Below are positions 1-64,000 of a DNA stretch of 64,000 nt, one piece after another. The notes under the pieces are model-generated. The model was not told the DNA's origin. It saw only the letters and a program-made list of their open reading frames with translations, and searched no databases. Each line of letters opens with the position of its first letter. Positions within the stretch are counted from its first letter, which is position 1. The stretch is from positions 2,012,501 to 2,076,500 of the forward strand of contig NC_013162.1 in NCBI RefSeq assembly GCF_000023285.1, read 5' to 3'. The position numbers and the translations under genes are program-made. The DNA is from Capnocytophaga ochracea DSM 7271 (GTDB taxonomy: Bacteria > Bacteroidota > Bacteroidia > Flavobacteriales > Flavobacteriaceae).

Positions 1-737
1 ATACAAAAGCCATCTTTATAGAAACACCCTCCAACCCTCTGTTAGACGTTACCGATATATGCGGGGTAATAGAAATCGCCAAGAAACATAATCTGCTCAC
101 TATGGTCGATAATACCTTTATGTCGCCCGTGTTACAACGCCCGTTAGAGTTAGGAGCCGACATAGTATTACACAGTGCTACCAAATATTTAGGAGGTCAT
201 AACGATATTATCGCAGGAGCAGTGGTGGTAAATGATGAAACCTTAGCCGAGAAAATACGTTTTGCACAAGTAGCCATAGGGGCATTGCTTTCTCCGTTTG
301 ATAGCTGGTTGCTCTTGCGCAGTATGAAAACCCTAAAACTAAGAGTCGAAAAAGCACAAGCCAATACCCTTAAACTATTAAATTTCCTTAAAACGCACCC
401 CGAAGTAGAAAAGGTGTATTATCCTACTGATACACAAAATAAAGGGAAAGCAATACAAGAACGCCAAGCTTCTGGTGGAGGTTCAGTATTTTCTTTTACA
501 GTAAAAACCGAAGCCAAAGCCAAAAAGTTTTTCGAGAGTCTAAAAGTAGCCCTTTTTGCAGTGAGCTTAGGAGGAGTCGAAACATTGGTAACCCACCCCA
601 GTTCGCTTACTCACACTGAGTTTCCCGAAGAAGAAAAAGTAGCACGAGGCGTTACCCGTACACTCATCCGCGTAGCAGTAGGAATTGAAGATGCTGACGA
701 CCTTATCGCCGATTTTAAACAAGCCTTAGAAAAATAA
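1..737 (+). CDS. Trans-sulfuration PLP enzyme (cystathionine gamma-synthase/lyase family), 5' end outside the window
   Basis: This is the C-terminal part of a PLP-dependent Cys/Met metabolism enzyme. The frame is open from the first complete codon (base 3), so the gene enters from the left; about 244 codons are visible. The first visible residues include IFIETPSNPLLD. They are followed by MVDNTFMSP, which holds the Asp that contacts the PLP ring nitrogen, and HSATKYLGGHND, whose Lys (bases 183-185) forms the Schiff base. GGVETLVTHPSSLTH near the end is the usual substrate-carboxylate region. The family interconverts homoserine esters, cystathionine and cysteine or degrades methionine in the cytoplasm. 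Members cannot be told apart reliably from this half; synthase, beta-lyase and methionine gamma-lyase all remain possible. Confidence 0.9.
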   Translation, partial: TKAIFIETPSNPLLDVTDICGVIEIAKKHNLLTMVDNTFMSPVLQRPLELGADIVLHSATKYLGGHNDIIAGAVVVNDETLAEKIRFAQVAIGALLSPFDSWLLLRSMKTLKLRVEKAQANTLKLLNFLKTHPEVEKVYYPTDTQNKGKAIQERQASGGGSVFSFTVKTEAKAKKFFESLKVALFAVSLGGVETLVTHPSSLTHTEFPEEEKVARGVTRTLIRVAVGIEDADDLIADFKQALEK

Positions 738-774
738 TTTGTAAAAAATTTGCTGTTGATTCATTATTTATTTG

Positions 775-782
775 TATCTTTG
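775..782 (+). promoter_or_regulatory. Bacteroidota -7 element TATCTTTG before the O-acylation operon
   Basis: TATCTTTG matches the flavobacterial -7 consensus TAnnTTTG. TTG triplets that could serve as the -33 box lie at about 756-758. The element is 28 bases before the GTG start of the first SGNH gene, so the three-gene operon probably has its own promoter. Confidence 0.6.
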
Positions 783-809
783 CCCGCTGGAAGAAAAAGA
801 AGCTAACTT

Positions 810-2579
810 GTGAAGACACCCTATTTTAAACAATCTTTTCTTATTGTTTTATTTGCAACACTCATTTTCATTGGATTTAAGAACTGTTTACCCGCGCGTA
901 TTTTTCCCGAAACTAAAGCCTCAGGAAGCAATGTAGTAGTAGATAGCTTAATGTTGGAAGCCATTTCAGGTAAAGAAATCGACAAAGTACTCAGCCAAGC
1001 CAATGATTCTTTAGCACAAGAACAACGACTTAAAAAGTCCGACCAGTATCTTTTTTCTTTCTTTAAAAAATTAGAAGAGTTAGAACAAACTAAAAATGGT
1101 AAAATAAGAATCGCTTATTACGGCGATTCGATGACTGATGGCGACCTCATCGTGCAAGATTTAAGAGCTCTTTTCCAAAACGCTTTCGGGGGGTTAGGAA
1201 TTGGCTTTTTGCCCATTGCTTCTGAGTCGGCTAAATCAAGAGGAAGCGTATTCCATTCTTATTCCAATACTTGGAAAACCCAATCTTATGTGAATGTAAA
1301 ACGCCCTAAACGTCCTTTTGGTGTCTCTGGGCAAGTGTTCTTTACACAAGGCAATGGCACGTGGGTACAATATAGGTCATCAAACCAAGCTCATATTAGT
1401 CAGTTGTATGCACCAGCATTGTTCTATGGTGCTTCTGGTAATAAAGAGGCAAAAGTAGAAATTGCCTATAACGATACTGTAAGAGTAGTAAAATCATTAG
1501 ATACTGATAAATTGCTGAATGTATTGCCTTTAACCGAAGGGGCAAACACTAAATCAGTGCGTATTACTTTCTATAAGTCCGATTCTATTCCTATTTATGG
1601 AGTGGGCTCAATGCAAGGTAAAGGCGTATATATAGATAACTTTTCAAGCAGAGGTAACTCAGGCTTACCCTTATCGCTCTTTAATCCTGATTTAATGAGA
1701 GCTTTCGATAGAGCGTTAGGTGGATATGACCTTGTAGTATTACACTTTGGTGCCAATGTACTCAATTACGGCACACTCGATTATTCGTGGTATGAACGCG
1801 GAATGACAAAGGTGATTAACCAGATAAGAGCTTGCTTCCCTCATACCTCAATTCTTGTTATCTCTACCGCCGATAAGTCTACTAAAATAGATATGGAGAT
1901 GCAAACCGATAAAGCAGTAGTACCTTTGGCAAATGCACAACGGAAATATGCACAAGATACTCGCTCTGGTTTTATTAATTTATATGAACTGATGGGGGGT
2001 AAAGGCTCTATGAAACAATGGGTAGAGGCAAATCCACCATTAGCAGGTAAAGACTATACTCACTTTAATCCAAGAGGAGCTAAAAAAGTAGCCCACCTTA
2101 TCTATAATAAACTTATGGAAGAGTATGAGCACTATAAAGATCCTCGTAATAGTGAAAAAGCCGATGTGTTCCAAGAAAGAATAAAAGAAATTCAAACAGT
2201 ACGAACCGTTACTCCTACTACTCAACCTAATGTAAATAGAACAAGATCACAAACTGTAACAACTCAGCGAGTACAATCACCAACTACTCAGCGAGTACAA
2301 AGTACAACAACTCAGCGAGTGCAAAGTACAACCACTCAGCGGGTACAAAGTGCGACTACTCAACGAGTGCAAAGTACAACTACTCAACGAGTACAAAGTA
2401 CAACGACTCAACGGGTACAAAGTACAACGACTCAACGGGTACAAAGTACAACGACTCAACGAGTACAAAGTACAACGACTCAGCGAGTACAACCATCAAC
2501 AATTCAGGCAGTACAGAATATTACAAATAAAGTGCATAAAGATACTATTAAAGAAAAAAAAGATAATTTACATAGATAA
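810..2579 (+). CDS. SGNH/GDSL-hydrolase-like exported protein with C-terminal 8-residue repeats
   Basis: This 589-residue protein starts at GTG; no better in-frame ATG lies near the promoter. An N-terminal hydrophobic segment (about residues 9-25) suggests export or membrane anchoring. The SGNH blocks are visible: GDS at 105-107 (nucleophile Ser107), GAN at 314-316 and DYTH at 415-418 (Asp-His of the triad). Residues about 484-561 are ten copies of an 8-residue unit of the type TTQRVQST, followed by a basic tail. It is the first gene of an operon with a second SGNH protein and an MBOAT protein, so it probably moves acyl groups onto or off an envelope glycan. The glycan is unknown. The repeat tail may be a flexible wall-spanning spacer. 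Confidence 0.8.
   Translation: MKTPYFKQSFLIVLFATLIFIGFKNCLPARIFPETKASGSNVVVDSLMLEAISGKEIDKVLSQANDSLAQEQRLKKSDQYLFSFFKKLEELEQTKNGKIRIAYYGDSMTDGDLIVQDLRALFQNAFGGLGIGFLPIASESAKSRGSVFHSYSNTWKTQSYVNVKRPKRPFGVSGQVFFTQGNGTWVQYRSSNQAHISQLYAPALFYGASGNKEAKVEIAYNDTVRVVKSLDTDKLLNVLPLTEGANTKSVRITFYKSDSIPIYGVGSMQGKGVYIDNFSSRGNSGLPLSLFNPDLMRAFDRALGGYDLVVLHFGANVLNYGTLDYSWYERGMTKVINQIRACFPHTSILVISTADKSTKIDMEMQTDKAVVPLANAQRKYAQDTRSGFINLYELMGGKGSMKQWVEANPPLAGKDYTHFNPRGAKKVAHLIYNKLMEEYEHYKDPRNSEKADVFQERIKEIQTVRTVTPTTQPNVNRTRSQTVTTQRVQSPTTQRVQSTTTQRVQSTTTQRVQSATTQRVQSTTTQRVQSTTTQRVQSTTTQRVQSTTTQRVQSTTTQRVQPSTIQAVQNITNKVHKDTIKEKKDNLHR
2257..2493 (+). repeat. 24-bp coding tandem repeat, about 10 copies
   Basis: Ten near-identical 24-bp units encode QRVQSTTT-type octapeptides at the end of the first SGNH protein. 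Copies differ mostly at third positions (cag/caa, cga/cgg, gta/gtg). The unit length is a multiple of three, so gain or loss of units would change only the tail length. The regular composition also leaves other frames open on both strands through this stretch; those are by-products. Confidence 0.9.
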
Positions 2580-2616
2580 CATAACAAGATAGATAACACA
2601 CTAAAAAAATAGAACA

Positions 2617-4167
2617 ATGAAAAAGCGAACGCCATTCATAAAGAAACTAATAGCTCCTGTATTGTTTATCATTACAGTAGCCCTCTATTTCAATGTTAAT
2701 TATACTACAGCTATTAATTTATCTTCACTTACTTCAAAGATAGCAAATATAGAGAATAAAGAAGGAATCGATAAAGATGCCTTCAAGGAAGCTATTCCCC
2801 AGCCTTTGGCATATGCTGCAGGTGATGATGACTCTCCTAAGGAGTACAATAATCTGTACAATGCCTCAGCCTTGAACCCTTTTTTCGAAAAGCTTGCTGC
2901 TTTGGAAAACTTGAAAGATAGGAAGATTAATATTGTTCATATTGGCGACTCACACATTCAAGCCGATGTAATGACTAATATTGTAAGACAACGCTTGCAA
3001 GAAGAGTTTGGAAATGCTGGTTTAGGTTTGGTATTCCCGTATTCACTTATTAGAACTAATGGGGGACATAATGTGAGCTTTACTTCCAATATCTCTTGGA
3101 ATAGTGAGAAGAATACTTCTTCTGCAACTGTTGGTATTACAGGTTATTCTCTTTCTACCAGTAACAAGAATTTTGTTATTGAACTGGATTTGAAAAATAA
3201 AAACTACACCTTTAATACGGTAAAAATTATTACCCCTAATAACGAACGTTTGTTCGAATTGGCTACCAATGTAGGTAAAGTAGCTCGTTTGAGACCTAGT
3301 GTACCTAAAACACTTTCACACAAAGTAGAGCAAGGACAAACACTTTATGGTATTTCAAAGAAATATCACACTTCAGTAGAAAAAATACAACAAGCTAATA
3401 ACTTAAAAAGCGCACAAATAAGAATAGGGCAAGTATTGCGTATCCCTACTAAAGAGATGGTAGCTTCTACTCCTAAACAAAAAGTAGATTTATCTAATGC
3501 TACCATTTTAAACGGTAATTCTTTATATAGCTATTATTCTTATGATAATCTAACTCCTTCCGATAAGGTTTATCTCACAGCCAATACCGAGAGCTCTTCA
3601 TTTACGCTTAATGGAATTGTCTTAGAAAATGATAAAAACGGAGTTATATATCACAGCATAGGGGTAAATGGAGCTCATTTCTCTGATTATAACAAATCAC
3701 AGCTCTTTTTCGACCAAATCAGAGCCTTAGAACCCGATTTAATCATTATATCTTTGGGTACTAATGAAGCTTATTGTCGAATGTCAGCAACTCGTTATGA
3801 CGAAGAGGTGAATAAATTCATAAAAGCAATTCGCTCTCAATATGGTCAATGTCCTATATTGCTTACTACACCTCCGCCTTCTCTTTACAAAAAGAAAAGT
3901 CCTAACCCCTTGTGTATGGAATACGCCGATACTCTCATCGATAATTCAGTAAAAGATAATTACAGTGTTTTCGACCTTTATCGAGCTGTAGGAGGAAATG
4001 AAGCGATTCAACGCTTTATTCAGCAAAATCTTATTGCTGGTGACCGCATACATTACACAAGAAGTGGCTATACTGAGCAAGGCGCTCTCTTTTATGATGC
4101 TTTTATGAGCAATTTCTTGAATTATAAAAAACAATATAAACTATCTTTAAAACCCTATCTAAATTGA
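2617..4167 (+). CDS. SGNH-hydrolase-like protein with an internal LysM domain
   Basis: This 516-residue exported protein has an N-terminal membrane/signal segment (about residues 11-27). The SGNH motifs are GDSH at 110-113, GTN at 381-383 and DRIH at 476-479, so the full catalytic set is present. Residues about 234-281 (HKVEQGQTLYGISKKYHTSV through QVLRIPTKE) form a LysM domain, a fold that binds peptidoglycan or other GlcNAc polymers, inserted between catalytic blocks. It begins 37 bases after the first SGNH gene, and its TGA stop overlaps the start of the MBOAT gene. By analogy with Pat, Alg and Dlt systems it may be the periplasmic transferase or esterase partner of the MBOAT protein; LysM points to peptidoglycan as the target. 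Confidence 0.85.
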   Translation: MKKRTPFIKKLIAPVLFIITVALYFNVNYTTAINLSSLTSKIANIENKEGIDKDAFKEAIPQPLAYAAGDDDSPKEYNNLYNASALNPFFEKLAALENLKDRKINIVHIGDSHIQADVMTNIVRQRLQEEFGNAGLGLVFPYSLIRTNGGHNVSFTSNISWNSEKNTSSATVGITGYSLSTSNKNFVIELDLKNKNYTFNTVKIITPNNERLFELATNVGKVARLRPSVPKTLSHKVEQGQTLYGISKKYHTSVEKIQQANNLKSAQIRIGQVLRIPTKEMVASTPKQKVDLSNATILNGNSLYSYYSYDNLTPSDKVYLTANTESSSFTLNGIVLENDKNGVIYHSIGVNGAHFSDYNKSQLFFDQIRALEPDLIIISLGTNEAYCRMSATRYDEEVNKFIKAIRSQYGQCPILLTTPPPSLYKKKSPNPLCMEYADTLIDNSVKDNYSVFDLYRAVGGNEAIQRFIQQNLIAGDRIHYTRSGYTEQGALFYDAFMSNFLNYKKQYKLSLKPYLN

Positions 4168-5888
4168 GTATAGATGCCTTACTGCAATGGTTTATTGATA
4201 CATTCACAACTGAAAACATCTCTAAATGGTTTGTTGATAATTTCTCATTCACAACCGAACAAGTAAGACAATGGTTCATTTATGACCCTAATCATCCACT
4301 ATTATTTAATAGTAGTTTGTTTTTAGGGTTATTTTTGGTGTTTTATTTGGTGTATATTATTACCAAAAAACACGCTCATTTCCGTACTGTTTATGTTACC
4401 TTATTTTCCTTATTCTTTTATTATAAGGCAGGAGGTAACTTCTTTGTGTTGCTGATAATCTCCTCATTGTTAAATTATTTCTTTGCAGGACAAATCTATA
4501 GAAGACAGAACGCCTCATTGCGCAAGTTCTTCCTGGCAGTGAGTATGGTTGCCGATTTGGGTATTTTAGCCTATTTTAAGTATACTAATTTTTTAATTGA
4601 TAGTCTTAATACACTGCTTCAAAGCAACTTTGCCTTACAAGATATCATCTTGCCTATAGGTATCTCATTCTATACGTTCCAAACAATGAGCTACACTATT
4701 GATGTATATCGCCGAGAGATAGAACCTGCTAAATCATTCTTAGATTTTACTTTCTTCGTATGTTTCTTTCCTCAATTAGTGGCAGGGCCTATTGTGCGTG
4801 CCAAGGATTTCATACCACAGATATACAAAAAGATAAGCTTAACGAAAGAAGAAACTTCTTTTGCTTTATTCCTTATCATTGGAGGACTAATTAAAAAAGC
4901 AGTTATTTCCGATTATATCTCTCTAAACTTTGTAGATAGAGTTTTCGATGCTCCCAACAGTTATACAGCTTTTGAGAACTTAATGGCAGTATATGGCTAT
5001 TCTTTACAAATATATTGCGACTTCTCAGGCTATTCCGATATGGCTATAGGTTTAGCGCTACTAATGGGCTTCACTCTCCCTATAAACTTCCGTACTCCTT
5101 ATCAGTCTAAAAATATCACTGAATTTTGGAGACGTTGGCACATTTCTTTATCTACTTGGCTAAAAGATTATCTTTACTTTTCAGTAGGAGGAAACCGCAA
5201 AGGTACTTTTTGGGGCTACTTCTTCCCAACCGTCTTTTTTGCTTCCACTTTGCTATGGGCATTTCATATGCAAGAAAAAACAATGTTGCCTCTTTACATT
5301 ACCTTAGGAGCTATCTTTGTGTTTGTATTGGCTATACTTATCTCTAAAAACCGACAAAAATCAGTGCGTAGTCATTTCAACCAGATGACGACAATGCTCC
5401 TAGGTGGTTTATGGCACGGAGCTAATTTGCGTTTCATTATTTGGGGAGCATTACACGGTTTAGCTTTGGCTGTTCATAAAACCTTTACGGAGTTCTTTCC
5501 TAATAAGAATCCTGAGAAGAGAACTTTTTTTAAAGGTATCGCTAATATCATTTTTGTAGTGATTACTTTCCACTTTGTAGCTTTTTGCTGGATATTTTTT
5601 AGAGCCAAAGATTTCGATATCGCTTTAAGTGTAATCTACAATATCCAGTCTATAACTTATGATCTTCATCAATTTCAAGTTATTGCCAAGGGCTATCAAA
5701 ATGTATTTTTGTTAATGGCAATAGGCTTTGTTTGGCACTTTTTTCCTACCAGTTTAAACGAATGGCTTAAAAAGGTATTTGGTGCAATGCCTATTCTCTT
5801 TAAAGCAATTATTTTGGCACTTACTTTTTGGGTGGTATATGCCACTGCTTCAAGTGGAGCACAACCTTTTATTTACTTTCAGTTTTAG
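4164..5888 (+). CDS. MBOAT family membrane O-acyltransferase (AlgI/PatA-like)
   Basis: This 574-residue polytopic membrane protein has many hydrophobic helices from about residue 50 onward. MBOAT signatures are present: FWRRWHISLSTWLKDYLYF at 321-339 and GGLWHGANLRFIIWGALHG at 414-432. His326, His418 and His431 are the candidate functional histidines, His431 matching the invariant MBOAT His. The start is TTG within a 4-base overlap (TTGA) with the previous stop; the next in-frame ATG is more than 120 codons in, so TTG is clearly favoured. Such proteins pass an acyl group across the inner membrane to a periplasmic SGNH partner, here probably one or both upstream products. No alginate genes are present. 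Confidence 0.9.
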   Translation: MSIDALLQWFIDTFTTENISKWFVDNFSFTTEQVRQWFIYDPNHPLLFNSSLFLGLFLVFYLVYIITKKHAHFRTVYVTLFSLFFYYKAGGNFFVLLIISSLLNYFFAGQIYRRQNASLRKFFLAVSMVADLGILAYFKYTNFLIDSLNTLLQSNFALQDIILPIGISFYTFQTMSYTIDVYRREIEPAKSFLDFTFFVCFFPQLVAGPIVRAKDFIPQIYKKISLTKEETSFALFLIIGGLIKKAVISDYISLNFVDRVFDAPNSYTAFENLMAVYGYSLQIYCDFSGYSDMAIGLALLMGFTLPINFRTPYQSKNITEFWRRWHISLSTWLKDYLYFSVGGNRKGTFWGYFFPTVFFASTLLWAFHMQEKTMLPLYITLGAIFVFVLAILISKNRQKSVRSHFNQMTTMLLGGLWHGANLRFIIWGALHGLALAVHKTFTEFFPNKNPEKRTFFKGIANIIFVVITFHFVAFCWIFFRAKDFDIALSVIYNIQSITYDLHQFQVIAKGYQNVFLLMAIGFVWHFFPTSLNEWLKKVFGAMPILFKAIILALTFWVVYATASSGAQPFIYFQF

Positions 5889-5899
5889 ACGATATACAT

Positions 5900-5921
5900 C
5901 TAAGTAAAAACTTAGTTTTTT
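5900..5921 (+). terminator. Intrinsic terminator of the O-acylation operon
   Basis: A 6-bp stem (CTAAGT/ACTTAG) with an AAAA loop is followed by six T, 11 bases after the MBOAT stop. Confidence 0.7.
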
Positions 5922-5938
5922 ACTCAAATAGAACAAAT

Positions 5939-5978
5939 AAAAAAGTGATTACTTTCTCTTGAAAATAATCACTTTTTT
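5939..5978. terminator. Bidirectional terminator between the MBOAT gene and mdh
   Basis: A 13-bp inverted repeat (5939-5951 with 5966-5978) is flanked by A-run and T-run, so it can terminate transcription from both sides. It separates the convergent MBOAT and mdh genes. Confidence 0.85.
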
Positions 5979-6004
5979 AGTGTTTATATAGTTGTTCTAT
6001 CCAA

Positions 6005-6937
6005 CTATAATACGTTTGCTAACGCTTTGTTTACTTCGCGTACTGCTCCGGTACTTTCAGCAAATTTGGCTTTTTCAGCATCGTTGAGTTTTACCTCTAC
6101 AATTTTTTCTACACCATTTTTACCGATGATTACAGGCACTCCTACACACACATCCTTTTGTCCGTATTCTCCTTCGAGCAATACTGAGCAAGGGAAGAGT
6201 TTCTTTTGGTCGCAAGCGATTGCTTGTACTAAAGCTGATACGGCAGCCCCTGGTGCATACCAAGCCGAAGTTCCCAAGAGTTTAGTAAGAGTCGCGCCAC
6301 CTACTTTAGTGTCTTCAGCAACCTGATTGAGGCGGTCAGCACTTAAAAACTCAGTTACAGGCACACCACGATAGCTTGCCAAACGAGTAAGAGGTAACAT
6401 ACCGCTATCGCTGTGAGCAGCGATTACCATACCATCTACGTCTGAAATCGGACTGTTGAGCGCTTCTGCCAAACGATATTTAAAGCGAGCGCTATCGAGT
6501 GCTCCACCCATACCAATAATGTGGTTCTTAGGCAACTTAGTAGCTTTATGTACCAAATAAGCCATAGTATCCATAGGGTTGCTTACTACAATCACAATCA
6601 CATTAGGTGAGTATTTTACCAATTGTTCTACAACCGATTTCACAATGTTTGCATTGGTACCGATAAGCTCTTCACGAGTCATACCTGGTTTACGAGGAAT
6701 ACCTGAGGTAATCACAGCTACATCACTGCCTGCTGTTTTTGAATAATCATTGGTTACCCCCACAATACGAGTGTCAAACCCATTGAGGGAAGCGGTTTGC
6801 ATCAAATCCATAGCCTTACCTTCGGCAAAACCTTCTTTGATGTCAATTAAGACTACTTCAGACGCGAAGTCTTTAATAGCAATGTACTCTGCGCAACTTG
6901 CTCCTACGGCACCAGCGCCTACTACTGTAACTTTCAT
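6005..6937 (-). CDS. mdh: Malate dehydrogenase
   Basis: This 310-residue NAD-dependent malate dehydrogenase (malate to oxaloacetate, TCA cycle) is of normal length for the LDH-like bacterial type. The dinucleotide motif GAGAVG is at 7-12, with Asp32 as the likely NAD-ribose acidic residue. Substrate arginines are Arg82, Arg88 and Arg151; Asn120 is in SNPMDT; and the catalytic pair is Asp148 with His175 in AAHSDSGMLP. The gene is monocistronic: a promoter lies at 6990-6997, the leader carries a small hairpin, and the 3' end meets a bidirectional terminator. Confidence 0.97.
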   Translation of the reverse strand: MKVTVVGAGAVGASCAEYIAIKDFASEVVLIDIKEGFAEGKAMDLMQTASLNGFDTRIVGVTNDYSKTAGSDVAVITSGIPRKPGMTREELIGTNANIVKSVVEQLVKYSPNVIVIVVSNPMDTMAYLVHKATKLPKNHIIGMGGALDSARFKYRLAEALNSPISDVDGMVIAAHSDSGMLPLTRLASYRGVPVTEFLSADRLNQVAEDTKVGGATLTKLLGTSAWYAPGAAVSALVQAIACDQKKLFPCSVLLEGEYGQKDVCVGVPVIIGKNGVEKIVEVKLNDAEKAKFAESTGAVREVNKALANVL

Positions 6938-6954
6938 ATAATCTATTATTTAAG

Positions 6955-6972
6955 TCAGGAGAAGCCTCCTGA
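6955..6972 (-). promoter_or_regulatory. Hairpin in the mdh 5' leader
   Basis: A 7-bp perfect inverted repeat (TCAGGAG/CTCCTGA) with a 4-base loop lies 18 bases before the mdh ATG and downstream of its promoter. It could affect mRNA stability or ribosome loading; no known riboswitch fits. Confidence 0.5.
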
Positions 6973-6989
6973 TGGTTATTTTCAAGCAA

Positions 6990-6997
6990 CAAAAGTA
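6990..6997 (-). promoter_or_regulatory. -7 element TACTTTTG of mdh
   Basis: Read on the minus strand this is TACTTTTG, matching TAnnTTTG, about 55 bases before the mdh ATG. Confidence 0.65.
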
Positions 6998-7085
6998 AGG
7001 ACTTTTAGCAAATCCTCCAAATTATCTTTAAAAATATTTTTAACATTCTTTTTACTTTTTCATTTTATGCTATGTGCTTTTTATG

Positions 7086-7093
7086 TACTTTTG
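7086..7093 (+). promoter_or_regulatory. -7 element TACTTTTG of bioD
   Basis: The element lies 29 bases before the chosen bioD ATG at 7122. It overlaps the upstream codons of the longer open frame, which argues against the longer start. Confidence 0.65.
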
Positions 7094-7121
7094 CACTTTC
7101 AAAACTAATAAACCATTCAAA

Positions 7122-7730
7122 ATGAAAGACACTTATTTTGTGGTGGGCATTTCCACCGAAGTCGGTAAGACCGTCGTTTCGGCTATCCTTACCGAAGCTC
7201 TTCAAGCCGATTATTGGAAACCAATCCAATCTGGCGATTTAGAAAACTCCGATACTCATAAGGTAAAACGCCTCATTAGCAACTCCCGCACGGTATTTCA
7301 CCCTAATAGTTATGGGCTACACACACCTGCTAGTCCACATCTTTCTGCTCAGTTAGATGGCGTTCGTATTGAGCTTTCCAAAATTGTGCGTCCTACTACC
7401 GATAACACTTTAATTATTGAAGCAGCAGGAGGTCTCTATGTTCCTTTAAATGATGAAGATACTATGCTCGATCTTATCCTCCCCACCGATAAGGTAGTGC
7501 TCGTCTCTCGTCACTATTTGGGTAGTATTAATCATACAATGCTCACTTATGAAGCCCTTAAAAACAAAGGACTCAACGTTCACGGCATTATTTTCAGTGG
7601 TACCCCCACACCGTCTACCGAGGAGTTTATTCTTCATAAAACAGGACTTCCCGTGCTCTTACGTATAGATGAAGAACCTTATTTCGATAGGCAAGTTGTT
7701 AAAGAATATGCCAGCAAATTAAAAATATAA
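7122..7730 (+). CDS. bioD: Dethiobiotin synthase
   Basis: This is a 202-residue ATP-dependent carboxylase of biotin synthesis (diaminopelargonic acid plus CO2 to dethiobiotin). The N-terminal P-loop is GISTEVGKT (residues 9-17), followed by YWKPIQSG, the conserved substrate-binding segment, and later EAAGGLYVPL. The frame is open 16 codons further upstream, but those codons overlap the promoter, so the ATG at 7122 is chosen. It stands alone, with no other bio genes beside it. bioD paralogues exist, but the length and motifs fit the biosynthetic enzyme. Confidence 0.92.
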   Translation: MKDTYFVVGISTEVGKTVVSAILTEALQADYWKPIQSGDLENSDTHKVKRLISNSRTVFHPNSYGLHTPASPHLSAQLDGVRIELSKIVRPTTDNTLIIEAAGGLYVPLNDEDTMLDLILPTDKVVLVSRHYLGSINHTMLTYEALKNKGLNVHGIIFSGTPTPSTEEFILHKTGLPVLLRIDEEPYFDRQVVKEYASKLKI

Positions 7731-7793
7731 CATAAGATATTATATTTTTGTAGTAAAAGATAAATTTGTAATTCAATGATAATCAATGTGTCA

Positions 7794-7876
7794 TATACCC
7801 TTTGTGTAACAATCTTCCAAGATTTGTTCAAGTTTCCTATAAGCTTTGTATAGGTTAAGGATAAATTGAGAAGAGG
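7794..7876. repeat. Degenerate 11-bp tandem array (array 1)
   Basis: Between bioD and rpsO the sequence falls into 11-bp units such as CAAGATTTGTT, CAAGTTTCCTA, TAAGCTTTGTA and TAGGTTAAGGA. Its reverse complement closely matches the array at 27772-27850, so the two are inverted copies. No reading frame or promoter motif is seen within it. Confidence 0.7.
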
Positions 7877-7917
7877 AAAAATCTATCTATAAATTTGCAC
7901 AGCTTATAAAATCTTTT

Positions 7918-7925
7918 TATCTTTG
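7918..7925 (+). promoter_or_regulatory. -7 element TATCTTTG of rpsO
   Basis: TATCTTTG lies 46 bases before the rpsO ATG, leaving an A/T-rich leader of roughly 40 bases. Confidence 0.65.
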
Positions 7926-7970
7926 CGCCCGAAAAAAAATATACATAATAATCATTAAATTAATATTGGA

Positions 7971-8240
7971 ATGTATTTAACAAAAGAAGTAAAAGCAGAA
8001 ATTTTTAAAAAGTACGCAGGTTCAGAAACCAACACAGGTTCAGCAGAAGGGCAAATAGCTCTTTTTACCCTTAGAATCAATCACCTTACAGAACACTTGA
8101 AAGTAAATCGCAAAGATTTCAATACCGAGCGTTCTTTGGTAAGATTAGTAGGTAAACGCAGAAGTTTGCTCGACTATTTGAAAAACACTGATATTGAAAG
8201 ATATCGAGCGATTATCAAAGAGCTAAACATCAGAAAATAA
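7971..8240 (+). CDS. rpsO: 30S ribosomal protein S15
   Basis: This 89-residue protein has the typical length. The S15 signature runs through TGSAEGQIALFTLRINHLTE and the basic segment RSLVRLVGKRRSLLDYL, which binds 16S rRNA helices in the 30S platform. It is followed by a terminator and then pnp, the widespread rpsO-pnp order. Here each gene appears separable because of the intervening terminator. Confidence 0.98.
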   Translation: MYLTKEVKAEIFKKYAGSETNTGSAEGQIALFTLRINHLTEHLKVNRKDFNTERSLVRLVGKRRSLLDYLKNTDIERYRAIIKELNIRK

Positions 8241-8248
8241 GCAATACT

Positions 8249-8271
8249 AAGGAGGCTTTGTGCCTCCTTTT
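8249..8271 (+). terminator. Terminator or attenuator between rpsO and pnp
   Basis: An 8-bp stem (AAGGAGGC/GCCTCCTT) with a 5-base loop and a short T-run lies 8 bases after the rpsO stop. Partial read-through could still feed pnp, since no clear promoter is seen before pnp. Confidence 0.75.
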
Positions 8272-8352
8272 GTTTATTACAGCAGTTTTTCATTGGTTAA
8301 AACCTAAAGCCCACAACACAACAATTATTAATTATTAATTAACAATTAAAGA

Positions 8353-10560
8353 ATGATTCCAGAAGTAAAAAAAGAAATCATCGAATTAGGTGATGGTCGT
8401 ACCATCACTATCGAAACTGGCAAGTTGGCTAAACAAGCCGACGGTGCTGTTGTGGTGCAAATGGGGAATGCGATGCTATTGGCAACTGTAGTATCGGCTA
8501 AAGAAATCAATCCTGAAACTGACTTTTTACCTCTTACTGTAGACTATCGTGAGAAGTTTGCAGCAGCAGGTCGTTTCCCTGGAGGCTTTTTCAAACGTGA
8601 AACACGACCTAGCGACCAAGAAATTCTTACAATGCGCTTGGTTGACCGCGTATTGCGCCCACTATTCCCTAAAGATTATCACGCTGAAACACAAGTGATG
8701 ATCCAGCTTATCTCTCACGACGAGAATGTAATGCCCGATGCTTTAGCGGGGCTTGCTGCCTCTGCTTGTTTGGCTGTGTCCGACATTCCTTTTGATGGTC
8801 CTATTTCCGAAGTACGCGTAGGTCGTGTAAACGGTCAATTTATCGTAAACCCAAGTCGTGAACAATTAGAAGCTTCTGATATTGATATTATGGTAGGTGC
8901 TTCTAAAGACTTCGTGGCAATGGTAGAAGGAGAAATGGACGAGGTGAGCGAAAAAGATATGGCTGAAGCTATCAAATTCGCACACGAGGCTATCAAACCT
9001 CATATTGAGGCACAATTGCGTTTGGCTGAAAAAGTAGGTAAGACTGAAAAACGTACTTATGAGCCAGAAGTAGAAAACGAGGAAGTAAAAGCAAAAGTAT
9101 ATCCTTTGGCTTACGAAAAATGCTATGCTATTGCCAAAGAAAATACAACCAAACAAGAACGTGGCGAGAAGTTCAATGCGGTAAAAGAAGAATGCTTAGC
9201 ACTCTTCACCGAAGAAGAATTAGAAGAACTCACGCCTATCATCACTCGTTATTTTGACGAGGCTGAGAAAGAAGCCGTGCGCAACCTTATCTTAAACGAA
9301 AATATCCGTTTAGATGGTCGTAACACTACCCAAATACGCCCTATTTGGTGTGAAGTAGGCTACTTGCCATCAGCACACGGTTCATCTATTTTTACTCGTG
9401 GTGAAACCCAATCACTTACTACCGTTACCTTGGGGACTTCACGCGAAGCAAACGTGATTGATTTGCCTTCAGAACAAGGTGAAGAACGTTTCTACTTGCA
9501 TTACAACTTCCCTCCTTTCTCTACTGGTGAAGCACGCCCTTTGCGCGGAACATCACGTCGTGAGATAGGTCACGGTAACTTGGCACAACGCGCCCTCAAA
9601 CGTATGATTCCTGAGGATTGCCCATATACCGTGCGTGTAGTTTCTGAAATTTTGGAATCTAACGGTTCATCTTCAATGGCAACTGTGTGTGCAGGTACTT
9701 TAGCCTTGATGGATGCAGGGGTACAAATGGTAAAACCTGTATCTGGTATTGCTATGGGGCTCATCACCGATGGCGAGCGTTATGCAGTACTTTCGGACAT
9801 TTTAGGTGATGAAGACCACCTTGGCGATATGGACTTTAAGGTAACCGGTACTGCCGATGGTATTACCGCTTGCCAAATGGATATCAAAATAAAAGGTCTT
9901 TCTTACGAAATACTCGAAAAAGCTTTGAACCAAGCCCGCGAAGGACGTATGCACATCTTGGGCAAAATCACTGATACGATTGCAAAACCTAACCCTACTG
10001 TGAAACCTCACGCGCCTAAAATCGTTAAGATGGATATGCCTAAGGAATACATCGGGGCATTCATCGGTACGGGTGGTAAGAATATCCAAGACTTACAAGC
10101 GCGCACCAATACTACTATCGTGGTAGAAGAAGTGGGCGAATTGGGCATCATAGAAATCTTAGGTACTGACGAAGCAGGCATTCAAGAAGCTATTGAGGCA
10201 GTAAATGCAGTGAAATTTGAACCTGTAGAAGGAGAAACTTATACTGTGAAAGTAGTGCGCTTAGTAGAGTTCGGTGCTTTTGTAGAGTTTGTACCTGGTA
10301 AAGATTCATTGCTCCACATCTCAGAAGTATCTTGGGATAGAGTGGATAAAATAGAAGACGCTCTTAAAGAAGGTGATATCATAGAAGTGAAATACCTTGG
10401 TATCGACCCTAAAACTAAGAAAACAAGAGTATCACGCAAAGCCTTGTTGCCACGTCCACCACGTGAAGATCGTCCTAAGTCTGATAAGCCTTACAACGGC
10501 AAACCTCGTAACGACCGCAATAAAGGACACAATAATCACCAAAAACCACGTCAAGAATAG
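8353..10560 (+). CDS. pnp: Polynucleotide phosphorylase
   Basis: This 735-residue 3'-5' exoribonuclease phosphorolyses RNA and is a degradosome-type enzyme. The domain order is RNase PH 1 (about 10-150, [15 protein letters not shown]), an alpha-helical linker, RNase PH 2 (about 320-550, with [13 protein letters not shown] around 485-495), a KH domain (IGTGGKNIQ at about 570) and an S1 domain (about 625-695, [20 protein letters not shown]). The last 35 residues are a basic, disordered tail rich in Arg, Lys, Pro and Asn. The ATG at 8353 gives a normal N-terminus. It lies downstream of rpsO and is closed by a terminator. Confidence 0.98.
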
Positions 10561-10597
10561 ACGTATGTTATAGAATTTTTGTATTCATAATATTTTT

Positions 10598-10643
10598 AAA
10601 ACCGAAGATTTTGTACTTTTATAGTATAAAGTTTTCGGTTTTT
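10598..10643 (+). terminator. Terminator of pnp
   Basis: AAAACCGAA pairs with TTCGGTTTT across an A/T-rich loop and is followed by T-runs, 38 bases after pnp. Confidence 0.75.
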
Positions 10644-10655
10644 CTTTTTTTTTAG

Positions 10656-10663
10656 TATCTTTG
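10656..10663 (+). promoter_or_regulatory. -7 element TATCTTTG before the SRPBCC gene
   Basis: The element is directly downstream of the pnp terminator and 24 bases before the ATG at 10687; it probably drives the SRPBCC-HXXEE pair. Confidence 0.65.
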
Positions 10664-10686
10664 CCTTCAGATAAAAGATTTCAAAA

Positions 10687-11100
10687 ATGAAACCCTTTCT
10701 AATTTCAATAGTAACTGATGTGATTGATGCGCCTGTAACATTGGTATATAATATTGTTACTGATAACAAGAACTTTCATTGGCGAAAGGAAGTGGAGAAT
10801 ATTGAATTATTGGAAGACAGATTTATTGAATATTACAAAGGTGGAGGACACACGCTTTTTAAGAATATTCAGAAGAAAGAAAATGAGTATTATGCCTTTA
10901 CAATGCAACACAAACTATTCTATGGAGAATGGGAAGGAAAGTTTGAATCGTATAACGGACGTACTAAAGTTTACTTTCAAGAGAAAATACATATCAAAAA
11001 CTTCTTTTTAAGACTTATTGTGCCTCTCTTTTGGAATTTAAAACGCATACAACAAAATTATATTACCACTTTAAAAACAGAAGTATATGGAAAGCAATAG
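10687..11100 (+). CDS. SRPBCC (START/polyketide-cyclase-like) protein
   Basis: This 137-residue soluble protein fits the SRPBCC helix-grip fold: a strand (ISIVTDVIDAP), a helix typical of the fold (VTLVYNIVTD), then alternating strands and a long C-terminal helix (LIVPLFWNLKRIQQNYITTL). The fold binds hydrophobic ligands; the ligand here is unknown. The start follows its own promoter by 24 bases. Its end overlaps the HXXEE gene by 14 bases, so the two are co-translated and may act together. The assignment is from fold pattern only. Confidence 0.6.
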   Translation: MKPFLISIVTDVIDAPVTLVYNIVTDNKNFHWRKEVENIELLEDRFIEYYKGGGHTLFKNIQKKENEYYAFTMQHKLFYGEWEGKFESYNGRTKVYFQEKIHIKNFFLRLIVPLFWNLKRIQQNYITTLKTEVYGKQ

Positions 11101-11506
11101 ATACATACATTTGTGGCTACCCATAATGGGACTACACGCTCTTCATCAAGTAGAAGAGAGTATTTCTTTCTGGCAATGGTATATTGACTTTGTAGATAAG
11201 ATACCCTCTTGGTTGCAGTTCTCAAGAATTTTAGAGAATGCTCATTTAGCCAATGAACACCCTGAATATTTTGTGTGGGCTTCTATAGGACAACTCACTT
11301 TGGTAGCGGTCATTGCTTTTTTATGCCGAAAGAACGAAAAAGCTACAAGAATTGCTCTTAGCTCATACCTCGTAGGATTGAGTTTCTTTTTGGTATGGCA
11401 TATCCTAATAAGCTATTTCACCCATTCCTATTCTCCCGTAATGGTAACCTGCCTCATAGGCGTTTATCTTATCCCAAAATGGGGGTATATGTTGTTTAAA
11501 AGATAA
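11087..11506 (+). CDS. HXXEE-motif membrane protein
   Basis: This 139-residue protein has about four hydrophobic helices (around 5-20, 60-80, 88-112 and 115-132). Near the N-terminus is HALHQVEESISFW, which carries the H-x-x-E-E motif that names this family of small membrane proteins of unknown function. It overlaps the SRPBCC gene by 14 bases. The His/Glu cluster could bind a metal, but no activity is established. Confidence 0.65.
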   Translation: MESNRYIHLWLPIMGLHALHQVEESISFWQWYIDFVDKIPSWLQFSRILENAHLANEHPEYFVWASIGQLTLVAVIAFLCRKNEKATRIALSSYLVGLSFFLVWHILISYFTHSYSPVMVTCLIGVYLIPKWGYMLFKR

Positions 11507-11511
11507 AAATA

Positions 11512-11664
11512 ATGGCTATATCAGAAATCATACAAACTTACAGAGCACTTGGTTTAGAAACCTCGTTGAACTTCGGTCAGTATACTAAGCATCTACAAAA
11601 TGAGATTGCTAAAGAGAAGGATTTTAGAGGAAAAGAAGACAAAACCATAGAATGGAAATTTTAA
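11512..11664 (+). CDS. Small protein of 50 residues, unknown
   Basis: An ATG five bases after the HXXEE stop opens a 50-codon frame ending 13 bases before mltG. The product (MAISEIIQTYRALGLE at the N-terminus, ending TIEWKF) is soluble, charged and probably helical. Tight spacing on both sides and ordinary codon use suggest a real cistron of the same transcript. No family is recognised; it could be the remnant of a larger gene. Confidence 0.5.
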   Translation: MAISEIIQTYRALGLETSLNFGQYTKHLQNEIAKEKDFRGKEDKTIEWKF

Positions 11665-11677
11665 AAATAGAAATACA

Positions 11678-12703
11678 ATGAAAAAATGGATTATAGGAGC
11701 GGTGATTGCCGTGATAGCCGTATTAGGCTTCTTTATTTATCGCGCTGTACTGGTGAGCAATACAGCTTTTCAAACCAAAGAAGAAATAGTATATATCCCT
11801 ACAGGAGCCGATTTTAGCGATGTGTTGCACGTGATGAGTCCCTTGTTGAAAGACCGTACTTCTTTTATCCAAGTAGCCAAGCGTATAGGCTATGCCGATA
11901 AAGTAAAAGCAGGTAAATACATCATCAAAAAAGGGGCTACCAATATAGATATCGTACGCACTCTTCGCAATCGCAATACTCCTGTAAAACTCAAATTCAA
12001 CAATCAGGAGCGATTAGAAGACTTTGCAGGACGTATCGCTGCACAAATAGAGCCTGATAGCACTACTTTAATGCGTGCTTTCTTAAACCCTAACTTCCTC
12101 AAAGAAAACGGTTTCACCGATGCTACTGCATTGGCAATGTATATCCCCAATACGTATGAGTTCTATTGGAATACCTCTGCCGAAGAATTTCGTGACCGTA
12201 TGCTCAAAGAATATGAGCGTTTTTGGACACCTGAACGCAAAGCACAAGCCCAAAAGCAAGGGCTTACGCCCATAGAAGTGAGTATATTGGCATCAATTGT
12301 ACAGAAAGAAACGGCAAAGGTAGACGAGCGTCCGCGCATAGCAGGGGTTTACTTGAACCGCTTACGTATCAATATGAAATTGCAAGCTGACCCTACTGCT
12401 ATCTTTGCTATGAAAAACCATACGGGTGATTACAATATGGTAATAAAACGCGTTACCGAGGTGCATACAAGTTTGCAAAATCCCTATAATACTTATCGGA
12501 ATTACGGTTTACCTGTGGGACTTATCACGATGCCCGATATATCGAGTATTGAAGCTGTGCTCAACCCTGAGCAACACGATTATCTCTTTTTTGTTGCTGA
12601 TACTGAAAACTACGGTTATCACAAATTTTCGCGTACCTATATGCAACACCTACAAGGGAAAAAGCAATATACAAGATGGGTTGATGACAAAGGAATTAAA
12701 TAG
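11678..12703 (+). CDS. mltG: Endolytic murein transglycosylase
   Basis: This 341-residue YceG/MltG family protein cleaves nascent glycan strands in the periplasm and sets glycan length. The N-terminal membrane anchor is at residues 4-24. A LysM-like module follows, then the catalytic domain with SILASIVQKETAKVDERPRI, whose Glu211 is the expected catalytic acid, and the later GVYLNRL and LQADPTAIF segments. The length is normal. It lies 13 bases after the small cistron, so it may be read from the 10656 promoter as well as from any closer one. Confidence 0.93.
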   Translation: MKKWIIGAVIAVIAVLGFFIYRAVLVSNTAFQTKEEIVYIPTGADFSDVLHVMSPLLKDRTSFIQVAKRIGYADKVKAGKYIIKKGATNIDIVRTLRNRNTPVKLKFNNQERLEDFAGRIAAQIEPDSTTLMRAFLNPNFLKENGFTDATALAMYIPNTYEFYWNTSAEEFRDRMLKEYERFWTPERKAQAQKQGLTPIEVSILASIVQKETAKVDERPRIAGVYLNRLRINMKLQADPTAIFAMKNHTGDYNMVIKRVTEVHTSLQNPYNTYRNYGLPVGLITMPDISSIEAVLNPEQHDYLFFVADTENYGYHKFSRTYMQHLQGKKQYTRWVDDKGIK

Positions 12704-12710
12704 AAGATGG

Positions 12711-12731
12711 TTAATGGTTAATGGTTAATGG
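12711..12731. repeat. Heptanucleotide repeat, three units
   Basis: Three consecutive GTTAATG-type 7-bp units follow mltG. The same heptamer occurs in reverse complement beside the array at 41205-41417 (CCATTAA units). Confidence 0.8.
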
Positions 12732-12740
12732 TGAAATTAG

Positions 12741-12890
12741 GGGTAACTTATACAGAGCTTATAGGATAAACGAACAGTGAGTGGCTCTACAGTGGGTCTA
12801 CAGTGGGTCTACAACGAACAAAAGACGAACAAAAGACGAACGATAAACGAAGGAACAACGAATGTAAAGTGGAAGTAAAGTGAAGGAGAG
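12741..12890. repeat. Degenerate 11-bp tandem array (array 2)
   Basis: About 13 consecutive 11-bp units, most ending in ACG or GTG (for example GGTCTACAGTG twice and AACAAAAGACG twice, then AACGATAAACG). It is homologous in reverse orientation to the array at 41205-41417, including the flanking GAAATTAGGGGTAACTTATA. The rest of this 382-base gap holds a short hairpin at 12935-12953 and the promoter at 13046; no gene is seen. Confidence 0.8.
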
Positions 12891-13045
12891 ATATATTAAA
12901 AAGGTTTCTTTATTCACTTATTTTCCAATTGCTGATACCTGCTAAGCGGGTATTGTAATGACAGTTATTATATATGAATAATATATTTATTAGGCACTGA
13001 TAAAAAATAAATGTTAAAAATCTTGTGTTTTTATGGGTGAAGACC

Positions 13046-13053
13046 TAATTTTG
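13046..13053 (+). promoter_or_regulatory. -7 element TAATTTTG of the type IX cargo gene
   Basis: TAATTTTG lies 33 bases before the ATG at 13086. Confidence 0.6.
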
Positions 13054-13085
13054 CCGTGCAAAATGAAGTTTTTTAAGGCTTAATA

Positions 13086-16000
13086 ATGATGTGGGATTTT
13101 AAACGAACAGTAAATGTATTTACTCTAATACTACTACTTATACTTTTTTCTTCAACAGAGATTCTTAAAGCACAGCAACTAAAAACTGTAATTTCAGAGA
13201 ATATAAAATTTACTACTTCTGGTTTTCAAGAAGGTACTTATATTTCCGTGAGAATTATTTTTCCTAAAGATAAAGAAAAGATAGATGTAAGATTTACTTT
13301 TCCTGAAGGAATTGAATATGCGGGATATACTCTTGAAAAGAACAGTGCCATACGAAAAGTTACTCCCAAAGATATAAATTTACCTAATAACCCTGTGCTT
13401 ACTGTACTAAGTAGACCAGGAAGTACAACACATCTTTTAGTGAAACGGAGAATTACTAAAAGAGGGTACAGCTATCTGAAAAAACATCTATCTCTTCAAG
13501 ATGAAGTGGGGGTAATGATTGATGAGGTAACGGTTGCTACTAAAAAATCTAATGAATATTTTTTGAATACTCCTAATCTGCAAATTACGACACAAAAGGT
13601 GAAAGAGAATCCTATGGGGGATTATTCGAGAGTATTTGGTATTGAGAATAAAACCATAGAAGGGAAAAGAGTAGGTATCATAAACGATATTTATTTTTCG
13701 GCGAAACACCCGTTAGGGGGTAAAACACGAAAAATGATTTACAATAAAAAAGTACTTACTCCCATAAGTAAAGTGCCACAGCATATAGGGCAAAATGGAG
13801 GAGAGGATTTGTATGTGATACGAATTTCGGAAGGATTAAAAGAGAAGGGAGGAGTCTCGATTACAGAAGAGTATACGGCGAAGGGGTGTAAAGCCAATGG
13901 AGAGGTGCGTTATGAGGCTTATTGGGGAGAAAATCCTTCGGAATTATATGAAGTGAGTAGTGCTGTTCAATCGATTACAATGCAAGTAGCAACTGATGAA
14001 AAACCTAATGTTATTTTAAATCCACAGAGTACAGCAACTTATTTTAAATGGAGTGATGGCTTCTGTGGAAATACTTTGGGAATGTTTACTGCACAATACA
14101 TTAATAAAGGGAATGCAACAGCTTATGATCTTCAACTGACCCTTTACGAAGAAGAGAATGCGGTGAAATTTAAGACTTATAAACCTACGAATTTTCGTAT
14201 TATAGATAGTGAGAAAAAAGAAATCATTATCCCTGATAAAGCCATACAAATGCCTGATGGTGTGTTAGGAAAACGCATCATTAGCTTTGCTGAATTAGAG
14301 AGCTTTAAGGATTTAGCATTAGGACAACGCAATATAGGTCTTACTGATGAAGATGGTGATGGGGTAAGAGATGATTTGGCACCAGAAGAAAAGTTAGAAA
14401 TACGTTTTGATTTAGTTAGAAATGATAATATTCCCTGCTTATCATCTGCCGAAGGGATATTTGGTGTAAGTATTATTACTGAGCTTTCTTACCATAGCTT
14501 CTGTGGTATTTCTTTTCATAAACAAGAGTCATTAAGTGACCATACTTTTAAACGAAAAATAAAAGATGTGAAAGACACTTCAAAATTTCCTACCTTATTA
14601 GCATTTAACCAACCTATACCGGCTTCAATATCTTTTACTGCTTCTGTAACTTCACAAGACAATATTCAACAATTACAATCACATCACAAAGAAATAGCAG
14701 AAAGGAAGTATCGTTATGAGCTGTTGTTACCCGAAGGAATGGCAATGACGAATATAAAGTTTTATAAAGCCGATGCTTATGGGGGTTCGGTAGCATCTGC
14801 AATAACTCTGCCTGATGTCCTTTCGGGAGGAACATTCAGTTATACCACAGCAGATGAGGTTTGGGGATATATCACTTTTGATATGATTTTAACAACTTGC
14901 AAGGCAAACAAGGTTTCTTTGCAATATTCAATTTGGCAAATGGATAAGAATAGGTATAATACTTATTGCAAAATACCCTATATTTGTGCACAAAGGGCGA
15001 TAGTTGCCAAGTGTCCTAATGTATGCTTTGAGAATGCCCCTAAAACACTTTCAACAACAATAGAAAGGGCTGATAATTCGTATGGTTGGACAGATTATAC
15101 AATGACCAAACGGCAAAAGCGTACAAAAGTGAGACAAGAAGACCGCAAACGAGCACTTTACTTAGACGATATTGAAATAATATCGGAGGGTGTACAATTA
15201 GGGGGTTCTACTAAGAATCTTTATTATTATGTACAGGTACCTAAAACAGTGGTATTATTGCCTAAACAGGTTAGTTTAAAGATAGGAGAGCATCTCATAA
15301 CATTGGTTGCCAAGCAGGATGTCCTTCGTCAGACCACCGATGATAAAAATAATTATTTCTTGTGGAATTTAACAGAGGCATTACCTTCTCGAGGAGTTTT
15401 AGCAGATGAGAAATTTACTGCCGTTGTTACTTATCGAGTGGAGAGTTATACTGCCGAAGTTGTTACTTTAACCTCTCAATTAAAAGAAGAGATAGGTTCT
15501 TTTTTCTATAGAGTTAATAAAACAAAAGAACAAAACATAAATGAAAGAGGTTATCATACGGAGCAATTACATTGTGGAGAAGAGAGTAAGAGTGTATTTT
15601 ATATTGTAAATTTACCTGATGAAGATGTTCATTCTTGCTATAAGATGAAAGATTGTATGTTATTTTCTTTACGAAATAAGACAGAGAGTAGTGTTATTCA
15701 GCAGGCTACCGATAGAATATTTAAAGATGAATATCGCCCTAAGAGGCTTGTAAAGATTATAGAGATAAAAGTGCCTAAGAGTTATGATTTGGTAAAGCCG
15801 GTGGCGTATCATTATTTAGAAAATACGGCAACTAATGTAGTGCATATTCCGTTAGAAAGCTTTACAACAGAAGAAGATAAGGATTTTAAAGTGTATACTT
15901 ATACTAACCCTAAGAAAGGAACGGAGGGATATTTACCTCCAGAAATTATTTCGGGACAAAATGATGAGACTCAGTATATAGAAGTTTTTGTACAGCCTAC

Positions 16001-17471
16001 TTGTAAAGCAAAAGTATGTACAAGCGAAGAAGAAGCCTTTAATCATAATCAATTAGTAATTATGGGGGTAACCTATGAAGGTTTCTATTATCATTATGCC
16101 AATAGTGGAGAGACAAAGATTACAAAACAGAACACATCGAATACTTTGCTTTATGGGGGACAGCGCTCTATCACTTTGCAGTCCATTACCCCTCAGAATA
16201 TAAAAATACATAACACGACCTTTTTTATAGACTTTAAGTTACAAAATTTGAATAGGGAGCCCATAGATAATATTTGGCTTATGCTCCCCAATATACAAGG
16301 TATAGAAATATTGAGATTGTTAGCAATAGACCCTATTAAGCAGAAAGAGCAAAGAGTTATCACAGCCCAAGATGTGCAAGGGAAGAAGTATTATTCTTTA
16401 AGTGAGCTACGAGCTCATACAGATATGGTTTATCGATTGGAATACCGAGTGACCAACTGCGATATGACACATTTTACCGTTGAGGCATATGTAGGCAGGA
16501 GTTGTAATGATAATTTAATGGAATGCAATATGCAACAACTTGTGTATAATGTAGAAAGTGAAAAAGGAGTAACACCTGATATTGTTGTTGTAACACAACC
16601 CGAGAGTCAAGCGTTATGCAATGGAGAAAGAGCTGTATTTACTTCTGAGGCTAAACTTATCTCAGCAAGTGCTACGGGAAAAAACATCGGCTATCAGTGG
16701 CAAGAATTAAGTAACAAAAACACTCAATGGAAGGATATAGATACAGAAAAGGGCTCTGTTAGAAGTGGAGATAAAGTAACCTTATTTTTTGATGCTGTCA
16801 ATGCTGACTTAAACGGGAATAAGTATAGGGTGAAATATAGTTATACAGATGTAAAAACTGCTACCGTTCAGTATTCTGAGGAAGCAATATTGAAGGTGAA
16901 TTATTTAACTATCGAACAACAACCTACCTCAGGTGTTTATATTCAGAAAGCTTTACCATCGCCTTTATATGTGATAGTGAAGGGTATCACTACACCTGTG
17001 TATCAGTGGTATGAAAGTACTAAGAACACAAATATTAATGGTAAGGCAATAGATTCTCGTACGAATAGTTATACACCTTCGACAGAAGCAGTAGGGGAGA
17101 GGTATTATTATGTGACTATAACCGATAGATGTGGCACTGTAACGAGTTCAGTAGCCAAAATAGAGGTAAAAGCAGATACTTTTACAACAACAAGTGAATT
17201 GAAAAGAATTACTGTTTACAATGGTTTATCACTAAATGGAGATGGAAAGAATGATTGTTTTTATATCAGAGGAATAGAGCATTACCCCAATAATAGAGTT
17301 AAGGTATACAATCGGTCAGGTGAAAAAGTGTTTGATATAAAAGGATATGACAATACTTCTCGCGTATTAAAAGGAGATAAAATGCCCTTAGGAACTTACT
17401 ACTATGTGTTAGAATATTACGATGCTCAACGGAAAGAAACACAAATAGGGTGGCTGTATATACAAAAATAA
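13086..17471 (+). CDS. Large secreted protein with type B T9SS (gliding-motility-associated) C-terminal domain
   Basis: This 1461-residue protein has an N-terminal signal peptide (hydrophobic 10-25, LLLILFSSTEILKAQ). Its body is a series of beta-rich, conserved-repeat-like modules, including two immunoglobulin-like stretches near the end (VVTQPESQALCNGE, TIEQQPTSG). The last 85 or so residues (YNGLSLNGDGKNDCFYIRGI through GTYYYVLEYYD) match the CHU_C/type B sorting domain that sends proteins through the type IX secretion system to the cell surface. It is directly followed by a PorP/SprF protein, the partner such cargo usually needs, and two OmpA-PD40 proteins. It is much shorter than SprB of Flavobacterium; its adhesin or motility role is inferred. 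Confidence 0.88.
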   Translation: MMWDFKRTVNVFTLILLLILFSSTEILKAQQLKTVISENIKFTTSGFQEGTYISVRIIFPKDKEKIDVRFTFPEGIEYAGYTLEKNSAIRKVTPKDINLPNNPVLTVLSRPGSTTHLLVKRRITKRGYSYLKKHLSLQDEVGVMIDEVTVATKKSNEYFLNTPNLQITTQKVKENPMGDYSRVFGIENKTIEGKRVGIINDIYFSAKHPLGGKTRKMIYNKKVLTPISKVPQHIGQNGGEDLYVIRISEGLKEKGGVSITEEYTAKGCKANGEVRYEAYWGENPSELYEVSSAVQSITMQVATDEKPNVILNPQSTATYFKWSDGFCGNTLGMFTAQYINKGNATAYDLQLTLYEEENAVKFKTYKPTNFRIIDSEKKEIIIPDKAIQMPDGVLGKRIISFAELESFKDLALGQRNIGLTDEDGDGVRDDLAPEEKLEIRFDLVRNDNIPCLSSAEGIFGVSIITELSYHSFCGISFHKQESLSDHTFKRKIKDVKDTSKFPTLLAFNQPIPASISFTASVTSQDNIQQLQSHHKEIAERKYRYELLLPEGMAMTNIKFYKADAYGGSVASAITLPDVLSGGTFSYTTADEVWGYITFDMILTTCKANKVSLQYSIWQMDKNRYNTYCKIPYICAQRAIVAKCPNVCFENAPKTLSTTIERADNSYGWTDYTMTKRQKRTKVRQEDRKRALYLDDIEIISEGVQLGGSTKNLYYYVQVPKTVVLLPKQVSLKIGEHLITLVAKQDVLRQTTDDKNNYFLWNLTEALPSRGVLADEKFTAVVTYRVESYTAEVVTLTSQLKEEIGSFFYRVNKTKEQNINERGYHTEQLHCGEESKSVFYIVNLPDEDVHSCYKMKDCMLFSLRNKTESSVIQQATDRIFKDEYRPKRLVKIIEIKVPKSYDLVKPVAYHYLENTATNVVHIPLESFTTEEDKDFKVYTYTNPKKGTEGYLPPEIISGQNDETQYIEVFVQPTCKAKVCTSEEEAFNHNQLVIMGVTYEGFYYHYANSGETKITKQNTSNTLLYGGQRSITLQSITPQNIKIHNTTFFIDFKLQNLNREPIDNIWLMLPNIQGIEILRLLAIDPIKQKEQRVITAQDVQGKKYYSLSELRAHTDMVYRLEYRVTNCDMTHFTVEAYVGRSCNDNLMECNMQQLVYNVESEKGVTPDIVVVTQPESQALCNGERAVFTSEAKLISASATGKNIGYQWQELSNKNTQWKDIDTEKGSVRSGDKVTLFFDAVNADLNGNKYRVKYSYTDVKTATVQYSEEAILKVNYLTIEQQPTSGVYIQKALPSPLYVIVKGITTPVYQWYESTKNTNINGKAIDSRTNSYTPSTEAVGERYYYVTITDRCGTVTSSVAKIEVKADTFTTTSELKRITVYNGLSLNGDGKNDCFYIRGIEHYPNNRVKVYNRSGEKVFDIKGYDNTSRVLKGDKMPLGTYYYVLEYYDAQRKETQIGWLYIQK

Positions 17472-17526
17472 TAAGGGTATAGATATAAAATATTGTGTAA
17501 AAAGTGGTAGAAATGTAAAAAAGTTG

Positions 17527-17534
17527 TACTTTTG
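17527..17534 (+). promoter_or_regulatory. -7 element TACTTTTG before the PorP/SprF gene
   Basis: TACTTTTG lies 83 bases before the ATG at 17617, giving this gene and the downstream OmpA genes a promoter apart from the cargo gene. Confidence 0.6.
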
Positions 17535-17616
17535 CCGAAATAAAAGTCAGTTAGATTTTCTATCTACTTGATTTACAATAATAAAGAATAAAATTTAAGT
17601 AATACATAGTTTAAAA

Positions 17617-18528
17617 ATGATTAAAAAAGCGTTTATTTTAGTATTAACAATGTTTAGTGTAGGGGTATATGGACAACAAGAGTCGCAATATACCCAGTAT
17701 ATGTACAACACTATGATGTTTAACCCAGCTTATACAGGCTCGAGAGAGGTAGGCAGTTTCTTTGGTATGTTTCGTACCCAATGGGTAGGTATCAAAGGAG
17801 CCCCCACTAATGGAAGCATTAGTTATCACCAACCAATGGAGAGCTTACGCAATGTAGGTTTGGGAGGAAGTATTTTTAGAGAGAGTATAGGACCTCAAAA
17901 TCAAACCGATTTAACGATTGATTTTTCATATACTTTGAACTTTGAGAACTCCAAATTAGCTTTTGGTATCAATGGTTCGGGTAGCTTATTTCAAATAAAT
18001 TATGATGAGCTAACCAAACAAGACCAAGCAGACCCTAACTTATCGGGCAGTGAGAGCGTTTTTTCTCCCAATATAGGAGCGGGTATTTATTGGTATACTG
18101 ATAAGTATTATTTAGGGTTTTCAGTGCCTAATATGTTGGAAACCACTCATTACAATAAGAGTTCAGTGTCTGTGTTGAAGAATACGCAGCATATGTATTT
18201 AATCGGAGGTTATGTGTTCAACTTGTCAGAGAACACAAAATTCAAACCCGCAGTGCTTTCTAAGATAGCTTTTGGAGCACCTTTGCAATTGGACTTATCG
18301 GCAAACTTTATGTTTAATGAGAAGTTTGTGTTGGGGGCAGCTTATAGATGGTCGGCAGCAGTGAGTGTAATGGCAGGCTTTCAGATAAGCGAACGTTGGT
18401 TTGCGGGATATGCTTATGACTTTGAGACGACTGAATTATCAAAATATAACTCAGGTTCACACGAAATCTTTTTGCGTTATGAACTGCTCAAAACCTATAA
18501 GAAAATAGTGTCTCCTCGTTTCTTTTAG
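17617..18528 (+). CDS. PorP/SprF family type IX secretion outer-membrane protein
   Basis: This 303-residue protein has a signal peptide (residues 1-19, ending VYGQ) and the family opening QESQYTQYMYNTMMFNPAYT, continuing FRTQWVGIKGAP. The remainder alternates short hydrophobic and polar strands as in an outer-membrane beta-barrel. SprF-type members are needed for secretion or attachment of the neighbouring type B cargo protein, here the 1461-residue product. It comes 145 bases after the cargo gene. Confidence 0.92.
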   Translation: MIKKAFILVLTMFSVGVYGQQESQYTQYMYNTMMFNPAYTGSREVGSFFGMFRTQWVGIKGAPTNGSISYHQPMESLRNVGLGGSIFRESIGPQNQTDLTIDFSYTLNFENSKLAFGINGSGSLFQINYDELTKQDQADPNLSGSESVFSPNIGAGIYWYTDKYYLGFSVPNMLETTHYNKSSVSVLKNTQHMYLIGGYVFNLSENTKFKPAVLSKIAFGAPLQLDLSANFMFNEKFVLGAAYRWSAAVSVMAGFQISERWFAGYAYDFETTELSKYNSGSHEIFLRYELLKTYKKIVSPRFF

Positions 18529-18585
18529 TTAGGAAGGAGAACAGAGAGTATAAGCCTTTATAAATTACTTAAAATTGAATTGTTG

Positions 18586-20538
18586 ATGAGAAAATACACT
18601 TTTATAATAGCCTTATTTTGTGGAATATCTGTACTGTTTGCCCAGAATGAGAAAGAGTTGCAAAAGGCAAAGGAAATGTATAAAAACTTTGCTTATGTTG
18701 ATGCTATAAAAATATATGAAAGCATTGCTAAGAAAGGATTTGTGAATCAAGATATATTAGAAAATCTTGGTAATTCATACTACTACAATGCCGAATACAA
18801 GAAAGCGTTACCTTGGTACAAACAGCTATTTGAAAATAAGAAATATAAAATCAAACCTGAATATTACTATCGCTATGCACAAGTACTAAAATCAGTAGGG
18901 AAGTATGACGAAGCAAATAAGCTAATGTCTCAGTTTGCTGAGCTTACAGGTAATAATGATACGCGTGCTATACTTTATGAAGAGAATAAGGACTATCGGG
19001 AAGTGATAGAGAGTAATTCAGGACGTTTGCAATTACACCCAGTAGCTATTAACACCGAATATTCAGAATATGGGACAGCTTTTTATGGTGATAAAATAGT
19101 TTTTGCAGCAGCTAATAGCGGTAGAGCTTCTAAAGGAGGAATTTCACAATGGACAGGAGAGAGTTTTTATGACCTGTATATAGCAGACCGCAATAAGCAA
19201 GAATTAAGTAATAAGAAACCTTTTTCATCAGCTTTAAATACAAAGTTTAATGAATCTACGGCTGTATTTACAAAAGATGGAAAAACAGTGTATTTTACCC
19301 GTAATAACTATATAAATAAAAAGATAGGAACGAATGGAGAAAATACTATCTTACTAAAAATACTTAAAGCAACCAAAGATGAAAAAGGTGATTGGGGAAA
19401 TGTAGTAGAGGTGCCATTTAATAGTAACCAATACAATGTGGCACACCCAGCCTTGAGTCCTGATGAAAAATATCTTTATTTTGCTTCAGATATGAAAGGA
19501 ACCTTAGGGAGTTCGGATATCTTTCGCGTAGAGATTTTAGGAAATAATAAATACGGTAGACCCGAAAATTTAGGAGATGTTATTAATACGTCGGGGCGTG
19601 AATCTTTCCCTTTTATCTCTAAGAACAATGTGTTGTATTACTCATCAGATGGCTTTCCAGGGTTAGGAGGTTTGGATATCTTTGCGGTAAAGTTTTATGA
19701 AGACGGAACAGTATCAAAACCTATTAATATAGGTAAGCCAGGTAATAGTGCTGATGATGATTTTTGTTTTATAATGGATAGTGACAGTAAGATAGGATTT
19801 TTAAGTTCTAACAGAGCTGGAGGAAAGGGTAAAGATGATATTTACAGCTTTTATGAAGAGAAACCTTTATCCTTTGACTGTGAGAAAATGCTGAAAGGAG
19901 TACTGAAAGATGCTAATACAAAAAGCGTTATTGTAGATGCTCTTATAGTACTATCAGATAGAACAATGAAACAGATAGATACTCAAAAAACTAAAGAAGA
20001 TGGTACTTTTGCATTCAAGAAGGTGGATTGTAAAGAATTATATTATTACCTAAGAGCTGAAAAAGATAAATATGAAACCACAGAAGTGAAAGTATTAACG
20101 GATAAAGAAGGAGATATCTTTTACGAATTCTTGTTAAAACCGAGAGAAATAGCTATCTCAAAGGATACTGATTTAGCTAAAGTATTTGAGATAAAAGAAA
20201 TATACTTCGATTTAAACAAGTCGAACATCAGACCAGATGCAGCGGTAGAATTAGCTAAGATTGTGGAAGTGATGAAACAATATCCTAAGATGAAGATAGA
20301 TATTCGTTCGCACACCGATAGCCGAGCTACAGATGCTTATAACTTAGCTTTATCTGACCGCCGAGCTAAAGCAACTCTTGAATGGATAGTTAAGCAAGGT
20401 ATTGACCGCAAGCGATTGAAAGCGAAAGGCTATGGAGAAACGCAATTAGTAAATGGTTGCTCAAATGGAGTGCCTTGCACTGAAGAACAGCATCAAGCTA
20501 ACCGTCGTAGTGAGTTTATTGTGGTAAGTATGGATTAA
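18586..20538 (+). CDS. OmpA-family protein with TPR and PD40 repeats (first copy)
   Basis: This 650-residue envelope protein has a signal peptide (residues 1-20, VLFAQ) and TPR-like helices (about 22-120, FAYVDAIKIYESIAKKGF). PD40/WD40-like propeller repeats span about 150-410 (HPALSPDEKYLYFASDMKG, FPFISKNNVLYYSSDGFPG), with a carboxypeptidase-regulatory-like module at about 420-505. The OmpA peptidoglycan-binding domain spans about 525-650 (IYFDLNKSNIRPDAA, SHTDSRATDAYN, DRRAKATLEW). ATG 18586 is preferred to the TTG six bases upstream. It follows PorP/SprF, a standard type IX/gliding gene order, and probably ties the barrel protein to the wall. Confidence 0.92.
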   Translation: MRKYTFIIALFCGISVLFAQNEKELQKAKEMYKNFAYVDAIKIYESIAKKGFVNQDILENLGNSYYYNAEYKKALPWYKQLFENKKYKIKPEYYYRYAQVLKSVGKYDEANKLMSQFAELTGNNDTRAILYEENKDYREVIESNSGRLQLHPVAINTEYSEYGTAFYGDKIVFAAANSGRASKGGISQWTGESFYDLYIADRNKQELSNKKPFSSALNTKFNESTAVFTKDGKTVYFTRNNYINKKIGTNGENTILLKILKATKDEKGDWGNVVEVPFNSNQYNVAHPALSPDEKYLYFASDMKGTLGSSDIFRVEILGNNKYGRPENLGDVINTSGRESFPFISKNNVLYYSSDGFPGLGGLDIFAVKFYEDGTVSKPINIGKPGNSADDDFCFIMDSDSKIGFLSSNRAGGKGKDDIYSFYEEKPLSFDCEKMLKGVLKDANTKSVIVDALIVLSDRTMKQIDTQKTKEDGTFAFKKVDCKELYYYLRAEKDKYETTEVKVLTDKEGDIFYEFLLKPREIAISKDTDLAKVFEIKEIYFDLNKSNIRPDAAVELAKIVEVMKQYPKMKIDIRSHTDSRATDAYNLALSDRRAKATLEWIVKQGIDRKRLKAKGYGETQLVNGCSNGVPCTEEQHQANRRSEFIVVSMD

Positions 20539-20560
20539 TAGAAATATTGTAATGGAAGAT

Positions 20561-20588
20561 TAGGAGTTATAAATTAACTCCTATTTTT
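20561..20588 (+). terminator. Terminator between the tandem OmpA genes
   Basis: A 9-bp stem (TAGGAGTTA/TAACTCCTA) with a 5-base loop is followed by five T, so the second OmpA copy may be expressed less or from its own promoter. Confidence 0.75.
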
Positions 20589-20648
20589 CTATTTACCCAG
20601 TTGATATTACAAACCTTCTTTTTTATAATTTTTTCCTTTTATTGATTT

Positions 20649-22631
20649 ATGAAGAAACAAATACCTTTCTATTTATTAGCCATTCTTGTAAGTACTTTCA
20701 CACAAACTATTTGTGGACAAAGTGAAAAAGAAGCTTTACAGAAAGCAGCTAACTATTACAAGAACTTGGATTATGTACAGGCTATTAATGCCTATGAAAG
20801 TATTGCCCGTAAAGGAGTAGAACCCCAAGAGCTATTAGAGAATTTGGCTAATGCTTACTACTATAATGCCGATTACAAACAAGCAAATAAGTGGTATGCA
20901 AAACTCTTTGCAAATACTGATGCTAAGACAGGAAAACCTTATAATATTAATCCTGAATATTACTATCGTTATGCGCAAACTTTAAAATCAGTGGAAGATT
21001 ATGAAGCCTCTGACAAAATGATGGATAAGTTTGTGGCTCTTAAAGGGAATACTGATTCGCGTGCAGTACTCTTTCAAAAGAACAGAGATTATCAGGCAGA
21101 AATTAAGCGGAATTCTGATAGAATGGTATTACACCCCTTGCAGATTAATACTAATAAATCAGAGTATGGGACAGCTTTTTATGGTAATAATATAGTATAT
21201 GCTACTAGCAAAGGTGGTATTTTAAAGAAGCGTGCAGATTGGACAGGAGATAATTTTTATAGTTTGTATGAGGCAACTACCGATAGCTTGCAAGTTTTTA
21301 AGAAAGGAAAGCTCAATGGTATCAATACTAAGTTTAACGAATCGACAGCTGCGTTTAGCAAAGATGGAAACACGATTTATTTTACTCGTAATAACTTTAT
21401 CCATAATGAAGTAAAGACTAATGGGGACGAAACAGTATTGTTGAAGATATTTAAAGCTACTAAAAATAAGAGCGGTAACTGGGAAGATGTAAAAGAAATG
21501 CCTTTTAATAGTAATATTCATAGTGTAGCCCACCCTGCTTTAAGTCCTGATGACAAATATATTTATTTTGCATCGGATATGAAAGGCACTATTGGAGCAT
21601 CGGATATTTATCGTGCTAAAATACTGAAAAACGGTTATGGGAAGCCAGAGAATTTAGGAGCACTTATCAATACACAAGGTAGAGAGTCTTTCCCATTTGT
21701 TTCAGATGATAACATATTGTATTATTCATCAGATGGTTTTCCAGGTTTAGGAGGATTAGATATTTATGCCGTAAAATTAGATGAGGAAGGCAATCCTATT
21801 TCTAAACCTGTGAATGTAGGTCGCCCTGCCAATAGTGCTGAAGATGATTTCTGTTATGTAATTAACACTCATACTAAAATAGGATATCTTACTTCGAACA
21901 GACCAGGAGGTAAAGGGAGTGATGATATTTATAGTTTTTATGAGGAAGCCCCAGTACAGTTCTCGTGTAAACAAGCCATTAATGGGGTTGTTAAAAATGC
22001 AAAAAGCTTAGAAGTAATAGCAGATGCTAAAATTACTTTATTAGATAAGTCATTGAAGTTAATAGAAGAACAAATCTCGAATAAGGAGGGGACTTTTAGT
22101 TTTCTTTATACTTCCAATTGCAAAGATGAACAGCTAATAATTAAAACAATAAGGGAAGGTTTTTCTTCTGATGAGCAAAATATTACTTTAACAGGATTAA
22201 AAGACGCATATGCTGAAGTATTGTTATCTCCTATTGTTGAGAAGAAACCTATAAAAATAGGAGATGATTTATCAAAGGAATTAAAAATAGATAATATATA
22301 CTTCGACTATGATAAAGCTAATATTCGTCCTGATGCAGCTGAACAGTTGGCTAAAATAGTAAAAGTAATGGAAGAGTACCCTACTATGAAAATAGATGTG
22401 CGCTTGCATACTGATAGTAGAGGTTCTGATAGCTATAACTTAGCTTTGTCACAAAGACGTGCAAAATCAACTATTAAGTGGCTTATAGCTCACGGTATTC
22501 ACAAAGATAGGATTACGGGTAAGGGATATGGAGAAACGCAATTAGTAAATGGTTGCTCAAATGGAGTACCCTGTACTGAAGAACAGCATCAAGCAAACCG
22601 TCGTAGTGAATTTATTATTATATCAATGTAA
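20649..22631 (+). CDS. OmpA-family protein with TPR and PD40 repeats (second copy)
   Basis: This 660-residue paralogue of the preceding gene has the same domain order: signal peptide (1-23), TPR-like helices, PD40 propeller (HPALSPDDKYIYFASDMKG), regulatory-like beta module and OmpA domain (IYFDYDKANIRPDAA, LHTDSRGSDSYN). The proteins are moderately similar overall but nearly identical in the last 25 or so residues (NGCSNGVPCTEEQHQANRR). That DNA segment is also almost identical, unlike the rest. Role as for the first copy: anchoring outer-membrane or type IX parts to peptidoglycan. Confidence 0.92.
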   Translation: MKKQIPFYLLAILVSTFTQTICGQSEKEALQKAANYYKNLDYVQAINAYESIARKGVEPQELLENLANAYYYNADYKQANKWYAKLFANTDAKTGKPYNINPEYYYRYAQTLKSVEDYEASDKMMDKFVALKGNTDSRAVLFQKNRDYQAEIKRNSDRMVLHPLQINTNKSEYGTAFYGNNIVYATSKGGILKKRADWTGDNFYSLYEATTDSLQVFKKGKLNGINTKFNESTAAFSKDGNTIYFTRNNFIHNEVKTNGDETVLLKIFKATKNKSGNWEDVKEMPFNSNIHSVAHPALSPDDKYIYFASDMKGTIGASDIYRAKILKNGYGKPENLGALINTQGRESFPFVSDDNILYYSSDGFPGLGGLDIYAVKLDEEGNPISKPVNVGRPANSAEDDFCYVINTHTKIGYLTSNRPGGKGSDDIYSFYEEAPVQFSCKQAINGVVKNAKSLEVIADAKITLLDKSLKLIEEQISNKEGTFSFLYTSNCKDEQLIIKTIREGFSSDEQNITLTGLKDAYAEVLLSPIVEKKPIKIGDDLSKELKIDNIYFDYDKANIRPDAAEQLAKIVKVMEEYPTMKIDVRLHTDSRGSDSYNLALSQRRAKSTIKWLIAHGIHKDRITGKGYGETQLVNGCSNGVPCTEEQHQANRRSEFIIISM

Positions 22632-22653
22632 GAAAAGAATATTTCTATAAAAT

Positions 22654-22688
22654 AGGAGGGAGGTTATCATTTTGATACCTCCCTTTTT
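22654..22688. terminator. Terminator between the second OmpA gene and lipB
   Basis: GGGAGGT...ATCA pairs with TGATACCTCCC and is followed by a T-run; the genes converge here, so it may serve both. Confidence 0.8.
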
Positions 22689-22694
22689 TATTCT

Positions 22695-23390
22695 TTATAA
22701 TGTTGCTTCAAAGATTTCTTTAAAATGAGTTAGGATACGTTGTTTTACCTCTTGAGTATCCACTTTATCTTTTGCTAATTCTACATTTAGAGACGTTACT
22801 GCTTTACCGCGAATACCACAAGGGATAATATTATCAAAATAGCCTAAATCAGTATTTACATTTAGGGCAAAACCGTGCATTGTTACCCAACGAGAACAAC
22901 GGACTCCCATTGCGCAAATTTTACGAGCAAAAGGCGTTCCTACATCAAGCCAAACCCCTGTCTCACCTTCACTGCGTTCGCCTTTGAGACCATAATCGGA
23001 AAGAGTACGGATAATCACTTCTTCTAAAGAACGCAAATATTTGTGGATATCGGTGAAAAAGTTTTCTAAATCTAAGATAGGATACCCCACAATCTGTCCA
23101 GGTCCGTGATAGGTGATATCTCCTCCACGATTGATTTTGTAAAAAGTAGCCCCTTTATTTTTTAGACCTTCTTCATCAATGAGCAGATTCTCTATATGAC
23201 CGCTTTTGCCAAGTGTATATACGTGAGGATGTTCTACAAAAAGAAAATAATTAGTAGTAGGCAAGGTTGTGCCATTAGCTTTGTTATTTGTTTTTTGTGC
23301 GACTATTTCTTCAAACAGCGACTCTTGGTAGTCCCACGTTTCTTTGTAGTCTTTATTACCTAAATCCTTAACGATTACTTGTTTGTTCAT
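22695..23390 (-). CDS. lipB: Octanoyltransferase
   Basis: This 231-residue enzyme moves octanoyl from acyl carrier protein onto lipoyl domains, the first step of lipoate synthesis, and so serves 2-oxoacid dehydrogenases such as the SucA complex in this window. Signature segments: RGGDITYHGPGQIVGYP, ARKICAMGVR with the conserved Lys, WVTMHGFALNVN, and IPCGIRGKAV with catalytic Cys at about 191. The start codon lies inside the end of the upstream zinc-peptidase gene (23-base overlap), which suggests translational coupling. Confidence 0.95.
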   Translation of the reverse strand: MNKQVIVKDLGNKDYKETWDYQESLFEEIVAQKTNNKANGTTLPTTNYFLFVEHPHVYTLGKSGHIENLLIDEEGLKNKGATFYKINRGGDITYHGPGQIVGYPILDLENFFTDIHKYLRSLEEVIIRTLSDYGLKGERSEGETGVWLDVGTPFARKICAMGVRCSRWVTMHGFALNVNTDLGYFDNIIPCGIRGKAVTSLNVELAKDKVDTQEVKQRILTHFKEIFEATL

Positions 23391-24243
23391 AAATAGTTTG
23401 AATATTACCCTGACGGATATCTCCAGTATTGTAACCTTTGGTAAACCAATATTTACGTTGTTCAGAAGTACCGTGAGTAAATGAATCGGGTACTACGTGT
23501 CCCTGCATACGTTTTTGTATAGCGTCATCACCTACAGCGTTAGCCGCACTAAGAGCTTCGTCAATATCATCGGCATCTAAATATTTTTGGTTGTGATGTG
23601 CCCATACTCCCGCATAGAAATCAGCTTGTAATTCTTGTGCTACTGACCATTTATTGGCAGCTGCTTTGGAGAGCCCTTGTTGTTTTTGGCGTACTTGTTG
23701 AGAAGTGCCTAAAAGCGTTTGGATATGATGTCCTACCTCGTGTGCCATTACGTAGGCAATAGCAAAATCGCCACCTTTAGCTCCGAAGCGTGTTTTGAGT
23801 TCTTCAAAGAAATCCATATCCATATAGAGCTTTTGGTCAGCAGGACAATAGAATGGACCTACTGCAGAAGAGGCAGTTCCACAGCCTGTATTTACATTAG
23901 CGGTAAAGAGTACCAAGGTAGGTTTCTTATAGGTTCCTAAGCCATTTTGAGCAAATATTTTATCCCATACATCTTCGGTATCGGCGAGCACTGTAGCGGT
24001 AAATTCACCTATTTTCTTTTGTTCGGCAGTAAGTTCTACGTGTTCTACCGCTTGTTGAGTTTGGTTACCACCTGCTACTTGACTTACTACAGAGGCTACT
24101 TGTTGTCCTGTTTCGCCTCCAAAGAGTTGTAACAATACTACGATGATACCTACGATACCACCGCCTGCTATAAGACCACCTTTAGCACTTATTCCGCGAC
24201 GGTCGTCTACATTGCTACTTTGTCTTCTTCCTTCCCATTTCAT
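23368..24243 (-). CDS. Putative neutral zinc metallopeptidase (YpfJ family)
   Basis: This 291-residue protein has a basic N-terminus, one membrane helix (about 22-42, LIAGGGIVGIIVVLLQLFGG) and a large extracytoplasmic domain. HEVGHH at 167-172 is the HExxH zinc motif, with the family segments AYVMAHEVGHH, ELQADFYAGVWAHH and YWFTKGYNTGDI. Its substrate is unknown. A minus-strand TATCTTTG (24268-24275) lies just upstream, so it heads a two-gene unit with lipB. Confidence 0.88.
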   Translation of the reverse strand: MKWEGRRQSSNVDDRRGISAKGGLIAGGGIVGIIVVLLQLFGGETGQQVASVVSQVAGGNQTQQAVEHVELTAEQKKIGEFTATVLADTEDVWDKIFAQNGLGTYKKPTLVLFTANVNTGCGTASSAVGPFYCPADQKLYMDMDFFEELKTRFGAKGGDFAIAYVMAHEVGHHIQTLLGTSQQVRQKQQGLSKAAANKWSVAQELQADFYAGVWAHHNQKYLDADDIDEALSAANAVGDDAIQKRMQGHVVPDSFTHGTSEQRKYWFTKGYNTGDIRQGNIQTIYEQTSNR

Positions 24244-24267
24244 AGTTTATCTTGTTATATTTTGGTG

Positions 24268-24275
24268 CAAAGATA
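24268..24275 (-). promoter_or_regulatory. -7 element TATCTTTG of the zinc-peptidase/lipB unit
   Basis: Minus-strand TATCTTTG, 25 bases before the ATG at 24243. Confidence 0.65.
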
Positions 24276-24304
24276 CATCTTTTCTCAATATGTACAATAT
24301 CTGT

Positions 24305-25312
24305 TTACAATAAATGAATTCCGTTCTTATCGCATAACTGAACCATATCATCTGTCCATATGGATGCTTGTACTTCACCGATATGAGCTTTTTGCAAAAG
24401 TAGCATACAGATACGAGATTGACCGATACCTCCCCCAATAGTTAAGGGTAATTCACCGCGTAATAGCATCTGATGGTATTCTAACTTCTCACGTTCTTCT
24501 GATTTTGAAGCTTTCAGTTGAGAATGTAGAGAGGCTTCGTTTACTCGAATACCCATTGAAGAAAGTTCTAAAGCGCTGTTTAGTACAGGATTCCAAATAA
24601 TAAGGTCGCCATTGAGTTCCCAATCGTCATAATCGGGGGCTCTATTGTCGTGTTTTTTTCCTGAAAGAAGTGTTTTGCCTATTTGAGTAATAAAAATAGC
24701 TCCTTTTTCTTTGGTGAAATTATGTTCACGTTCAGAAGGTGATAAGTTAGGATACATATCTTCTAATTCTTGTGAACTTATGAAAGTTACTTCACGAGGT
24801 AGAAAAACCTTACACTTGTTATATTCTTTTACTAAAAGCGCTTCTGTTTCAAGAAAGACATTATATAGCTGTTTTACGGTTTGTTTGAGATAAGATAAAG
24901 TGCGCTGAGAGGGAGTTATCACTTTTTCCCAATCCCATTGGTCTACATAAATAGAATGGGTATTATCTAATTCTTCATCTCTACGGATAGCATTCATATC
25001 AGTATAAATGCCTTCGCCTGCTTTAATACCATAGCGTTTCAGGGCTAAACGTTTCCATTTAGCAAGCGAATGGATAATTTCTATCACTTCACCTTTGTAA
25101 TCTTTCATTTCGAAGCTAACAGGGCGTTCTATTCCGTTGAGGTTATCATTAAGACCTGTGGAACGCTTCACAAATAAAGGAGCCGAAATACGTGTGAGGT
25201 TTAAAGCACGCGCCAAAGCCTGCTCAAAAGAGTCTTTGATTAGTTTTATAGCCCGCTCGGTATCCATTATTCCGTAGGGAGTTGAGTAGTTCTTAGGGAT
25301 AATAATAGTCAT
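24305..25312 (-). CDS. asnA: Aspartate--ammonia ligase
   Basis: This 335-residue AsnA-type asparagine synthetase makes Asn from Asp, ammonia and ATP and is built like a class II aminoacyl-tRNA synthetase core. Characteristic segments: PLFVKRSTGLNDNLNGIERP near the N-terminus, MNAIRRDEELDNTHSIYVDQ, and GGGIGQSRICMLLL near the C-terminus. The length is as usual. It starts 24 bases after the GH5-like gene on the same strand and may share its transcript. Confidence 0.95.
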   Translation of the reverse strand: MTIIIPKNYSTPYGIMDTERAIKLIKDSFEQALARALNLTRISAPLFVKRSTGLNDNLNGIERPVSFEMKDYKGEVIEIIHSLAKWKRLALKRYGIKAGEGIYTDMNAIRRDEELDNTHSIYVDQWDWEKVITPSQRTLSYLKQTVKQLYNVFLETEALLVKEYNKCKVFLPREVTFISSQELEDMYPNLSPSEREHNFTKEKGAIFITQIGKTLLSGKKHDNRAPDYDDWELNGDLIIWNPVLNSALELSSMGIRVNEASLHSQLKASKSEEREKLEYHQMLLRGELPLTIGGGIGQSRICMLLLQKAHIGEVQASIWTDDMVQLCDKNGIHLL

Positions 25313-25336
25313 AATCAGACGATAATAAGCTGTTTG

Positions 25337-26335
25337 TTAATTTAGTAGCTTGCTTTGAGTTAATAGCATTAGTTCTCGTACTGCTTTGGTAGTTATAGGG
25401 TGTTCATTGGCACGAACATCATAACCATTCATTTCGCCTATATTCCACAAACCTATACCATCAGGGAAGGCTTGAGAGTCTTTAATTTTGGAGGCAATCT
25501 TCTCAAACCATTTAGCTCTCTCAGCATCATTTCCTTTGTATTCTTTTCCTGTTTCCTCAATGACCAAAGGTTTACCAATGCTATGGCAAAAGGCAACTAA
25601 TTGGGGAATGCTATTAATAGCGTCGTCGTCGTATACGTGTATGGTGGGGATATCAATCTCGGGCAACGACCATATTTCTTTAAAACCTAAATCGGCATCG
25701 GTACCCCAGCCGTCTTTGCCTTGATGAAGGAACGCACCTGCTGAAATAGGGCGAGTTACTCCCATTCTCTTCAACTGAAGGGCTAACCGTTTATAGAAGG
25801 CAATGAGATTAGCTTTATTACCCGCTTTCTCTATTGGATTATCACTGTATTTACTAAAAGGCTCGCCTGCTATAGCTATGAAAGCAAGGTGAGGGTCGTT
25901 TTTATAAGTATATCCCTTTATGGGGGTTCTGTTTAAAACAACTTCTAAATACGGAGTCCAATCGGTAGAAGGTGAATAAGGGTTGATACCTTCTTTTATA
26001 AGTTGATTTCGTATGTAGGATAAATCTAAAACATAAGTCATACCGCTGGCGACTATTTTGGCTACTTTTTTATCCATTTCGTCAAACTTATGTTCAGGGT
26101 CACTGGTTAAATCTTGCAAATGACCTTTATCTTTTTGTATCATATCAGTCAATCGCATACAATTAATACCCATAGCTTTAGCATTAGCAATCCATTTATC
26201 GACATTAGGAGCTCCATAAGCAGTAGCAATTCTTAATCCTACTCCTGCTTTTGGTTCTTTGTTTTCAGGATTTGATTTTTCGTCTTTACAAGCGATTAGT
26301 AAAACAAAAAATAGGAGTAAATATTTTCCTTTCAT
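25337..26335 (-). CDS. Lipoprotein with a GH5-like TIM-barrel glycosidase domain
   Basis: This 332-residue protein has a lipobox ending LLIAC, followed at once by KDEKSNPE, resembling the Capnocytophaga surface-lipoprotein signal. The rest fits a (beta/alpha)8 glycoside hydrolase of the GH5 type: NCMRLTD, VLDLSYI, IAGEP with Glu158 as candidate acid/base, IHVYDDDAI, and LVIEETG with Glu260/261 as candidate nucleophile. The usual Asn before the acid/base Glu (NEP) is Gly here. The substrate, perhaps a mannan or host glycan, is not shown. It lies upstream of asnA. Confidence 0.7.
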   Translation of the reverse strand: MKGKYLLLFFVLLIACKDEKSNPENKEPKAGVGLRIATAYGAPNVDKWIANAKAMGINCMRLTDMIQKDKGHLQDLTSDPEHKFDEMDKKVAKIVASGMTYVLDLSYIRNQLIKEGINPYSPSTDWTPYLEVVLNRTPIKGYTYKNDPHLAFIAIAGEPFSKYSDNPIEKAGNKANLIAFYKRLALQLKRMGVTRPISAGAFLHQGKDGWGTDADLGFKEIWSLPEIDIPTIHVYDDDAINSIPQLVAFCHSIGKPLVIEETGKEYKGNDAERAKWFEKIASKIKDSQAFPDGIGLWNIGEMNGYDVRANEHPITTKAVRELMLLTQSKLLN

Positions 26336-26371
26336 ATTGTGTAAGTTTTTTTAATTTTAGAATCAAAGAAA

Positions 26372-26408
26372 CTACACTTTGCTAAACTTGCTGTTTAACA
26401 AAGTGTAG
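26372..26408 (-). terminator. Terminator of the PD40-less OmpA gene
   Basis: A 10-bp perfect stem (CTACACTTTG/CAAAGTGTAG) with further pairing in the loop lies about 30 bases after the gene on the minus strand. It contains a variant of the short ACTTTGCCAAAG palindrome seen elsewhere in the window. Confidence 0.7.
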
Positions 26409-26437
26409 AAGCTATGAAAATTAATGAAAAAAGTATT

Positions 26438-27460
26438 TTATTTTTCGATAATAATAAATTCTACGCGTTTATTGGCTTGGTGTTCTTCTTCGCTACAAGG
26501 CACTCCGTTTTCGCAACCATTTACCAATTGCGTTTCGCCATAACCTTTGGCAGTTAATCGGTTAGGAGAAATACCTTTGCTTACAAGCCATTGATAGATA
26601 GATTGCGCTTGAGTTTCGGTGAGGTTCATATTGTAACCGTCTTCTCCTCGGCTATCGGTGTGCACTTTAATTGCTATCTTTACAGTAGGATTGGCTTCCA
26701 AAAAAGCCACAATTTTAGCTAATTGCACAGAGGCGTCATATCGGATATTGGTTCTTCCGTAGTTGAAATGAATATTATCAATGGCAAAAACAGGGGCTAA
26801 ATCATCGCCCTCGTTAAGGCTTATTGTGTGAGGGGCTAATGATATTGTTTTTTTGAGAGTGTTATTGTTCTCAAAAACGATAGGAACATCGGCAATATCA
26901 TAATCTTTTTTTACGATTTCCACAAAGCCATTTTGGAAGTTACAGTTCAGTTTTTTGGTAATAAAAGAGCCTTTACTATCAGTTGTATTGCTGGAAAGAG
27001 CTCCCATAGCACTATCGAATATATAAACTTGAGCACCAGAAATTTTGGCACCTGTTTCGGCATCGGTTACAGTGCCTATAATTTCACGAGAGCAATCTGG
27101 TGTAGGGTTAGTTTGAGGAGCGTCACCTTTTTTTGTGAGTACCTCAAATAGGTTAAATTGTTTTTTAGCTTCGTCTTTTTTACCTAAGGCTTGCAATACC
27201 ACTGCATAGCGGTAACGGTTGATGGGTTGAGGAGAGTAGTTGCCGTCTTTCATCAGTTTTTCATACCAATGGAACGCTTTAGGATAATCTTTACTAGCAT
27301 AGTAATAATCGCCTAATCGTTCTACAACTTCTTGTATTTCATATCCTCTATCTACTACTGTGTTATAAATTTCGACAGGAGATACTTTTATTTGTGAAAA
27401 ACCTAAGGAGCAACCTCCTAAGAATAGCGCAAATAATACTTTTATCTTCATATTTTTCAT
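26438..27460 (-). CDS. OmpA-family protein lacking the PD40 propeller
   Basis: This 340-residue relative of the two OmpA proteins at 18.6-22.6 kb has a signal peptide (1-22, LGGCSLGFSQ), TPR-like helices (DYYYASKDYPKAFHWYEKL), a carboxypeptidase-regulatory-like module (EIIGTVTDAETGAKISGAQV) and an OmpA domain (IHFNYGRTNIRYDAS, VHTDSRGEDGYN). It ends KGYGETQLVNGCENGVPC like its paralogues. The propeller between TPR and regulatory module is missing cleanly. The start is ATG 27460; an in-frame ATG three codons on is equally possible because the promoter is very close. It stands alone. Confidence 0.9.
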   Translation of the reverse strand: MKNMKIKVLFALFLGGCSLGFSQIKVSPVEIYNTVVDRGYEIQEVVERLGDYYYASKDYPKAFHWYEKLMKDGNYSPQPINRYRYAVVLQALGKKDEAKKQFNLFEVLTKKGDAPQTNPTPDCSREIIGTVTDAETGAKISGAQVYIFDSAMGALSSNTTDSKGSFITKKLNCNFQNGFVEIVKKDYDIADVPIVFENNNTLKKTISLAPHTISLNEGDDLAPVFAIDNIHFNYGRTNIRYDASVQLAKIVAFLEANPTVKIAIKVHTDSRGEDGYNMNLTETQAQSIYQWLVSKGISPNRLTAKGYGETQLVNGCENGVPCSEEEHQANKRVEFIIIEK

Positions 27461-27474
27461 TTCAAATTAAGGCA

Positions 27475-27482
27475 CAAATGTA
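27475..27482 (-). promoter_or_regulatory. -7 element TACATTTG of the PD40-less OmpA gene
   Basis: Minus-strand TACATTTG only 14 bases before the first ATG, implying a leader of a few bases or use of the second ATG. Confidence 0.55.
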
Positions 27483-28082
27483 CAAAAACTTCTTAAAAGT
27501 TGTACAGTTTTCCTTTTTAATTTAACATTTTTAACAATTTCTCTCTTAGTTAGAGTTAGGTAACATATACCTTATTTCTACCTTTACAAAATTAGTGCCA
27601 ATTTTTTTGATTAACAAATTAGGTGTAAGCTGTACGGGCAGTTGTGGCATAATGGACAGTGCGAGCTACGCAGGTGATTAAGTTAGCAAGCTGAGAGAGT
27701 TGGATTATCGAAAGATTTCGGAGAGGTTCGGAAGGAGTAAATTGGCTAAAAAGTGAAAAATAGAGGGTAAATGGGTATGCTTAGCTTATAGGGAGCTTAT
27801 AGGAAGCTTGAACGAATCTTGGAAGATTGGTATAGAAAGGGTATATAAGTAGTTGATAGTGAATGGTTAAAAGTGAAGGATAAAAAGAGGTTTTGGCGAA
27901 AGAAAAGTAATGAAAAACGAAAGCGACCTGCTTTCTGGGAGAGATTGTAGCAACGCAAAAGTGATTGAAAAGTACTACTTTGTTATATTGAACTGATGTT
28001 AAAATATAAAAGGTCTATACGATTCATTTTCTGTATTATTTTGTTACTTATTATTCATCATTTGTAATTCATAATTATTTCC
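27483..28082. other. 600-base intergenic region with an 11-bp array
   Basis: This stretch between divergent genes has no convincing reading frame. It holds A/T-rich sequence near the OmpA promoter, a G/A-rich stretch (27690-27770) with weak 11-base rhythm, the clear array at 27772-27850, and further A/G-rich sequence up to the acyl-CoA carboxylase promoter. No tRNA fold could be made from it. Confidence 0.6.
27772..27850. repeat. Degenerate 11-bp tandem array (array 3)
   Basis: Consecutive 11-bp units include AGCTTATAGGG, AGCTTATAGGA and AGCTTGAACGA. The array is an inverted copy of the one at 7794-7876 (shared CAATCTTCCAAGATT and TTCCTATAAGCT cores) and shares its TTATAGG unit with the array at 12741. 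Confidence 0.7.
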
Positions 28083-28090
28083 TACCTTTG
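28083..28090 (+). promoter_or_regulatory. -7 element TACCTTTG of the acyl-CoA carboxylase gene
   Basis: TACCTTTG lies 26 bases before the ATG at 28109 and overlaps a TTG that would otherwise extend the frame, which decides the start. Confidence 0.7.
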
Positions 28091-28108
28091 CACCCTCATA
28101 ACATTATA

Positions 28109-29737
28109 ATGGACATTCAATTCAATACAAACGAAGATTACAATAAATTAGCCCTTAGTCAGTTGCGCAAACGCTTGAAAAAAGTAAAAGAAGGCGGGGG
28201 CAAAAAGAACCTCGAAAAGCTTCACAGCCAAGGTAAACTTTCGGCTCGTGAACGCATAGAGTATCTGTTAGACAACAATAAACCCCAAATAGAAATAGGC
28301 GCTTTTGCCGGTGAGGGAATGTACGAAGAACACGGCGGTTGCCCCTCGGCTGGTGTAGTGGTGGTGATAGGCTATGTAGCTGGTAGACAATGCGTAGTAG
28401 TAGCTAACGACGCTACTGTAAAGGCGGGAGCGTGGTTTCCTATTACTGCCAAAAAGAACCTACGCGCTCAAGAAATTGCGATGGAGAACCGATTACCTAT
28501 CATCTATTTGGTGGATAGTGCAGGGGTGTACTTGCCTTTGCAGGACGAGATTTTTCCCGATAAGGAACACTTTGGTCGCATCTTTCGCAACAATGCCCTG
28601 ATGAGTAGTATGGGCATCACCCAAATAGCCGTAGTAATGGGCAGTTGTGTGGCGGGAGGGGCTTATCTGCCTATAATGAGCGATGAGGCACTGATAGTAG
28701 ATAAAACGGGCAGTATCTTCTTAGCGGGTAGCTATTTAGTGAAGGCTGCGATAGGCGAAAACATCGATAATGAAACCTTAGGTGGAGCCACTACCCATTG
28801 CGAAATTAGCGGGGTGACCGACTACAAAGCAACCGATGATAAAGACGCTCTCGACCGTGTACGCCGTACAATGGCTAAACTTGCCGATGCCGAAAAAGCG
28901 GGCTTTAACCGCATTGAAGCTCATAAACCGCTGAAAGACCCTAACGAAATTTACGGTATCTTGCCTAAATTGCGCACAGAGCCTTATGATATGAAGGAAA
29001 TTATCCTTCGATTGGTAGACAATTCAGAATTTGACGAATATAAAGAAGGGTACGGACAAACTATTCTCACGGGCTATGCGCGTATTGAGGGTTGGGCGGT
29101 AGGCATTGTTGCTAACCAGCGCAAAGTCGTAAAAACTAAGAAAGGAGAAATGCAGTTTGGAGGAGTAATCTACTCGGATAGTGCCGACAAAGCGACCCGC
29201 TTTATTGCGAATTGCAACCAAAAGAAAATTCCTTTGCTCTTCTTGCAAGATGTTACCGGTTTTATGGTAGGCTCCAGATCAGAGCACGGAGGGATTATCA
29301 AAGATGGGGCTAAACTTGTGAATGCGGTTGCTAATTCGGTAGTGCCCAAATTTACGGTCGTGATAGGTAACTCGTATGGGGCTGGTAACTACGCAATGTG
29401 CGGTAAGGCTTACGACCCGCGTCTTATCGTATCCTGGCACAGTGGAAACATTTCGGTAATGGGAGGTACGCAAGCTGCTAAAGTACTCTTGCAGATAGAA
29501 ACTGCCAACCTAAGGAAAAAAGGAGAGGAACTTACCCCTGAAAAAGAAGCCGTGCTTTTTGCTCATATCAAAGAGCAATACGACGAGCAGATATCACCCT
29601 ACTACGCCGCTGCTCGCCTTTGGACGGATGCTATTATAGACCCATTAGAAACCCGCCAATGGATAGCAATGGGTATAGAAGCTGCCAACAACGCCCCCAT
29701 CGAAAGAGCGTTTAATTTGGGTGTGATACAAGTATAA
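28109..29737 (+). CDS. Acyl-CoA carboxylase beta (carboxyltransferase) subunit
   Basis: This 542-residue carboxyltransferase moves CO2 from biotin to an acyl-CoA. It has two crotonase-like halves; N-terminal GGCPSAGVVVVIGYVAGRQC and LVDSAGVYLPLQDEIFPD, then MGSCVAGGAYLPIMSDEA, and C-terminal DVTGFMVGSRSEHGG and GNSYGAGNYAMCGKAYDPR. Length and the FPDKEHFGRIF segment are closest to the methylcrotonyl-CoA carboxylase beta type; propionyl-CoA carboxylase is the alternative. No biotin-carrying alpha subunit is adjacent. The ATG at 28109 is chosen because the upstream extension lies in the promoter. Confidence 0.88.
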   Translation: MDIQFNTNEDYNKLALSQLRKRLKKVKEGGGKKNLEKLHSQGKLSARERIEYLLDNNKPQIEIGAFAGEGMYEEHGGCPSAGVVVVIGYVAGRQCVVVANDATVKAGAWFPITAKKNLRAQEIAMENRLPIIYLVDSAGVYLPLQDEIFPDKEHFGRIFRNNALMSSMGITQIAVVMGSCVAGGAYLPIMSDEALIVDKTGSIFLAGSYLVKAAIGENIDNETLGGATTHCEISGVTDYKATDDKDALDRVRRTMAKLADAEKAGFNRIEAHKPLKDPNEIYGILPKLRTEPYDMKEIILRLVDNSEFDEYKEGYGQTILTGYARIEGWAVGIVANQRKVVKTKKGEMQFGGVIYSDSADKATRFIANCNQKKIPLLFLQDVTGFMVGSRSEHGGIIKDGAKLVNAVANSVVPKFTVVIGNSYGAGNYAMCGKAYDPRLIVSWHSGNISVMGGTQAAKVLLQIETANLRKKGEELTPEKEAVLFAHIKEQYDEQISPYYAAARLWTDAIIDPLETRQWIAMGIEAANNAPIERAFNLGVIQV

Positions 29738-29751
29738 AATAGATAAACAAT

Positions 29752-29793
29752 AAAAAATCCCTTAAAGTAACATCATACTTTAAGGGATTTTTT
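29752..29793. terminator. Bidirectional terminator between the acyl-CoA carboxylase gene and ruvB
   Basis: An 18-base arm (29752-29769) pairs almost perfectly with 29776-29793, with A-run on one side and T-run on the other, between convergent genes. Confidence 0.9.
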
Positions 29794-29812
29794 CTATCTA
29801 ATTGTTATTTGT

Positions 29813-30838
29813 TTAATCAAATAAAGTGCCTTGCCTTGCAGGATTCACTCTACCTAAGTGTTTATAAGCTAAATCGGTTACTTCGCGTCCGCGAGGAGTA
29901 CGCACGATAAATCCTTCTTGAATGAGGAAAGGTTCATACACCTCTTCAATAGTTTCAGCACTTTCGGAAACGGCAGTCGCCAAAGTGGTAATTCCCACAG
30001 GTCCTCCTTTGAACTTATCAATAAGGGTTGAGAGAATTTTGTTGTCCATCTCGTCTAATCCGTGAGCATCTACATTTAAGGCTTTAAGTCCGAAACGGGT
30101 AATAGCAATATTTATTTCACCATTGCCTTTTATCTGAGCAAAGTCACGAATACGGCGCAAAAGAGCATTCGCAATACGCGGGGTACCTCTACTTCTGCTC
30201 GCTAATTCTATAGCAGCTTCCATAGAAATAGGTACTTTAAGGATAGAAGCACTGCGCCGAACGATATCTGCCAAAAGTTCGGTAGAATAATACTGCAATC
30301 GACTTTGAATACCAAAACGTGCACGCATAGGAGCTGTAAGTAGCCCTGAACGGGTGGTCGCCCCTATAAGCGTAAATGGATTGAGATTGATTTGTACGGT
30401 GCGGGCGTTAGGCCCTGATTCTATCATTATATCAATCTTGTAGTCCTCCATAGCCGAGTAGAGATACTCTTCTACTACTGGACTCAAGCGGTGTATCTCG
30501 TCGATAAAAAGTACATCCCGCTCTTGCAAATTGGTGAGTAATCCTGCCAGATCACCAGGTTTATCAAGCACAGGGCCTGAAGTAATTTTGATACCTACGC
30601 CCAATTCGTTAGCTAAAATATGAGCGAGAGTAGTCTTTCCAAGTCCAGGAGGTCCGTGAAAAAGGGTATGGTCAAGTGCTTCGTGACGCATATTAGCAGC
30701 TTTTACGAATACTTTTAGGTTTTCTAAAACTGCTTCTTGCCCTGCAAAATCATCAAACGACAAAGGGCGCAAGGCTCTTTCTATATCGAGTTCTTGCGCC
30801 GAATAATTTTCTTTATTTGGGTCTAAGTTTTTATTCAA
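29813..30838 (-). CDS. ruvB: Holliday junction branch-migration ATPase RuvB
   Basis: This 341-residue AAA+ motor works with RuvA on Holliday junctions. Walker A is [11 protein letters not shown], Walker B DEIHRL, and the C-terminal winged helix ends in the YKHLG segment. A frame starting at ATG 30928 would add 30 residues and overlap the upstream gene by 52 bases. The family N-terminus ([20 protein letters not shown]) begins right after TTG 30838, giving the usual length, so TTG is chosen. It is probably co-transcribed with the upstream pseudouridine synthase. Confidence 0.93.
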
Positions 30839-30876
30839 GCTTTTAGGATTTAAGGGATAGGAGTTAGGAGATAGTA

Positions 30877-32040
30877 TCACTTCATATTGCGAAGATTGAT
30901 TACTTCTTGCTGAGTGAGGCGACGCCAATGACCACGAGGTAAATCTTTTTTAGTAAGCCCAGCAAATACTACACGGTCGAGTTTTTCTACTTGATAGCCC
31001 AAGTGTTCAAAAATACGACGTACAATGCGATTGCGACCACTGTGAATTTTGATGCCTATTTCATTCTTAGGTTTGTCGTTCACATAGCTGATTTCATCTA
31101 CTTCAATAAGACCATCTTCTAACTCTAATCCGTCTTGTACCTTCATAAAGTCTTTGTAGTCGAGTTTGCGGTCGAGAATTACGTGGTATATTTTGCGCAC
31201 ACCGTGAGTGGGGTGAGTGAGTTTTTTGGTAAGCTCTCCATCATTGGTAAGCAATAACAAACCTGTAGTAGCTCTGTCTAAACGACCTACAGGCAAGATG
31301 CGTACATTGGTAGCATTTGCGACCAAATCCATTACAGTTTTGCGTCCTTTCTCATCGTTGGTAGTGGTGATAAAACCTTTGGGTTTGTTGAGCAAGATGT
31401 ATTCTTTCTTTTCAGAAGAAAGGAGTTTTCCATCAAAACGCACTTCATCAGTAGGCTTTACGCGATAGCCAAGCGTGGTCATTACTTCACCATTCACCGT
31501 TACATTACCTGCCGAAATATACATATCGGCATTACGGCGTGAGCAGATACCAGCATCGGCAATATATTTGTTCAAACGCACTTCAGCTGGAGTGGTAGTA
31601 GGGTAGTCTATAGGAGCGTTGTTTTGAGGTTTGTAGGTATTGTTATAAGGTTTTTTGTTGAAAGGTTTTTTATAATTATCGTTTCGGTTATAACCTTCAT
31701 TATGGTTGTAGTTGTTTGGTTTACTATATCCCTCGTTCTTTTTGAAGTTAGGATTGTAAGATTTTCTATTTTCGGAGTTGTAACCATTGTTACTATTGTT
31801 GTAACGATTGCCACCGTTATTTTCATAACGATTACCGCTATTATTTTCATAACGGTTGCCACTGTTATTGCTGTAACTGCGTCCTTCGTTCTGTCCGTAA
31901 GTTTTCTTTTTGAATGAACTATTGCCGTTGTTGTTGCGATTGTTACCGCTGTTATAAGAAGAATTGTAAGGCTTTTTCTCTGAATTCCCATTAGAGGAAT
32001 AGCTATTCTTCTTGTAATTATTAAATTTTTTGTTTTCCAT
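30877..32040 (-). CDS. rluB: RsuA/RluB-type pseudouridine synthase with an Asn-rich N-terminal extension
   Basis: This is a 387-residue protein. Residues 1 to about 140 are low complexity, rich in Asn, Tyr, Gly, Ser and Lys, with short repeats such as GNRYENNS. Then come an S4 RNA-binding domain ([20 protein letters not shown]) and the catalytic domain with [18 protein letters not shown], where Asp255 is the catalytic Asp. It modifies uridine in rRNA, probably 23S (RluB) rather than 16S; the site cannot be read from sequence. The extension resembles disordered RNA-binding tails of other Bacteroidota proteins and its repeats may vary in length. Confidence 0.9.
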
Positions 32041-32080
32041 ATAAATTAAATCTCTCTATTATGTATGCCGACGCATTACA

Positions 32081-32944
32081 TTATGCTAAGGCTTCTGAAC
32101 CTCCTACAATTTCTATAATCTCACCAGTAATAGTAGCCTGGCGAGCTTTGTTGTAGGTAAGTATGAGTTCGTTCTTAAGGTCTTGAGCATTGTCGGTAGC
32201 TTTGTGCATAGCTGTCATACGAGCACCGTGCTCAGCAGCTACTGAGTCGCGTAAGGCTTTGAAAATCTCTGTTTTCAGAGAACGCGGAATGAGTTCTTCT
32301 ACAATCTCTTGCTTAGAAGGCTCATAAATATAATTTGTATTTAGTTCTTTGCCTTTTGCTTTAGTCGCTATAGGCTGAATAGGCAAAAATGTTTCTTCGG
32401 TAAGAATTTGTGTAGCTGCATTCTTAAAGCTGTTGTACACCAATACTATCTGGTCATATTTACCCGAAGTGTACAATTCCATTAGTTCTTCAGCCAAAGC
32501 AGCAGCTGTAGCAAAGGTGAGCTTATCGAAAATCTCGCTGTTATGAGCTATAATATTGTCGTATTTTTTCAGCACATCATTGCCTTTTTTACCTATGGTG
32601 TAGAGTTGTACCTGCTTGTCTTTATAGGTAGTTTGTTTTAACTCTAACGCTTTTTTAATCACGCTGGCATTGAACGCCCCGCAGAGTCCTCTATTGGAGG
32701 TGATAGGTACCAAAAGTACTTTTCTTACTTCTCCTTTGCGTGGATTATAAACATTCTCATCACCCAAGGCAGCACTAAGATGTTCTAATAACTGCTTGAG
32801 TTTATAAGCATAAGGCTTCATCGCTACAATAGCATCTTGAGCCTTTTTCAGTTTGGCTGCCGATACCATTTTCATCGCTGCCGTGATTTGCATCGTTGAA
32901 CTTACCGATGAAATTCTGCTTCGTATTTCTTTTAAATTCGCCAT
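32081..32944 (-). CDS. atpG: ATP synthase F1 gamma subunit
   Basis: This 287-residue central rotor stalk of F1 has the N-terminal helix ANLKEIRSRISSVSSTMQIT and conserved MKMVSAAKLKKAQ. The C-terminal helix (ARMTAMHKATDNAQDLKNEL, then YNKARQATITGEIIEIVGG) is family typical. It is the last gene of the atpB-E-F-H-A-G operon; a DUF1266 gene separates it from atpA. atpD and atpC are not in this operon. Confidence 0.96.
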   Translation of the reverse strand: MANLKEIRSRISSVSSTMQITAAMKMVSAAKLKKAQDAIVAMKPYAYKLKQLLEHLSAALGDENVYNPRKGEVRKVLLVPITSNRGLCGAFNASVIKKALELKQTTYKDKQVQLYTIGKKGNDVLKKYDNIIAHNSEIFDKLTFATAAALAEELMELYTSGKYDQIVLVYNSFKNAATQILTEETFLPIQPIATKAKGKELNTNYIYEPSKQEIVEELIPRSLKTEIFKALRDSVAAEHGARMTAMHKATDNAQDLKNELILTYNKARQATITGEIIEIVGGSEALA

Positions 32945-32971
32945 TTTATCAATTAACAGTTAGCAATTTTA

Positions 32972-33694
32972 TCATTGCTGTTGAAAAGAATACCTTTGAT
33001 AGACATCTATTCCTTCTATCTTCCTTAATGAAGGTGATTTGCTATGGAATAGCTGAGAGGTTAGAATAATAAGGTTTTCCAAATCAAAACCCTGAATAGT
33101 ACGTCCTAAAAGGAAAGATATGGTATATTCTTGCCAATTCTTACCTTGTTCTTTTGCTATTTCTGATACTTTTTGCAATATATCCCACATTTCAGTTTCT
33201 GTGATATATTGGCACCAATAACACCATTTAGCCAAAGAAGCTGCTCTACACAAATCCCACGCATAAGCCGATTTTACTGCTTCTACTTGTGCTAATTCTA
33301 TTCCCAAACCTTTGGCTATCTGTTTCTGTATTTTGCTAAGCTCAGGTGAGGTTTGCGTTAGCAGATGACGGAACTGTAATGAACGTTTCTGTGCTAATAA
33401 GTCACTTATAGTTTCTTTAGCAGATGCTGTATCTGTTATTTCCCATTGTCGACGTAATCCTTTCTGATATGTTTCTAATATTTCAGTAGGTATCAAGTTT
33501 AGTAGATTTTCACCACGGTAATACGTTAGTATCGCCCCAAAAGTAAGCAATCGTATCTGTTCCTCTGTTAAAGGGTTTTGATTGATGTGCCCTATTTGTT
33601 TTTGCAAGTGTTTTTTTGTATAAACTTTATTTACATAAATCTTTAGCGCAAATAAAAAGACGGCTCCAATAATTACCCATATAATAACACTCAT
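32972..33694 (-). CDS. DUF1266 domain protein inside the ATP synthase operon
   Basis: This 240-residue protein has an N-terminal membrane helix (3-20, VIIWVIIGAVFLFALKIYV). The cytoplasmic part matches the DUF1266 pattern: TFGAILTYYRGE, a variable helical middle, and AYAWDLCRAASLAKWCYWCQ, then ITETEMW and WQEYTISFLLGRTIQGFD. DUF1266 proteins have no established activity. It sits between atpA and atpG with gaps of about 30 bases, so it should be co-expressed with the synthase. The codon use looks like that of the neighbours. Confidence 0.7.
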   Translation of the reverse strand: MSVIIWVIIGAVFLFALKIYVNKVYTKKHLQKQIGHINQNPLTEEQIRLLTFGAILTYYRGENLLNLIPTEILETYQKGLRRQWEITDTASAKETISDLLAQKRSLQFRHLLTQTSPELSKIQKQIAKGLGIELAQVEAVKSAYAWDLCRAASLAKWCYWCQYITETEMWDILQKVSEIAKEQGKNWQEYTISFLLGRTIQGFDLENLIILTSQLFHSKSPSLRKIEGIDVYQRYSFQQQ

Positions 33695-33723
33695 AAGAAT
33701 AAATGTTTAAAAAGATGTATTTA

Positions 33724-35304
33724 CTATTTTGCGTATTTTTCACTCAAATCTTTCGCTACTTTTTCGAGAGTAGCTGTAATCTCATCGGTGAGTTTGCCAG
33801 CTTTTAGCTCGTCTAAAATGTCACGATGGGATACATTGAGGAACTCTAAATATTCTCTCTCAAATTCTTTTATCTTGTCCACAGGCACTTGTCTCAATAA
33901 GTTTTTAGAACCTGCATAGATAATTGCAATTTGGTTTTCTACGGGGTAAGGGTCGTTTTGTGGTTGTTTCAAGATTTCCACATTGCGTTTTCCTTTTTCG
34001 ATAACCCCCATAGTAGCTGCATCGAGGTCAGAGCCGAATTTGGCAAAAGCTTCGAGTTCGCGGTATTGTGCTTGGTCTAATTTGAGGGTACCCGCTACTT
34101 TCTTCATCGATTTAATCTGTGCTGAACCTCCCACACGCGATACCGAAATACCCACGTTGATAGCTGGACGTACCCCTGAGTTGAACAAATCGGACTCCAA
34201 GAATATCTGTCCGTCAGTAATAGAAATCACGTTAGTAGGGATATAGGCTGATACGTCACCCGCTTGAGTTTCGATGATTGGCAAAGCAGTGAGAGAACCT
34301 CCTCCTTTTACGAGTGGTGCAATGCTTTCGGGTAGGTCGTTCATCTGGCGTGCGATAGTATCATCATTAATTACTTTGGCAGCGCGCTCTAATAAGCGAG
34401 AGTGCAAGTAGAACACATCACCAGGGTAAGCCTCACGTCCAGGTGGGCGGCGTAATAGAAGTGATACCTCACGGTAAGCTACCGCTTGTTTAGAAAGGTC
34501 GTCGTAGATAATAAGAGCTGGGCGACCTGTATCACGGAAGTATTCCCCAATAGCAGCTCCTGCGAAAGGTGCATATACCTGCATAGGAGCAGGATCAGAA
34601 GCATTAGCTGCTACAATGGTAGTATAAGCCAAAGCACCCGCATCTTCTAAGGTTTTAGTGATACCTGCTACGGTAGAAGCTTTCTGACCAATAGCCACAT
34701 AGATGCAATATACTGGTTTGCCCGCATCGTAGAACTCTTTTTGGTTGAGGATAGTGTCGATACACACGGTAGTTTTACCCGTTTGTCGGTCACCAATCAC
34801 TAACTCACGTTGTCCGCGACCGATAGGAATCATTGCGTCGATAGCCTTGATACCTGTTTGTAGAGGTTCGTTTACAGGCTGACGGAAGATTACCCCAGGG
34901 GCTTTGCGTTCCAACGGCATTTCGTATAGTTTGCCAGTAATAGGACCTTTACCATCAATGGGTTGCCCTAAGGTGTTTACCACACGACCTACGATACCTT
35001 CGCCTACATTGATAGAGGCGATGAGCCCCGTGCGTTTTACAGTATCACCTTCTTTAATATCAGTTGACGGTCCTAAGAGGGTAATCCCCACGTTGTCTTC
35101 TTCGAGGTTGAGGACAATCCCTTGTAGTCCGTTGTCAAATTTCACTAATTCACCATATTGCGCATTCGATAGTCCAAAGATACGCGCAATACCATCTCCC
35201 ACTTGTAATACCGTTCCTACTTCTTCTAAAGAAGCATTGGCATCGAAGTGCGCTAATTGTTCTTTTAAAATTGCTGAAATTTCAGCGGCTTTTATTTCTG
35301 CCAT
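33724..35304 (-). CDS. atpA: ATP synthase F1 alpha subunit
   Basis: This 526-residue non-catalytic nucleotide-binding subunit of F1 has P-loop [10 protein letters not shown], the conserved [11 protein letters not shown], and [17 protein letters not shown] with the arginine finger. It is slightly longer than the E. coli protein, as is common in Bacteroidota. The gene is preceded by a 147-base gap containing a degenerate dispersed repeat and by two non-ATP-synthase genes separating it from atpH. Confidence 0.98.
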
Positions 35305-35329
35305 TTTTTCAGGTTTTAAGTTTTTAATA

Positions 35330-35362
35330 TCTCCCGTGGATTACACGGATTTTACAGATAAG
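35330..35362 (-). repeat. Short degenerate repeat (ATCTGTAAA/ATCCGTGTA units)
   Basis: Read on the minus strand, three roughly 9-bp related units (ATCTGTAAA, ATCCGTGTA, ATCCACGGG) occupy the gap upstream of atpA. This kind of phrase recurs between genes in many Bacteroidota; no function is evident. Confidence 0.45.
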
Positions 35363-35451
35363 ATTCAATTAATAAGATTATTTAGGAAGGTCTTTCCAAT
35401 AAGTTACACAAATTTCCACGAAAAAGGAATCATATATTTGGTAATTATTAC

Positions 35452-36336
35452 TTATTCGTATCCAAGAATTGCAGCTCCTTCAAGAATTGTTCCGTCTAAT
35501 CCTGATTCTTTTGAGGCATATTCAATTCGCATTAGAACTTTTGAAACTCTATTATGCTTATCTAATTCTCTACCATACTGAATTTTTCTAAAATCGTGTC
35601 CTATAAAATCCTTTACAGTTTTATTCATAGTAAGTACATTATTTTTATTCCATTTTCCCATTTTTCCATATGGAATGAGATAATGGGCTAATACAAAAAA
35701 AGGAGTTTCATAAGCTAAATCAGCATACATTACATAAGGTTCATTATCATAAGTATAAGAGTATTCTTCATCTTTTCCTATTTTAATCTTAACAATATTA
35801 CCATCTTTCCAAAATATCTCTTGTATCTCTTCTTTTTGATATTTCTCATTCCCTTTAAAAGAGTTTATAGCTTTTTTTGAATAGGTTATGAGCTTCATCA
35901 AATAATTGTCTTTATATTCAAAAATAGTAGAATCTCGTTGAATTTCTAAAGGTCTTGGATTAATTTTACTATGACTTTCTGTAACAGTATATTGTATTTT
36001 ATTATCTAACAATGAAAGATGTGAATTTATTTTGATTTCTCCATCAATAATATTACGGGATATACTTTCTGTTTCTATTTGATTTTCTCCTATGTACTTA
36101 ACAATTGTGTTAAAACCATAGTTTAAGACATTCACTATTTTATTGTTTTTATAAGTGTAATAATGAGGGTCATAATGACTTAAAGGTATTTTTCCTCCTT
36201 TGTAGGCATACTCTACACTTTTTACATTCATAGTAATAGGCTTCTCTTCCTCAACTATTGTATTTTCTTTATCTTTAGTACAAGATATGAATATAAGTGT
36301 CATTAGCAAAAATAGTATTTTTTTCATCTTATTCAA
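35452..36336 (-). CDS. Hypothetical lipoprotein inside the ATP synthase operon
   Basis: This 294-residue protein has a lipobox (LIFISC) followed by TKDKENTIVEEE, a Lys/Asp/Glu cluster like the Capnocytophaga lipoprotein export signal, so surface exposure is plausible. The rest is rich in short beta strands with repeated Y-x-Y-x-x-N/D patterns (YTYKNNKIVNVL, FEYKDNYLMKL), similar to DUF4595-like or RHS-type beta repeats; no firm family is recognised. It overlaps the upstream Uma2 gene by 4 bases (ATGA). Confidence 0.6.
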   Translation of the reverse strand: MNKMKKILFLLMTLIFISCTKDKENTIVEEEKPITMNVKSVEYAYKGGKIPLSHYDPHYYTYKNNKIVNVLNYGFNTIVKYIGENQIETESISRNIIDGEIKINSHLSLLDNKIQYTVTESHSKINPRPLEIQRDSTIFEYKDNYLMKLITYSKKAINSFKGNEKYQKEEIQEIFWKDGNIVKIKIGKDEEYSYTYDNEPYVMYADLAYETPFFVLAHYLIPYGKMGKWNKNNVLTMNKTVKDFIGHDFRKIQYGRELDKHNRVSKVLMRIEYASKESGLDGTILEGAAILGYE

Positions 36337-36902
36337 TCTTTAAATAATTCCTTTGTTGAAAAGCTTAAACTTGGAAACGCTATTGAGGTTACAGTATCAC
36401 CTTCTATTATAGGAGGTTGTGCGATATACTTTCCATTCTCTAAGCAATAGATATGTATAGCTTTGTAATCGGCGAAAGGATAGACTACCCAATATTCACG
36501 TACGCCACTTTCTTGGTATAATTCAAATTTTTGTTTCGTATCGTTTTCAGTATTTGTAGGTGAGAGTATTTCTACTACCAAATCGGGAGCACCTTTACAA
36601 CCGCGTTCGTCTAATTTTGAGGTATCGCATATTACACATACATCAGGTTGTACGACTGTATTTTCACTAAGGCGCACATCAAAAGGTGCATAATAGAGTT
36701 TGCAACCACATTCTTCATCAAATACTCCTAACATAGTACGTACCAATCGGCGTGAAATATCTTGATGAATCCGCTTAGGGGCAGGGCTCATTGCAAATAT
36801 CTTTCCTTTGAACAATTGTATTTTTTCCTTTAGTTGCCATAGCAAATAATCGGCATAAGTGTACGTTCTGTTCAAGTCTAACTGGTCTATACTTGTTACC
36901 AT
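36333..36902 (-). CDS. Uma2-family (DUF820) PD-(D/E)XK nuclease-like protein
   Basis: This 189-residue protein shows the Uma2/DUF820 core: YADYLLWQL, LFKGKIFAMSPAPKRIHQDI, VQPDVCVICD, APDLVVEILSPTN, KFELYQESGVREYWVV. VQPDV plus the VEILS segment resemble the D...ExK active site, though the expected ExK Lys is not obvious (EILSP). Uma2 proteins occur in many scattered copies in cyanobacteria and Bacteroidota and their role is unknown. It lies 15 bases after atpH and overlaps the lipoprotein gene, splitting atpH from atpA. Confidence 0.8.
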   Translation of the reverse strand: MVTSIDQLDLNRTYTYADYLLWQLKEKIQLFKGKIFAMSPAPKRIHQDISRRLVRTMLGVFDEECGCKLYYAPFDVRLSENTVVQPDVCVICDTSKLDERGCKGAPDLVVEILSPTNTENDTKQKFELYQESGVREYWVVYPFADYKAIHIYCLENGKYIAQPPIIEGDTVTSIAFPSLSFSTKELFKD

Positions 36903-36917
36903 AGTTTTAGCTTTTAT

Positions 36918-37466
36918 CTACAAAAACAATTTTTCTTGAAACTCTTGTTGTAATCGGTTGAGTTTGTGCGCTACACTAGCGTTGTATTGGACATCACCTA
37001 CACGGAGGATAAAGCCCCCTATAATGTTTTTATCTACCTTGTTTTCAAGAGTAACATTTTTATTTTTAGTAAGCATCATTACCTTTTCGAGTATCTCTTT
37101 GCGGGTAGCTTCATTAAGCGGACTTGCCGTAGTTACTACTGCTGTTTTGTTATGCTTATAATCGTTGTACAATACAACAAACTTCTCGGCTACTGCTCCG
37201 AGTATTGGCAAGCGTCGGTTCTGAATAAGCAAATCGAACAAACGTTGCGTTTCAGGAGTAACCATTGTAAATATTTCAGTAAGGACATTCTTCTTTACCG
37301 TTGTTTTCACAATAGGCGAAATGAGCATACGCTCCAAGTCCTTATTCATTTTTATTGTTTTATCTATCAAGGTCATATCAGCGAAAACCCCTTCTAATGC
37401 ATTTTGTAGAAGAGCGTATTCCAAGAGTGCCTTGGCATATCTATTTGCTACTCTCAATCCGTACAT
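36918..37466 (-). CDS. atpH: ATP synthase F1 delta subunit
   Basis: This 182-residue peripheral-stalk subunit joins F1 alpha to subunit b. It has the family start RVANRYAKALLEYAL, a central helical N-domain, and the C-terminal TASPLNEATRKEILEKV and IGGFILRVGDVQYNASV. It starts 7 bases after atpF. Confidence 0.95.
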   Translation of the reverse strand: MYGLRVANRYAKALLEYALLQNALEGVFADMTLIDKTIKMNKDLERMLISPIVKTTVKKNVLTEIFTMVTPETQRLFDLLIQNRRLPILGAVAEKFVVLYNDYKHNKTAVVTTASPLNEATRKEILEKVMMLTKNKNVTLENKVDKNIIGGFILRVGDVQYNASVAHKLNRLQQEFQEKLFL

Positions 37467-37473
37467 AACCTAT

Positions 37474-37965
37474 TTAGTTTAACGTAACACCTTTTAGATA
37501 ATCGTTGATGAGGGCAGTTTGTTTCTTCTCGTCTGAGAGTTCGCTCATCATCACTTTCTGAGCCATTTCAACAGAAAGAGCTGCCACTTGGTCTTTCAGT
37601 TGTGCCAACGCTACTTTCTTCTCACTGTCAATCGCTTGTTGCGCTTGTTTGATAAGCTTTTCGCCTTCGCGTTGTGCTTCTTCTTTGGCTTCTGTTACGA
37701 TTTTATCCTTAACATCTCTTGCCTCTTTCAAGATTACATCTCTCTCGGCACGTGCTTCAGCTAAAAGACGTTCATTATCGGCTTTGAGATTTGCCATTTG
37801 TTTTTGAGCTTCTTCAGCAGCTTCCAAAGCCTTATTGATAGAGTCTTCGCGTTGCTTTACCGCATTCATTATGGGCTTCCAAGCGTATTTTGCTAAGAGG
37901 AAAAGCAATATCAGAAATATGAGAGTATTCCAGAATAGTAAACTTTCGGGGTGTGCTAAATTCAT
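37474..37965 (-). CDS. atpF: ATP synthase F0 b subunit
   Basis: This 163-residue subunit has one N-terminal membrane helix (LLFWNTLIFLILLFLLAKYA) and a long, highly charged helical stalk (about 30-150) that forms the peripheral stator with delta. Length and organisation are standard. It is separated from atpE by a 154-base gap holding a strong hairpin. Confidence 0.96.
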   Translation of the reverse strand: MNLAHPESLLFWNTLIFLILLFLLAKYAWKPIMNAVKQREDSINKALEAAEEAQKQMANLKADNERLLAEARAERDVILKEARDVKDKIVTEAKEEAQREGEKLIKQAQQAIDSEKKVALAQLKDQVAALSVEMAQKVMMSELSDEKKQTALINDYLKGVTLN

Positions 37966-38075
37966 TTCTTTAGTTGTTATTTAGTCTTTAATAATATGAT
38001 TATTTTATTCTCTTTTGTGTTCCTTTATATAGGGATAAAAGGCAATTCACCATTAGTGGCATACGCCCTAATTTA

Positions 38076-38113
38076 TAAAACCGTTGTGTAACCAACCGTT
38101 GCACAACGGTTTT
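38076..38113 (-). promoter_or_regulatory. Strong hairpin downstream of atpE inside the atp operon
   Basis: AAAACCGTTGTG pairs with CACAACGGTTTT around an ACCAACCGTT-type loop, just 7 bases after the atpE stop. The following bases are A/T-rich but not a long T-run, so it looks like a leaky terminator or a 3' mRNA-stabilising stem that could raise c-subunit output relative to atpF. Confidence 0.6.
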
Positions 38114-38119
38114 GTCGTC

Positions 38120-38338
<219 letters not shown>

Positions 38339-38374
38339 TTACTTGTTAATTATCAATTGTTAATTATCAATTGA

Positions 38375-39442
38375 TTAGTGTTCTTCTTCCACTGCCTGTC
38401 CTATAAACAAAGCTGATAACAGTGTAAAAACATAGGCTTGCAAAACAGCTACCAATAGCTCCAAGATACAGATAAACAAGGTAAAAACTATCGACACAGG
38501 CGATATATACACCGTTCCAAAGATGAAGATGAGTGAAATCAAGCTCAGTACAATGATGTGCCCTGCCGTCATATTGGCAAATAAACGTATCATCAAGGCA
38601 AAAGGCTTAGTAAAAACACTCAACATTTCAATAGGTATCATAATTGGTAATATCCAGGTAGGAACTCCTGGGGGAGCAAAAATATGCTTCCAATAGTGTT
38701 TGTTACTGCTAAATAAAGTGAGAATAAGGGTAAAGATAGCCAACATACCTGTGAAAAGAATATTGTTAGTTACCGTACCAGCAAAGGGGAAAAACGGAAT
38801 TAATCCGAAGAGGTTTCCTATCCAAATCAAGAAAAACACAGTAAGCAAATAAGGCATATACCTATTGTAGTACTTTTCGCCTATGTTAGGAATCGCTATC
38901 TCATCGCGCACAAAGAGCACTATGGGTTCTAAAACTCCTGTTAAGCCTTTAGGAGCTTTGGGGTTCTTCTTGTAAGAACGTGCCATAGAGGTGAAGATAA
39001 GCACCATCAATACCGATACTAAAAGTAATGAAAACACGTTCTTAGTAATAGAAAAGTTTAACGGACGTGTATTGGTTACTTCTCCTTTCTCGTTGAAAGA
39101 GAGAGGTGTATCAGCATTTGCGTAGTAAATATCTTCTTTGTAGCGCACAAATCGCTGTCCGTCTTTATCTACTACTACTGTACCTTTGTTGTCGTGATGG
39201 AAGGCACTCGATAGGAAAGTCACTAATCCTTTATCGGTATAAAGAATGATAGGCAAGGGTAACGAATAAGTGTGCCCTTTATAATCAAACAAGTGAAAAT
39301 CGTGTGAATCGTTGATGTGTTCATCAATCAAATCGTTGATTTGAAAAGGCTCTCCTTCCTCATTTTCAGTTGCAAAACCTTGTAGAGGAATGAGTGAGGT
39401 TACAAATAAAGTGATATATAGAATGTAATTCTTTATTTTCAT
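38375..39442 (-). CDS. atpB: ATP synthase F0 a subunit
   Basis: This 355-residue protein begins with a signal-like segment (1-25) and a periplasmic region of about 110 residues typical of Bacteroidota AtpB. The membrane part follows with the essential Arg286 in MIRLFANMTAGH. It makes the proton half-channels. It is the first gene of the operon, with a TACATTTG promoter about 24 bases upstream; no atpI is seen. Confidence 0.95.
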   Translation of the reverse strand: MKIKNYILYITLFVTSLIPLQGFATENEEGEPFQINDLIDEHINDSHDFHLFDYKGHTYSLPLPIILYTDKGLVTFLSSAFHHDNKGTVVVDKDGQRFVRYKEDIYYANADTPLSFNEKGEVTNTRPLNFSITKNVFSLLLVSVLMVLIFTSMARSYKKNPKAPKGLTGVLEPIVLFVRDEIAIPNIGEKYYNRYMPYLLTVFFLIWIGNLFGLIPFFPFAGTVTNNILFTGMLAIFTLILTLFSSNKHYWKHIFAPPGVPTWILPIMIPIEMLSVFTKPFALMIRLFANMTAGHIIVLSLISLIFIFGTVYISPVSIVFTLFICILELLVAVLQAYVFTLLSALFIGQAVEEEH

Positions 39443-39465
39443 TACTTGTTTTGTTTTTATTCGTG

Positions 39466-39473
39466 CAAATGTA
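39466..39473 (-). promoter_or_regulatory. -7 element TACATTTG of the atp operon
   Basis: Minus-strand TACATTTG, 24 bases before the atpB ATG. Confidence 0.65.
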
Positions 39474-39604
39474 GGAGTTTTTATTTAAGTGACGAAATTA
39501 TTTAACACATTTTTTTACTTAATATAATATAACCTACTGAAATACAGAAGTTATATTTTAGCAGTTGAGATTTAGGTTTCGCTCTAATTATTAACTTCTA
39601 ATTC

Positions 39605-40123
39605 TTATAAAATGCTATACACAGGGTGTCCTTTGAGTTTCTCTCTGCCGTTCAGAAAGTGGAGTTCCATCAAGAAATCTAGTTGTACAATATCGCCACC
39701 GAGGCGTTCTACAAGTTTTACTACCGCTTCAGCAGTACCACCAGTAGCGAGGATATCGTCGTGAATAAGGATTTTTTCACCTTTCACAATAGCGTCTGCG
39801 TGAATTTCCAATACGTCTTGTCCGTACTCCAAATCGTAGGTTTGTGAGAGGGTTTTGTAAGGTAATTTACCTTTTTTGCGCACCGGTACAAAGCCAGCCC
39901 CCAATCGTTGTGCAAGCAACATCCCAAAGAAAAAACCTCTACTTTCCATACCCACTACTTTGTCTATTTTCTGTCCGTGCAGGTTCTCCACGAGCAAGTC
40001 GATTACATATTGCCCTGCTTTCACATCCATTAGCAATGGTGTAATATCTTTGAAGATAATTCCCTCTTTAGGAAAATCTTTAATATCTCTAATTTTACTT
40101 TTGATATATTCTTTTTTGTCCAT
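39605..40123 (-). CDS. apt: Adenine phosphoribosyltransferase
   Basis: This 172-residue purine-salvage enzyme converts adenine and PRPP to AMP. The PRPP motif is ILIHDDILATGGTAEA; MESRGFFFG and FVPVRKKGKLPY are Apt-specific segments. It follows the ctlX gene by 15 bases on the same strand, so they probably share a transcript. Confidence 0.96.
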   Translation of the reverse strand: MDKKEYIKSKIRDIKDFPKEGIIFKDITPLLMDVKAGQYVIDLLVENLHGQKIDKVVGMESRGFFFGMLLAQRLGAGFVPVRKKGKLPYKTLSQTYDLEYGQDVLEIHADAIVKGEKILIHDDILATGGTAEAVVKLVERLGGDIVQLDFLMELHFLNGREKLKGHPVYSIL

Positions 40124-40138
40124 TTTTTTACTTGTTAC

Positions 40139-41071
40139 CTAATTACGTGGATTAAACACTTCTGCTAGCATACACCTCGCACTGCCTCCTCCACAAGTCT
40201 CAATGGTCTCTAAATTGCTGTGGAGTATCTGGGTATATTTCTCAATTGTCTGTATCTGTTGAGGGGTAAGGGCGTTATAAGCGGTATCACTCATCACCAA
40301 ATAAGTACTGTCCTTACCCTGCACTTGTAGCATATTGCCTGCGTACTGACACATCTGCTCAGGGGTGATGCTGATAATCTCTTTCTTGTCTTCTTTTAGG
40401 TGATGCAAAAGGTTCTTGCGCTCACTCTTGTCGGTGATAGTATCTAAGCACACCACCGCAAAATTTTCACCTAAAGCCATCATTACATTGGTATGATAAA
40501 TAGGTACTTGCTTACCATCTACCTTTTGGTAAGCCTTGAAAATTACAGGCGTATACTCAAAATCTTCACAGAACTCAATAAATAGTTCCTCATCAGCGCG
40601 GGGCGAGAGCGCACAATAAGCCTTGCGATGCACGCGGTCGAGCACCATAGCCCCCGTACCTTCCAAGAAGATGTTTTCTTGCTCAGCATCAGTATAGTCA
40701 TACACATTTTCGATGAGAAAACCTTCTTCCTCTACCTTGTCCAAAATATCCTCACGACGCTCACGACGCCGATTTTCAGCAAACATAGGGTAAATTGCTA
40801 CGTTGCCATTTTGGTGAAAGGTAATCCAATTATTCGGAAATACCGAATCAGGAGTGTTTTGCTCGTAAATATCGTCTACGCCAATCACTTTTACTCCTAC
40901 CTCACGTAGTTTATGCACAAAGGCATCAAACTCTTGTTGCGCTTGGCGATTGATTTCCTCGTTCTTCAAATCCATTTCCTCCTGGAAATAGTTGTTCACA
41001 ACGGTTTCTTCGTTCATACGGAAGCGCACAGGGCGCACCATTAGTACAGTATTGGTAATTTGTTTTTTCAT
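40139..41071 (-). CDS. ctlX: CtlX-type amidinohydrolase (citrulline/arginine deiminase-like)
   Basis: This 310-residue member of the guanidino-group-modifying superfamily has MVRPVRFRMNEETVVNNYFQ at the start, then PNNWITFH, IFLEGTGAMVLDR, YHTNVMMALG with the likely catalytic His, and CGGGSARCMLAEV at the end with likely nucleophile Cys300. CtlX proteins hydrolyse citrulline or similar compounds. The ATG at 41071 is preferred to a TTG eight codons upstream, since the promoter at 41101-41108 would leave almost no leader for the latter. Confidence 0.85.
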   Translation of the reverse strand: MKKQITNTVLMVRPVRFRMNEETVVNNYFQEEMDLKNEEINRQAQQEFDAFVHKLREVGVKVIGVDDIYEQNTPDSVFPNNWITFHQNGNVAIYPMFAENRRRERREDILDKVEEEGFLIENVYDYTDAEQENIFLEGTGAMVLDRVHRKAYCALSPRADEELFIEFCEDFEYTPVIFKAYQKVDGKQVPIYHTNVMMALGENFAVVCLDTITDKSERKNLLHHLKEDKKEIISITPEQMCQYAGNMLQVQGKDSTYLVMSDTAYNALTPQQIQTIEKYTQILHSNLETIETCGGGSARCMLAEVFNPRN

Positions 41072-41100
41072 CAGTAAACAATGGTTAGCACTCAAAGCGA

Positions 41101-41108
41101 CAAAAGTA
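41101..41108 (-). promoter_or_regulatory. -7 element TACTTTTG of ctlX-apt
   Basis: Minus-strand TACTTTTG, 30 bases before the ATG at 41071. Confidence 0.65.
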
Positions 41109-41204
41109 CAAAATAATCAGTAATTAACAATGAAGCAAGAAAAATTATTTTTTCAAAAACGCTACAATTCCGATTTTATCAAGCTCCATTTTAATTTCAC
41201 CTTG

Positions 41205-41417
41205 CCTCTATTTTATCTTCCTCTTATCTTCACCTTATCTTCACCTTATCTTCGTTCATTGTTCGTCTTTTGTTCGTCTTTTGTTCGCCTTTTGTTCGTT
41301 GTAGAGCCACTGTAGAGCCACTGTAGACCCACTGTAGAGCCACTGTAGAGCCACTCATTGTTCGTTTATCATTTAAGCTCTGTATAAGTTACCCCTAATT
41401 TCACCATTAACCATTAA
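41205..41417. repeat. Degenerate 11-bp tandem array (array 4), longest copy
   Basis: About 18 units of 11 bp, read on the minus strand as GCTCTACAGTG, GGTCTACAGTG, AACAAAAGACG and AAGATAAGGTG types, form an inverted homologue of the array at 12741-12890 with more copies of several units. It ends in CCATTAA heptamers. The gap continues with A/T-rich sequence, a promoter at 41494 and the structured element at 41573. Confidence 0.85.
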
Positions 41418-41493
41418 TCTCTTTGCTAGTGTGAGTTTGTAGCTCGTACCTAAAAAATATGCACCAAAAAATTGTACAATTAAAAATTAGTTG

Positions 41494-41501
41494 TACATTT
41501 G
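41494..41501 (+). promoter_or_regulatory. -7 element TACATTTG before structured element A
   Basis: TTGTACATTTG lies 79 bases upstream of the first hairpin of element A. The same TGTACATTTG occurs 85 bases before element B, so both elements appear to be transcribed from matching promoters. Confidence 0.65.
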
Positions 41502-41572
41502 TAGCGAATTTAAAAACCATTTAAACACTATTTAAAAGAAACAGAAAAAACACTTACATAAAGACATAAATT

Positions 41573-41805
41573 AGCGTTTCGCTTTATAATTTCCTTTTTA
41601 TAGAAAACGACCATTTTTATTAAAGTAACTAAAGGGAAGTAGAAGTGGAAATGCCTACGTTATAAGCGTGGGCATTCCTTTTGCTTTAGTTACTGCCTTT
41701 GGTCGGGCTTCTATAAAAGTATAAGGAATGTGCCCGCGTTTTTTTATGCGCTTATATGAACGACAAAGGCAGAATCCGAAAAGCCTGTAATAGAGTAGGA
41801 AAAAT
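41573..41805 (+). ncRNA. Structured RNA element, copy A (leader of the lipoprotein operon)
   Basis: Pairings: hairpin AGCGTTTCGCT (41573-41583); P2 41599-41605 with 41709-41715 and 41608-41613 with 41700-41705; P3, 11 bp, 41624-41634 with 41684-41694; P4 GGAAATGCC (41647-41655) with GGCATTCC (41671-41678); P5 41720-41725 with 41751-41756; P6 AGGC (41767) with GCCT (41783). AAGGAATG (41723-41730) can also pair with CATTCCTT (41673-41680). Copy B at 54567 keeps all these with different bases in P2, P3 and P5. The element ends about 20 bases before the ATG of a lipoprotein gene. No named RNA family is recognised. Confidence 0.8.
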
Positions 41806-41824
41806 TTAAACTATTCAAAAAAAA

Positions 41825-42532
41825 ATGAAACACAAATTATTTTTAGTAGCTTTCATAGCTGGGTTTCTTGCAATCACAGCTTGTAAGAAAGATGAAAACA
41901 AAGGAGAAGAAGGGAAAACACTTAAAGTTTATCTTACTTATGGAGAATATGATAATCCTTTAGTGGGGAGGAAGATATATGCTTTTATTGACCCTAAAAA
42001 GATAGCAGTTACTCTATTGGAACAAGATAAAGAAGGTACTATTGATGGTACAAAATCAATAAGGGGACAAAATATTACTGACAACACTGGTAGCTATATA
42101 CTTTTTTCGAATTTAAAAGTTGGGTATACATACATAATAATAACTAAAAATAATAGTTGCCTAAGAAATACTAAGGAGAAAAATAAAGTAAAAATAGAAC
42201 CATATCATAATGGTTTAGTATATAATGTTGAATTCTATCAGGAATCAAATATTATTGTTAATAACTTCTTAGGGAAAGAAGTTTATTATACAATTGACAA
42301 GCCTGAATACGAAGGTATTGATGCCCAAAATATGTGGTTCTCAAATAGTAGTAGACAAATAACAATTAAACCCAAAGTTTATGACAATAATCAAATCTCT
42401 TCATTGGATAGCTATTATAAACATACTTTAATGCTTTATGATTCACCAAATGATACTATTCGACTTGTGAAAACTATAAACTTTGAAGTAAGAGAAGGTT
42501 GTGAACCTACTATAATTAATTTAAAACCATAA
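41825..42532 (+). CDS. Lipoprotein, probably surface exposed
   Basis: This 235-residue protein has signal peptide 1-19 with lipobox AITAC; the mature start C-K-K-D-E-N-K fits the Capnocytophaga lipoprotein export signal (Cys, any residue, Lys, two acidic residues). The remainder is beta-rich (LKVYLTYGEYDNP, GSYILFSNLKVGYTYIIIT), like an extracellular beta-sandwich; no family is recognised. It lies directly behind structured RNA element A and 12 bases before the next gene, with which it forms a two-gene unit. Confidence 0.7.
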   Translation: MKHKLFLVAFIAGFLAITACKKDENKGEEGKTLKVYLTYGEYDNPLVGRKIYAFIDPKKIAVTLLEQDKEGTIDGTKSIRGQNITDNTGSYILFSNLKVGYTYIIITKNNSCLRNTKEKNKVKIEPYHNGLVYNVEFYQESNIIVNNFLGKEVYYTIDKPEYEGIDAQNMWFSNSSRQITIKPKVYDNNQISSLDSYYKHTLMLYDSPNDTIRLVKTINFEVREGCEPTIINLKP

Positions 42533-42544
42533 AATCCAAATATA

Positions 42545-43444
42545 ATGAAAAGAAAAATCATTTTAACTGTATTTTTAATGTTGAATCTCGGTTTTGCAGT
42601 AGCTCAAGCTAAAAACTCGAGGAAAGAGTATACCGCTGTAGATAACCACACCTATAAAAAAGGGGAAACATTAGCTTTCGGTGTGCCAGCAAAAGGTACT
42701 CAGTACGAAAATATCTTTATCAATGATATTATAACCACTGGTGACTATATTTCTATGTTCACGGGAGGTTCTGTTGAAAAGAAAAGTTCGGACAATGCTA
42801 CTAAAGAACAACTTTCAGCTTTAGGTAATAAGGCTACTATTAAATATTTTGCCAATGGTATAGAGAATAATAAGTTGGTAGTTCTAAAATTAGATGATAA
42901 GAAAGAGATAAGGGCTTTCTTTGATAAGGCTTTACAAAACGGTGAAATTAAATCACAAGCCCAAGACTTTCAAACTACCGCTGATAAAATCTTTGCTAAT
43001 GCTACAAGAGGTAAAGGTGATGGCAATGGTACTGTAAAGAGTTTTTCACCTAAGTTTGATGTAAAGATCCTTTCAGTAGTAGGAGACAAAAAGGCTCAAA
43101 CCGTAACTGTAAATCTCTTGATTTCTCATAAATTAGTGCATCAAAAGGTATGCTTTAATGAAGATTCTAGCCATCTTTGGTATAATGCTAAAGCATACGA
43201 TTTTGAAGGTAATACATATCTATCTAAAGAAGTAGGTATTGGAAGTGACAGAAACTCTTATTATGCTTGTAATACAGTTCCTACTGAAGTGCCTGTAAAA
43301 GCTTTTGTAACTTTTAAACAAATATTACCAAGTGTTAAAGGTTTGAAATTTGCTTCTATATTAACAAAGTTTGGTCCTACTGATGGTTGGGATCGTGAAG
43401 TGACATATCTTGAACTCTCAGACCTCGTAATAGATTGGAAGTAA
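42545..43444 (+). CDS. Hypothetical exported protein
   Basis: This 299-residue protein has a clear signal peptide (1-22, LMLNLGFAVAQA). The mature part begins AVDNHTYKKGETLAFGVPAK, has a helical middle (about 85-140) and a beta-rich end (LSVVGDKKAQTVTVNLLISH, DRNSYYACNTVPTEVPVKA). No family is recognised. It is 12 bases after the lipoprotein gene and before a strong terminator, so the two are co-transcribed; a joint role at the cell surface is a guess. Confidence 0.65.
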   Translation: MKRKIILTVFLMLNLGFAVAQAKNSRKEYTAVDNHTYKKGETLAFGVPAKGTQYENIFINDIITTGDYISMFTGGSVEKKSSDNATKEQLSALGNKATIKYFANGIENNKLVVLKLDDKKEIRAFFDKALQNGEIKSQAQDFQTTADKIFANATRGKGDGNGTVKSFSPKFDVKILSVVGDKKAQTVTVNLLISHKLVHQKVCFNEDSSHLWYNAKAYDFEGNTYLSKEVGIGSDRNSYYACNTVPTEVPVKAFVTFKQILPSVKGLKFASILTKFGPTDGWDREVTYLELSDLVIDWK

Positions 43445-43470
43445 TAAATCATCTAATAGTAAAATTACAC

Positions 43471-43513
43471 AAAATCCCCGCAAAACTTATTGCAAGTCTT
43501 GCGGGGATTTTTT
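43471..43513. terminator. Terminator between the lipoprotein operon and ridA
   Basis: AAAATCCCCGCAA pairs with TTGCGGGGATTTT, followed by T; the A-run on the other side lets it act for ridA too. Confidence 0.9.
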
Positions 43514-43530
43514 GTCTCTACACAGCATTA

Positions 43531-43908
43531 CTACAATACAGCAATGCAAGAAATCTCTACTTCTACGGATTTAGGTAATTGTGCTACTTGTACGGTTTCG
43601 CGTGCAGGTGCTGTTGCCTCGTTGAAATAGCGTGCATATACGCCATTTACTTGCGCAAATTGCCCCATATCAGCTAAGAAAATAGTGGTTTTTACTACAT
43701 TCTCAAAAGTAGCTCCTGCTTCGGTAAGGATAGCTTTGAGGTTTTCCATTACTTGTTTGGTAGCGGCTTCTATGCCTTTCACTACTTCTCCCGTTGCAGG
43801 ATTTACTGGTATTTGTCCTGATACGTAGAGTGTGTTGCCAGCTTTCACGGCTTGTGTGTAAGGACCAATAGGTGCTGGCGCTTTTTCTGTAAAAATGATA
43901 TGTTTCAT
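43531..43908 (-). CDS. ridA: RidA family enamine/imine deaminase
   Basis: This 125-residue protein removes reactive 2-aminoacrylate-type enamines made by PLP enzymes. The family segments are APIGPYTQAVKAGNTLYVSG, QVMENLKAILTEAG and PARETVQVAQLP with the catalytic Arg, ending VEISCIAV. It lies 21 bases after the M23 peptidase gene and is probably co-transcribed with it. Confidence 0.95.
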   Translation of the reverse strand: MKHIIFTEKAPAPIGPYTQAVKAGNTLYVSGQIPVNPATGEVVKGIEAATKQVMENLKAILTEAGATFENVVKTTIFLADMGQFAQVNGVYARYFNEATAPARETVQVAQLPKSVEVEISCIAVL

Positions 43909-43929
43909 ATAGCTATTAGTTATTAGTCG

Positions 43930-45639
43930 TTAATTGTTTGTCGTTAGTTTTGTAAAGTTGGCTTTCAGAGTTCCTACGTTGCCTACTCTGTCTTTGGCGT
44001 TTACAATGAGTTCGTATCTATTGGTTTGGGTAGTATCAATATCGCTGAAATGAAAGGTGAGGCATCGGTTTTTAGGTTCATATTCAAAAAGAATCCACTG
44101 TCCATTTAGGGTGGCGGAACAAGATTCAAATCCCGTAAGATTATCGCTTACTAAAATCTTGAGAGTATTACCTTTCACAATGCCACCGTTCCTAAAATTC
44201 ACTGCTTTAAGAGTGGGCGGAATAGTATCCTTACGTAAATAAAACTTTCCTAAGTTACGCGATTTGGCTGTAAACACACCATCTTTATAGACCGTTGGTT
44301 CATAGCCCCCGTTCGAACGAGCTATAAATACCTTAGAAGTATCTTCATTGGCATAAGTATCACTTTTGATAGTTACAGTAAAGAACTTTTGAGCAGGAAT
44401 GAACGAACTACCCACGGTTAAAGTATCTTTAGTGCTAGTAATATTCATCAAATAGTCTTTATAAAAAGTATCTTCGGGGAAGTATACACTTCCGTATTCC
44501 ATTTCGTAATAATTATCACGAGTAGCAATTACTTGCTTATTGCCTTTAGGTTCTGGTCGAGCTGTTTTTAAAGGCTCTCGTTTGCCTTCTATGGGAATAT
44601 TGATTTTAGTAGTATTCCCTTTAAAATCTTCTGCAATAATAGATACAGTGTATTGTTTACCTTCTTCAATAGTAAGATAACCTTTATTAGGTTTTAAGGT
44701 AGGATATACTGATTCGAGTTTGTTGTTAGGCAATTTGTACAAAAGCTGTACAAACCCTTTGTGTTGTGCATATCGTTCGTAGTCTATAAGTGCATTAAGG
44801 TAACGTGTTTCGTCATAGTTTACTTTATCAAAGACAGTTTCTAACTGGGTCTCTCCGTTGAGAAGTAAACTCACCTTATAAATACCATTGCGATGCATTG
44901 TTTCATCTTGACGGTCATAGCCCAAAATACCAAAACCTATGGTGCCAATCGCATTAACTTTCTCGGTGAGGTAAGTGCCGTCTATCTGTTTATTTTTATT
45001 GAGCTGACGTGGTAACTGAGTGTTATCTATTTGTGCGTCATCACTTAGCGAATAAGCATATACAAGCAATACATCAGGAGGAGTGGTGTCTTGTATTTCT
45101 TGAAAACCAAAAAGCAGAGGATTCCAACCGTTATTGTGAATATCGCGTACCTCAAAATGCAAGTGTGGTCCTCTACTTCCGCCTGTATTACCACTGAGAG
45201 CTATCCAATCGCCTTTTTTTACGACAAATTGTTTTTCGGGAAGAAGTATATCGATATCATAGCTTTGCTTTTCGTATTGTTTTTGCTTTACGTAAGCTTC
45301 TATTTCAGGGGCGTACTTTTGTAAATGCCCATAAGTAGTTACATAACCATTGGGATGAGTAATAAACAACATTTTGCCATAACTGTAAGGACTTACTTTG
45401 ATACGAGACACATAGCCATCTTCGGCAGCAAACACCTGCAGTCCTTCACGACCTTCGGTTTTCAGGTCGATGCCACCGTGAAAGTGGTTGGGACGCAATT
45501 CAGCAAAATTACCTGCGAGCAAAGGTTTGGTGTTGAGAGGCATTGCGACCTGGAAAGACTGAGCTTCTAAGGTAAGAGGTAAGAGGTAAGAGGTAAAAAG
45601 TAAAAGATTGGATAATAAGCAGGCGATAAGTTTTTTCAT
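43930..45639 (-). CDS. M23 (LytM-type) metallopeptidase, exported
   Basis: This 569-residue protein has a signal peptide (1-27). Its M23 domain (about 35-170) has NHFHGGIDLK (first zinc His and Asp), TYGHLQKYA and GPHLHFEV (HxH zinc ligand). The rest is beta-rich with Ig-like modules (NFRNGGIVKGNTLKILVSD). M23 enzymes cut peptidoglycan cross-links or act as divisome activators. The codons for signal-peptide residues about 12-23 consist of 7-bp tandem units (45572-45606), so unit gain or loss would shift the frame. A minus-strand TACTTTTG lies at 45679-45686. Confidence 0.88.
   Translation of the reverse strand: MKKLIACLLSNLLLFTSYLLPLTLEAQSFQVAMPLNTKPLLAGNFAELRPNHFHGGIDLKTEGREGLQVFAAEDGYVSRIKVSPYSYGKMLFITHPNGYVTTYGHLQKYAPEIEAYVKQKQYEKQSYDIDILLPEKQFVVKKGDWIALSGNTGGSRGPHLHFEVRDIHNNGWNPLLFGFQEIQDTTPPDVLLVYAYSLSDDAQIDNTQLPRQLNKNKQIDGTYLTEKVNAIGTIGFGILGYDRQDETMHRNGIYKVSLLLNGETQLETVFDKVNYDETRYLNALIDYERYAQHKGFVQLLYKLPNNKLESVYPTLKPNKGYLTIEEGKQYTVSIIAEDFKGNTTKINIPIEGKREPLKTARPEPKGNKQVIATRDNYYEMEYGSVYFPEDTFYKDYLMNITSTKDTLTVGSSFIPAQKFFTVTIKSDTYANEDTSKVFIARSNGGYEPTVYKDGVFTAKSRNLGKFYLRKDTIPPTLKAVNFRNGGIVKGNTLKILVSDNLTGFESCSATLNGQWILFEYEPKNRCLTFHFSDIDTTQTNRYELIVNAKDRVGNVGTLKANFTKLTTNN
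45572..45606. repeat. Heptanucleotide repeat within the M23 signal-peptide codons
   Basis: Five consecutive 7-bp units on the plus strand: GTAAGAG three times, then GTAAAAA and GTAAAAG. Seven is not a multiple of three and the start codon is upstream, so slippage by one unit would switch the gene out of frame. Confidence 0.85.
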
Positions 45640-45678
45640 TGTTTCCGTTTAAAATATTTTGCTTTTGTAAAAACGGCG

Positions 45679-45686
45679 CAAAAGTA
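45679..45686 (-). promoter_or_regulatory. -7 element TACTTTTG of the M23-ridA unit
   Basis: Minus-strand TACTTTTG about 40 bases before the ATG at 45639. Confidence 0.6.
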
Positions 45687-45701
45687 AGAATAATTTGTCA
45701 A

Positions 45702-45740
45702 TTAGCCAATTTGTAGATTAGTAAATTAGTAAATTTTTGT
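45702..45740. repeat. Degenerate octanucleotide repeat
   Basis: Five consecutive 8-bp units of the type GTCAATTA, GCCAATTT, GTAGATTA, GTAAATTA and GTAAATTT. Similar runs of CTAATTTN units lie at 58423-58447 and 59489-59524. Confidence 0.7.
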
Positions 45741-45767
45741 TAGTGGTTAGATATTTTAGGTATGAAA

Positions 45768-45806
45768 AAAAAAACTTTGCCAAAGTTCTATGGCTTTGGC
45801 AAAGTT
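45768..45806 (-). terminator. Terminator of the UPF0173 hydrolase gene
   Basis: A perfect 13-bp stem (AACTTTGCCAAAG/CTTTGGCAAAGTT) followed on the minus strand by a T-run, 17 bases after the stop. Its stem is the short palindrome found in several other gaps. Confidence 0.85.
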
Positions 45807-45822
45807 CGTGTGATAAGATTTC

Positions 45823-46530
45823 TTAAAGCGTGCTGATGTTCAAATCTTCCAAATCAAGAGTAGCACCTATTTCTAAGAGGTGTAAGCGACGGTGGTCGTC
45901 TTTGAATTTGCGTTTAGCCGCTTCTTTATCAATTTTAATTACAGGGAAGGTGTCGTAATGCACACCTAACACATTGCCTACCTCTACAAAACGAGCCGCT
46001 GTAAGAGCATCGCGTACGCCCATTGTATAGTTGTTGCCGATAGGAAAAATTGCTAAATTCACCTTGTATTGGTGAGGAATAATTTTCATATCGTAATGTA
46101 AGGCGGTATCTCCTGAAATGTAGATAGTATTATCGTTGTAATCAATCAAGAAACCAGCAGGATTGCCTCCATAAGAGCCATCGGGGAAGGAAGATGAGTG
46201 TTCTGCCTTAATCATCTTTATTTTTACCTTGCCATCTACGAAGCGGTGAGAGCCTCCGAGGTTCATTGCGTGACCACTAAGCCCTAATTTTTCAAAATGA
46301 GCGAGAATTTCAGGATTGGTAATCAGTTGAGCGCCTGTACGTTTGGCAATAGCTCCTACATCGGCAATATGGTCGCCGTGGGCGTGGGTAATGAGAATGT
46401 AATCCGCTTTGATAGAGTTTATATCAATGTGTGAAGCCAAAGGGTTTGGGCTAATAAAAGGGTCTACGAGAAAGTGAGTCCCATTGATGTCTATATTCAC
46501 GCAAGCGTGACCTAAGTAAGTTACTTTCAT
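45823..46530 (-). CDS. UPF0173 metal-dependent hydrolase (metallo-beta-lactamase fold)
   Basis: This 235-residue soluble protein has TYLGHACVNIDINGTHFLVD at the start and the zinc motif THAHGDH, then EHSSSFPDGSYGGNPAGFLI and YISGDTALHYDMKII, all typical of the UPF0173/YtkL group. The substrate is unknown. It has its own promoter (46561-46568, minus) and terminator. Confidence 0.92.
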   Translation of the reverse strand: MKVTYLGHACVNIDINGTHFLVDPFISPNPLASHIDINSIKADYILITHAHGDHIADVGAIAKRTGAQLITNPEILAHFEKLGLSGHAMNLGGSHRFVDGKVKIKMIKAEHSSSFPDGSYGGNPAGFLIDYNDNTIYISGDTALHYDMKIIPHQYKVNLAIFPIGNNYTMGVRDALTAARFVEVGNVLGVHYDTFPVIKIDKEAAKRKFKDDHRRLHLLEIGATLDLEDLNISTL

Positions 46531-46560
46531 AGTGTTTTATTTATTTGTTGTTTAAGGCTA

Positions 46561-46568
46561 CAAATGTA
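46561..46568 (-). promoter_or_regulatory. -7 element TACATTTG of the UPF0173 gene
   Basis: Minus-strand TACATTTG, 31 bases before the ATG at 46530. Confidence 0.65.
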
Positions 46569-46662
46569 GAGATAAAAAATGAATAAAGCAAATAATTTTC
46601 AGTTTTTATTTTAATGCCACTTCCACAACCAAGTACAATTTTTTAAATTAGCAAATAATCCT

Positions 46663-46670
46663 TACTTTTG
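46663..46670 (+). promoter_or_regulatory. -7 element TACTTTTG of tsaD
   Basis: TACTTTTG lies 20 bases before the tsaD ATG. Confidence 0.65.
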
Positions 46671-46689
46671 CGCTCTAAACTGAAAAAGA

Positions 46690-47706
46690 ATGAAAAATAC
46701 CTATATATTAGCTATAGAATCTTCTTGCGATGACACTTCTGCTTCAGTGCTTTGCAATGATAAAGTGCTTTCTAATGAGGTGGCAAATCAAGAGGTGCAT
46801 AAACAATACGGCGGGGTAGTGCCCGAATTGGCTTCACGCGCTCACTTGCAAAATATAGTGCCCGTAGTGGCTCAAGCGCTCAAAAAAGCAGGAATAACCA
46901 AAGAAGAACTTTCGGCTATTGCTTTTACAAGAGGACCAGGATTAATGGGGTCGTTGCTCGTGGGGACTTCATTTGCTAAATCGATGGCAATGGGACTGAA
47001 TATCCCGCTCATTGAAGTGAACCACATGCAGGCACATATTTTGGCACATTTTATAGATGAAGGTCAGCCGAAACCCGAGTTCCCTTTTCTCGCAATGACC
47101 ATCAGCGGGGGGCATACCCAGATTGTGAAGGTAAACAGCTTTTTTGATATGGAAGTGTTGGGCGAAACCCTTGATGATGCAGTAGGGGAGGCGTTCGACA
47201 AAACCGCTAAAATATTAGGACTTCCTTACCCTGGAGGGCCTCTCATCGATAAATACGCCCAAGAGGGTAACCCTAAAGCCTTCAGTTTTTCTAAACCTAA
47301 AATATCTGGTCTCAACTTCAGTTTTTCGGGACTTAAAACAGGTATTCTCTATTTTGTACAGAAAAACATTGAAGAAAATCCTAATTTCATAACTGAACAT
47401 TTAGCCGACATCTGTGCCTCGGTACAACATACTATTGTGGAAATACTGATGAGCAAACTCAAAAAAGCTGTAAAAGAAACAGGTATCAAGCAAGTGGCTA
47501 TTGGGGGAGGGGTATCGGCTAATTCGGGTATTCGCAATGCCCTCACAGCTTTAGGACAGCAGTACGGTTGGCAAACCTTTGTGCCTAAATTTCAGTATTG
47601 TACCGATAATGCAGCAATGATAGGCATCGTAGGGTATCACAAGTTTTTAGAAGGAAATTTTGTAGCACAAGAAGTAACTGCTCAAGCGCGACTTTCTTTT
47701 GATTAG
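46690..47706 (+). CDS. tsaD: tRNA N6-threonylcarbamoyladenosine transferase TsaD
   Basis: This 338-residue ASKHA-fold enzyme transfers threonylcarbamoyl to A37 of ANN-decoding tRNAs. It has AIESSCDDTSASVL at the start, VNHMQAHILAHF with the metal-binding His pair, TISGGHTQIV and GGVSANSGIRNAL near the end. The length is as expected. It stands alone behind its own promoter. Confidence 0.98.
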   Translation: MKNTYILAIESSCDDTSASVLCNDKVLSNEVANQEVHKQYGGVVPELASRAHLQNIVPVVAQALKKAGITKEELSAIAFTRGPGLMGSLLVGTSFAKSMAMGLNIPLIEVNHMQAHILAHFIDEGQPKPEFPFLAMTISGGHTQIVKVNSFFDMEVLGETLDDAVGEAFDKTAKILGLPYPGGPLIDKYAQEGNPKAFSFSKPKISGLNFSFSGLKTGILYFVQKNIEENPNFITEHLADICASVQHTIVEILMSKLKKAVKETGIKQVAIGGGVSANSGIRNALTALGQQYGWQTFVPKFQYCTDNAAMIGIVGYHKFLEGNFVAQEVTAQARLSFD

Positions 47707-47747
47707 CAGATTTCTTAATTTATTTTGAAACATTCAAAATAAATTCG

Positions 47748-47755
47748 TACTTTTG
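47748..47755 (+). promoter_or_regulatory. -7 element TACTTTTG of the methyltransferase gene
   Basis: TACTTTTG lies 30 bases before the ATG at 47785. Confidence 0.65.
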
Positions 47756-47784
47756 TCTCCTAAATTATAAAAACCATTGAAAAG

Positions 47785-48567
47785 ATGAAGACAGAAACAT
47801 CATTAAATGAAAAACAAGGACACTGGATTCTCGCCAAGCTCGGCAAGAAAGTGTTACGCCCAGGAGGAAGAGTACTCAGCGAATGGTTAGTGAAAAACTT
47901 AGAGATTACCTCCAAAGATGATATTGTAGAGTTTGCCCCAGGCTTAGGATTTACGGCTAATATAGCCTGTTCTTACAAGCCTTTCAGCTATACGGGAGTA
48001 GATATGAATGAGGCAGCCGCTGCTTTGGCTAAAAAGAATATTCACTATGAAAATGCACGCGTGATTGTAGCTGATGCCGCAGCTTCTACACTTCCCGCTG
48101 CTTTTGCTAATAAAGTGTATGGTGAGGCAATGCTCACTATGCAACCTCTTGAACACAAAAAAGCTATTATTGCAGAGGCTTTTAGGATACTCAAACCAGG
48201 AGGTTATTACGCTATTCACGAATTAGGCTTACAGCCAGACAATGTGAGCGACGAGGTGAAAAACGATGTTTTTAAAGAACTAAGTGCTAATATACGTGTA
48301 CACGCACGTCCTATGACCCCCAGTGAGTGGAAAGCTCTTTTTGAAGAGCAAGGTTTTAAGGTGGTGAAAGAACAGCACAACGCAATGCTCCTACTTGAAA
48401 ACAAGCGTGTATGGCAAGATGAAGGGATATTCCGCACGCTTAAATTCTTCTTTAATCTCTTCACCCACCCCGATTTGCGCAAACGCGTGATGAATATGAA
48501 GAAAACGTTTAGAAAACACCAAAAGAACTTAGACGCTATTGCTCTTGTTGTTCAAAAACCCCTTTAA
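47785..48567 (+). CDS. Class I SAM-dependent methyltransferase
   Basis: This 260-residue protein has a Rossmann-type methyltransferase core: IVEFAPGLGFTANIA (SAM-binding motif I), GVDMNEAAAALAKKN (acidic loop), VIVADAAASTLP and EAFRILKPGGYYAIHELGL (motif post-II). The C-terminal part (FNLFTHPDLRKRVMNMKKTF) is basic and helical. The substrate is unknown; it looks like a small-molecule rather than an rRNA enzyme. Confidence 0.85.
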   Translation: MKTETSLNEKQGHWILAKLGKKVLRPGGRVLSEWLVKNLEITSKDDIVEFAPGLGFTANIACSYKPFSYTGVDMNEAAAALAKKNIHYENARVIVADAAASTLPAAFANKVYGEAMLTMQPLEHKKAIIAEAFRILKPGGYYAIHELGLQPDNVSDEVKNDVFKELSANIRVHARPMTPSEWKALFEEQGFKVVKEQHNAMLLLENKRVWQDEGIFRTLKFFFNLFTHPDLRKRVMNMKKTFRKHQKNLDAIALVVQKPL

Positions 48568-48579
48568 ACGATTTTACAA

Positions 48580-48630
48580 AAAAGCTCATATCTTTATAGG
48601 AATTCTCCTATAAAAATATGAGCTAAAAAA
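48580..48630. terminator. Bidirectional terminator after the methyltransferase gene
   Basis: AGCTCATAT (48583) pairs with ATATGAGCT (48616), with an inner TTATAGGA/TCCTATAA stem, flanked by A and by A-rich sequence, between convergent genes. Confidence 0.8.
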
Positions 48631-48659
48631 AGTAACAAATAAAAATAATTTTCTTCGCT

Positions 48660-49304
48660 TTAATGGTCTTTTACAATTACGAGTTGTGCTTTTGAACCTG
48701 TTGCTAAATCCCAACGATTGCGTATAATGGTGTTACCTTTGTCGTCCAGCACCATAAACTCGGCGGTATTAGGCCCTGATTCACCTTGGTTGAGCGCTAA
48801 AAACTCTACTTTGTTGAAACCTGGTTTCAATTCTACTTTAAAACCTCTGAACTCTCCAAGAAGAAAAATATCGCGAACTTCTTCTACTCCATTCACATAT
48901 AAACTCACTCGATCGCCATCAATAGCTGCGAAGTCGCGACAATATACATTTACAAACTTTCCATTATTGGTGAAGTCGCCAAAGAATTGGTCGCCTTTTG
49001 GGGCTTCGTAATCTTCCCGTTTATGGTCGTTGAGTACCTCATAATTAGGTTTGAACTCTATTTTACGCTGTACCAAATTACTCTTTCCCGTAAAATCAAT
49101 GCTCTTTTCAGGCATCTTCATCCAGGGATTATTCTCTTTTTTAGGAGCTACCCGCAGATTGATGGGACTACCCTTGTACTCTATCTCAGGTGATTTTTCT
49201 AACGGAATGACTACCTTCTCATCTTTTTTACGTGTTTCAAAAGGTTGAGCTTGAGCTACTAATCCCCCTAATAAAAGTAATATGTATAGACATAAATGTT
49301 TCAT
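48660..49304 (-). CDS. Hypothetical exported protein of Bacteroidota type
   Basis: This 214-residue protein has signal peptide 1-19 (LLLLGGLVAQAQ). The mature part has a basic/proline-rich linker (about 25-100, PINLRVAPKKENNPWMKMP) and a beta-rich domain (GKFVNVYCRDFAAIDGDRVS, VNGVEEVRDIFLLGEFRGF, GFNKVEFLALNQGESGPNTA). This layout recurs in secreted Bacteroidota proteins of unknown function. It is monocistronic between two terminators/promoters. Confidence 0.7.
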   Translation of the reverse strand: MKHLCLYILLLLGGLVAQAQPFETRKKDEKVVIPLEKSPEIEYKGSPINLRVAPKKENNPWMKMPEKSIDFTGKSNLVQRKIEFKPNYEVLNDHKREDYEAPKGDQFFGDFTNNGKFVNVYCRDFAAIDGDRVSLYVNGVEEVRDIFLLGEFRGFKVELKPGFNKVEFLALNQGESGPNTAEFMVLDDKGNTIIRNRWDLATGSKAQLVIVKDH

Positions 49305-49371
49305 ATTGTTTGAGCATTTACTTTTTTATAGCGATAACTATGCCAAATTTGCTATTTTGCCAATTGTTTTA

Positions 49372-49379
49372 TACCTTTG
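49372..49379 (+). promoter_or_regulatory. -7 element TACCTTTG of the C1 peptidase gene
   Basis: TACCTTTG lies 25 bases before ATG 49404 and overlaps the TTG of the longer frame, deciding the start. Confidence 0.7.
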
Positions 49380-49403
49380 CACTTCATTATAAAATATTTT
49401 TTT

Positions 49404-50582
49404 ATGAAAAACATTGCATTATTTGTAGCGCTGTGTGCTTCTTTTGTAGCAACAGCACAAGACGACCTAATCAGATCGGTAGCAGGAAATCAATCGGCTA
49501 ATGCTGGATTTCAGTTTACTACCATTATTAACCTCGAACGCACCGACGTGAAAGACCAAGGTAGCAGTGGAACTTGCTGGAGCTATGCAGGGGCTTCGTT
49601 TATAGAAAGTGAGATGAAGCGTATGGGTAAAAAGCCTATTGACCTTGCTGAAATCTACACTGCTCGCAACTGCTATATCGAAAAAGCTAAACAATATGTG
49701 CGTATGCACGGCAATTTGGATTACGGACAAGGAGGTGAACTCCACGATGTAATCAATATGTACGCCAAATATGGTGCTGTACCTCAAAATGTTTATACAG
49801 GCTTGCACTATGGTACTACTCGCAATGATTTTGGTGAACTGCACGCTATCCTACAAGGCTTTTTAAAAGGAATGATAAGAAATGGTGAAAAGAAGAAAAA
49901 ACTCACCTCTAACTGGCTACCTGCTTTCACAGCTACTATCGATGCCTATTTAGGTGCAGTGCCCGAAAGTTTTATGTACGAAGGTAAAAAGTACACTCCT
50001 CAGAGCTTTGCTAAAGAGCGCGTAGGTATCAATCCTGCCGACTATATAGAAATGGTATCGTATGCCGATCAGCCTCTCTACAAAAACGTATTTATGGCAG
50101 TACCCGATAACTGGAGCTTTGATTATGCTTACAATATTGCAATGACTGACCTCACTAAAACCATTGACAATGCGCTTAAAAAAGGTTATACAGTAGCGTG
50201 GGCAGCCGATGTGAGTGAGCGTTATTTCAGTTGGAAAAACGGAGTGGCTTTTGTGCCTGAAAAAGAAGTGAGTGAGATGAGTAACGAGGAAGCCTTGTAT
50301 CTTTTTTCTAATCCTCCTACTGCCGAAAGAACCATCACCCCCGAGATGCGTCAGCGTGATTTTGACAATTATCAAACTACCGATGACCACGCAATGCACA
50401 TCGTAGGGCTTGCCAAAGACCAAAACGGACGTGAGTACTACATCGTGAAAAACTCTTGGGGATTGCGCAACGACTATGAGGGCTACTTATATGTAACTAA
50501 AGCCTTTGTAGAGTTTAAAACAACTGCCATTATGCTTCACAAAGGAGGAGTGCCGAAAGAGGTACTTTCAGGTAAGAGATAA
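49404..50582 (+). CDS. C1 family (bleomycin-hydrolase-like) cysteine peptidase, exported
   Basis: This 392-residue papain-like peptidase has signal peptide 1-18 (LCASFVATAQ). The active site has DQGSSGTCWSYAG with Cys58, DDHAMHIVG with His329, and IVKNSWG with Asn350. Length and GTCWSYA/KNSWG segments fit the C1B aminopeptidase C type, but the signal peptide puts it in the periplasm or outside rather than the cytoplasm. It has its own promoter and no close partner. Confidence 0.92.
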   Translation: MKNIALFVALCASFVATAQDDLIRSVAGNQSANAGFQFTTIINLERTDVKDQGSSGTCWSYAGASFIESEMKRMGKKPIDLAEIYTARNCYIEKAKQYVRMHGNLDYGQGGELHDVINMYAKYGAVPQNVYTGLHYGTTRNDFGELHAILQGFLKGMIRNGEKKKKLTSNWLPAFTATIDAYLGAVPESFMYEGKKYTPQSFAKERVGINPADYIEMVSYADQPLYKNVFMAVPDNWSFDYAYNIAMTDLTKTIDNALKKGYTVAWAADVSERYFSWKNGVAFVPEKEVSEMSNEEALYLFSNPPTAERTITPEMRQRDFDNYQTTDDHAMHIVGLAKDQNGREYYIVKNSWGLRNDYEGYLYVTKAFVEFKTTAIMLHKGGVPKEVLSGKR

Positions 50583-50636
50583 GAAGTTAACACTAAAAAT
50601 TGTTCATTATTTATTGCTAATTAATAAATTGTTTTG

Positions 50637-50644
50637 TATCTTTG
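50637..50644 (+). promoter_or_regulatory. -7 element TATCTTTG of sucC
   Basis: TATCTTTG lies 27 bases before the sucC ATG. Confidence 0.65.
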
Positions 50645-50670
50645 CCAAATAGTTACCAAATCATTCTCGT

Positions 50671-51864
50671 ATGAACTTACACGAATACCAAGGAAAGGAA
50701 ATCCTTTCGAGTTTTGGGGTGCGCGTACAACGTGGTATCGTTGCTCACACCCCCACCGAAGCCGTAGAGGCAGCCAAACAACTCACCGAAGCCACTAATA
50801 CTCAGTGGTACGTGGTAAAAGCACAAGTACACGCCGGAGGGCGTGGAAAAGGCGGTGGCATTAAGTTAGCTAAAGGTTTAGACCAAGTAGAGCCTATAGC
50901 TTCTCAAATTATAGGTATGCAACTCGTTACCCCTCAAACGCCCCCCTCAGGGAAAAAAGTACATCAAGTGCTCATCGCCGAAGATGTATATTATCCTGGA
51001 GAAAGCGAGCCTAAAGAGTTCTATATGTCGGTACTATTGAATCGTGCCAAAGGTAAAAATATGATTATGTATTCTACCGAAGGAGGAATGGATATTGAGG
51101 CAGTTGCCGAAAAAACGCCACACCTTATCTTCACCGAAGAAATCGACCCTGCCGTAGGGCTCTTACCTTTCCAAGCTCGCCAGATTGCTTTCAACTTAGG
51201 CGTTACGGGTGAGGCTCAAAAAGAAATGGTGAAGTTCGTAACAGCACTCTACAATGCTTATGTGTCTTCTGATGCTAGCTTGTTTGAAATCAACCCTGTT
51301 CTAAAAACTTCTGATAATAAAATAATGGCAGTAGATGCCAAAGTAACTCTTGATGACAATGCACTTTTCCGTCACCCTGAGTATGCGGCTTATCGCGATA
51401 CACGAGAGGAAAACCCAGTAGAAGTAGAAGCTAAAGCCGTTGGGCTCAACTATGTTGCTCTCGATGGTAACGTGGGCTGTATGGTAAACGGTGCCGGACT
51501 CGCAATGGCTACGATGGACTTGATTAAACAAGCGGGGGGTTCACCTGCTAACTTCCTTGATGTAGGAGGTACCGCCGATGCCAAACGCGTAGAAGCTGCT
51601 TTCCGTATTATCCTCAAAGACCCTAATGTAAAGGCTATCCTTATCAATATCTTTGGTGGTATTGTGCGTTGCGACCGTGTAGCACAAGGGGTAGTAGATG
51701 CCTACCAAAATATGGGCGATGCTATCAAAGTGCCTATCATAGTGCGCTTGCAGGGTACGAATGCCGAGCTTGCTAAAGAAATATTAGACAATTCAGGCTT
51801 AGCGGTTCACTCAGCAATCCTCTTCCAAGAAGCCGCCGATAAAGTAAAAGAAGTATTACAATAA
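50671..51864 (+). CDS. sucC: Succinate--CoA ligase, ADP/GDP-forming, beta subunit
   Basis: This 397-residue TCA-cycle enzyme subunit has an N-terminal ATP-grasp domain (MNLHEYQGKEILSSFGV, AQVHAGGRGKGGGIKLA), SLFEINPVL, and the C-terminal CoA-ligase fold (LDVGGTADAKRVEAAF, NIFGGIVRCDRVAQGV). The alpha subunit (sucD) is not adjacent, unlike in many bacteria. A terminator follows, so it is monocistronic. Confidence 0.98.
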   Translation: MNLHEYQGKEILSSFGVRVQRGIVAHTPTEAVEAAKQLTEATNTQWYVVKAQVHAGGRGKGGGIKLAKGLDQVEPIASQIIGMQLVTPQTPPSGKKVHQVLIAEDVYYPGESEPKEFYMSVLLNRAKGKNMIMYSTEGGMDIEAVAEKTPHLIFTEEIDPAVGLLPFQARQIAFNLGVTGEAQKEMVKFVTALYNAYVSSDASLFEINPVLKTSDNKIMAVDAKVTLDDNALFRHPEYAAYRDTREENPVEVEAKAVGLNYVALDGNVGCMVNGAGLAMATMDLIKQAGGSPANFLDVGGTADAKRVEAAFRIILKDPNVKAILINIFGGIVRCDRVAQGVVDAYQNMGDAIKVPIIVRLQGTNAELAKEILDNSGLAVHSAILFQEAADKVKEVLQ

Positions 51865-51928
51865 ACAACAGATAATATTTTTAGCTTTTCTGTTTTGAAG
51901 TTTATTCTTAGGAAAATATTCTAAATTC

Positions 51929-51979
51929 ATATCGGTACACAATTTTTATTATTAAAAATTTGTGTACCGATATTATTTT
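51929..51979 (+). terminator. Terminator of sucC
   Basis: A long stem (ATATCGGTACACAA with TTGTGTACCGATAT, extended by TTTTTA/TAAAAA) followed by T-rich sequence, 65 bases after sucC and just before the metE promoter. Confidence 0.85.
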
Positions 51980-51982
51980 TCA

Positions 51983-51990
51983 TATCTTTG
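51983..51990 (+). promoter_or_regulatory. -7 element TATCTTTG of metE
   Basis: TATCTTTG lies 29 bases before the metE ATG. The leader is about 25 bases, too short for a cobalamin or SAM riboswitch. Confidence 0.7.
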
Positions 51991-52018
51991 CGCCCAATTA
52001 AAATTTCAATAAAAATAT

Positions 52019-54319
52019 ATGAAATCAAACGTATTAGGTTATCCTCGTATCGGTGAAAAACGAGAACTTAAAAAAGCCAATGAGTCTTTCTGGGCTGGTA
52101 AAATATCAGAAGAAGAACTCTTAGCAGTGGCTGAAAATATTCGTGTTCACAACTGGACACTACAAAAAGAAGCAGGAGTAGATTTGATTCCTTCTAACGA
52201 CTTCTCTCTTTATGACCAAATGCTTGACTTTTCGTTTACAGTAAGTGCTATTCCTGAGCGTTTTACACCAATTAAACATTTGCGTGATTTAGAACGTTAT
52301 TACGCTTTGGCACGTGGCTATCAAAAAAATGGTATCGATATTACTGCAATGGAAATGACCAAATGGTTTGATACCAATTACCACTATATCGTACCCGAGT
52401 TTACTAAAGACCAATCTTTCAAAATTCTTGTAAACAAACCTTTGCAAGAGTTCAACTTGGCTAAAAAACACGGTTTCGACACTAAACCTGTACTTATCGG
52501 CTTGGTAACTTATTTGCTTCTCGGTAAAGAAAAAGAACAAGGATTCCACCGCTTAGACTTGGCTGAGCGTCTATTGCCTGTGTATGTACAAATCGTACGA
52601 AGTTTAGTAGATGCAGGTGCTAAAACTATTCAAATAGATGAGCCTTACTTAGCTCTCGATCTTCCTGAAGGCGCTGCCGATGTATACAAAAAAGTATATA
52701 CCGAACTAAGAAGCAAATTCCCTACTACCGAATTTATCCTCACTACCTACTTCGGAGCTTTGGATAACAATACCGAATTAGCTGTTTCATTGCCTTTCAA
52801 CGTATTGCACATCGATTTAGTGCGCGCAGCGGCTCAGCTTGACAAAGTGCTCAAAGCACTTCCTGCCGATAAAAAACTATCACTTGGAGTAGTAGATGGA
52901 CGCAATATTTGGAAAAATAACTTCGAGCATTCATTAGCATTGATTGAGAAAGCCAAAGAAGCTATCGGTGCTGACCGCCTATTGATAGCTACTTCTTGCT
53001 CTTTATTGCACTCTCCTTGCAACCTCGAACTCGAAAACAACGAGAAAGTGCTTACTCCTGAAATCAAACAATGGTTGGCTTTTGCTAAACAAAAAGTAAA
53101 AGAAGTAACTACTTTGCAAGCTCTTGCTACAGGTCACATAACTCCTGAGGTAAAAGTAGCCTTTGAAGAAAACAAAAAAGCAGCTGAAACACGTAAAACT
53201 TCACCGCTTATCCACGACAACAAAGTGAAAGAGCGTGTGAATAACATCACAGCCAAAGACGATGTGCGCCACAGTCCGTTCAACGAGCGTAAAGTAGCAC
53301 AACACAAAGCGTTAAACTTACCTCTTTTTCCTACAACTACTATTGGGTCATTCCCTCAAACCGACGAGGTACGCAGCTGGCGTGCTCGCTTCAAAAAAGG
53401 AGAACTCACTCAAGCCGAATACGACAAGCTATTGGAAAAAGAAATTGAAGAGTCTATCCGTTTCCAAGAAGATACCAATATCGATGTACTCGTACACGGC
53501 GAATTTGAGCGTAACGATATGGTGGAATACTTTGGCGAATTGCTCAAAGGTTACACCTTCACTAAATTCGGTTGGGTACAAAGCTACGGTTCACGTTGCG
53601 TAAAACCACCGATTATCTTTGGTGATATTTCTCGTCCAGAACCGATGACTGTACGTTGGAGTAAATACGCACAATCGCTTACTAAATTGCCCGTAAAAGG
53701 TATGCTTACAGGCCCTGTAACTATCTTGCAATGGTCGTTTGTACGCGATGACCAACCGCGTTCTGAAACTTGTTTGCAGATAGCTTTAGCAATCCGCGAT
53801 GAAGTAGTAGACCTCGAAAAAGCTGGCATCAAAGTCATTCAGATTGACGAACCAGCTATCCGTGAAGGATTGCCATTGCGCAAGAGCGAGTGGAAAGCCT
53901 ACTTCGATTGGGCTATCAAAGCGTTCCGTATTTCAGCTTCAGGCGTAAAAGACGAAACTCAAATCCACACCCATATGTGCTATTCTGAGTTCAACGATAT
54001 GATTGAAGCTATCGCCGATATGGACGCCGATGTGATTACCATAGAGTGTTCACGCTCACAAATGGAACTCCTCGATGTATTTGGTGACTTTAAATATCCT
54101 AACGAAATAGGCCCTGGGGTATACGATATTCACTCACCACGCGTACCTTCACAAGAAGAAATGACCAACTTGATGAAGAAAGCCATTTCGGTAGTGCCAA
54201 AAGAACAATTGTGGGTAAACCCCGACTGCGGACTCAAAACGCGTCACTGGCCAGAAACCAAGGCAGCTCTCCACGCAATGGTTGATACCGCCAAAGAACT
54301 TCGCAATCTCTACAAATAA
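52019..54319 (+). CDS. metE: Cobalamin-independent methionine synthase
   Basis: This 766-residue enzyme moves a methyl group from methyl-THF triglutamate to homocysteine. Two TIM barrels are visible: N-terminal (NVLGYPRIGEKRELKKANES) and C-terminal (TTIGSFPQTDEVRSWRARFK, HGEFERNDMVEYFGE). Zinc ligands sit in IHTHMCYSEF and NPDCGLKTR. The length is standard. It is monocistronic between a promoter and a terminator. Together with the trans-sulfuration enzyme at the window start it shows methionine can be made without B12. Confidence 0.98.
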   Translation: MKSNVLGYPRIGEKRELKKANESFWAGKISEEELLAVAENIRVHNWTLQKEAGVDLIPSNDFSLYDQMLDFSFTVSAIPERFTPIKHLRDLERYYALARGYQKNGIDITAMEMTKWFDTNYHYIVPEFTKDQSFKILVNKPLQEFNLAKKHGFDTKPVLIGLVTYLLLGKEKEQGFHRLDLAERLLPVYVQIVRSLVDAGAKTIQIDEPYLALDLPEGAADVYKKVYTELRSKFPTTEFILTTYFGALDNNTELAVSLPFNVLHIDLVRAAAQLDKVLKALPADKKLSLGVVDGRNIWKNNFEHSLALIEKAKEAIGADRLLIATSCSLLHSPCNLELENNEKVLTPEIKQWLAFAKQKVKEVTTLQALATGHITPEVKVAFEENKKAAETRKTSPLIHDNKVKERVNNITAKDDVRHSPFNERKVAQHKALNLPLFPTTTIGSFPQTDEVRSWRARFKKGELTQAEYDKLLEKEIEESIRFQEDTNIDVLVHGEFERNDMVEYFGELLKGYTFTKFGWVQSYGSRCVKPPIIFGDISRPEPMTVRWSKYAQSLTKLPVKGMLTGPVTILQWSFVRDDQPRSETCLQIALAIRDEVVDLEKAGIKVIQIDEPAIREGLPLRKSEWKAYFDWAIKAFRISASGVKDETQIHTHMCYSEFNDMIEAIADMDADVITIECSRSQMELLDVFGDFKYPNEIGPGVYDIHSPRVPSQEEMTNLMKKAISVVPKEQLWVNPDCGLKTRHWPETKAALHAMVDTAKELRNLYK

Positions 54320-54338
54320 GAAATAAGAAGTAATAAAT

Positions 54339-54377
54339 AAAAAAAGCAATGTGCATTTTCTTGCACATTGCTTTTTT
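54339..54377 (+). terminator. Terminator of metE
   Basis: A 10-bp GCAATGTGCA/TGCACATTGC stem extended by A/T pairs and followed by T6, 20 bases after metE. Confidence 0.9.
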
Positions 54378-54481
54378 GTTGTTTCACATACTTTGCCAAA
54401 GTTTCAAGCTTTGGAAAAGTTGATGACACAATATTTTTATCAAAAATACTCTTTTATTTTGCAGGAATGATATTTTTTTTG

Positions 54482-54489
54482 TACATTTG
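54482..54489 (+). promoter_or_regulatory. -7 element TACATTTG before structured element B
   Basis: TGTACATTTG matches the promoter of element A exactly over ten bases and lies 85 bases before the element's first hairpin. The sequence between promoter and element is A/T-rich with no other feature seen. Confidence 0.65.
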
Positions 54490-54566
54490 CCTCATCAAAC
54501 CAGAATAACTATTATAAGAGGTACTAACTCGTATAGTTTTTAAAATAGTATTATAAAATAACATAT

Positions 54567-54806
54567 AGCGTTTCGCTTTACAGTTTCCTAATTTCTGAAA
54601 ACGACCAATTTTTTTAGATGTAAATAGGAAAGTAAAAGTGGAAATGCCTGCGGTTACGTGGGCATTCCTTTTGCTTATTTACATCAGCCTTTGGTCGGGC
54701 TTCAGAAATTGAGCAATAAGGAATGTTTCCACGTTTTTTTATTGCTCTGTTATAGTGAAACCTACCTAAAAGGCGGTAACCGAAAAGCCTGAACAGAGTA
54801 GGTATA
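54567..54806 (+). ncRNA. Structured RNA element, copy B (leader of a lipoprotein gene)
   Basis: The same fold as copy A: hairpin AGCGTTTCGCT (54567-54577); P2 54592-54599 with 54701-54708 and 54602-54608 with 54691-54697; P3 54617-54626 with 54676-54685; P4 GGAAATGCC (54640) with GGCATTCC (54661); P5, 9 bp, 54711-54719 with 54739-54747; P6 AGGC (54771) with GCCT (54787). AAGGAATG (54718-54725) can pair instead with CATTCCTT (54663-54670). Conserved unpaired-looking strings include CCGAAAAGCCTG and AGAGTAGG. It ends about 25 bases before a lipoprotein ATG. Confidence 0.8.
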
Positions 54807-54831
54807 AACTTAATTTTATGTAACAATAGCA

Positions 54832-55305
54832 ATGAAAAACAAAAACAAAAACGTAGCGTGGGCGACCTTTCGCACTGCTACACAGTTAGTAGCCATTATG
54901 GCAGTAATTTTAGTAACCCTTATCGCTTGTAGTAAAAGCGACAGCGGAGGAAGTACAGACAACAAGAACTTAATTGGCACTTGGAAGTTAGAAAGTATGA
55001 CTATTGATGGAAAGAATGCTTGTGAAGTATATCCTGAGTATTTATTCTGTGGAAAATGTAAGAAGCTTCCTTATTTTGTTTTTTCTGACAAAGAATATGT
55101 GTCTTATTCTTATGATGGTTCTTGTGAACTCAAAAAAACAATTGGAAAATACACTGTTTCAAAAAATACAATAGTACTTATTGATAATCAAGAAGGTGGT
55201 TCTTCAAATTTTACCATATCAGGGAATAAACTTACCTTTACTTCTCCAGTAGAAGATGATAAAGGAAATAAACATACTTCTACTATGACTTTTGTCAAGC
55301 AATAA
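54832..55305 (+). CDS. Lipocalin-like lipoprotein
   Basis: This 157-residue protein has a long N-terminal signal region (hydrophobic 18-33) and lipobox TLIAC followed by SKSDSGGS. The mature part begins NLIGTWKLESMTID, the opening of lipocalin-like lipoproteins of Bacteroidota, followed by regular beta strands and paired Cys (CEVYPEYLFCGKCKK). The position after the Cys lacks the acidic surface-export pattern, so it may stay periplasmic. It follows structured element B and has its own terminator. Confidence 0.75.
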   Translation: MKNKNKNVAWATFRTATQLVAIMAVILVTLIACSKSDSGGSTDNKNLIGTWKLESMTIDGKNACEVYPEYLFCGKCKKLPYFVFSDKEYVSYSYDGSCELKKTIGKYTVSKNTIVLIDNQEGGSSNFTISGNKLTFTSPVEDDKGNKHTSTMTFVKQ

Positions 55306-55346
55306 ATCTCCCATATCATTGCCCTTAGAAACTTATTTAAGAAACA

Positions 55347-55384
55347 AAAAGAGCAAAGCGCTTTAACGCGCTTTGCTCTTTTTT
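55347..55384. terminator. Terminator after the lipocalin-like gene
   Basis: AAAGAGCAAAGCGC pairs with GCGCTTTGCTCTTT and is followed by T; convergent with the next gene. Confidence 0.9.
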
Positions 55385-55410
55385 ATCTGTCACTCCAAAA
55401 AATCTTCAAC

Positions 55411-55971
55411 CTACTCTGTTGTAGTTTTTTCAGGTAATTCATTATGTTCTTCTCGTTTAAATACAAAAGTGTCATAATAAGTATTGAAAAACTGTACAAA
55501 CATAACCGCACCTTGTCGGTCTTTGTATACTTCTACTAACAAATCCCCATCTTTATCAGGAGCTATGCGTATTCTATCAATATCTACTCCTAAAAAAATA
55601 GGAATAAACGGATAGATTCTAAACCTATTATACCGTTGCCAAAAGTTCTTCTTCTGTTTGCCTTTAAAGCCAGCTACCATTCTCACAGTAGTCGTGCTAT
55701 CCTTCACTTTTTGGTAACTCACGTACAGCGAATCTGCTTTTACTTGCAGTTTAAACCTACTTAAAGGAAGCGCTGTTTCTTGGTATTCTTTGGGCAGTAG
55801 TGGAAAGAACAAGGGAGCTTGCTTTTCCATAGGCTCAGAATATACATAATACGTCCCTTCATTAAGGGTCTTAATAGCAGCTTCATCCATAGGAGCTGTC
55901 ATTTTAGGGCGTTGCACTGTTTTACACGAAAACAGCAATAACGATAGTAAAACAAAAGCAATGGTTCTCAT
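55411..55971 (-). CDS. Hypothetical lipoprotein
   Basis: This 186-residue protein has a lipobox LLLFSC followed by KTVQRPKM, with no acidic export signal. The mature part is beta-rich and charged (LSRFKLQVKADSLYVSYQ, RIAPDKDGDLLVEVYKDRQG, FVQFFNTYYDTFVF). No family is recognised. It lies about 47 bases downstream of pcm on the same strand... the read order being pcm first, then this gene, so they are probably co-transcribed. Confidence 0.65.
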   Translation of the reverse strand: MRTIAFVLLSLLLFSCKTVQRPKMTAPMDEAAIKTLNEGTYYVYSEPMEKQAPLFFPLLPKEYQETALPLSRFKLQVKADSLYVSYQKVKDSTTTVRMVAGFKGKQKKNFWQRYNRFRIYPFIPIFLGVDIDRIRIAPDKDGDLLVEVYKDRQGAVMFVQFFNTYYDTFVFKREEHNELPEKTTTE

Positions 55972-55974
55972 ATA

Positions 55975-56018
55975 AAATTATTATTAATCATTCACCACTA
56001 ATCACTCACCATTAATCA
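55975..56018. repeat. Degenerate heptanucleotide repeat between pcm and the lipoprotein gene
   Basis: Alternating 7-bp units of the types ATTAATC, ATTCACC, ACTAATC and ACTCACC fill the gap almost completely. Confidence 0.65.
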
Positions 56019-56669
56019 TCAGTTCCTCTCTTTTAGCATCGGTACAAACTGAAAAGTCCCGTGCGTAGTCTTGTGAAATTCTTTTTCCGATATGCGCTCG
56101 TAAAGCGTCATTGTTTGAGTTTCTTCTCCTATCGGAATTACTAAACGTCCTCCTACCGCCAATTGTGCAAGCAACGCTTTCGGCACATAAGGAGCGCCTG
56201 CCGTTACCAAAATACGGTCAAAAGGCGCTTCGTTAGGAATCCCTTTATAACCGTCGCCAAAGTACATATGCACAGTACGATTCATTAGTTTGGGGAGTAG
56301 TTTTTGTGTTTGCTTAAAGAGTTTCTGTTGTCGCTCAATAGTGTAAAGCTGTACCCCTAAATATAGCAGTACACTAGCTTGATAGCCACTGCCCGTACCT
56401 ATCTCCAATACTTTTTGTCGAGGTGATACTTGTAGCAATTCCGTTTGGAAAGCTACGGTATAGGGTTGAGAGATAGTTTGCCCTTCCTCTATCGGGAAAG
56501 CCTTATCTTGGTAAGCGTGGTCTTCAAAACTGCTGTCCATAAACAAGTGGCGTGGTATCGTGCGAATAGCCTCCAATACACGCTTGTCCTTTATGCCTTT
56601 TTCTCTCAATAAATCAGCTAATTGATTCCGTAATCCTTTGTGTTTTAATGTGTCTTTCAGCGGTAGCAT
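56019..56669 (-). CDS. pcm: Protein-L-isoaspartate O-methyltransferase
   Basis: This 216-residue repair methyltransferase acts on isoaspartyl residues. It has TLKHKGLRNQLADLLREKGI at the start, IPRHLFM, YQDKAFPIEEGQTISQPYTV, and the SAM motif VLEIGTGSGYQASVL, then FDRILVTAGAPYVPKALL. The frame extends 14 codons upstream to ATG 56711, but that segment (KKKVEFCTRKYKK) is unlike the family and lies across the likely promoter, so ATG 56669 is preferred. Confidence 0.93.
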   Translation of the reverse strand: MLPLKDTLKHKGLRNQLADLLREKGIKDKRVLEAIRTIPRHLFMDSSFEDHAYQDKAFPIEEGQTISQPYTVAFQTELLQVSPRQKVLEIGTGSGYQASVLLYLGVQLYTIERQQKLFKQTQKLLPKLMNRTVHMYFGDGYKGIPNEAPFDRILVTAGAPYVPKALLAQLAVGGRLVIPIGEETQTMTLYERISEKEFHKTTHGTFQFVPMLKERN

Positions 56670-56770
56670 CTTCTTGTATTTTCGGGTACAAAATTCAACC
56701 TTTTTTTTCAACTAAAAAAGTATTTGTGTTATTTTTTTGCTAAAAAGTTGATTAGTTTAAAAATTATTTA

Positions 56771-56778
56771 TACTTTTG
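56771..56778 (+). promoter_or_regulatory. -7 element TACTTTTG of the lipoprotein-oxidoreductase unit
   Basis: TACTTTTG lies 29 bases before the ATG at 56807. Confidence 0.65.
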
Positions 56779-56806
56779 TGGCGGAAAAAACTAAATTAGG
56801 AAAGAG

Positions 56807-57397
56807 ATGAAGCGTTTAAAACGTAACTTGCATTTCATCTTTGTCTTCCTTTTAGCTACGGCTTGCAGAGTGAGCGATACCTCCTCTGAAGCCACTCAAG
56901 TAGTGAAAGTTGAAGATAGATATGAAATGACACTACCTAACTCTCTTACCAGCCAAAATAATCTTTATGAAGAAGCCTCTCTGCAATATGGCAACGGTAA
57001 GTCTGAGCTTTTTGTTGCAGTAATCGATGAAGACCGCAAGGAGCTTAATGAGGTACTTTACCAAGTGTTAAAGGACTCTTTGCATATTAAAAACAAAAAA
57101 GCCTTTGTTAAATCTTTCGGATTAAAGGACTATTTTAGCATCTGCAAAAAAGGTTGGGCAGAAGCCAAGATGATGCGCCCTACTGATAAACAAATTACCG
57201 AAACTACCATCAATAAATATCCTGCTGTAGTAGTTGAAACTACCGAAACCGTCAATGGTATCGGAGTCTTTTACGTGGTGGCTATTGTCGAAACTAAAAA
57301 GACCTACTACCAAGTTTTTACCTGGACGTTAGCTAGCAAAAAAGAAAAGAATTACCAGCAGATGAAGGACATTATCAATTCCCTAAAAGAATTATAA
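56807..57397 (+). CDS. Hypothetical lipoprotein
   Basis: This 196-residue protein has a signal peptide with lipobox LLATAC followed by RVSDTSSE. The mature part (YEMTLPNSLTSQNNLYEEAS through ETTETVNGIGVFYVVAIVET) has the alternating strand/helix pattern of PsbP/Mog1-like single-domain lipoproteins, but this is only a resemblance. It is followed after 11 bases by a Gfo/Idh/MocA oxidoreductase gene. Confidence 0.7.
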   Translation: MKRLKRNLHFIFVFLLATACRVSDTSSEATQVVKVEDRYEMTLPNSLTSQNNLYEEASLQYGNGKSELFVAVIDEDRKELNEVLYQVLKDSLHIKNKKAFVKSFGLKDYFSICKKGWAEAKMMRPTDKQITETTINKYPAVVVETTETVNGIGVFYVVAIVETKKTYYQVFTWTLASKKEKNYQQMKDIINSLKEL

Positions 57398-57408
57398 ATA
57401 CTTATCTA

Positions 57409-58410
57409 ATGACTATTAATGTAGCCCTTGCCAGTTTTGGTATGAGTGGACGGGTATTTCACGCTCCTTTCGTAGCACAACACCCACAGTATCACCTCTA
57501 TGCGATAGTAGAACGCCATCGTTCCGATTCGCACGCTCTATATCCTGGTGCTAAACTTTATCGCTCAGTAAACGAAATGCTACAAGACCCTGTGGTAGAT
57601 TTGGTAGTGGTCAATACCCCCGTGCAAACCCATTATGAGTATGCCAAAGAAGCGTTATTAGCAAATAAGAATGTATTGGTAGAAAAGCCTTTTACCGTTA
57701 CTGTCGAGCAGGCTGAAGAACTCAATACATTAGCTACAAAACAAGGCAAGCTGCTTTCCGTTTACCAAAATAGGCGTTATGATGGCGATTATTTAAAGGT
57801 AAAAGAAATAGTAAACAGTGGTGTACTGGGCGAACTTAAAGAAGTAGAAATGCGCTTCGACCGTTTCCGAAGTGAAATTAGTGCCAAGGCTCATAAGGAA
57901 ACTCCCGAACGTGGGGGAGGGGCTCTCTACGATTTAGGAGCACATCTCATAGACCAAGCGCTCCAGCTATTCGGTACTCCTAAAAACGTATATGCCGATT
58001 TGGGTTACCTTCGTAAAGGTACTCAAACCGACGACTATTTTGAACTGATTCTCTTTTACGAAAACGAACTACGTGTCCGCCTTAAATCCACTACCTATGC
58101 TTTGGAACGCCAATGGGAGTACACCTTGCACGGCACTAAGGGTTCCTTCCTTCAACAGCGGTTCGACGGACAAGAAAATGCCTTAGTAGCGGGTACTATC
58201 CCTTCAGCCTCTCAGTGGCTACCTTCTGTTACCGAACCTAATGGCATTCTCCATACAATTGAAAAGCGTTTGTTTACTACCGCCCAACACGGTAACTATT
58301 GGCTTTTTTATAACGACCTTTACCAAGCTTTAACAGGCAAAGGTACCAATCCCGTACCTGCCACTCAAGCCGTTGAAATTATCAAAATTATTAGTCAATT
58401 TAGCCAATAA
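57409..58410 (+). CDS. Gfo/Idh/MocA family NAD(P)-dependent oxidoreductase
   Basis: This 333-residue protein has an N-terminal Rossmann domain (NVALASFGMSGRVFHAPFVA, in which the usual GxGxxG is SFGMSG), the family segment NVLVEKPFTVTVEQAEEL with the conserved Lys, and a C-terminal alpha/beta substrate domain (GGGALYDLGAHLIDQALQLF). GRVFHAPF and the YQNRRYDGDY segment are typical of the YhhX/YvaA subgroup. The substrate, probably a sugar or inositol derivative, is unknown. Confidence 0.88.
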   Translation: MTINVALASFGMSGRVFHAPFVAQHPQYHLYAIVERHRSDSHALYPGAKLYRSVNEMLQDPVVDLVVVNTPVQTHYEYAKEALLANKNVLVEKPFTVTVEQAEELNTLATKQGKLLSVYQNRRYDGDYLKVKEIVNSGVLGELKEVEMRFDRFRSEISAKAHKETPERGGGALYDLGAHLIDQALQLFGTPKNVYADLGYLRKGTQTDDYFELILFYENELRVRLKSTTYALERQWEYTLHGTKGSFLQQRFDGQENALVAGTIPSASQWLPSVTEPNGILHTIEKRLFTTAQHGNYWLFYNDLYQALTGKGTNPVPATQAVEIIKIISQFSQ

Positions 58411-58447
58411 CACAATCTGCTAATTCTCTAATTTTCTAATTTGCAAA

Positions 58448-58936
58448 TTATAACCTTCCTTGCAAGAATTTCTTTACTTTCTTCACATCATACCCCTTCC
58501 CCGATTCTAAATCTTCACTTTTTTGAGTGAAAAGCACATCTCCTTTTTCATTGAGAATCAAAAAAGAGGGATAACCATATTGTGCGCCAGGGTTTCCGTA
58601 CTTTTTAAAAGCCTTTTCATTCTTGTTTTCAGGTGAGAAGTTTAGGTGATAGAAAATATATTTCTTATCCAAAATACTTTTCAGTTCAGGCGTAGTAGTC
58701 ACCAAATGGTTAAAGCGCAAGCACCACACACACCAATTGCCACCTATTTGCACCAACACTTTTTTGTGTTCTTTTTTAGCTTGTTTTAGCAGTTGTGTAA
58801 TACGTGCATCACCGTCTTCCTCAGGGTGATAAGGTTGTTCATAACCAGCGCGTTCTTTACTTATTTCCTCGCTGTTTTGAGACCAAAGAGCAGTACCTCC
58901 CCAGCAGAGGAGTGCTATAAAAAAGTATTTCTTCAT
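58448..58936 (-). CDS. Exported thioredoxin-family protein
   Basis: This 162-residue protein has signal peptide 1-18 (LLCWGGTALWSQ). The redox motif is GGNWCVWCLRF (CxxC with Val-Trp between the Cys), followed by HLNFSPENKNE and YPSFLILNEKGDVLF, the cis-Pro region of the fold. It resembles DUF255/TlpA-like periplasmic thioredoxins. A TTG three codons upstream is possible but ATG 58936 gives a good signal peptide. Confidence 0.85.
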   Translation of the reverse strand: MKKYFFIALLCWGGTALWSQNSEEISKERAGYEQPYHPEEDGDARITQLLKQAKKEHKKVLVQIGGNWCVWCLRFNHLVTTTPELKSILDKKYIFYHLNFSPENKNEKAFKKYGNPGAQYGYPSFLILNEKGDVLFTQKSEDLESGKGYDVKKVKKFLQGRL

Positions 58937-59239
58937 AAAAACCAAATCTTTTGAAAATATACAATTACAAAAAAAGTGCCAAGATATTTCAAGAGCTACA
59001 TCGAGGCTGTTTTAAAAGTCTTAAATTGCATTTGCGTCGCTACACTTTGCTAAAGTTGCCTGTGTGGCTCACTCCTTTGGCAAAGTTGATTACCTTGATA
59101 ATCAATTTCTTTTAGTCATATTGTAGAGGCGATTGGCAAATTGCCTTCACAATAAACATTACTAAATTTCCTCTTTTCAATAGATTTTATCTATCATAAA
59201 TGGCTCTTATAAGCATCTAATATATAGGTTATTAATAGC

Positions 59240-59306
59240 GTTCCTTCGTCTTTTGTTCGTCTTTTGTTCGTCTTAGCTTCGTCTTAGGTTCGCTTTAGCT
59301 TCGGTC
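59240..59306. repeat. Degenerate 11-bp tandem array (array 5)
   Basis: Consecutive 11-bp units CGTCTTTTGTT (twice), CGTCTTAGCTT, CGTCTTAGGTT and CGCTTTAGCTT. The first unit is identical to units in the array at 41205-41417. Confidence 0.8.
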
Positions 59307-59488
59307 AAACTCCCTCTAAAATGGCTCTTTTTTCCTCATTTCTCATAGATAATATCTATATAGAGAAAACTATCCGCTTAATGAGTTGATATTTTTTAAA
59401 TATCATAACTATTTTATAGTTTCATTTTTTATTGATTTTTAAGATTTCCATAAGGTTAGATATTCCTTTTTTATTCTGAATTCTCATT

Positions 59489-59524
59489 TGCTAATTTTCT
59501 AATTGGCTAATTCCCAAATTACTA
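59489..59524. repeat. Degenerate octanucleotide repeat
   Basis: CTAATTTT, CTAATTGG, CTAATTCC and CAAATTAC in succession; the same unit type occurs at 58423-58447 and, reversed, at 45702-45740. Confidence 0.7.
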
Positions 59525-59579
59525 ATACATTATCTTAAAAATATTTCATAAAAAGTATGGTTATTCCAAAACAAAACAT

Positions 59580-59587
59580 TACCTTTG
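59580..59587 (+). promoter_or_regulatory. -7 element TACCTTTG of sucA
   Basis: TACCTTTG lies 40 bases before the chosen ATG at 59627. Confidence 0.65.
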
Positions 59588-59626
59588 CCTATCATTAATG
59601 AAAAATAAACGAAACAATTGCTTTTT

Positions 59627-62398
59627 ATGGATAAGTATTCTTTTTTGAATGCCGCAAGTACGGCTTATTTTGGTGATTTATACGATAAATATCTCGAAAA
59701 CCCCGATGCGGTAGAACCCAGTTGGCGTGCTTTCTTTCAAGGCTTCGATTTTGCTCAAGAGCAATACAGCACTCCGGTAGAAGAAGCGGTACCCGTAATG
59801 GTACAACAAGTGGTGGGTAACGAAAACCCTGCGCTTTCCGAAACTGTCAAGAAAGAGTTTGCCGTGCTTAGCCTCATCAATGGGTATCGCACTTACGGTC
59901 ACTTATTCGCACAAATTAATCCGCTACGTCCTCGTGAGCCATATACACCTACTTTGGCTATCGAAAACTACGGGCTTACGACGGCTGACCTCAATACTAC
60001 TTTCGATGCTGCCCGTGAAATAGGCTTAGCTCCCTCGCCTTTAAGTGCAATTATTGAGGCATTGAATACTACTTATTGTAAGTCGATAGGGGTAGAATAT
60101 CAGTATATTCACAATCCCCAAGAACGCGATTGGTTCACCAAACGATTACAGCAAAATCACAATAAACCTCAGTTTTCTAAAGAAGAAAAACTGCAAATCC
60201 TTAACAAACTTAATGAAGCCACTTCTTTTGAGAACTTCCTTCATACTAAGTATGTAGGTCAAAAACGCTTTTCGCTTGAAGGCAACGATGCGCTCATCGC
60301 AGGTCTCGACTTTATGGTGGAAGCTGCTGCCGAGCAAGGCGTAAAACACGTAGTACTCGGTATGGCGCACCGTGGGCGATTAAATGTATTAGCCAATGTG
60401 TTCGGCAAGAATCCAAAGGATATCTTTTCCGAGTTCGACGGTAAGGATTACGAAATGGACGATTGGTTCGACGGTGATGTGAAATACCACTTGGGTATCA
60501 CTACCCAACGCACTACTCGTGCCGGAAAAACCGTAGATATGAATTTGGTACCTAATCCTTCGCATCTTGAATCTGTAGATGCCGTTGTAGGAGGTATTAC
60601 TCGTGCGAAACAAGACCACTATTGTCAAGAGAATTTCCGGCAAGCCTTGCCTATCATCATTCACGGTGATGCTGCTGTGTCAGGGCAGGGTATCGTCTAC
60701 GAAACGGTGCAGATGTGTGGATTGAGAGGCTTCACCAATGCGGGTACCGTGCATATAGTGATAAACAACCAAGTAGGTTTCACTGCTAATTTTGCCGACT
60801 CGCGTTCGTCGTTGTACTGTACCGATATTGCAAAGATGAACGATTCGCCTGTGCTTCACGTAAATGCCGACGATGCCGAAGCCGTAGTGTACACTTTTCT
60901 CTTGGCAATAGATTACCGCCAAGCCTTTGGCAAAGACGTGTATATCAATCTCTTTGGCTATCGTAAATACGGTCATAATGAAGGCGATGAACCACGTTTT
61001 ACACAACCTCTTTTGTACAAAATTATAAGTAAGCACGACAATCCCCGCAATATTTACGCACAGAAGCTAATCGAAGAAGGGCTCATACAGCAAAGTTATG
61101 TTGCCGAGATAGAGAACGCTTATAAAGCTACTCTTGATGCCGACCTCGAGGCATCTCGTCGCGAACCGCTTACGATATTAAAGCCTTTTATGCAAACCGA
61201 ATGGCAAGGCTTTGAAATAGCATCGCCAAAACAAATGTTACAAAAGGTAGATACGACTATTAGTAAAGGAAAACTCGACACAATAGCCAAGGCACTTACT
61301 GAATTGCCTGCCGATAAACCCTTTATCAGTAAGGTGAAAAAGATTGTAGCCGACCGTAAAGAGGCATATGCACACAACCATATCGATTGGGGAATGGCAG
61401 AGCTCTTAGCGTATGGTTCACTCCTTACTGAGGGTTACGATGTACGTATCACGGGTGAAGATGTGCAACGCGGTACATTCTCGCACCGTCACGCTGTGCT
61501 CAAAACAGAAGATACCGAAGAAGAAATATGCTTCTTGCAAGACCTCAAAGCCAAACAATTGGCAACAGGTACTTTCCATATCTACAATTCGCTGTTATCC
61601 GAATATGGAGTCTTGGGCTATGAGTACGGCTATGCGATGGCAAGTCCGCGCACACTCACCATATGGGAAGCACAGTTCGGCGACTTCTCCAATGGCGCGC
61701 AAATAATGATTGACCAGTATATCTGTTGTGGTGAAGACAAATGGAAAGTGCAAGACGGATTGGTAATGTTACTCCCTCACGGTTATGAAGGACAAGGAGC
61801 TGAGCACTCTTCAGCACGCATAGAACGCTATTTGCAACTCTGTGCTGAGAACAATATGTATGTAGCCAATTGTACTACCCCCGCTAACTTTTTCCACCTA
61901 CTACGTCGCCAAATGAAGACTACCTTCCGTAAGCCGTTAGTAATATTCACTCCTAAAAGCTTATTGCGCCACCCCCAAGTGATTTCAACTGTGGAAGACT
62001 TAGCTGGCGGACAGTTCCAAGAGGTATTAGATGACCCTATCGCTAAAGCTCAAAAAGTAAAACGCGTAGTATTTTGCTCTGGGCGCTATTACTACGACCT
62101 CTATGCTGAACGCGAAAAACTTGGCAGAGACGATATAGCCTTAGTGCGCATCGAGCAGTTGTTCCCGCTACCGCTAACACAGCTCAAAACCATTATAGCG
62201 AAGTACAAACACGCCACCGACTTTATTTGGGCGCAAGAAGAACCTAAAAATATGGGCGCTTATGGTTATATGTTAATGAATTTTGATTTGGTAAAATGGC
62301 GTTATGTAGGTACTCCTGCTTATGCAGCCCCTGCCTCTGGTAGCCATACCCGTGACCGCGAACGCCACAGCAAAGCTATCGCAGCTGTATTTGAATAA
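59627..62398 (+). CDS. sucA: 2-oxoglutarate dehydrogenase E1 component
   Basis: This 923-residue thiamine-diphosphate enzyme decarboxylates 2-oxoglutarate in the TCA cycle. It has N-terminal YSFLNAASTAYFGDLYDKYL with YLENPDAVEPSWRAFFQGF (E2-binding helix), GMAHRGRLNVLANV, GDAAVSGQGIVYET, and later GYRKYGHNEGDEP and LLPHGYEGQGAEHSSARIER. The ATG at 59627 is preferred to a TTG three codons earlier. sucB (E2) does not follow directly; a small plug-domain gene comes next. Confidence 0.97.
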   Translation: MDKYSFLNAASTAYFGDLYDKYLENPDAVEPSWRAFFQGFDFAQEQYSTPVEEAVPVMVQQVVGNENPALSETVKKEFAVLSLINGYRTYGHLFAQINPLRPREPYTPTLAIENYGLTTADLNTTFDAAREIGLAPSPLSAIIEALNTTYCKSIGVEYQYIHNPQERDWFTKRLQQNHNKPQFSKEEKLQILNKLNEATSFENFLHTKYVGQKRFSLEGNDALIAGLDFMVEAAAEQGVKHVVLGMAHRGRLNVLANVFGKNPKDIFSEFDGKDYEMDDWFDGDVKYHLGITTQRTTRAGKTVDMNLVPNPSHLESVDAVVGGITRAKQDHYCQENFRQALPIIIHGDAAVSGQGIVYETVQMCGLRGFTNAGTVHIVINNQVGFTANFADSRSSLYCTDIAKMNDSPVLHVNADDAEAVVYTFLLAIDYRQAFGKDVYINLFGYRKYGHNEGDEPRFTQPLLYKIISKHDNPRNIYAQKLIEEGLIQQSYVAEIENAYKATLDADLEASRREPLTILKPFMQTEWQGFEIASPKQMLQKVDTTISKGKLDTIAKALTELPADKPFISKVKKIVADRKEAYAHNHIDWGMAELLAYGSLLTEGYDVRITGEDVQRGTFSHRHAVLKTEDTEEEICFLQDLKAKQLATGTFHIYNSLLSEYGVLGYEYGYAMASPRTLTIWEAQFGDFSNGAQIMIDQYICCGEDKWKVQDGLVMLLPHGYEGQGAEHSSARIERYLQLCAENNMYVANCTTPANFFHLLRRQMKTTFRKPLVIFTPKSLLRHPQVISTVEDLAGGQFQEVLDDPIAKAQKVKRVVFCSGRYYYDLYAEREKLGRDDIALVRIEQLFPLPLTQLKTIIAKYKHATDFIWAQEEPKNMGAYGYMLMNFDLVKWRYVGTPAYAAPASGSHTRDRERHSKAIAAVFE

Positions 62399-62423
62399 TA
62401 AAAACTAAAAATACCAATTTAAT

Positions 62424-62972
62424 ATGAAACGAATTATTACATTACTATTACTGATAACCACTTATGCGCTACCAGCGCAAAAAACAGTTACCAAAATTGT
62501 GTCACGAGAACAGAATTCACCCTTGTATGTAGTGAATGGCGTTCTGATAGACGATAACAAGGTAAGTAGTATCTTTTTAAACGCAATTGAGCCTAATGAT
62601 ATTGAGAATATCAAGGTACTTAAAGATCCTTCTGCCACTGCTTTATATGGTAGTAAAGGCGAAAAAGGAGTGGTTATTATTACGTTGAAGAAAAGTAAAG
62701 ATACTTCTAAGAAAGATAATCTACCAGGAATAGAAATTTCTAACAAAGATTTTCCTCTGATTGTTGTCAATGATGTAGAGTTTTCAGATTCTGAAGTAGG
62801 AAAGCTTTTTATGAACAATATCAACCCTAAAAAAATAGAGAGTATCGTAATGCTGAAAGACAAAAAAGCTACTGAAAAATATGGTGAGAAAGCTAAATAC
62901 GGAGTGATTTTAGTTACTCTAAAAGGAAAACCTGAAAAGTTAGATATACCACCTTATGAACCTAAGTCTTAG
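62424..62972 (+). CDS. Exported protein made of two TonB-plug-like repeats
   Basis: This 182-residue protein has signal peptide 1-18 (LLLITTYALPAQ). It then has two similar 55-residue units: PLYVVNGVLIDDNKVSSIF with IKVLKDPSATALYGSKGEKG, and PLIVVNDVEFSDSEVGKLF with IVMLKDKKATEKYGEKAKYG. Each ends in VVIITLK or VILVTLK, the pattern of the SusC/TonB-receptor plug. There is no barrel and no DUF4480/M56 part, so this is a free-standing plug pair, perhaps a scaffold or decoy in the periplasm. It lies 25 bases after sucA. Confidence 0.75.
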   Translation: MKRIITLLLLITTYALPAQKTVTKIVSREQNSPLYVVNGVLIDDNKVSSIFLNAIEPNDIENIKVLKDPSATALYGSKGEKGVVIITLKKSKDTSKKDNLPGIEISNKDFPLIVVNDVEFSDSEVGKLFMNNINPKKIESIVMLKDKKATEKYGEKAKYGVILVTLKGKPEKLDIPPYEPKS

Positions 62973-62989
62973 TACGACGAGCAATTCGT

Positions 62990-63031
62990 CGCAAACTTTG
63001 GCAAAGTTCAACCCCTATGGGGAATGGAGCT
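62990..63031. repeat. Short palindromic phrase (AAACTTTGGCAAAGTT)
   Basis: This 16-base near-palindrome followed by CCCCTATGGGG is one more copy of the ACTTTGCCAAAG motif seen at 26372, 45773, 54389 and 59043-59093. Confidence 0.55.
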
Positions 63032-63056
63032 TTCTAACACATAACACCTAAAAAAA

Positions 63057-64000
63057 TGAGTCGAACTTTTTACATTAAAAATACACAAGCACCTAAGGAA
63101 ATGACTCCTCAACAATTGCTCGACCTCCAGCGTGAGGGATTTGTACAATACTCTATTGATGATAACGACGAGCATTACTCCCAAGTGATGAACGCACCGC
63201 TCAGTGATTGGGGCTATATGCTAATGGGACAAGAAGGCATCAGCGGTCGCGGTTTTGAGGTCTCTTACGACACCGAAACCCAAGATTACGGTGTGCGCGT
63301 CTTTACTCCCAGTACCGAAGCCGATTGGTTAGGTGCGTATGAGTTTATTGGCAAAGTAGCCACTGCATTGGGTAGCAAAGTAGTTGATGAAGAAGGAGAG
63401 GTTTATGAGCCCAATGCCATTACGTACGATTATAGAAACGATATTAAATTTGGCATCAAATGTTATGAAGGTGAAAAAGGAGGATCTTATCTGTTCGGTG
63501 TCTACCGCCCTATATGTTTGTCAGACGAAATGATAAACGGGTTATTAGCCGCCGAAGATAAGGTAAAAGCCTTTAGTCAGCTCATAGAAAAACAACTATA
63601 TGAGCACCCTGATGCATATATCGCACGTCAGCAGTTTTTTAGAAATGACAGAGGAGAGGTGATGGGAGCTTATGCTCTTACAGAGGGTGTCCCTACTATC
63701 TTGCCATATGAATATCCGCCTTTTGTAGATTTCACCCAAGTAAACCTCAGTCAAGACGATGTAAAGTTGTGGCGCATTAGTTTGGTAGTTATCAACGGCG
63801 ATGAAAACGACCCTAATGCTTATGGGGTACTCGATGGGCTCAATTACCAAACCTTTTTAGAGCGATTGCCTCAAGAGAAAATACAAAAACTCGATGGACA
63901 TTATATGTTAGTAGAACTCAACCACAAAGAACTTGAAGCTCTTTTACAAAACGATAGGCAAGAACGCAAAGGATTCTTAGCAAAATTGAAAAACTTTTTA
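63057..64000 (+). CDS. DUF4299-like protein, 3' end outside the window
   Basis: An ATG at 63057 opens a frame that stays open to the last base (314 codons visible). The product starts MSRTFYIKNTQAPKEMTPQQ and contains SDWGYMLMGQEGISGRGFEV, FTPSTEADWLGAYEFIGKVA, YDYRNDIKFGIKCYEG and a long C-terminal region (YGVLDGLNYQTFLERLP). It is soluble, acidic and without a signal peptide. The N-terminal pattern is reminiscent of DUF4299 proteins, whose role is unknown; this link is tentative. The gene follows the plug-pair gene after 84 bases containing a palindromic repeat. Confidence 0.7.

Follow-up and report, generated by a model that had tools for sequence, protein, structure and literature searches.

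Evenly spaced intergenic arrays of 11-bp units in Capnocytophaga ochracea: candidate sites of a nucleoid-organizing protein

In Capnocytophaga ochracea DSM 7271, the intergenic gap at 12741-12890 of the window analyzed here (a stretch of 64,000 nucleotides, positions 2,012,501-2,076,500 of the 2,612,925-bp single-contig genome) can be read directly, letter by letter, as a genuine array of consecutive 11-mers, as a preliminary description of the locus had claimed. The locus raises the question of what such an array is, whether it stands by itself, and what could keep its period fixed while the sequence of its units drifts. The answers given below for C. ochracea refer to this one strain, and the genome-wide figures stem from searches and sampled stretches.

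Two families of 11-bp arrays

Five loci in the window (7794, 12741, 27772, 41205 and 59240) had been described as one class of arrays sharing an 11-bp period and drifting units. All five display a peak of identity at lag 11 (0.51-0.72, vs 0.20-0.33 at other lags), and scoring of matches per lag identified strong runs at four of them (limits given in the list below), as well as a further weaker, unrelated run at 41508; 20 versions of the window generated by a first-order Markov model gave no lag-11 run. The locus at 7794 lies below the level of a scoring run when taken alone, its lag-11 identity being 0.51 vs 0.20-0.32 at lags 8-10, 12, and 13. The common period thus stood, but the single class did not: the combination of fixed period and drifting units was confirmed for the arrays at 12741, 41205, and 59240 (type 2), whereas a conserved element of six units (type 1) is present as one copy each at 7794 and 27772. 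The five loci are successive members of a set that numbers roughly 200 sites across the genome, here called nodes, and are laid out as follows.

7784..7852, minus strand: node 1, a diverged type 1 (six-unit) copy with 83% identity to the consensus, the same element as at 27783, recognized by alignment and lag 11
12707..12735, plus strand: tandem run of the 7-mer ATGGTTA, bordering node 2 on its left; many type 2 arrays are preceded by a run of this kind
12736..12890, plus strand: node 2, a type 2 drifting array, with a statistically clear lag-11 run at 12780-12882
27783..27848, plus strand: node 3, a type 1 copy, AGCTTATAGGG AGCTTATAGGA AGCTTGAACGA ATCTTGGAAGA TTGGTATAGAA AGGGTATATAA; its lag-11 run has the same limits
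41205..41420, minus strand: node 4, type 2, in which every unit class is present and in the recurrent order; lag-11 run at 41213-41355
59240..59328, minus strand: node 5, a type 2 array of ACGAAG/ACGAAC units; lag-11 run at 59245-59328

The window also contains an S15-Flavobacteria ribosomal leader (RF03161) at 7918-7973, directly downstream of node 1, and two DUF805b RNA matches (Rfam RF02914) at 41766-41801 and 54770-54804; beside the first of these, a stretch of ~350 bp at 41.5-41.9 kb is a repeat that is dispersed in several genomes of the genus.

Type 2 arrays consist of drifting CTCTACA/ACGAACAAAAG units and follow a recurrent order, in which a 7-bp ATGGTTA run and a AGCTTATAGGA leader come before GTGG[CG]TCTACA, ACGAACAAAAG, and then other units. 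In node 2 the leader, GAAATTAGGGGTAACTTATACAGAGCTTATAGGATAAACGAACA, forms a less periodic start between the 7-bp run and the clear 11-bp run, and is followed by GTGG[CG]TCTACA units, ACGAACAAAAG units, ACGAACGATAA, ACGAAGGAACA, and GTGGAAGTAAA; node 4 presents the 7-bp run, an AGCTTA leader, 5 copies of GTGG[CG]TCTACA, ACGAACAAAAG units, and GTGAAGATAAG units. Searches with CTACAGTGGGTCTACAGTG-like 19-mers yielded 257 matches in the genome vs 0 with the reversed control. The autocorrelation of intergenic sequence that had been proposed as a check was run on an evenly spaced sample of 464 kb, window included, and its strongest lag is 11 (z 17.2), with harmonics at 22, 33, and 44 and with lags 7 and 8 ranking after it. 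Mosaics of other repeats also occur between genes (L051, L125-L144, e.g. L133:2465 and L128:9636), and comprise tandem runs of 7 bp (TTAATGG, AGGCCTT), 8 bp (AATTAGCA, AATGAGAG), and 9 bp (AATAATGCC), together with hairpins such as CCCCCGAACCCCCGAAGGGGG and CTTTGCCAAAG.

Type 1 is the fixed element AGCTTATAGAG AGCTTATAGGA AGCTTATACGA ATCTTGGACGA TTGGTATAGAA AGGGTATATAA, whose six units form the center of a dispersed repeat of ~210 bp; at up to 3 mismatches to a 33-mer of the element, the genome harbors 131 copies vs 0 with the reversed control. This core is more conserved than the remainder of the copies, identity among 41 aligned C. ochracea copies being 0.93-1.00 across the six units vs 0.6-0.88 in the near flanks. 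In the sister species G013, the equivalent site (ACGAACGAATA ACGAAGGATAA ACGAACTATAA ACGAAGGATA) measures 4 x 11 bp and is spelled differently from that of C. ochracea, and identity among 34 aligned copies is 0.91-0.99 over exactly four units vs 0.50-0.70 in the flanks; these units are all that the copies have in common, their flanks being near background. Conservation that stops at the edges of units is as expected of a protein-binding site, and from these alignments we infer that it probably marks one. The sites are direct-repeat arrays of 44-66 bp with a central dyad that is imperfect at most, and among the 41 own and 34 G013 copies, which were aligned without a systematic boundary search, we noticed no terminal inverted repeat.

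Several other identities can be discarded. The units abut head to tail without unique spacers, which excludes a CRISPR array, as had already been stated. A protein-coding repeat is incompatible with a unit length that is not a multiple of 3 and with the stops present in many units; where an array fell "inside" an ORF, as six did, the frame was short and overlapped that same array. A structured RNA is likewise out, since type 1 folds no better than shuffles (z -0.66) and no Rfam family matched at the nodes scanned. Nor was there any sign of a decayed known mobile element, and no coding capacity was seen. The orientation of type 1 copies is unbiased with respect to the replication fork (69/131), which eliminates a replication-strand motif, as well as with respect to flanking genes; the lack of both biases and of a significant RNA fold makes it more likely that the element acts as DNA. 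Of the two modes of action that had been suggested for the period, DNA bending is not supported as a general property, since the A-tracts of ACAAAAG units are absent from CTCTACA units and a curvature common to both is therefore unlikely, while a period of 11 bp does fit a putative, cooperatively bound protein.

Partition between origin and terminus, and even spacing

GC skew of the sampled stretches is too noisy to locate the origin, and parS sites and 16S orientation were used instead. A cluster at 0.997-0.999 Mb (997143-998781) comprises three parS sites in 1.7 kb, one of them exact and the others with one and two mismatches; the reversed control also matches when two mismatches are allowed, so that the argument is borne by the exact match and the clustering. 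The two 16S loci that were found point away from parS on both sides. Relative to this cluster, type 1 is origin-rich, with 7.8 sites per 100 kb in the origin third vs 2.4 in the terminus third, and type 2 is terminus-rich, with 0.8 vs 5.4 (Fisher p 4e-6). Sampling of 119 kb in the interval 2.4-2.61 Mb gave 0 type 1 sites, and long homogeneous arrays are present near the terminus. The dnaA gene lies at 2.32 Mb (2323163-2324548), facing the parS cluster almost exactly across the chromosome, and the replication origin of C. ochracea is therefore apparently situated away from dnaA.

The spacing of the sites was compared with random placement on intergenic positions, as defined by mechanically predicted ORFs. 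Between 0.3 and 1.9 Mb, the coefficient of variation (CV) of type 1 spacing is 0.59, where random placement matched to intergenic positions gives 0.94; a value as low was reached in 0/5000 simulations, and 8 pairs of sites lie closer than 6 kb vs 32 expected. Type 2 arrays occupy the gaps between type 1 sites: in a list that is a lower bound, drawn from 40 scored candidate regions and the sampled stretches, 1/39 lies within 3 kb of a type 1 site vs 14.2 expected (0/3000 simulations). Pooling of both types gives a mean spacing of 12.5 kb and a CV of 0.53 (null 0.93), with 5 pairs closer than 4 kb where 41 are expected, and reduces the number of gaps above 30 kb from 13 with type 1 alone to 2. 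Three other dispersed repeats of similar copy number, examined in three contiguous blocks, are not over-dispersed (CV 0.92-1.21); in the same blocks, the 11-bp sites form 2 pairs closer than 4 kb vs 10.8 expected, with a CV of 0.73 that includes a prophage gap. Likewise, 23 spacings in two 220-kb blocks of G013 average 14 kb, with 0 pairs closer than 4 kb vs 5.7 expected. An evenly spaced lattice of phased DNA sites is thus well supported. Since the whole genome was needed to recognize them, the six-unit form, the partition between origin and terminus, the even spacing, and the sister-species equivalent had escaped the preliminary description.

A gap of 52 kb at 1.015-1.067 Mb (1014587-1066687) is free of type 1 and corresponds to a prophage, judged by eye from its protein content; it encodes a terminase-like protein, DNA methylases, and an antirepressor-like protein.

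A putative binding protein and its parallels

The arrays could represent the nodes of a chromosome-wide lattice, with ~1 node per 12 kb and always with head-to-tail 11-bp units, in which a putative protein would occupy consecutive units in a cooperative manner along a single helix face, in the way that ParR binds the 11-bp repeats of plasmid R1. Each node would then seed a small nucleoprotein filament, anchoring or bridging the nucleoid at regular intervals. In the terminus half, replication slippage among identical repeated units would lengthen and homogenize the arrays, which may explain the drifting look of type 2. We give an even chance to the proposal, the most likely of those considered here, that the sites are the phased, cooperatively bound DNA of a putative nucleoid-organizing protein, with a role in organization or segregation of the chromosome.

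Two bacterial systems offer partial parallels. The parC site of the type II partition system of plasmid R1 also consists of 11-bp direct repeats, arranged head to tail and each close to one turn of the helix; ParR needs at least two of these repeats to bind, and its binding seeds a solenoid with the DNA wrapped around (PMC9426499). parC is, however, one plasmid site beside parMR, as opposed to the roughly 200 chromosomal sites of C. ochracea. As for distribution, type 1 resembles the nucleoid-occlusion sites of Noc in Bacillus and SlmA in E. coli, which are dispersed and under-represented in the terminus region, but those sites are palindromic and short, numbering about 70 (Noc) and 24-52 (SlmA) per genome, unlike the direct-repeat arrays of the nodes (PMC4726725). 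The accessible part of that source describes no second, terminus-filling class for Noc or SlmA, whereas C. ochracea possesses type 2. The workings proposed here may be likened to those of ParR on parC with regard to the array and to Noc and SlmA sites with regard to distribution; membership of neither system is claimed.

The matS sites of MatP, in the Ter macrodomain of E. coli, are restricted to the terminus, which type 2 also favors; matS is nevertheless a single 13-bp palindrome with no known origin counterpart, whereas type 2 forms tandem arrays and has such a counterpart. The STRR heptamers of filamentous cyanobacteria are dispersed intergenic tandem repeats of fixed period and several unit spellings, but their period is 7 rather than 11, and we know of no even spacing or chromosomal partition among them. 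BrickBuilt, from the oral Bacteroidota member Porphyromonas gingivalis, is a minisatellite within a MITE according to the accessible part of its description (PMC4596501). That part does not describe even spacing or origin and terminus classes for BrickBuilt. BrickBuilt MITEs and pneumococcal BOX elements resemble the nodes in being intergenic and modular and in having tandem units inside; a MITE by definition carries terminal inverted repeats, of which none was noticed in the nodes.

Sister species, rival explanations and significance

Among 20 genomes of the genus, type 1 matches were found only in that of C. ochracea and, as 3 copies, in G008; two of these three adjoin DNA that is 92-94% identical to C. 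ochracea, and so appear to have moved with their neighborhood. G008 (L186, L188) displays sampled gene matches of 67-73% identity and yet kilobase segments that are 92-94% identical to C. ochracea, a contrast that points to recent horizontal exchange between the two. Samples of G010, G018, G019, and G006 (80, 60, 80, and 40 kb) contain no lag-11 runs, and those of G002 and G011 contain one weak run each. Pairs of CGAA at a spacing of 11 were seen in G013, G001, G009, and G008, with one in the G019 sample, and none in the samples of G010, G018, G002, G011, and G006; an exact search of GTDB genomes for the G013 site found none. Since lag-11 runs are missing from the samples of G010 and G018, which rank with the closest relatives, the genus does not depend on the system, which is therefore lineage-specific or easily lost. 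At the position orthologous to node 2 the array is absent from both G010 and G018. An orthologous type 2 array at 2.308 Mb has 8 units in C. ochracea vs 5 in G010 (L073), within DNA that is 93.8% identical over 3 kb; such differences, taken together with the G008 copies beside near-identical DNA, suggest that type 2 arrays change by slippage and that copies are transferred along with their neighbors rather than by autonomous transposition.

An exact 29-mer of type 1 is absent from IMG/VR, phage records gave no match, and the single copy identified on a Capnocytophaga plasmid is 72.6% identical to the consensus; a phage or plasmid origin was rejected on these grounds. This copy (L704:20024-20211) resides on a 28-kb plasmid of Capnocytophaga sp. 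oral taxon 864 that bears type VI secretion genes, and is located between tssK and a Clp ATPase gene. Its lag-11 identity is 0.54 vs 0.26-0.30 at lags 7-10, 12, and 13 (0.40 at 14), and CGAA units replace part of its type 1 core, which links the two unit families.

That several sister species appear to be without sites makes a lineage-specific selfish repeat with spacing immunity the main rival: a short MITE-, REP- or BOX-like repeat, spread selfishly or passively, with target immunity near an existing copy, no host function, and a different element in each species. The restriction of type 1 to C. ochracea and the G008 copies, the spellings that differ by species, and the modular build of an intergenic repeat whose left module has a 7-bp period are in keeping with such an element, whose immunity could yield the even spacing. 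However, immunity of a single element would not explain the spacing that two differently spelled types keep from each other, and the other dispersed repeats of the genome display no over-dispersion. Equally, a mobile repeat is not what one would expect from copies without visible coding capacity or terminal inverted repeats noticed in the alignments, from G013 copies that are alike in four units only, or from G008 copies, two of three of which seem to have traveled with neighboring DNA. We regard this explanation as possible but rather unlikely.

Neutral minisatellites, generated by replication slippage and tolerated between genes, would produce the different unit numbers at shared loci (8 vs 5 above) and the long homogeneous arrays near the terminus. 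Slippage does not, however, scatter 131 copies of one six-unit sequence over the chromosome, keep a core near 100% identical beside diverging flanks, or generate even spacing; these points already argue against this reading for type 1, and we hold it to be improbable. The sites could also be those of gyrase or another topoisomerase, or boundaries of supercoil domains in the manner of enterobacterial BIME elements, as would suit their intergenic position and lack of strand bias, and bacterial supercoil domains are close in size to the 12-kb spacing; we know of no gyrase preference for strict 11-bp units, and this very improbable alternative is in any case a special case of the nucleoid-organizing explanation, with a known protein. 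Least probable of all is a set of operators, phased upstream of the large regulon of a global transcription factor: 15/35 type 1 sites and 25/55 intergenic arrays do lie between divergent genes and few between convergent ones, but the median distance to both neighboring genes is 200-400 bp, there is no preferred orientation, and neither even spacing nor an origin/terminus partition is expected of a regulon.

If the sites do serve a nucleoid-organizing protein, their reach may exceed the genus. When GTDB genomes were scanned for five CGAA boxes 11 bp apart, at that period alone, 52/80 of the first loci listed belonged to Bacteroidota, 44/52 of them outside a long open frame (vs 22/28 loci of other phyla within long frames); in viral contigs, however, five-fold CGAA patterns occur at periods 10 and 12 as well, and extension across the phylum is only a lead. 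Phased CGAA[CG]NNNNNN arrays were observed in Daejeonella, Paraflavisolibacter, Parapedobacter, and Sphingobacterium (L261-L340, e.g. L264, L276, L286, L294, L310, L316, L317, L328), with oppositely oriented TTCG units ahead of some of them, and it is the presence of such arrays outside Capnocytophaga that suggests that the system may extend across the phylum. The open-access literature, a scope that leaves most subscription papers outside, yielded no description of Capnocytophaga intergenic tandem repeats or of Bacteroidetes 11-bp intergenic repeats. We propose, tentatively, that the lattice could belong to a previously undescribed chromosome-organizing system of Bacteroidota, with 11-bp units every ~12 kb, distinct spellings for origin and terminus, a putative filament-forming protein, turnover of spelling with period and spacing kept, and possibly a phylum-wide reach.

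The presence of five successive nodes in a 64-kb window renders the hypothesis directly testable in a type strain. If bound by protein, the arrays would constitute address marks of a Bacteroidota chromosome, a single genome bearing separate classes for origin and terminus. They would also provide a natural experiment: from one species to the next the letters differ, but period and spacing stay the same.

Follow-up and report, generated by a model that had tools for sequence, protein, structure and literature searches.

A pseudoknotted leader RNA with a predicted terminator switch, apparently undescribed and widespread in Bacteroidota, is a candidate orphan riboswitch

Two stretches of the Capnocytophaga ochracea DSM 7271 genome, each located just before a lipoprotein gene, raise the question of what kind of RNA they encode and whether this RNA controls the gene that follows. 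A sequence-only reading of the 64,000-nt stretch of DNA analysed here (the window) had proposed a functional, structured RNA, suggested to be a cis-acting leader, at positions 41573 to 41805 (copy A) and 54567 to 54806 (copy B). When the window sequence was read again, both copies were located at these coordinates, and their 5' domains fold with z = -5.3 and -5.4, respectively, against dinucleotide shuffles. The structured RNA was thereby upheld, but its description as one 233-nt element was abandoned because the stretch consists of two modules that occur independently, i.e., a 5' domain of approximately 170 nt and a 35-nt DUF805b hairpin.

Architecture of the 5' domain

The features of both copies lie on the forward (+) strand. 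In copy A, the 5' domain starts with the hairpin P1 (AGCG-UUU-CGCU, 41573 to 41583), which is defined by folding and by the covariation alignment. It is followed by the 5' strand of Px (AUUUCC, 41589 to 41594), whose partner is GGAAGU at 41635 to 41640, and by the 5' strands of three helices assigned by covariation: P2 (UUUUUAUAGAA, 41595 to 41605, with its 3' strand at 41709 to 41719), P2b (CGACCA, 41608 to 41613, with UGGUCG at 41700 to 41705), and P3 (41624 to 41634, with 41684 to 41694). The P4 hairpin, for which both folding and covariation provide evidence, places its 5' strand (antiterminator strand b) at 41643 to 41659 and its 3' strand (b') at 41667 to 41682. The short clamp PC pairs GCC (41695 to 41697) with GGC (41706 to 41708) around the 3' strand of P2b, which results in a pseudoknot. 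In copy B, the 5' domain including P1 and Px extends from 54567 to 54719 (145 bits with the R2 covariance model described below), and P2 (54590-54599/54701-54710), P2b (54602-54607/54692-54697), P3 (54617-54626/54676-54685), P4 (54640-54651/54657-54668), and PC (54687-54689/54698-54700) are arranged in the same way. P2 and P3 had already been recognized in the sequence-only reading, P3 at the same positions.

The earlier proposal that the copies keep the same helices by compensatory change was evaluated with 103 matches aligned to a covariance model (set A7), an alignment that is fitted to the modelled structure and leans towards it. In this set, 38 of the 42 model pairs are changed on both sides, and 89.3% of the paired cells are paired, compared with 60.4% after shuffling and 34 to 42% when the strands are slid. 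Cells changed on both sides number 1164 (345 when shuffled), and the covariation score of 0.688 exceeds those of the shuffled (0.178) and slid (≤0.10) controls. Changes on both sides are seen in eight of nine model pairs of P2 and in all nine of P3; all six pairs of P2b covary and are 99.5% paired over the 103 matches. Covariation, which is suggestive with two copies, becomes decisive with 103 matches, and comparative evidence of this kind indicates that P2, P2b, P3, and P4 covary strongly. In addition to its pairing, P4 is conserved in sequence (GCUCACG/CGUGGGC), with most positions at 86 to 100%.

Since the alignment is fitted to its own structure and Px, PC, and the terminator lie outside the model, these three features were assessed by asking how well each strand pairs within its own element and how well with the corresponding strands of all other elements, a comparison that is independent of the modelled pairs. 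With statistics that ignore kinship, own partners were favored with z = 15 for Px (the P1-P2 linker with the P3-P4 linker), z = 11.5 for PC (GGN/NCC-type clamps flanking the 3' strand of P2b), and z = 15 for the terminator pairing, and none of 2000 permutations reached the observed value in any case. This covariation supports the assignment of Px and PC as pseudoknots, and because both cross the nested helices, the core is predicted to be multiply pseudoknotted. A smaller contact is also suggested: AGCGUU of the P1 loop region is complementary to AACGCU at the entry of P4 (a GUU/AAC-type contact). Its variable fourth position pairs in 92 of 101 homologues (77.6 expected, 0/5000), and the fourth pair of P1 itself is mostly unpaired. 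Covariation thus supports a P1-to-P4 contact, which may be a loop contact or strands 1 and 2 of an attenuator.

The predicted terminator and the downstream genes

The 3' side of P2 is followed by a tail that resembles the 5' strand of P4 and then by a U-run. In copy A, this tail (b2, 41715 to 41738, assigned from helix energy) forms 20 bp with the 3' strand of P4 and the start of the P3 3' strand (-27.2 kcal/mol), and the resulting stem adjoins a run of seven U (41739 to 41745). In copy B, the tail GGAAUGUUUCCACG and the U-run (54734 to 54740) together occupy 54720 to 54740, as judged from the sequence and the terminator tests. The sequence-only reading had regarded this stretch as a fifth helix, P5, shared by both copies; as its sequence is that of the terminator tail, i.e., the 3' half of the terminator that pairs with P4, P5 was discarded as a conserved helix. 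A run of at least five U is present in 83 of 101 homologues, versus 24 of 101 in a downstream control, and is missing from the remaining 18. Among the 83, the terminator helix has a median length of 20 bp and a mean energy of -23.4 kcal/mol (-11.6 with shuffled tails and -9.1 in the downstream control); its 3' end touches the U-run exactly in 63 and lies within 3 nt of it in 94%. The predicted terminator loop is unusually long and comprises roughly 25 to 35 nt of the P3 3' strand, PC, and the P2 3' strand. Because pattern-derived loci were chosen by their P4 and tail sequences, only the model-derived loci provide an unbiased test of the P4/tail relation. P4 and the terminator both use the 3' strand of P4 and are therefore mutually exclusive, and the element appears to contain, as expected for an attenuator, an intrinsic terminator with a competing antiterminator.

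The element is positioned between a promoter and the start codon of a same-strand gene, as far as promoter boxes and reading frames indicate. The identical promoters noted earlier were found again, with TGTACATTTG at 41492 to 41501 (A) and 54480 to 54489 (B); the Bacteroidota -7 box TACATTTG within them (41494 to 41501 and 54482 to 54489) lies 72 to 78 nt upstream of the copies. A TANNTTTG promoter box occurs 20 to 120 nt upstream in 74% of homologues (6.7% in shuffles), and a box between the U-run and the ATG was found in only 3 of 76, from which it follows that the gene must be transcribed through the terminator. For 113 of 116 elements, the gene that follows has the same orientation and usually lies within 150 nt, while upstream genes are found on either strand. 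In agreement with the 20 to 30 bases given before, the lipoprotein ATG is 20 to 26 nt behind both copies. The gene behind copy A (41825 to 42532) encodes a 235-amino-acid lipoprotein with no Pfam match, and that behind copy B (54832 to 55305) encodes a lipoprotein with a Lipocalin_4 domain (PF13648).

The description of an RNA present twice before lipoprotein genes is accurate for the window but too narrow for the genome, which has three additional copies of the 5' domain (L002/L112, L005/L113, and a divergent one at C1:1613346-1613498). Their downstream genes encode a DUF805/Sel1 membrane protein, a 75-amino-acid protein with a weak BNR repeat, and, in L286, a lipoprotein-like protein, so that three of the five copies precede lipoprotein-like genes. 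A setting restricted to lipoproteins does not apply to the class, which precedes very diverse genes across the phylum and is present in multiple copies, up to 8 in a genome, before unrelated genes. By simple heuristics, 25% of the first downstream proteins have a lipobox (6.6% of control ORFs) and 62% a hydrophobic N-terminus (21%), and exported proteins and lipoproteins thus seem to be overrepresented among the targets. When 143 downstream proteins were scanned with Pfam and PADLOC, no dominant family emerged; the Pfam tallies include eight TonB receptor plugs, five response regulators, three EcoRI-type methylases, and several other methyltransferases, together with lipocalin-like, BACON, PEGA, and LRR proteins. 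The same scans gave no shared pathway or metabolic theme, and the targets therefore suggest no ligand.

Among the homologues at L086, L101, L089, L090, L103, L186, L193, L226, and L247, several lie before restriction-modification or methyltransferase-like genes (EcoRI-type, HsdM-like, D12, and type III-like); at L086, the gene approximately 290 nt behind the element is dihydrolipoyl-dehydrogenase-like. In Flavobacterium, a recurrent copy is located approximately 230 to 380 nt before SusC-like TonB receptors, which is beyond the usual distance (L167, L172, L212, L214, L215, L223, L225, L259, and L269); these distant copies might be processed as separate RNAs.

Distribution and relation to known RNAs

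A covariance model of the 5' domain alone (R1) matched 17 of 20 Capnocytophaga genomes and five other genera, mostly without DUF805b. A model rebuilt from 35 sequences (R2) matched 99 of 398 genomes of the order, covering 22 of 110 sampled genera, as well as 9 of 40 genomes that sampled the class mostly at one genome per family, and 33 of 297 genomes of a phylum sample, four of them outside the class. A search of this kind, which had been suggested for Capnocytophaga and Flavobacteriia, thus yielded many homologues. A DNA pattern of P4 and the tail occurred in more than 119 stretches of GTDB genomes, nearly all named as Bacteroidota; among the matches listed were Flavobacterium, Tenacibaculum, Sphingobacterium, Sunxiuqinia, Alistipes, Odoribacter, Prevotellaceae, Bacteroidaceae, and Porphyromonas. 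One Fibrobacter-labelled match, from a metagenome-assembled genome, is a genuine element. The single Clostridia-labelled match among those listed was rejected, as its genome has no R2 match and its sequence is unlike the element. Carriage on plasmids or phages was likewise discarded as a general explanation, with no BLAST match in plasmid records (two queries) or phage records (one query); two IMG/VR viral contigs (L277 and L278) carry the element pattern, and L277 also has a phage terminase-like gene.

The family, which the sequence-only reading did not recognize, proved to be known for the 35-nt 3' end of each copy and unmatched for the 5' domain. The RF02914 model of DUF805b RNA (clan CL00115; gathering score, 35.6) covers 41766 to 41801 in copy A (52.0 bits) and 54770 to 54804 in copy B (48.8 bits) but not the 5' domain, and the Rfam match to a known class therefore concerns this add-on only. 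Three scans with Rfam 15 at gathering scores gave no match to the 5' domain in the window or in homologue loci; the elements of 18 pattern-derived loci had no match at these scores, nor did those of 8 such loci when hits up to E ≤ 2 were allowed, and a permissive scan of copy A returned nothing credible outside DUF805b. DUF805 RNAs are reportedly described in a 2017 paper. DUF805b RNAs resemble the present element as 5'-UTR elements before diverse Bacteroidota genes but constitute a separate hairpin/pseudoknot module that leaves the 170-nt 5' domain outside and is mostly found apart from it. At E ≤ 1e-5, DUF805b was found in 18 of 20 genomes of the genus and in 89 of 151 of the family, in most cases without any sign of the 5' domain, and a DUF805-like motif stands behind 16 of 188 5'-domain elements (0 in a control stretch). 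As each module occurs alone, the copies in the window each combine two leader modules that are independent of one another. The combination is also found in gut Bacteroidales, and the distribution identifies DUF805b as an optional, independent add-on behind the terminator in Capnocytophaga and some gut Bacteroidales.

In copy A, the DUF805b loop UCC (41775 to 41777) is able to pair with GGA (41798 to 41800). Among 59 distinct DUF805b sequences, a standard pair between the nucleotide preceding the loop CC and the one following AGAGUAGG occurs in 49 (expected, 22.2; 0 of 10000 shuffles reach 49). On this comparative evidence, the loop NCC of DUF805b and the GGN' behind AGAGUA form a small, covarying pseudoknot of the H type, which is absent from the Rfam structure line. 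Many stand-alone DUF805b leaders of other Flavobacteriaceae are situated just behind TGGCAC-N5-TTGAA (L060, L063, L065, L067, and L070 to L073), which looks like a sigma-54 promoter and would put the hairpin near the mRNA 5' end. Some Capnocytophaga copies (L026, L031, L033, and L043) have another small conserved hairpin upstream (e.g., CGUUAUCCGAAGGACG and AGCUGUCCAAAGGGCU) in place of the 5' domain. At L044 (1594 to 1685), a DUF805 gene is preceded by a 5' domain that is truncated at its 5' end, with the 3' strand of P4, the tail, and DUF805b intact; this element is possibly decayed or rearranged.

Other structured RNAs of Bacteroidota have been obtained by comparative genomics, including Flavo-1 (RF01705), Bacteroidales-1, Bacteroides-1, and 6S-Flavo (motif table of PMC2864571); none of them matched the homologue loci in Rfam scans. 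A study of Flavobacterium psychrophilum listed 64 structured 5' regions together with 85 new RNAs (Rfp sRNAs), some of them conserved and without Rfam hits (PMC9723704), and described no phylum-wide class. Members of the present class could be among these RNAs, and parts of it may be contained in Tables S7 and S8 of PMC9723704 as well as in the HMP2 models of PMC8040213. No publication describing the 5'-domain class was found in a literature search of incomplete coverage. Because no description was found and published sets may contain fragments, we regard the element as a new class within the attenuator and riboswitch-like leaders and not as a new kind of RNA. Taken together, the searches point to a class of leader RNAs that is widespread across Bacteroidota and apparently undescribed.

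Interpretation as a transcription attenuator

We consider the 5' domain to be, with a probability of about 0.7, a transcription attenuator that acts in cis and whose antiterminator is pseudoknotted and aptamer-like. This is in line with the functional, cis-acting leader initially proposed, which is supported by covariation, upstream promoters, the same-strand downstream gene, and the terminator switch. The nascent RNA would fold the pseudoknotted core (P1, Px, P2, P2b, P3, and PC), which would hold the P4 hairpin. The P4 3' strand would double as one half of the intrinsic terminator, and the other half, a copy of the P4 5' strand, would be transcribed last, just before the U-run. If the core and P4 are stabilized, the terminator would be blocked and the downstream gene transcribed; if not, the tail would invade P4 and transcription would stop. 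We infer from this arrangement that termination occurs, that it is regulated as an ON switch, and that a ligand exists. The core, a conserved aptamer-like domain with covarying structure of the kind expected for a riboswitch, is the likely sensor, which makes the class an orphan riboswitch candidate. Like the H-type pseudoknot riboswitches with terminators (fluoride/crcB, preQ1, and SAM-II), it would combine a 5' leader position, a pseudoknotted core, terminator/antiterminator exchange, and several copies per genome; it differs from them in that it matches no Rfam class by sequence or covariance and in that its targets have no pathway theme. To our knowledge, the helix arrangement of the 5' domain matches no known riboswitch arrangement.

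The main competitor, which we rate as roughly half as probable, retains the attenuator but assigns the trigger to a protein or another RNA; RNA-binding proteins and antitermination factors, for instance NusG paralogues, would be examples. The sequence conservation of P4 is reminiscent of a protein-bound hairpin, and the lack of a metabolic theme fits this explanation as well; however, the requirement that the P4 strand match the tail is alone enough to constrain its sequence, and the elaborate pseudoknotted core is more aptamer-like than a simple protein site. It is rather unlikely that the element is a stand-alone small RNA of approximately 190 nt, with the downstream gene placed by chance or reached by leak-through. 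Its own promoter and predicted terminator would suit such an RNA, some loci have no close downstream ORF, and at L105 the element is followed by another promoter-like box and a gene start (seen in the overlapping locus L039). On the other hand, the consistent position of a close same-strand gene and the scarcity of promoter boxes between the U-run and the ATG argue against it, and the duplication of P4 in the tail is a switch feature that a plain small RNA terminator does not need.

The order of complementary strands 1-2-3-4 (AGCGUU, P4 5' strand, P4 3' strand, and tail) resembles that of trp-type attenuators, in which four successive strands pair as 1:2 and 3:4 or as 2:3 with a U-run behind strand 4. 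Ribosome-driven attenuation through a leader peptide is nevertheless highly improbable: the class has a large pseudoknotted core in place of a conserved leader peptide, and ATG-initiated uORFs of at least 8 codons are depleted in 75 leaders (35 observed versus 57 expected from shuffles) and have no fixed position, so that this candidate was rejected. We give even less credence to the view that the whole element is the known DUF805b RNA. RF02914 does match the end of both copies, yet each module is found without the other at most of its loci, and the 5' domain matches no Rfam family.

Within the riboswitch interpretation, a small signalling molecule would fit the diverse targets better than a pathway metabolite. 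A bolder version, which we hold tentatively and at somewhat less than even odds, is that of a phylum-wide Bacteroidota riboswitch class with a multi-pseudoknot aptamer unlike known ones, which would sense a global signal (e.g., a nucleotide second messenger) and switch on accessory surface, secreted, and restriction-modification genes. The class offers a directly testable route to the putative signal that controls surface lipoproteins, TonB-dependent receptors, and DNA methyltransferases in a dominant phylum of gut, mouth, soil, and sea, for which we know of few described riboswitch classes. What is added here is a leader RNA that is common, occurs in several copies, and has no Rfam entry; its structural model is complete and its terminator switch evident. 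The model supplies ready-made mutants (P4, terminator, Px, and PC) and assay targets, and DUF805b, now with a pseudoknot, is told apart from the larger element.

Two other features of the window were noted. Just upstream of the copy A promoter are two 11-bp tandem repeats, at 41300 to 41355 (TGTAGAGCCAC, 5.1 units) and 41213 to 41253 (TTATCTTCACC, 3.7 units), and positions 7918 to 7973 match the S15-Flavobacteria ribosomal protein leader (RF03161), a known Rfam element.
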